Source of the DNA: a bacterium | GTDB lineage: Bacteria; ARS69 | Direction: 5' to 3' | Assembly: GCA_025774865.1 (NCBI GenBank) | Contig: JALGZO010000208.1 | Coordinates: forward strand, 1 to 14,263 | DNA: 14,263 bases | In this document: positions 1 to 14,263 of the stretch, one piece after another | Position numbering within the stretch: the first letter of the stretch is position 1 | How the letters are laid out: each line of letters starts with the position of its first letter | Notes under the pieces: generated by a model | Databases searched by the model: none | Told to the model about the DNA's origin: nothing | What the model saw: only the letters and a program-made list of their open reading frames with translations | Program-made: the position numbers and the translations under genes

Positions 1-475
1 GCTGATCCTGCGGCTGTTGCTGCTGTTCCTCCAGTCGCTGCACGGCGATCTCGAGGTTCCGGCGGGCATCCTCGTCCCCGGGATCGAGGTCGAGGCTCCC
101 GAGGTACGCCTCGATCGCGGGCGCGAACTGCTGAGCCTCCATGAGCGTGTTGCCGTGATTGTAGAGCGCGTCGGCGGCGATGGCGGGATCCTCCGCCGCG
201 GCGGCGGCGAGAAACGCGTCCCCGGCCTCTTCGGTCTTGCCCTCGCGCGAGAGCACGATCCCTCGGTTGAAGTCGGGAATCGGACTCCCGGGGTCCACGC
301 GACCCGCCTCATCGTAGTGGTTGAGCGCCGCCTCCGCCTCCTCGTCCTGGGCCTTCTCGTTCCCCTTTTCCACGTTCTCGTGAAAGGGATCGAAGAACGA
401 CCAGCCCGAGAGAACGGGAGCGCTGAGCAGCACGAGCGCCAGGTGCCGCGTCCCGGAAACCGTGCTCACGCTCAT
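1..475 (-). CDS. batC: BatC-like TPR protein, C-terminus cut by window edge
   Basis: 158 codons are visible and the frame runs off the left edge. The ATG at 475 overlaps the batB stop in an ATGA, with a GGGAGGG-type ribosome binding site about 9 nt upstream inside batB. Residues about 10-24 form a hydrophobic signal or anchor segment with no lipobox cysteine. About three TPR units follow (roughly 33-66, 67-100 and 101-137), with typical stretches such as ALYNHGNTLMEAQQFAPAIEAY. The visible end is glutamine-rich (LEEQQQQPQDQ), as is common after the TPRs in BatC-type proteins. BatC proteins are TPR scaffolds of the envelope that work with BatA and BatB in the Bat (Bacteroides aerotolerance) system. 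Position directly after two VWA genes supports the call; the symbol is a family-level assignment. Confidence 0.85.
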   Translation of the reverse strand, partial: MSVSTVSGTRHLALVLLSAPVLSGWSFFDPFHENVEKGNEKAQDEEAEAALNHYDEAGRVDPGSPIPDFNRGIVLSREGKTEEAGDAFLAAAAAEDPAIAADALYNHGNTLMEAQQFAPAIEAYLGSLDLDPGDEDARRNLEIAVQRLEEQQQQPQDQ

Positions 476-1503
476 GCGAATCGTCCCTCCCAGTCGCGCT
501 TCGTGCGAACCCGATCGGGCAGCGCGAAGTCGATCAGCAAGAGCAGGAGCGCGAGCCCCAGGGGGAACTGGAAGCGCTCCTCGTACTGCGTGAACGCCCG
601 CGACGCCACCTCGCGCTCCTCGAGCCGGGAGAGGCTCTCGTAGATCCGGTCGAGCTCGAGTTCGCCCGTCGTGGCCCGGTGGAACTCGCCTCCGGTCGTC
701 AGGGCGATTCGCTCCAGGGTCCCGGTGTCGAGGGCGGTCATGACGATCTCGCCGCGGCGGTCCTTCTTATACCCCCCCGGCCCCCCACCGGATCCGTCGA
801 GGGGGATCGGCTCGCCGGACTCCGAGCCCACCCCGATCGTGTAGACGCGGATTCCGCGGCGAGCGGCCTCCTCGGCCGCCTCCAGGGCGGAGCCCCCGTG
901 GTCCTCCCCGTCGGTGACGAGGACCATCGCCTTGTACTTGTCTTCCCCCTCACCGAAGCCGGAGAGCCCCGCGTGCAGGGCCTTCCCGAGATTCGTCCCG
1001 GGGCGCGAAACGGAGTTCTCGTCCAGCACCTCCAGGAACATGCGGGCCGCCCCGTAGTCGAGGGTGAGCGGGCATTGCAGGAACGCGTCGCCGGCAAACG
1101 CCACGAGTCCGATCCGGTCGCCGTCGAGGCGGTCGAGAAACGCGGAGACCTCGCGCTTCGCCTTCCCGAGCCGCGACGGCGGGATGTCCTGCGCTCTCAT
1201 TGAGAGCGACGTGTCGAGCGCGATGATCAGGTCGATCCCCCGGCGTTTCATCGTGATCTCCCGGCTCCCGACCCGCGGCCCGGCCAGGGCGAAGAGAGCC
1301 ATCAGGATCGCGGCGCCCTGCACGACCGCCTTGAGTCTCCGACGTCCCGGGTCATACCCGCGCGCGAGCCTGGTCACGAGCGCGTCGTCGAGAAGTCGCC
1401 GCCGGGCTCGGTCCGCCGACCGGAACGCCCAGACGAAAAAGATCGGGAGGAGAATGGCCACCGGCCACAGAGCGTGCAAGAGCTCGGGACGTGAGAATCT
1501 CAT
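472..1503 (-). CDS. batB: BatB-like VWA-domain membrane protein
   Basis: 343 residues. The ATG at 1503 overlaps the batA stop by 4 nt (ATGA), with GAGGG 7 nt upstream. A longer open frame continues upstream, but it is only batA read out of frame. Membrane segments lie at about 13-27 and 61-75 and near the C-terminus (LGLALLLLLIDFAL). The VWA domain starts at about 89, with a complete MIDAS metal site: DTSLS at 97-101, the threonine of PGTNLG, and the aspartate of TDGEDH. The block FAGDAFLQCPLTLDY is nearly shared with the neighbouring batA, which marks an old duplication. BatB proteins are inner-membrane VWA proteins thought to act with MoxR in envelope stress or protein-complex assembly. A glycine-rich loop (GSGGGPGG) interrupts the second half of the VWA domain. 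Confidence 0.92.
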   Translation of the reverse strand: MRFSRPELLHALWPVAILLPIFFVWAFRSADRARRRLLDDALVTRLARGYDPGRRRLKAVVQGAAILMALFALAGPRVGSREITMKRRGIDLIIALDTSLSMRAQDIPPSRLGKAKREVSAFLDRLDGDRIGLVAFAGDAFLQCPLTLDYGAARMFLEVLDENSVSRPGTNLGKALHAGLSGFGEGEDKYKAMVLVTDGEDHGGSALEAAEEAARRGIRVYTIGVGSESGEPIPLDGSGGGPGGYKKDRRGEIVMTALDTGTLERIALTTGGEFHRATTGELELDRIYESLSRLEEREVASRAFTQYEERFQFPLGLALLLLLIDFALPDRVRTKRDWEGRFA

Positions 1504-2507
1504 GGCAAGACCCTCAGCCGCGTGTGCGCGAGGACGAGCTCGAGGAGGAGGAGCACGATCGCGGGGAAGGCCGCCCAACGGAAGAACTCGCGCGCCCGTT
1601 CGAACTCCTTCACCTGGAACTTCGTGCGCTCGAGCTCCAGGATCTGCGAGTAGATCTTCGCGAGCGCCTCCGCATCCGTGGCGCGAAAGTACTGGCCCCC
1701 AGTGATGTCCGCGATGATCGTCAGCGTCTCCTCGTCGATCTTCGTAAGAACGAGCGTGCCGTCCGGATTGCGTGCGAGGATCTTGCCGTACACCGGATGC
1801 CGAACGGGAATCGGGGCACCGCCCTTCTTCCCGACACCGATCGTGTATACGCGCACACCCAGAGCTTCCGCGATCTTGGCTGCCGTGGCGGGATCGATCT
1901 TGCCGGAGTTGTTTTCGCCGTCGGTGAGCAGAATGACCACCTTGCTCTGGGCGGCCGAGTCCTTGAGACGGTTCACGCTGTTCGCGAGCGCGGTCCCGAT
2001 GGCGGTGCCGTCTTCGATCATCCCGATCTCCACGCGGGCGAGCAGCGTCCGCAGTACGTCGTAGTCCAGAGTGAGCGGGCATTGAGTGAACGCCTGGCCC
2101 GCGAACACGACGAGACCGACCCGGTCGTTGCGGATGAGATCGAGAAACTCCGCGACGACGCTCTTCGCGACGTGCAGCCGATTGCGCGGCTTGAAGTCCT
2201 CCGCCTGCATGGAGCCCGAGACATCCAGCGCCAGCATGATGTCGATCCCTTCCGTGCGGATCTCCTGCTCCTTCTCGACGATCTGGGGCCGCGCGAACGC
2301 CACCGTCAGTAGCACGAGCACGAGGAGGCGGGAGAGAGGGAGCAAGCGACGCGCCACGACGGTGAGGGAGGTCCCGACGCCCGCGAAGACCCCGAGCGTC
2401 GGGTAGCGGGCCCCCGGCCGCGCCCTCAGTCCCCAGCGAAGAACGAGGATCGCCGCCGCGAAGACCGGGATCAGGACGAGCAGGAAGAGCGGATCACGAA
2501 GGGTCAT
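1500..2507 (-). CDS. batA: BatA-like VWA-domain membrane protein
   Basis: 335 residues. The ATG at 2507 overlaps the stop of the upstream gene in an ATGA; GGAG lies about 7 nt upstream. Membrane segments are at about 7-24 and 58-73, with another close to the C-terminus (FPAIVLLLLELVLA). The VWA domain carries an intact MIDAS: DVSGS at 95-99, the threonine of EDGTAIG, and the aspartate of TDGENN. The region before the first MIDAS motif (TEGIDIMLALDVSGSM) is very typical of BatA. Such proteins expose a metal-binding VWA domain next to the membrane and are encoded with MoxR ATPases. Homology to batB is clear along the VWA domain, including the identical QCPLTLDY. Confidence 0.93.
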   Translation of the reverse strand: MTLRDPLFLLVLIPVFAAAILVLRWGLRARPGARYPTLGVFAGVGTSLTVVARRLLPLSRLLVLVLLTVAFARPQIVEKEQEIRTEGIDIMLALDVSGSMQAEDFKPRNRLHVAKSVVAEFLDLIRNDRVGLVVFAGQAFTQCPLTLDYDVLRTLLARVEIGMIEDGTAIGTALANSVNRLKDSAAQSKVVILLTDGENNSGKIDPATAAKIAEALGVRVYTIGVGKKGGAPIPVRHPVYGKILARNPDGTLVLTKIDEETLTIIADITGGQYFRATDAEALAKIYSQILELERTKFQVKEFERAREFFRWAAFPAIVLLLLELVLAHTRLRVLP

Positions 2508-3517
2508 GGGCGGGCTCCGTCACCGGATGCGGCGGGGACGGGCGCCGGGGTCGACGGGACCTCGGGGCGCGGGATCGTGTCCTCGACGACACCGCGGACG
2601 CGGCCCTCGGATGCCCGCGCGTCCTCGGGGAACGGCTGCGCTTTCGCGAACTTCACGAGATCCGCCTCTCGAAGCACCGACAGGATGCGCGCCGACACCG
2701 CCGTCTCGACCGGCGACGCTCGCAGGAGCTCGTTCAGATCCTCCGTCGTCGATTCGAGCGCGGGAACGCCCCAGCGGTTTTCCAGGTAGCGCCGAAGTGT
2801 CTCCGAGACCTCCGTGTACTGACGGCGGAACTCGCCGTTCTGCACGTACTGTGCGGCCGCGATGCGTTCGAGCTCCTCGAACGCGATCTCCCAGGCGGGT
2901 CGACGCGGCGCCGAGGGCGCCGCCTTCTCTTCGGGCTCCTTCACGCGATTGCGGAGCCGCCTCACCAGGAAGAACGCGGCCGCCGCCACCAGTGCGAGCA
3001 GCGCGGCCGCCGCGGCCACCGGCCACCACTTGCGCGGCGGGTCGAGCGGCGGCTTGAGATCGGCCGGCTCCGGCGTCGCGGGAGCTTCACCCTCCGCCGG
3101 CGGGGCCGGAGCTGGCAGGTTCGAGCCGACTGCGACCAGGATTGGCTCCGTGGCGATCTCGTCGCTGACGTCGTCGGGGCCGCGAATCACGAACGGCACC
3201 GGTGGCACTTCGACCTCTCCCGCCTCCAGCGGAACGAGTGCGAGCTCGTACGCGCGGCCGCCCTCCCGAGGAACCTCGGTGATGCCGCGGATCCGGAACG
3301 GGGACAGATCGAGAGCCTTCGCCGGGGGCTCGACCCGCCAGCCCGGGGAGTCCCGGATCTCGATTGTCAGATTGAGACGTCCCCCCACCGGCGCCGCGAG
3401 CGTATCGAGAGCGGCGGCGACCGTCGGGCGCTCGTCCCCGAGCGCCGGCTCCTCGGCCCCCGCCGTCGCGGCGACGGCACCGAGGATCGCCGCGACGGTC
3501 CAAAGACGAGCCCTCAC
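2504..3517 (-). CDS. Short BatD/DUF4381-like membrane protein
   Basis: 337 residues from a GTG at 3517 that overlaps the DUF58 stop (GTGA), with GGAG about 8 nt upstream. Residues 1-20 are a signal peptide. Residues about 30-133 look like a beta-rich exported domain of the BatD N-terminal kind, with alternating strands and proline-rich turns. A Pro/Ala/Glu linker (134-162) leads to a single membrane helix at about 164-185 with a basic exit (RRLRNR). The remainder (about 208-265) is helical, with the pattern AFEELERI...EFRRQYTEVSETLRRYLENR that is typical of DUF4381 and of the cytoplasmic tails of BatD-like proteins. The final 50 residues are rich in proline and alanine. It sits between DUF58 and batA, a usual place for such proteins. 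The exact family is inferred from layout and pattern. Confidence 0.75.
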   Translation of the reverse strand: MRARLWTVAAILGAVAATAGAEEPALGDERPTVAAALDTLAAPVGGRLNLTIEIRDSPGWRVEPPAKALDLSPFRIRGITEVPREGGRAYELALVPLEAGEVEVPPVPFVIRGPDDVSDEIATEPILVAVGSNLPAPAPPAEGEAPATPEPADLKPPLDPPRKWWPVAAAAALLALVAAAAFFLVRRLRNRVKEPEEKAAPSAPRRPAWEIAFEELERIAAAQYVQNGEFRRQYTEVSETLRRYLENRWGVPALESTTEDLNELLRASPVETAVSARILSVLREADLVKFAKAQPFPEDARASEGRVRGVVEDTIPRPEVPSTPAPVPAASGDGARP

Positions 3518-4395
3518 GTCGCTCGCTCCCGCTCGCGCCTCCGGAAGAACGAGATCAGGGCTTCCGTGTACGGACGCTCCGTCCCGACGTCGATGGAGTC
3601 GACCCGGTACTTGCGGAAGAGCCGCTGCCGGCGCCCGGCCGCCTCCCGCCGACGGCGTCGGAACGACTCTTGCGTGTTCGGATCGGCGACGTCCACGAGC
3701 CGCTCCTCGGCCGTCTCGGCGTCGACCAGGTGGACGAGCCCCACCGGTGGGATTTCATCCTCGGCGGGGTCCGTGATCGTGATCGCGATGAGATCGTGAC
3801 GCTTGTTCGCCACGCGCAGCGGCATTGAATAATCCGGGGCGACGAAGTCGGAGATGAGGAACACGACCGCCTTGCGGCGCACGACCCGCGAGAGGTACTC
3901 GAGCGCCGCCCCGACGTTGGTGCCGCGACTCTTCGGCTCGAAGTACAGCATTTCCCGGATCACGCGCAGCACGTGCTTCTTGCCCTTCTTCGGTGGGATG
4001 AAGAGCTCGATCTCGTCGGTGAAGATGATCGCACCGACCTTGTCGTTGTTACGGATCGCGGAAAACGCGAGCACCGCGGCGAGCTCCGCCGCGATTTCCC
4101 CCTTCATCCGCCGTACCGTGCCGAAGTCCAGAGAGTGGGACGCGTCCACGAGAAACATCACGGTCTGGTCTCGCTCCTCGACGAACTTCTTGACGTGGGG
4201 GACGCCCGTGCGCGCGGTCACGTTCCAATCGATCGAGCGGACGTCATCGCCGGGGACATACTCCCGCACTTCGGCGAATTCCATCCCTCGCCCCTTGAAC
4301 ACACTCCCGTACTCCCCCGCGATCACGTCGTTCACGAGTAGCCTCGTGCGAATCTCGATCGCCTTGACGGCTTGGAGGATTTCCTTCGGGATCAT
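3514..4395 (-). CDS. DUF58 domain protein of a MoxR-Bat locus
   Basis: 293 residues, ATG at 4395, with 24 nt between it and the moxR stop and no convincing ribosome binding site in that gap. The DUF58 signature lies at about 36-62: RGMEFAEVREYVPGDDVRSI followed by DWNVTAR. Downstream is a degenerate VWA-like fold with DASHS at 84-88, the threonine of SRGTNVG, and an SDF segment in place of the usual TDG. No membrane helix is seen, so this is probably a cytoplasmic partner of MoxR; many other DUF58 proteins carry N-terminal membrane segments. The C-terminus is very rich in arginine (RRRRREAAGRRQ and FFRRRERERAT). DUF58 genes almost always sit directly after moxR, as here. The molecular role is not established for the family. 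Confidence 0.92.
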   Translation of the reverse strand: MIPKEILQAVKAIEIRTRLLVNDVIAGEYGSVFKGRGMEFAEVREYVPGDDVRSIDWNVTARTGVPHVKKFVEERDQTVMFLVDASHSLDFGTVRRMKGEIAAELAAVLAFSAIRNNDKVGAIIFTDEIELFIPPKKGKKHVLRVIREMLYFEPKSRGTNVGAALEYLSRVVRRKAVVFLISDFVAPDYSMPLRVANKRHDLIAITITDPAEDEIPPVGLVHLVDAETAEERLVDVADPNTQESFRRRRREAAGRRQRLFRKYRVDSIDVGTERPYTEALISFFRRRERERAT

Positions 4396-4419
4396 GGGCG
4401 CGCAACGGGATTACGGGTA

Positions 4420-5412
4420 TCAGGGAACCTCGACCGTGTCGAAGATGCGACGCACGACTTCTTCGGAGGTGATGTTCTCGGCCTCGGCCTCGTAAGTGAG
4501 GATGACGCGGTGGCGCAGCACATCGAGACCGAGCGCCCGTACGTCGTCGGGAGTGACATAGCCCCGGCGGCGCAGAAACGCGTGCGCCTTGGCGGTGAGC
4601 ACGAGGTTGATCGACGCGCGGGGCGACGCACCGTACTCGATGAGCTCCGTGAGATCGGCAAGCCCGTAGTCGGAGGGCTTGCGGGTCGCGCTGACGATAT
4701 CCACGACGTACTTTTCGACCTTCTCGTCCACGTAGACGTCGCGCACGACCTGCTGGGCTCTCAGTAGTGAGTCCGGAGTGATGATGCGCTCAGTGGGTTC
4801 CGCCGGACGTCCCGTCTGGCGGCGCAGAATCTCGAGCTCCTCCCCGCGGTCGGGGTACCCGACGATCACCTTCAGCATGAATCGATCGATCTGGGCCTCC
4901 GGCAGCGGATAGGTGCCCTCCTGCTCGATAGGATTCTGCGTCGCCATCACCAGAAACGGCTGGTCCAGCGGATAGGTCGTCTCGCCGATCGTGACCTGCC
5001 GTTCCTGCATCGCCTCGAGCAGCGCGGACTGCACTTTCGCGGGAGCTCGGTTGATCTCGTCCGCGAGAATGATGTTCGCGAAGATCGGTCCCTTCTTCGG
5101 GATGAACTCACCTCGGTTGTGATCGTAGATGAGCGTTCCGAGGAGATCAGCCGGGAGGAGATCGGGGGTGAACTGGAGCCGCTGGAACTTCGCGGCCGCG
5201 AGCGCCGCGAGCGTCGAGATCGTGAGGGTCTTCGCGAGACCGGGCACGCCCTCCAGGAGGACGTGCCCGTCCGCGAGGAGCGCGACGAGCAACCGCTCGG
5301 TCATCGCCCGTTGGCCGACGATGACCTTGCCCATTTCCGCCAGGACCTGCTCCACGAAGGCGCTTTCCTGGCGGATACGGTCGTTCAGTACTTCGATGTC
5401 CTGAGCCAGCAC
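4420..5412 (-). CDS. moxR: MoxR-family AAA+ ATPase
   Basis: 330 residues. The start is taken as the GTG at 5412, which keeps the helical N-terminus normal for MoxR; AGGAGG lies 12 nt upstream, slightly far. There is no ATG in a better place. Walker A is GVPGLAKT at 55-62, Walker B is ILADE at 115-119, and sensor 1 plus the following segment is ATQNPIEQEGTYPLPEAQ, with the arginine-finger region IDRF at about 176-179. A sensor 2-like GASPRAS occurs in the C-terminal lid. MoxR ATPases are chaperone-like AAA+ enzymes that act with VWA-domain partners in maturing protein complexes; the five genes downstream supply such partners. It begins only 26 nt after the protease gene, so both are probably on one transcript. 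Confidence 0.95.
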   Translation of the reverse strand: MLAQDIEVLNDRIRQESAFVEQVLAEMGKVIVGQRAMTERLLVALLADGHVLLEGVPGLAKTLTISTLAALAAAKFQRLQFTPDLLPADLLGTLIYDHNRGEFIPKKGPIFANIILADEINRAPAKVQSALLEAMQERQVTIGETTYPLDQPFLVMATQNPIEQEGTYPLPEAQIDRFMLKVIVGYPDRGEELEILRRQTGRPAEPTERIITPDSLLRAQQVVRDVYVDEKVEKYVVDIVSATRKPSDYGLADLTELIEYGASPRASINLVLTAKAHAFLRRRGYVTPDDVRALGLDVLRHRVILTYEAEAENITSEEVVRRIFDTVEVP

Positions 5413-5438
5413 CTCGCCCTCGACCCTCCTGTGCGCGA

Positions 5439-7151
5439 CTACTCGACGGCGGCATCGACCGCGGCGGCGATCGTGTTCTTCCCGTTGAGAGCGGCCAAGA
5501 AGGCCTTGTCATCCAAAAGGAGATCGATGGCGGCCTGCGCCTGCGTGTCGGCGCGAAGCTGCGCGCGATACCGACCCTCGGTGCCGTGCATCTTGGCGAG
5601 GATCTCGCGTTCGATCGCGGACACGACGTAGTCGCGATTCTTCTCGAAGTCCTTTGTCTCCTCGAAACCGATCCGCTCCGCGAGCATGTCCAGCGCGGTC
5701 AGCGTCTCCGGGTCGAACTCCGCGTCCGTCGCGACGTCGCGCAGGCGCTTGAGCTCGAACTCGGCCGCCGTTTCGTAGTCGAACTCCTGACCGTCCAGGT
5801 ACTCCCGAAACTCCTGAACGATGTTCTCCCCGACCCGAAAATCGATCGGAACGTCCGGATGCTCCGCCGTGTAGTTCACCGCGAAACGGAAGAAGTGGTT
5901 GCCCTGCTCGAGCTCGACCACGTAGCGCGTGAACCGGTCGCTCTCGACGATGATGTCCGGCTCGATACCGCCCGTGACGCCCGGCTCTTCTGTTCCTTCC
6001 ACGGGTGGCACTTCGTCCTCCCCGATCTCCTCGGCGTCTTCCTCGGCGTCTTCCTCGGCGTTGGCGTTCGCCAGCGCCGCGCCCTCTTCGTAGTCGCGCT
6101 GGATACAGCGCCCGGCCGGCGTGTACCACTTTGCGGTCGTCAGCTTGAGACTGGCGTCCCCGTCGAGAGGGATGAGAGTCTGAACCAGACCCTTGCCATA
6201 GGTGAGCTTGCCCATGATGACCGAACGGTTCGCGTCCTGTAGCGCTCCGGCGACGATCTCCGAGGCACTGGCCGTGCCCTCGTTCACGAGAACGACGAGC
6301 GGCACCTCGGTCGGGAGAGAGGGACGCTCCGACGCGTGGAACTCACTCCGATCGCGCCGCTGTCGGCCCTGGGTATAGGAGATGAGCTGACCCCGATCCA
6401 GGAACTTGTCCGAGACGGCCACCGCCTGCGTGAGCAGTCCTCCGTGATTCCAGCGGAGGTCGAAGACGATGCCCTCGGCGCCCTCGGCCACGAGATCCGC
6501 GAGCGCCTCTTCGACTTCCTTGCCCGAGTCCTCGCTGAACCGGACCAGCTTCACGTATCCGATGCCGTCGCGAACGATCCCGTGGTAGAGCACCGACTTG
6601 ATCTCGATCAGGTCGCGGACGATCTCGAACTCGAACGGCTGGTGCTCACCCTTTCGAGCGACCGTGATGTTGACCGGTGTGCCCTTCGGGCCGCGGAGCT
6701 TCTTGGCCGCCTCCGCGGTCGTGATGCCCTTCGTCGACTCGCCCTCGATCTTGACGATGCGGTCCCCCGCCCGGAGCCCGAGTCGGAACGCCGGCGTGCC
6801 CTCGATCGGCGAGACCACCGTGAGCCAGTCGTCGCGGATGTCGATGGAGATGCCCACGCCGCCGTACCGTCCCTGCGTCTCCTCCATCAGATCGCTGTAT
6901 TGCTTCTGCTCCAGGAACGCCGAGTGCGGATCCAGGGATTTCATCAACCCTTCGATGGAGGCGTAGATCAGATCCTTCGAATCGACTTCCTCGACGTACT
7001 TGTCGTAGACGTTCGCGAGGATCTGGTTGTAGGTCCGGAGGTTGTTATAGACGTTCTTCGACGCGGACGTGACCGACGCGCCCCCGACGAGCCCCAGGCC
7101 CACGAGGCAAAGAACGATGTATCGGCTGGCTGGTCTCTTCAGAGAGGGCAT
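5439..7151 (-). CDS. S41 carboxy-terminal processing protease with long C-terminal extension
   Basis: 570 residues from the ATG at 7151; AAGGA lies 10 nt upstream, and the protein then begins with a basic end and a hydrophobic export or anchor segment (11-30). Upstream codons in the same frame lack signal character. The layout is an N-terminal helical region with SLDPHSAFL (72-80), a PDZ domain (about 95-170) with GGVGISI and GLRAGDRIVKI, then the S41 core. The serine-lysine dyad is S295 (GTASASEI) and K320 (TYGKGLVQ), with Q324; the spacing of 25 and 4 residues matches CtpA/CtpB/Prc. The usual DLRNNPGG is DLRWNHGG here. After about residue 355 comes an acidic insert and then about 190 mostly helical residues. 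Family members cleave exported proteins near the C-terminus. The expected site is the periplasm, tethered or free. Confidence 0.94.
   Translation of the reverse strand: MPSLKRPASRYIVLCLVGLGLVGGASVTSASKNVYNNLRTYNQILANVYDKYVEEVDSKDLIYASIEGLMKSLDPHSAFLEQKQYSDLMEETQGRYGGVGISIDIRDDWLTVVSPIEGTPAFRLGLRAGDRIVKIEGESTKGITTAEAAKKLRGPKGTPVNITVARKGEHQPFEFEIVRDLIEIKSVLYHGIVRDGIGYVKLVRFSEDSGKEVEEALADLVAEGAEGIVFDLRWNHGGLLTQAVAVSDKFLDRGQLISYTQGRQRRDRSEFHASERPSLPTEVPLVVLVNEGTASASEIVAGALQDANRSVIMGKLTYGKGLVQTLIPLDGDASLKLTTAKWYTPAGRCIQRDYEEGAALANANAEEDAEEDAEEIGEDEVPPVEGTEEPGVTGGIEPDIIVESDRFTRYVVELEQGNHFFRFAVNYTAEHPDVPIDFRVGENIVQEFREYLDGQEFDYETAAEFELKRLRDVATDAEFDPETLTALDMLAERIGFEETKDFEKNRDYVVSAIEREILAKMHGTEGRYRAQLRADTQAQAAIDLLLDDKAFLAALNGKNTIAAAVDAAVE
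6024..6059 (+). repeat. 12-bp in-frame tandem repeat in protease gene
   Basis: Two exact copies of gtcttcctcggc (6036-6047 and 6048-6059) follow a diverged third copy (6024-6035). On the coding strand they give the repeated AEED/AEEI acidic units between the protease core and its C-terminal extension. The 12-bp period keeps the frame, so copy number could vary without breaking the protein. Confidence 0.8.
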
Positions 7152-7220
7152 CGATCTCTTTTCCTTCCGTGGACGGGCGACGGGACGCTTGATAGCGGCG
7201 AGGGGAAGATCACCGCTTGT

Positions 7221-7237
7221 TCGGACCATCGGTCCGA
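7221..7237. promoter_or_regulatory. Perfect inverted repeat upstream of protease gene
   Basis: tcggacc-atc-ggtccga has perfect 7-bp arms around a 3-nt centre, about 70 nt before the protease start. No T-run follows on either strand, so it is not a clear terminator. It could be an operator for a dimeric regulator or a small hairpin in the leader. No convincing -35/-10 pair was found in the surrounding 190-nt gap, so whether the protease has its own promoter is open. Confidence 0.35.
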
Positions 7238-7341
7238 GAATCCGTATTCCTTGAACCCGGAATCCCCCCAAAAGTGCCGCAGAGGGCTCCCCGCTACAAC
7301 TTCCGCCTCAACTCCTTGTCGGACAACACGTTGGAAAGCCC

Positions 7342-7968
7342 CTATTTTCCTTCCCTCTGTCGCATCAGTTCCGCGTGATCGATGTCCTCCAGGGCACCCT
7401 TCGCGAAGAAGCTGACGAGCTCTGAGGGGCTCTCGGCGGCCTTTTGCAGCACGGAGCGGGCCTGAGGGTCTCCGAACCAGCCCAGGGCGAAGGCCGCGTC
7501 CATCTGGACGAGCTCCTCGTCCTTCTGGAGGATCTCGATCAGGTACGGGATGGCTTCGCGCCCCTGCTCCTCCAGAACGGGCGTGTCCTGCGTACGCGCC
7601 AGCGCCCGGCACGCCATGGCGCGCGTGGACGCCTCCGGGTCCTTCCGGAGGATCTCGATGACCGGGGCGATCCATCGCGGGTCGTCGATATAGCTCACCG
7701 TATGGATCGCGTACTCCCGGACCTTGACGCGGTCGTCTTTCATGAGCTCGTTCAGGGCCGGCACGCTTTCGTTCCCGATGATCCGGAGCTCGAAGAACAT
7801 CCGATTCCGCATCGGGTCGTTCTCTTCCTCGATCGCGGTGACCATGGTTTCGATCGAAGTCCGGATCTTCTCCTGAACATCCTCTTCTGCCTGCGCTCGA
7901 GCGACACCCGGAGCGAGACAGACCCAGGCTCCGAGAAGGACGGAGGGGAACGCGTTCGGCATCCTCAT
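7342..7968 (-). CDS. Exported HEAT-repeat protein
   Basis: 208 residues from the ATG at 7968, which has AAAGGG 9 nt upstream. A TTG at 7977 abuts that site and is too close to use; an ATG at 7962 is also possible. Residues 1-26 form a signal peptide ending ARA. The mature part is built of helical pairs of HEAT type, about five units from residue 50 to 200, for example VKVREYAIHTVSYI, STRAMACRALART and VQMDAAFALGWFGDP with alanine and leucine at the packing positions. No catalytic motif is visible, so a scaffold or protein-binding role in the periplasm is the best reading. It follows a second HEAT-repeat gene by 31 nt and precedes the protease gene by 190 nt. The specific partner is unknown. 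Confidence 0.82.
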   Translation of the reverse strand: MRMPNAFPSVLLGAWVCLAPGVARAQAEEDVQEKIRTSIETMVTAIEEENDPMRNRMFFELRIIGNESVPALNELMKDDRVKVREYAIHTVSYIDDPRWIAPVIEILRKDPEASTRAMACRALARTQDTPVLEEQGREAIPYLIEILQKDEELVQMDAAFALGWFGDPQARSVLQKAAESPSELVSFFAKGALEDIDHAELMRQREGK

Positions 7969-7999
7969 CTTGTTCAACCCTTTGTTCAGCCTTCGAGTC

Positions 8000-8776
8000 T
8001 CACCGCGTCTCGGCCGGACCGCCCATCACCTGGGCCACGGTCTGCCGGACGTACCACGAAGAGTCGCTCGCGCCTCGGCGGAGGGCCTCCGTGACCTCGT
8101 CGGATTCGATCGACCACACCCGGAGGGCCCAGTAGGCGGAATCGCGGACGACCCAGGATTCGTCTCCCGTCATCGCGAGGATGAGATCGCGCGCCCGGGG
8201 GTCGTCCGACTCCCCGAGCCCCGCGACGACGACGTTCCGGACGGCCATCGCCGTATCCGCCAGGCATTCTTGCACGAGAGAGTACCCCGGATCCTCCTCC
8301 AAGAGAAAGAGCGAGATTCCGGCGTGGGCGCGCTCGAATCCGTCCTCTGATTCAGTTACTCCCCGGAGCAGATCGAGGGACCCGGAGTCGCGGATACGGC
8401 CGAGAGCCTGAACCGCGAGGATCCGGAAGTAACGGTCCTCCATCGTGTCGGGCTCCGAGCGTCCGAGGGTCTCGCGGAGAATGTCCCGAATCGGCTCGGC
8501 CGCGCGGGGCTCCTTCAGGAGGCCGAGTCCCCGGACGGCGCCGGCCCGGACGTCCCTTCGCTCGTCCGCGAGCAGCGGCAGCAGGGCATCGGCGCCAGCC
8601 GGACCGAACGCCACGATCTCCTCCACGGCGGCGTCCGCCACGAGGACGTCGTCGGCCTGCAGCCGCTGGAGAGATTCGGCGAGCCCTACGTCGTCGGCCC
8701 GGACGGGCGACCCGGCGAAGATCGTCAGAAGAAGAGCCATCCCCACGACGAGGTGACCCTTCGGAGCGTCGAGCAC
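8000..8776 (-). CDS. Exported HEAT-repeat protein, larger paralogue
   Basis: 258 residues if translation starts at the GTG at 8776, chosen because AAAAGGG lies 8 nt upstream and a signal peptide then runs from 1 to about 27 (GMALLLTIFAGSPVRA). A TTG at 8815 falls at the predicted transcription start, and an ATG at 8740 would give a very short signal. About six HEAT-like units cover residues 45-250, with repeats such as RRDVRAGAVRGLGLLKEPRA, AMAVRNVVVAGLGESDDPRA and SWVVRDSAYWALRVWS. The spaced D-x-x-V-R-x-x-A pattern is typical of HEAT and PBS-lyase-like repeats; there is no lyase-specific residue set to suggest an enzyme. With the next gene it forms a secreted pair, probably scaffolds, at the head of the transcript leading to the protease. 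Confidence 0.8.
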   Translation of the reverse strand: MLDAPKGHLVVGMALLLTIFAGSPVRADDVGLAESLQRLQADDVLVADAAVEEIVAFGPAGADALLPLLADERRDVRAGAVRGLGLLKEPRAAEPIRDILRETLGRSEPDTMEDRYFRILAVQALGRIRDSGSLDLLRGVTESEDGFERAHAGISLFLLEEDPGYSLVQECLADTAMAVRNVVVAGLGESDDPRARDLILAMTGDESWVVRDSAYWALRVWSIESDEVTEALRRGASDSSWYVRQTVAQVMGGPAETR

Positions 8777-8823
8777 GAGCACTTCCCTTTTCGCGCAACT
8801 CGGATCTCGGGACAATCCCGTTC

Positions 8824-8852
8824 AAGCTAGCAACAGCCTCTCCGGCGGTCAA
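8824..8852 (-). promoter_or_regulatory. Candidate sigma-70-type promoter for the HEAT-repeat genes
   Basis: On the minus strand TTGACC (8852-8847), a 17-nt spacer and TAGCTT (8829-8824) match a sigma-70 layout, with 5 of 6 and 3 of 6 consensus bases. Initiation near 8817 would leave a leader of about 40 nt before the GTG at 8776. It lies just after the hairpin that ends the previous unit, as expected for a new transcription unit. It was found by eye only. Confidence 0.5.
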
Positions 8853-8877
8853 TCCCCCGGGCGTCGCACCGTGAGAA

Positions 8878-8917
8878 CGCTCAAAAGAACGCGGGGTGGG
8901 ATTTCTCCCACCCCGCG
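8878..8917 (-). terminator. Rho-independent terminator with GAAA loop
   Basis: A perfect 12-bp stem (8890-8901 with 8906-8917), read on the minus strand as CGCGGGGTGGGA, loop GAAA, TCCCACCCCGCG, is followed by TTCTTTTG. The stable GNRA tetraloop and the T-rich tail make this a strong intrinsic terminator about 50 nt after the second small secreted gene. It separates that unit from the HEAT-repeat genes. Confidence 0.9.
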
Positions 8918-8967
8918 CATCGTTCGCGAATCACTCGCCCGGTCGGGAGGCGAGCATCTCGGCACGC

Positions 8968-9615
8968 CTACCGGTAGAGGCCCTTCATCCTTCCCCAGGT
9001 CGACGGATCGACGCTGGTGGCCGTCTCGCAGACCCAGTCGATGTTGTACGCCTCCTCGAAGCCCGCGGGCGGGAAGATCGGCGGCGACTGGAACGCGATG
9101 AAGTCGTTCATCGCCATCGGCCCGTCGCACAGCAGGTCCCCGATACCGGCCCCACCGAGGAGCGCGACGTTACCGGTGACGTCCCAGTTGAACCCGGTGA
9201 AGTTCGGACGCTGCCCGGCCATGTTCGTGGCCACGCCCTCCAGGATCTTGGTGCCGTCGATAAACGTGCTCAGGTTTCCGTAGTCCGCGGCGGTGCCGTC
9301 GTCCTCGAAGATCTCGACGGACGCGTCGTCGAACTCGACGTTCAGAACCATCGGCGGAGCCTCATATGCGGCCGTCACCGTCGTGGTGATCACCACCGTG
9401 TACTGCTTGGTCTCGTCGAACGCGTACCACGGGTCGGGCTGGACGGCGTCGAGAGTAGCGTACACGATGTAGGTCTCGCCCACGTCGTACGATCCCGGGA
9501 CGCCGCCGGAGTGATCCGCGTATCCCGAGAAATGACCGTGGAGAGGATCCGCCATAGCCAGAGCGGGTATCGCCAGGACCAGCGCCGCCCCGACCATGAG
9601 AGAACGAACCTTCAT
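8968..9615 (-). CDS. Small secreted protein, second of tandem paralogues
   Basis: 215 residues; the ATG at 9615 is preceded by AGGGAGAAGCAG. Residues 1-22 form a clear signal peptide (basic MKVR, hydrophobic core, ALAMA). The mature part is acidic and predicted to be mostly beta strand, with runs such as QYTVVITTTVTAAY, and has two cysteines (DLLCDG and DWVCET). It ends with STWGRMKGLYR, which matches the end of the upstream neighbour (DTWANIKSLYR). Other shared points are VG followed by an aromatic strand, STF/STY-x-DG in mid-protein and an NFTG segment. Gap to the neighbour is 28 nt. I recognise no named family. Export and probable cell-surface or periplasmic location are inferred from the signal peptide; function is unknown. 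Confidence 0.85.
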   Translation of the reverse strand: MKVRSLMVGAALVLAIPALAMADPLHGHFSGYADHSGGVPGSYDVGETYIVYATLDAVQPDPWYAFDETKQYTVVITTTVTAAYEAPPMVLNVEFDDASVEIFEDDGTAADYGNLSTFIDGTKILEGVATNMAGQRPNFTGFNWDVTGNVALLGGAGIGDLLCDGPMAMNDFIAFQSPPIFPPAGFEEAYNIDWVCETATSVDPSTWGRMKGLYR

Positions 9616-9643
9616 CTGCTTCTCCCTAGCATGAGTGGCGCGG

Positions 9644-10291
9644 TCAGCGATACAGAGACTTGATGTTGGCCCAGGTGTCGTCCTCCACGCCGATGATCGT
9701 CAGAAAGACATCGCCGTTGACGAAGAGGTCATACCCCTCTGGGGAAACACCCGCGATGTTCGCGCCGAACGTCCAGCCGTCCGTGGCCTTCAGCAGCGGG
9801 AAGACGTCGCCTCCCGTGAAGTTCAACGTTCCGTTGAAGCTCCCGGAAGACGTGCTGGTGTTCAGCGTCAGGTTGAACTCGGTGAAGAACCCGTCGAGAT
9901 ACGTCGAGATGCCATCCTGGAACGTGCCCGGCGCCGTGGCGTTCGGCGGGTTGATACCGTAGTCGTGATTCGAAGGAAGCCAGTCCACGTAGATGGTGAA
10001 GAGGCCGCCCGAGTACGCGACGAGATGCAGGTCGTCGAAGACCGTCTCGCCGAGCGAGATCAAGTCGCGAACGTAGAAGGTGTACGAGTAGTTGTCCGTG
10101 TCCCACACCAGGGGATTCTCAATGTCGTTGAGCAGCCCCACCAGGTGGAATTCGTCACCTACGTTCGAGGAGGGGAATCCTCCATCCTCCCAAGCATTCC
10201 CGGATACGTGGAGAATCTGGGTCTCTTGCCCGAAGGCAGATCCGACCATTCCCACCAGGAAACAGAAAGAAAAAACGGTAGCCTTTTTCAT
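9644..10291 (-). CDS. Small secreted protein, first of tandem paralogues
   Basis: 215 residues from the ATG at 10291, which has GAGG 5 nt upstream. A longer open frame begins at a TTG at 10405, but its extra residues lack export character and would put the signal peptide inside the protein. The signal peptide spans about 1-21 (MKKATVFSF, ending AFGQ). The mature part is rich in Asn, Thr, Gly and aromatic residues, with alternating strand-like patterns (YSYTFYVRDL, GLFTIYVDWL) and no cysteine. It ends in DTWANIKSLYR. Its length is the same as that of the next gene, and the two share scattered motifs, so I read them as diverged duplicates in one transcription unit. No known family is recognised. 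Confidence 0.85.
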   Translation of the reverse strand: MKKATVFSFCFLVGMVGSAFGQETQILHVSGNAWEDGGFPSSNVGDEFHLVGLLNDIENPLVWDTDNYSYTFYVRDLISLGETVFDDLHLVAYSGGLFTIYVDWLPSNHDYGINPPNATAPGTFQDGISTYLDGFFTEFNLTLNTSTSSGSFNGTLNFTGGDVFPLLKATDGWTFGANIAGVSPEGYDLFVNGDVFLTIIGVEDDTWANIKSLYR

Positions 10292-10609
10292 GCCTACCTC
10301 GCGAACGATGGTGCGTGCCAGCACGGTGAACCGATGCAAAACGAAAAGATGAAACTCCCTCGCCGTCGCGACGGATCGACCTTTCACCTCCTCGGCTCTG
10401 CGCAAACAGCCTCACCTGACTGGAGGGGGGCGCCGCCAGGGCGGTCCCGACGGTCTCCCAGAGTCAGGACGCCAGTCTAACAACTGCGACAGGACCAGTT
10501 CAACGGGTTTTGCCGATACTGGGCAAGTCTGACGCGCCTCTGGGCGCTCTCCCGACCACGGGTCCGACGGTGCTCGGTGTGGCTCTTGCTTGGGGACCAT
10601 AGCCGCCCG
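10292..10609. other. 318-bp intergenic spacer
   Basis: No credible gene is seen. It holds a possible promoter for the small secreted genes, a 12-bp palindrome (ccgtcgcgacgg, 10363-10374) and two weak hairpins (10534-10547 and around 10512-10526) without T-runs. A full AGGAGGTGA motif on the minus strand at 10392-10384 is not followed by a usable start codon. No terminator for the repeat-protein gene is evident. Confidence 0.6.
10474..10503 (-). promoter_or_regulatory. Possible promoter for the tandem secreted genes
   Basis: Minus-strand TTGAAC (10503-10498), an 18-nt spacer and TAGACT (10479-10474) fit a sigma-70 layout loosely. The leader would be about 175 nt, which is long. This is the best candidate in the spacer, but it is weaker than the other two promoters in the window. 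Confidence 0.3.
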
Positions 10610-11188
10610 CTACTGCACGCGAAGGAGCTTCCGGGTCCAACTCCTTCCCTGCGCGTCCATTCGGACGAAATAGACGCCCGTCGCGACCGGGAAGCCGGCG
10701 CGGTTCCGACCATCCCAGGTAATCCGGTGGGTGCCCTCGGGAAGTGTCCCGTCGTGGATCGTCGTGACCGCGCGACCCCGGAGATCAAAGACCCGCAGGA
10801 CGATCTCCGTCGGACGGACAACCTCGAGCCGGATCGCGGCCTCGTCCCGGAACGGATTCGGATGGGCGCCCAGGAGACGGGTCGAGCGCGGGGCGATGGA
10901 GACCCCTTCGTCCGCGCCGGTCATCACACCGTTCGCCAGGATCGAGAGATCTCCGCTGGCTCGGTTCACGACCGCCACGTCCACCCGGCCGTCCCGGTTC
11001 CAATCGCCGCCCGCCAGTGCGTACGGCGCGAGCCCCACGGGAAAGTCCGTGCCGTCGTCGTACGATCCACCCCCGAGATTGCGGAACACGGTGATGTCCG
11101 AGCCGCCGCTGTTCGCCGCCACGAGCTCGAGGTTTCCATCTCCGGTCAGATCTGCCCCCCAGGCCTGGCGAGGCAGGTCGCTCGTCAT
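10610..11188 (-). pseudogene. Out-of-frame C-terminal part of the FG-GAP protein, with FlgD-like sorting domain
   Basis: 192 codons from an ATG at 11188, in the +1 frame relative to the large upstream part, and so not an independent gene in origin. It completes the repeat protein: two more calcium-type loops (DLTGDGNLE and DWNRDGRVD) in FG-GAP units, then a FlgD/T9SS-like C-terminal domain from about residue 104 (AHPNPFRDEAAIRLEV, VLRVFDLRGRAV, ATGVYFVRMDAQG) ending TRKLLRVQ. Domains of this kind sit at the extreme C-terminus of many secreted proteins in the FCB group and related phyla, and in some lineages direct export. GGAG lies about 13 nt before the ATG, so weak re-initiation is possible but not shown. 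Conserved sense codons indicate that the fragment was under selection until recently, or that the break is an assembly error. Confidence 0.8.
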
Positions 11189-13757
11189 GAGCACGATCGT
11201 TCTCCAGAATCGAGAGGTGACCGCCACCGTAGTCGGCGGTGACGAGGTCGATCCACTCGTCGCCGTTCGTGTCCCACGGGAAGATCCCGACCGGGGTCGT
11301 ACCCGTACCGTAGATGCCGCCGGAGGAGAATCCGGACTCCTGGTCCCAAAGGAACACCTCGACCCGATGATTGCCGGAGTCGACGGAGATGATGTCGAGA
11401 TCTCCATCGCGGTCGACGTCCGAGACGGAAATGTCGAGCGCGACCCCCACGGCGCCGATGTCGTCCACGGCCGGAAAGGTCCCGTTGCCGTCGTTCCAAT
11501 AGACGTACACACCGTCGGGGTCGAGCTCCGCGACGGCGAGATCGAGGTCACCGTCCCGGTCGAAGTCGCCACCGTGGACTCCGAACGGAGCTCCGGTCGT
11601 CGCCCGGGCCGCGCCCGGCACGAGCGTCCCATCGCCGGCGTTCATCAAGAACGAGACGGAGCTGCCGACGAGATTCGCGACCGCTACGTCGGCGTAGCCG
11701 TCGCCGTCGAGATCACCGGTCCAGATCGCGATCGGTGCCGAACCGACGGCGTACGACGCGGAGACCGCGGGCAGGCCGTCGCCACCGGTCAGGAGCAGGG
11801 TCACGTCGTTCGACAGGTAGTTTGCGACGACCACGTCGCTCACCCCGTCGCCGTCGATTTCGACCGTCGCCAGATCCACCGGGTCCGTTCCCGGTAAGGG
11901 AATGGTCGTGACTCCGAAGGTCGTGGATGACACGGCGCCCTCCGCCATGAACTGGAACGCGAAACCGTCGTGCGGCACTCCTTCGCCGGATCGCACACTT
12001 CCGTTGCCGTTCACGGTCACCGTGACGATCTCACCGGGCAGGAATGGTGTCATCGGCGTGAGTGTCACCTGGTTCAGCCCCTCCAACCAGGTGACGTCGA
12101 CGACGTGCGGACCCGACTGATCTCCGTCGACGCGGAAGGCGGTGGGAATCAGAGACTGCGGGTCGAGCTCGGTGTCAAACCAGAGCTGCATCGCGCCCGC
12201 CAGCGGGGCGCCGGTCGCGTTCGCCGCCGGCTCGGTCAGAACGACTTCCGGAACCGGGGCCTGCTCGTAGTAGTACGTGTCCCGCGAGATCGCGTAGCCG
12301 GCCGCGACGTCGAGGTCTCCGTCCAGGTCCCAGTCGGCCACCCCGATCGTGTGGCAGTGCGTCCCGCCGGCCTGGAGCTCGCCCTGGCTGAATGCTCCAC
12401 TCCCGTCGTTCCACATGATCCGCCAGGCGTTCGGGGTGACGCCTCGGATGGGGATCGCCACGTCGAGGTCGAAATCCCCGTCGATGTCCGCCACCTGGAT
12501 ACCGTAGGGCAGCGTCCCGCCGACCGGGAAATGGGTCGGCGTCTCGAACGTGCCGTCGCCACGACCCTCGAGGAAGCTGATCGATCCAGGACCGGCGTTC
12601 ACGGTGACCACGTCCGCATGACCATCGCCGTTGAAATCACGCACTTCCAGGAAGTTCGGACTCTCCTGGACGCCGATGAGGGGCGTCTGCACGGACAGGT
12701 TCCCCTCGCCGTCGTTGTGGAAGACGCTCACGTTCGACGAGTAACCGTTGCAGCACACGAGATCGATGTCGCCGTCCCCGTCCAGATCCGTACCGTCCAC
12801 CCAGCGCGGGCTGTCGGCGCCCGGCCCCGCCGTGTAGTCCACGGGCGCCGCAAAAGAGCCGTCGCCAGAGTTCTCGAGCACGGAGAGACTGTGACCGTTG
12901 AAGTTCGCGGTCACGACGTCGAGGTCTCCGTCCGCGTCGAGGTCACCGGCGAACGCACCGTAGGGGGTCTGGCCGGTCGGGTAGGTAAGGTACGGCGCGA
13001 GGTTTCCTCCCCCCTCGTTCCGGTAGATCGCGATCTCGTCCGGCCCCGATGCGCAGCAGACGAGGTCCACCGCACCATCGTTGTCGACATCCGCCGCCAC
13101 GACATGACGCGGCAGAATCGGAGACGGCAATTGTGCCCAGGAGGTGAAGCCTCCGAGACCGTCGGGCGTGAGCATCGTGAGTGAGTCCGGAACCACGTTC
13201 GAAAAGACGAGCTCGGGAAGCCGGTCACCTTGAAGATCCACTACCGTCACGTTCAGCGCGACGCTTCCGATGCTCCAGCTCTCTTCGGCGGGGACGAAGC
13301 TCGCCCCCGGCATCGGAGCGGACCATGTCGTGAACTCCAGGTTGAAGCCGTTCGACAGGGGGTCGCCCAGTAAATCGGTCACGTCCTTGGTCACGGTCAC
13401 CACGATGCGCTCGCCGGAGATGAAGTTCTCGTCCGGCGTCAGCGTGATCACACGCTGGCCGGGATCCCAGGTGACGGTGGCCGGCACCGGGCCGCGGATG
13501 TGACCGGTTGCATAAACCGAACTCGATGAGATCGTGGTGGGATCCAGGCGATTCGCGAAGTGAATCTTGACCGATCGGTTCAGGCCGACGCCCACGCTCT
13601 GGTTCGAAGGATCCGTGGAAGTGACGAAGGGGGCCGCGACGGCCGGCTCCGAGATGATCGTCGACGTTACGAGCGCGCCCAGGGCAGCGACCCGCTGAGC
13701 GATCAGCCACGGGAAGGCGACTACGAAGCGACCGTGTCGGCACGGGGTGCGAGTCAT
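10785..13757 (-). CDS. Secreted FG-GAP/VCBS repeat protein with Ig-like domains, frameshifted near its 3' end
   Basis: 990 codons from the ATG at 13757, chosen because a signal peptide follows (about 11-42) and GGGGGA lies upstream. An Ig-like domain of SbsA/Big_5 type occupies about 44-145 (TSTDPSNQSVGVGLNRSVKI, TLTPDENF). A first FG-GAP block (about 165-500) and a second (about 625-853) flank another Ig-like domain at about 502-605 (TEPAANATGAPLAG). Eleven calcium-type loops are visible, for example DLDADGDLD, DLDGDGDID, DFDRDGDLD and DVDRDGDLD; DLQGDRLPE at about 174 is a degenerate one. Such repeats form beta-propellers that bind calcium and ligands at the cell surface. After N853 the frame becomes nonsense (arginine-rich, about 137 residues to the stop at 10785) while the true continuation is in another frame. 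In-phase length would be about 1,045 residues. Confidence 0.85.
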   Translation of the reverse strand: MTRTPCRHGRFVVAFPWLIAQRVAALGALVTSTIISEPAVAAPFVTSTDPSNQSVGVGLNRSVKIHFANRLDPTTISSSSVYATGHIRGPVPATVTWDPGQRVITLTPDENFISGERIVVTVTKDVTDLLGDPLSNGFNLEFTTWSAPMPGASFVPAEESWSIGSVALNVTVVDLQGDRLPELVFSNVVPDSLTMLTPDGLGGFTSWAQLPSPILPRHVVAADVDNDGAVDLVCCASGPDEIAIYRNEGGGNLAPYLTYPTGQTPYGAFAGDLDADGDLDVVTANFNGHSLSVLENSGDGSFAAPVDYTAGPGADSPRWVDGTDLDGDGDIDLVCCNGYSSNVSVFHNDGEGNLSVQTPLIGVQESPNFLEVRDFNGDGHADVVTVNAGPGSISFLEGRGDGTFETPTHFPVGGTLPYGIQVADIDGDFDLDVAIPIRGVTPNAWRIMWNDGSGAFSQGELQAGGTHCHTIGVADWDLDGDLDVAAGYAISRDTYYYEQAPVPEVVLTEPAANATGAPLAGAMQLWFDTELDPQSLIPTAFRVDGDQSGPHVVDVTWLEGLNQVTLTPMTPFLPGEIVTVTVNGNGSVRSGEGVPHDGFAFQFMAEGAVSSTTFGVTTIPLPGTDPVDLATVEIDGDGVSDVVVANYLSNDVTLLLTGGDGLPAVSASYAVGSAPIAIWTGDLDGDGYADVAVANLVGSSVSFLMNAGDGTLVPGAARATTGAPFGVHGGDFDRDGDLDLAVAELDPDGVYVYWNDGNGTFPAVDDIGAVGVALDISVSDVDRDGDLDIISVDSGNHRVEVFLWDQESGFSSGGIYGTGTTPVGIFPWDTNGDEWIDLVTADYGGGHLSILENDRAHDERPASPGLGGRSDRRWKPRARGGEQRRLGHHRVPQSRGWIVRRRHGLSRGARAVRTGGRRLEPGRPGGRGGREPSQRRSLDPGERCDDRRGRRGLHRPALDPSPGRPSESVPGRGRDPARGCPSDGDRPAGL
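11185..11200 (-). other. Frameshift junction in the FG-GAP gene
   Basis: The frame reads LSILEN up to about 11201, and the correct sequence resumes as TSDLPRQAWGADL in the +1 frame from about 11185. Neighbouring repeat units have about 24 residues between the EN/RN/MN strand end and the next calcium loop; here only about 46 nt remain, against the expected 72. The shortfall of about 26 nt is 2 modulo 3, which is exactly what produces this shift. A short deletion therefore fits better than a one-base error. No slippery heptamer is evident. Confidence 0.75.
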
Positions 13758-13858
13758 GATGCGGATTCCCCCGGAGCGGGAACGACGATCCGGAAGCCGG
13801 TTCGATTCAATGCCCTGATCGGAACGCTCCGAAGTGGGCAGGCACTCCGCGAGCCCCG

Positions 13859-13888
13859 ATGATAGAGGGCCGATGGGCGGGGTTTCAA
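13859..13888 (-). promoter_or_regulatory. Sigma-70-type promoter for the FG-GAP repeat gene
   Basis: On the minus strand TTGAAA (13888-13883), an 18-nt spacer and TATCAT (13864-13859) each match 5 of 6 consensus bases. This is the best promoter in the window. It lies directly after the rpmI terminator and would give a leader of about 95 nt before the ATG at 13757. Confidence 0.6.
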
Positions 13889-13900
13889 CCGAAGCCGCCA

Positions 13901-13931
13901 CGAAATAGGCCCGGGGAGCGTTCCCCGGGCC
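13901..13931 (-). terminator. Hairpin terminator after rpmI
   Basis: Perfect 10-bp arms ggcccgggga (13908-13917) and tccccgggcc (13922-13931) enclose a 4-nt loop. On the minus strand the stem is followed by TATTTCG, a short T-rich tail. It starts about 38 nt after the rpmI stop, so it closes the rpmI transcript. The tail is modest, but the stem is very strong. Confidence 0.75.
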
Positions 13932-13969
13932 CGAAGTGCGTTCACCCAGCCGAAGATGCGCGCCTCTCC

Positions 13970-14167
13970 CTAGAGATACGGGAGGATCTCGTTCATCCGC
14001 TTCTCGTCGCCCCCGCTGAGGGTCGCACCCTTGCGAAGCTGACGGATCCGTTTGGGAGACTTCTTGGTCAAAATGTGGTTCTTGAACGCCCTCTTGCGGC
14101 GAATCTTGCCACTCGCAGTTCGACGGAACCGCTTGGCCGCGCTTCGGTTGGTCTTCATCTTCGGCAT
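13970..14167 (-). CDS. rpmI: 50S ribosomal protein L35
   Basis: 65 residues, the normal length for L35, from the ATG at 14167 with GAGGAG about 9 nt upstream. The frame stays open upstream, but [14 protein letters not shown] is the standard L35 beginning. The family pattern is complete: [20 protein letters not shown], then [19 protein letters not shown], and an end in MNEILPYL. The protein is small, strongly basic and sits in the large ribosomal subunit. In most bacteria rpmI lies between infC and rplT; here a terminator and an unrelated secreted-protein gene follow it, and the gene end upstream does not look like IF3. L35 is often controlled with L20 by a leader mRNA structure; no such element is visible in the short sequence before it. 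Confidence 0.97.
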
Positions 14168-14180
14168 GGATGTGCTCTCC

Positions 14181-14263
14181 TCAGAGCCGATTGTGCTGGA
14201 GCACCTTCTCACAGCACGCGGCCGCCTCGTCGGGGTCGTTGTAACGCATTCCGCACACCCGGC
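14181..14263 (-). CDS. C-terminal end of an unidentified gene, cut by window edge
   Basis: 26 codons are visible before a TGA at 14183-14181, only 13 nt before the rpmI start. The end reads [20 protein letters not shown] followed by LQHNRL. Third codon positions are mostly G or C, as in the certain genes here, and the helical tail and tight spacing to the rpmI ribosome binding site support a real gene. Three cysteines in 26 residues are unusual for this genome segment. It does not resemble the end of IF3 or L20 as I know them. It is too short to assign. Confidence 0.5.

Follow-up and report, generated by a model that had tools for sequence, protein, structure and literature searches.

The last ten residues of two adjacent exported proteins encoded on a bacterial contig probably represent a portable, terminus-locked C-terminal tag by which exported proteins are sorted or anchored, a reading to which a probability of about 0.7 is given in the absence of any experiment. 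The existence of the tag, its strict terminal position, its modularity, its link to signal peptides, its multi-phylum distribution and its lack of a membrane-spanning segment were all established. The proposal of the initial annotation, which from sequence alone had suggested a sorting, anchoring or processing signal, is thereby supported as a class of explanation, although which of these biochemical steps applies was not shown.

A tandem pair of exported paralogues

The window, i.e. the whole stretch of 14,263 nucleotides that was analysed, corresponds to contig C211 of assembly G000 (4.7 Mb, 785 contigs). The features of the tagged pair, with strand and source, are as follows:

8968..9615 (-): tagged exported protein 1, 215 aa (ORF list; signal peptide by inspection)
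9550..9615 (-): signal peptide of protein 1, residues 1-22, MKVRSLMVGAALVLAIPALAMA (heuristic prediction, not SignalP)
9028..9543 (-): beta-rich mature domain of protein 1, residues 25-196 (AlphaFold2 model)
8971..9000 (-): C-terminal tag TWGRMKGLYR of protein 1, residues 206-215 (sequence)
9644..10291 (-): tagged exported protein 2, 215 aa, paralogue of protein 1 (ORF list; alignment)
10226..10291 (-): signal peptide of protein 2, residues 1-22, MKKATVFSFCFLVGMVGSAFGQ (heuristic prediction, not SignalP)
9647..9676 (-): C-terminal tag TWANIKSLYR of protein 2, residues 206-215 (sequence)

The initial description of two adjacent exported 215-residue proteins with diverged bodies and near-identical last 11 residues (STWGRMKGLYR and DTWANIKSLYR respectively) held: alignment yielded 42 identities over 193 positions (~22%) before the last 11 residues, and six out of 11 in the tail. 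Proteins 1 and 2 are true, ordinary paralogues, homologous throughout, and it is the tail that constitutes the unit of interest. An alignment of 11 family members gave a mean pairwise identity of 29% for the body versus 67% for the last 10 residues, with the tail better conserved than the body in 54 of the 55 pairs, and the check proposed earlier, whether conservation is limited to the tail, was thus answered in the affirmative. What had been understated was the extent of the tail, which is not specific to the family of this pair. No Pfam or NCBIfam family was matched above cut-off by either protein, and the choice-of-anchor V model (NF041895) gave no match in the pair. The two tails are separated by synonymous codon differences (L CTC/CTG, Y TAC/TAT, R CGG/CGC, stop TAG/TGA), which argues for selection on the protein rather than for recently copied DNA.

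The pair is syntenic in G004, a genome of another genus, where the orthologues of proteins 1 and 2 are 46.8% and 70.2% identical respectively. Synteny extends to the surroundings, comprising DUF58, MoxR, an S41 peptidase, two HEAT-repeat genes and a large VCBS-type gene, with extra genes in G004 between the HEAT genes and the tagged pair. The large VCBS/FG-GAP-like gene of the window, at 10610-13901 (-), is apparently split by a frameshift near 11.2 kb: the ORFs 10785-13901 and 10610-11632, which occupy different frames, overlap, and an assembly error is possible. Its true end, GVYFVRMDAQGRSWTRKLLRVQ, resembles a type A T9SS/FlgD-like C-terminus.

Distribution and anatomy of the tag

Further copies of the tail were sought with a degenerate DNA pattern (W-x2-hydrophobic-K-x-L-Y/F-R-stop), the reversed pattern serving as control. 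The genome of the window returned 14 exact matches, and 25 when one mismatch was allowed, while the reversed control returned none, from which it is evident that recurrence within this genome lies far above chance. Within the same phylum, 12-25 exact matches were present in each of the five genomes examined, and in a second phylum, that of G029, the tag was detected in 70 of 80 genomes, with copy numbers of mostly ~5-35 in f26, its main family, and in f57, and usually 0-4 in the other families. In a 251-genome sample spread over bacteria, 13 genomes (five of the window's own family, G029/G060, G151/G291, G181/G318, G217 and G276) contained five or more copies, and nearly all others had none or one; the tag is thus abundant in six sampled lineages, namely the phylum of the window, that of G029 and four more, and essentially absent from the ~240 other genomes. 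Confinement of the motif to this pair, which had been named in advance as an outcome that would refute the signal, is therefore excluded by the 14 exact matches in the same genome and by the occurrence of the tag in several phyla. Tag-bearing named records include Candidatus Eisenbacteria, Candidatus Krumholzibacteriia, 'Gemmatimonadota' DHS20C21 (judged from matching coordinates to be the assembly of G004) and UBP1, a listing that is incomplete and does not amount to a census.

As a practical outcome, a one-line sequence rule picks out exported proteins that would otherwise escape annotation, about 10-35 in each genome, and does so in lineages with hardly any cultured members, Candidatus Eisenbacteria and Krumholzibacteriia among them. 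Tagged paralogues were also observed in tandem arrays, at G004:C68:2831-5144 (four copies ~750 bp apart) and at L157 and L166, which may indicate that tagged genes often duplicate locally.

The consensus of the tag is [S/T]-W-[G/S]-x-[V/I]-K-x-L-[Y/F]-R, ten residues with the stop codon directly after. Over 165 distinct tails, the columns on the linker side read V/T at -16, P/S at -15, V at -14 and E (53%) at -13; those of the first half S/T (90%) at -10, W at -9, G at -8 and V/I (92%) at -6; and those of the end K at -5, a small residue at -4, L at -3, Y (70%) or F (29%) at -2 and R at -1. The invariance of W, K, L, Y/F and R in the collected tails is partly circular because these residues were set by the search pattern, and the same applies to G at -8, likewise preset in the scan of named genomes; when that position was left free in the genome of the window, G was found in 11 of the 14 matches. 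The informative columns are those left free, namely the S/T that precedes W and the tendency towards V-P-V-E further upstream. Among the 11 one-mismatch matches from the same genome, W and K were never altered, the changes falling in L, Y, R or the stop. Similarly, near-tags, for which only W-x3-K near the end was required, retained W and K, and mostly S/T before W and Y/F, with variation in L and the last residue and position -3 the loosest. Charge is confined to a single K (-5) and a single terminal R (-1), without any basic cluster. Codons at the conserved positions are synonymously mixed across tagged genes, and selection therefore acts on the tag as protein.

The terminal lock was evident when tagged proteins and their surrounding ORFs were considered together: W..[VIML]K.L[YF]R occurred 173 times at the terminus versus three times internally, and the shorter core WGx[VIML]K 173 times at -9 versus twice internally. 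At locus L085, in a Candidatus Eisenbacteria genome, a run of tagged, lipoprotein-like proteins was noted, in which two of the tag-like sequences carry short extensions, AWSDIKSLFRVAASKR and FWSDLKELFRPNGEYGP, and so are rare exceptions to the lock.

So strict a terminal position would suit a reader of the carboxylate, and hence a processing or quality-control signal, whereby a PDZ-containing tail-specific S41/CTP protease recognises the free C-terminus and trims or degrades the carrier. Also in favour of this explanation, the same strand run of the window encodes, at 5439-7271 (-), a C-terminal processing peptidase of the S41 family that exceeds the cut-off of TIGR00225. Its gene, which is syntenic in G004, lies upstream of a Bat-like run (MoxR/DUF58/VWA). 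Against it, the linkage to S41 was seen within one family only, and the tag is restricted whereas S41 peptidases are near-universal in bacteria. Tail-specific proteases, moreover, prefer nonpolar C-termini, and -LYR is not of that kind. A protease signal is consequently considered unlikely.

Carriers and structure

The collected set comprised 162 tagged proteins with a length of 80 aa or more and a median of 239 aa; four appear lipoprotein-like. A signal peptide was recognised in 148 of 158 untruncated tagged proteins (~94%) with a loose heuristic rather than SignalP, and in 140 of the 158 with a strict heuristic, versus 100 of 466 neighbouring ORFs. After removal of the last 18 residues, the 162 proteins fell into 63 BLAST clusters, 44 of which were singletons. 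Recognised carriers included plastocyanin-like/cupredoxin (L006), beta-helix, NHL beta-propeller, CHRD, lamin-tail (LTD) and DNRLRE proteins. One carrier, L100, is a choice-of-anchor V protein (NF041895: 107.9 bits against a cut-off of 42, residues 30-189 of 212) with the tag at 203-212, the position where other members of that family have another C-terminal anchor; it also weakly matches a MYXO-CTERM-anchored family. A further carrier, L069, resembles the PEP-CTERM protein ScyF, the match being below cut-off. The tag is thus portable and present on unrelated exported proteins.

An AlphaFold2 model of protein 1, built from the 11-member family alignment, placed a beta-rich domain at residues 25-196, then a linker and, at 204-213, a helix standing apart from the domain: mean pLDDT was 81.9 overall, and ~54, i.e. 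low confidence, for the tail helix. The model of an unrelated carrier (L010 family) likewise contained a separate helix, at 232-242, also of low confidence. A Foldseek search of the protein 1 fold against the PDB produced nothing at E<=0.001, only weak barrel-like matches being returned. Both models, although of unrelated carriers, detach the tail from the domain as a helix, and the tail is therefore not that domain's final strand. The second outcome that would have refuted the initial annotation, namely that the motif is merely such a strand of a known domain, failed on this ground and in the face of at least 63 unrelated clusters. The corresponding rival, that the tail is the ordinary last secondary-structure element of one family, common to two paralogues, draws support from the homology of the window proteins over their whole length; it is all but excluded by the diversity of the carriers, the detachment of the modelled helix and a conservation of the tail far exceeding that of the body.

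Hydropathy was low throughout the last 45 residues (median best 19-residue GRAVY 0.54, with one protein out of 162 above 1.6), and the tail therefore has no transmembrane segment. A different means of membrane association would be an in-plane anchor, in which an amphipathic basic helix binds to the face of either membrane, inner or outer, with no receptor involved. The lack of a transmembrane segment is compatible with such an arrangement, as is a ten-residue helix bearing W, V/I, L and Y/F plus K and R. However, a lipid-binding helix should tolerate exchanges among hydrophobic residues and between K and R, while near-tags keep W and K and the free terminus is fixed; the restricted distribution, moreover, would remain unexplained. 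This alternative, too, is regarded as improbable.

Search for machinery and comparison with known C-terminal signals

No dedicated partner gene emerged when 2,990 ORFs from the vicinity of tagged genes were clustered, in that no recurrent unknown family was found. The sole large neighbour cluster (41 loci) probably consists of large exported proteins with type A CTD-like ends, although its members were not individually analysed. A PorV-family gene lay beside tagged genes in one case only, L086, and the neighbourhoods of SprA were the same in tag-rich and tag-poor genomes, with no tag-specific gene. The lack of a partner gene beside either tagged genes or SprA is as expected if the substrates are scattered.

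These results bear on a further rival, which remains possible: a structural docking tag that involves no translocation, the tail binding a periplasmic or surface scaffold and thereby holding the carrier in place. By analogy with dockerins and cargo-loading peptides, an outer-membrane protein, a peptidoglycan-linked protein or an S-layer-like lattice might serve as the scaffold. A short conserved helix after a linker, the near-invariance of W and K even in near-tags and the many unrelated carriers all favour this view; against it, no recurrent scaffold gene adjoins tagged genes, and no data here distinguish retention from export.

In the preferred reading, that of a sorting or anchoring tag, the role of the helix as a docking ligand and the delivery of the carrier to the surface are both inferred. 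The carrier would be taken across the inner membrane by Sec with removal of its signal peptide, and the mature domain would fold in the periplasm, leaving the tag to project, via a short linker (often V/T-P/S-V-E-x-x), as a short, basic helix whose carboxylate is free. A putative periplasmic or outer-membrane receptor would then read W, K, Y/F, R and the terminus, and hand the carrier to the surface or to an anchor, whether for delivery or retention. The tag would accordingly represent a terminus-locked sorting signal without a membrane anchor, the reader protein of which can now be sought by phylogenetic profiling.

It is possible, but speculative, that the receptor is a PorV-family outer-membrane protein and the exit the SprA channel, in which case the tag would be a second, non-CTD class of type IX address, and type IX secretion would accept an address much smaller than the first. 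SprA was present in 13 of 13 tag-rich genomes versus 70 of 251 overall, in a sample that is not phylogenetically independent. Within the G029 phylum, however, members poor in tags encode SprA equally, and the same holds for PorV-family genes in tag-poor genomes, so that the association with type IX secretion may reflect no more than shared ancestry. Furthermore, no SprA match was obtained in G085, a 90% complete genome with 11 tags that lies outside the 13-genome set. The tag-bearing genomes tested contained 7-18 PorV-family genes each, together with 49-140 type A CTDs. Expansion of PorV/PorQ-family outer-membrane proteins was noted in G000-G004, G029, G151, G217 and others, well in excess of the two such proteins, PorV and PorQ, known in P. 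gingivalis. Type IX secretion hence remains a candidate route that has not been demonstrated. A bolder reading, which on balance is not favoured, would invoke a hitherto unknown route of export or surface anchoring, served by a receptor or transpeptidase of its own and operating across several FCB-type phyla independently of exosortase-like enzymes and of the type IX CTD route.

Type IX CTDs comprise types A, B and C, either long (~70-80 aa) or short (~40-55 aa), and form beta-sandwiches or three-stranded sheets with GxY motifs; the P. gingivalis proteins PorU, PorZ and PPAD tolerate C-terminal extension (PMC11285876, PMC11969387). The tag resembles them in being a signal at the C-terminus of proteins exported by Sec and in lacking a transmembrane segment, but differs in being ~10 residues long, helical (in low-confidence models) and strictly terminal, on carriers that share no upstream domain. 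A type A-like GxYxxR/K motif occurred within the last 110 residues of none of the tagged proteins, and no T9SS model (TIGR04183 or the like) featured among the 25 families listed for 105 tagged proteins, a check that left out 15 further single weak matches. Identity with a type IX CTD was rejected, the tail being no beta domain of 40-100 aa and having neither CTD model nor motif.

No Pfam or NCBIfam model describing the tag was present in the libraries searched, and the open-access literature searched held nothing relevant on the motif or on C-terminal or signal-peptide work in Eisenbacteria or Krumholzibacter. Within those limits, the tag would appear to be undescribed.

The architecture of tripartite CTERM signals (PEP-CTERM, LPXTG, GlyGly-CTERM, MYXO-CTERM) has been set out previously (PMC1569441, PMC3237569, PMC11980579). 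The exosortase PF09721 was present in nine of 19 tag-bearing genomes and missing from the other ten, including G029 (20 tags) and G181 (34 tags), both estimated to be 100% complete, and was on that basis rejected as the partner of the tag. Identity with a tripartite CTERM signal was likewise rejected, since the defining transmembrane helix is missing near the tag and there is no basic cluster. Unlike those signals, the tag has neither a transmembrane helix nor a distal Arg cluster, and its conserved residues are the very last. What it has in common with the PEP-CTERM/exosortase, GlyGly-CTERM/rhombosortase, MYXO-CTERM/myxosortase and LPXTG/sortase systems is a short C-terminal homology on many unrelated signal-peptide carriers, a carrier criterion that the signal-peptide and cluster counts given above confirm as met, in addition to several to dozens of copies per genome, few known carrier families and the presence of choice-of-anchor carriers. 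The choice-of-anchor families of NCBIfam (e.g. NF041895) illustrate the relationship most directly: the mature domain of L100 qualifies in full for membership, yet the protein ends in the tag, which no NCBIfam model covers, the choice-of-anchor models naming the carrier and not the tag.
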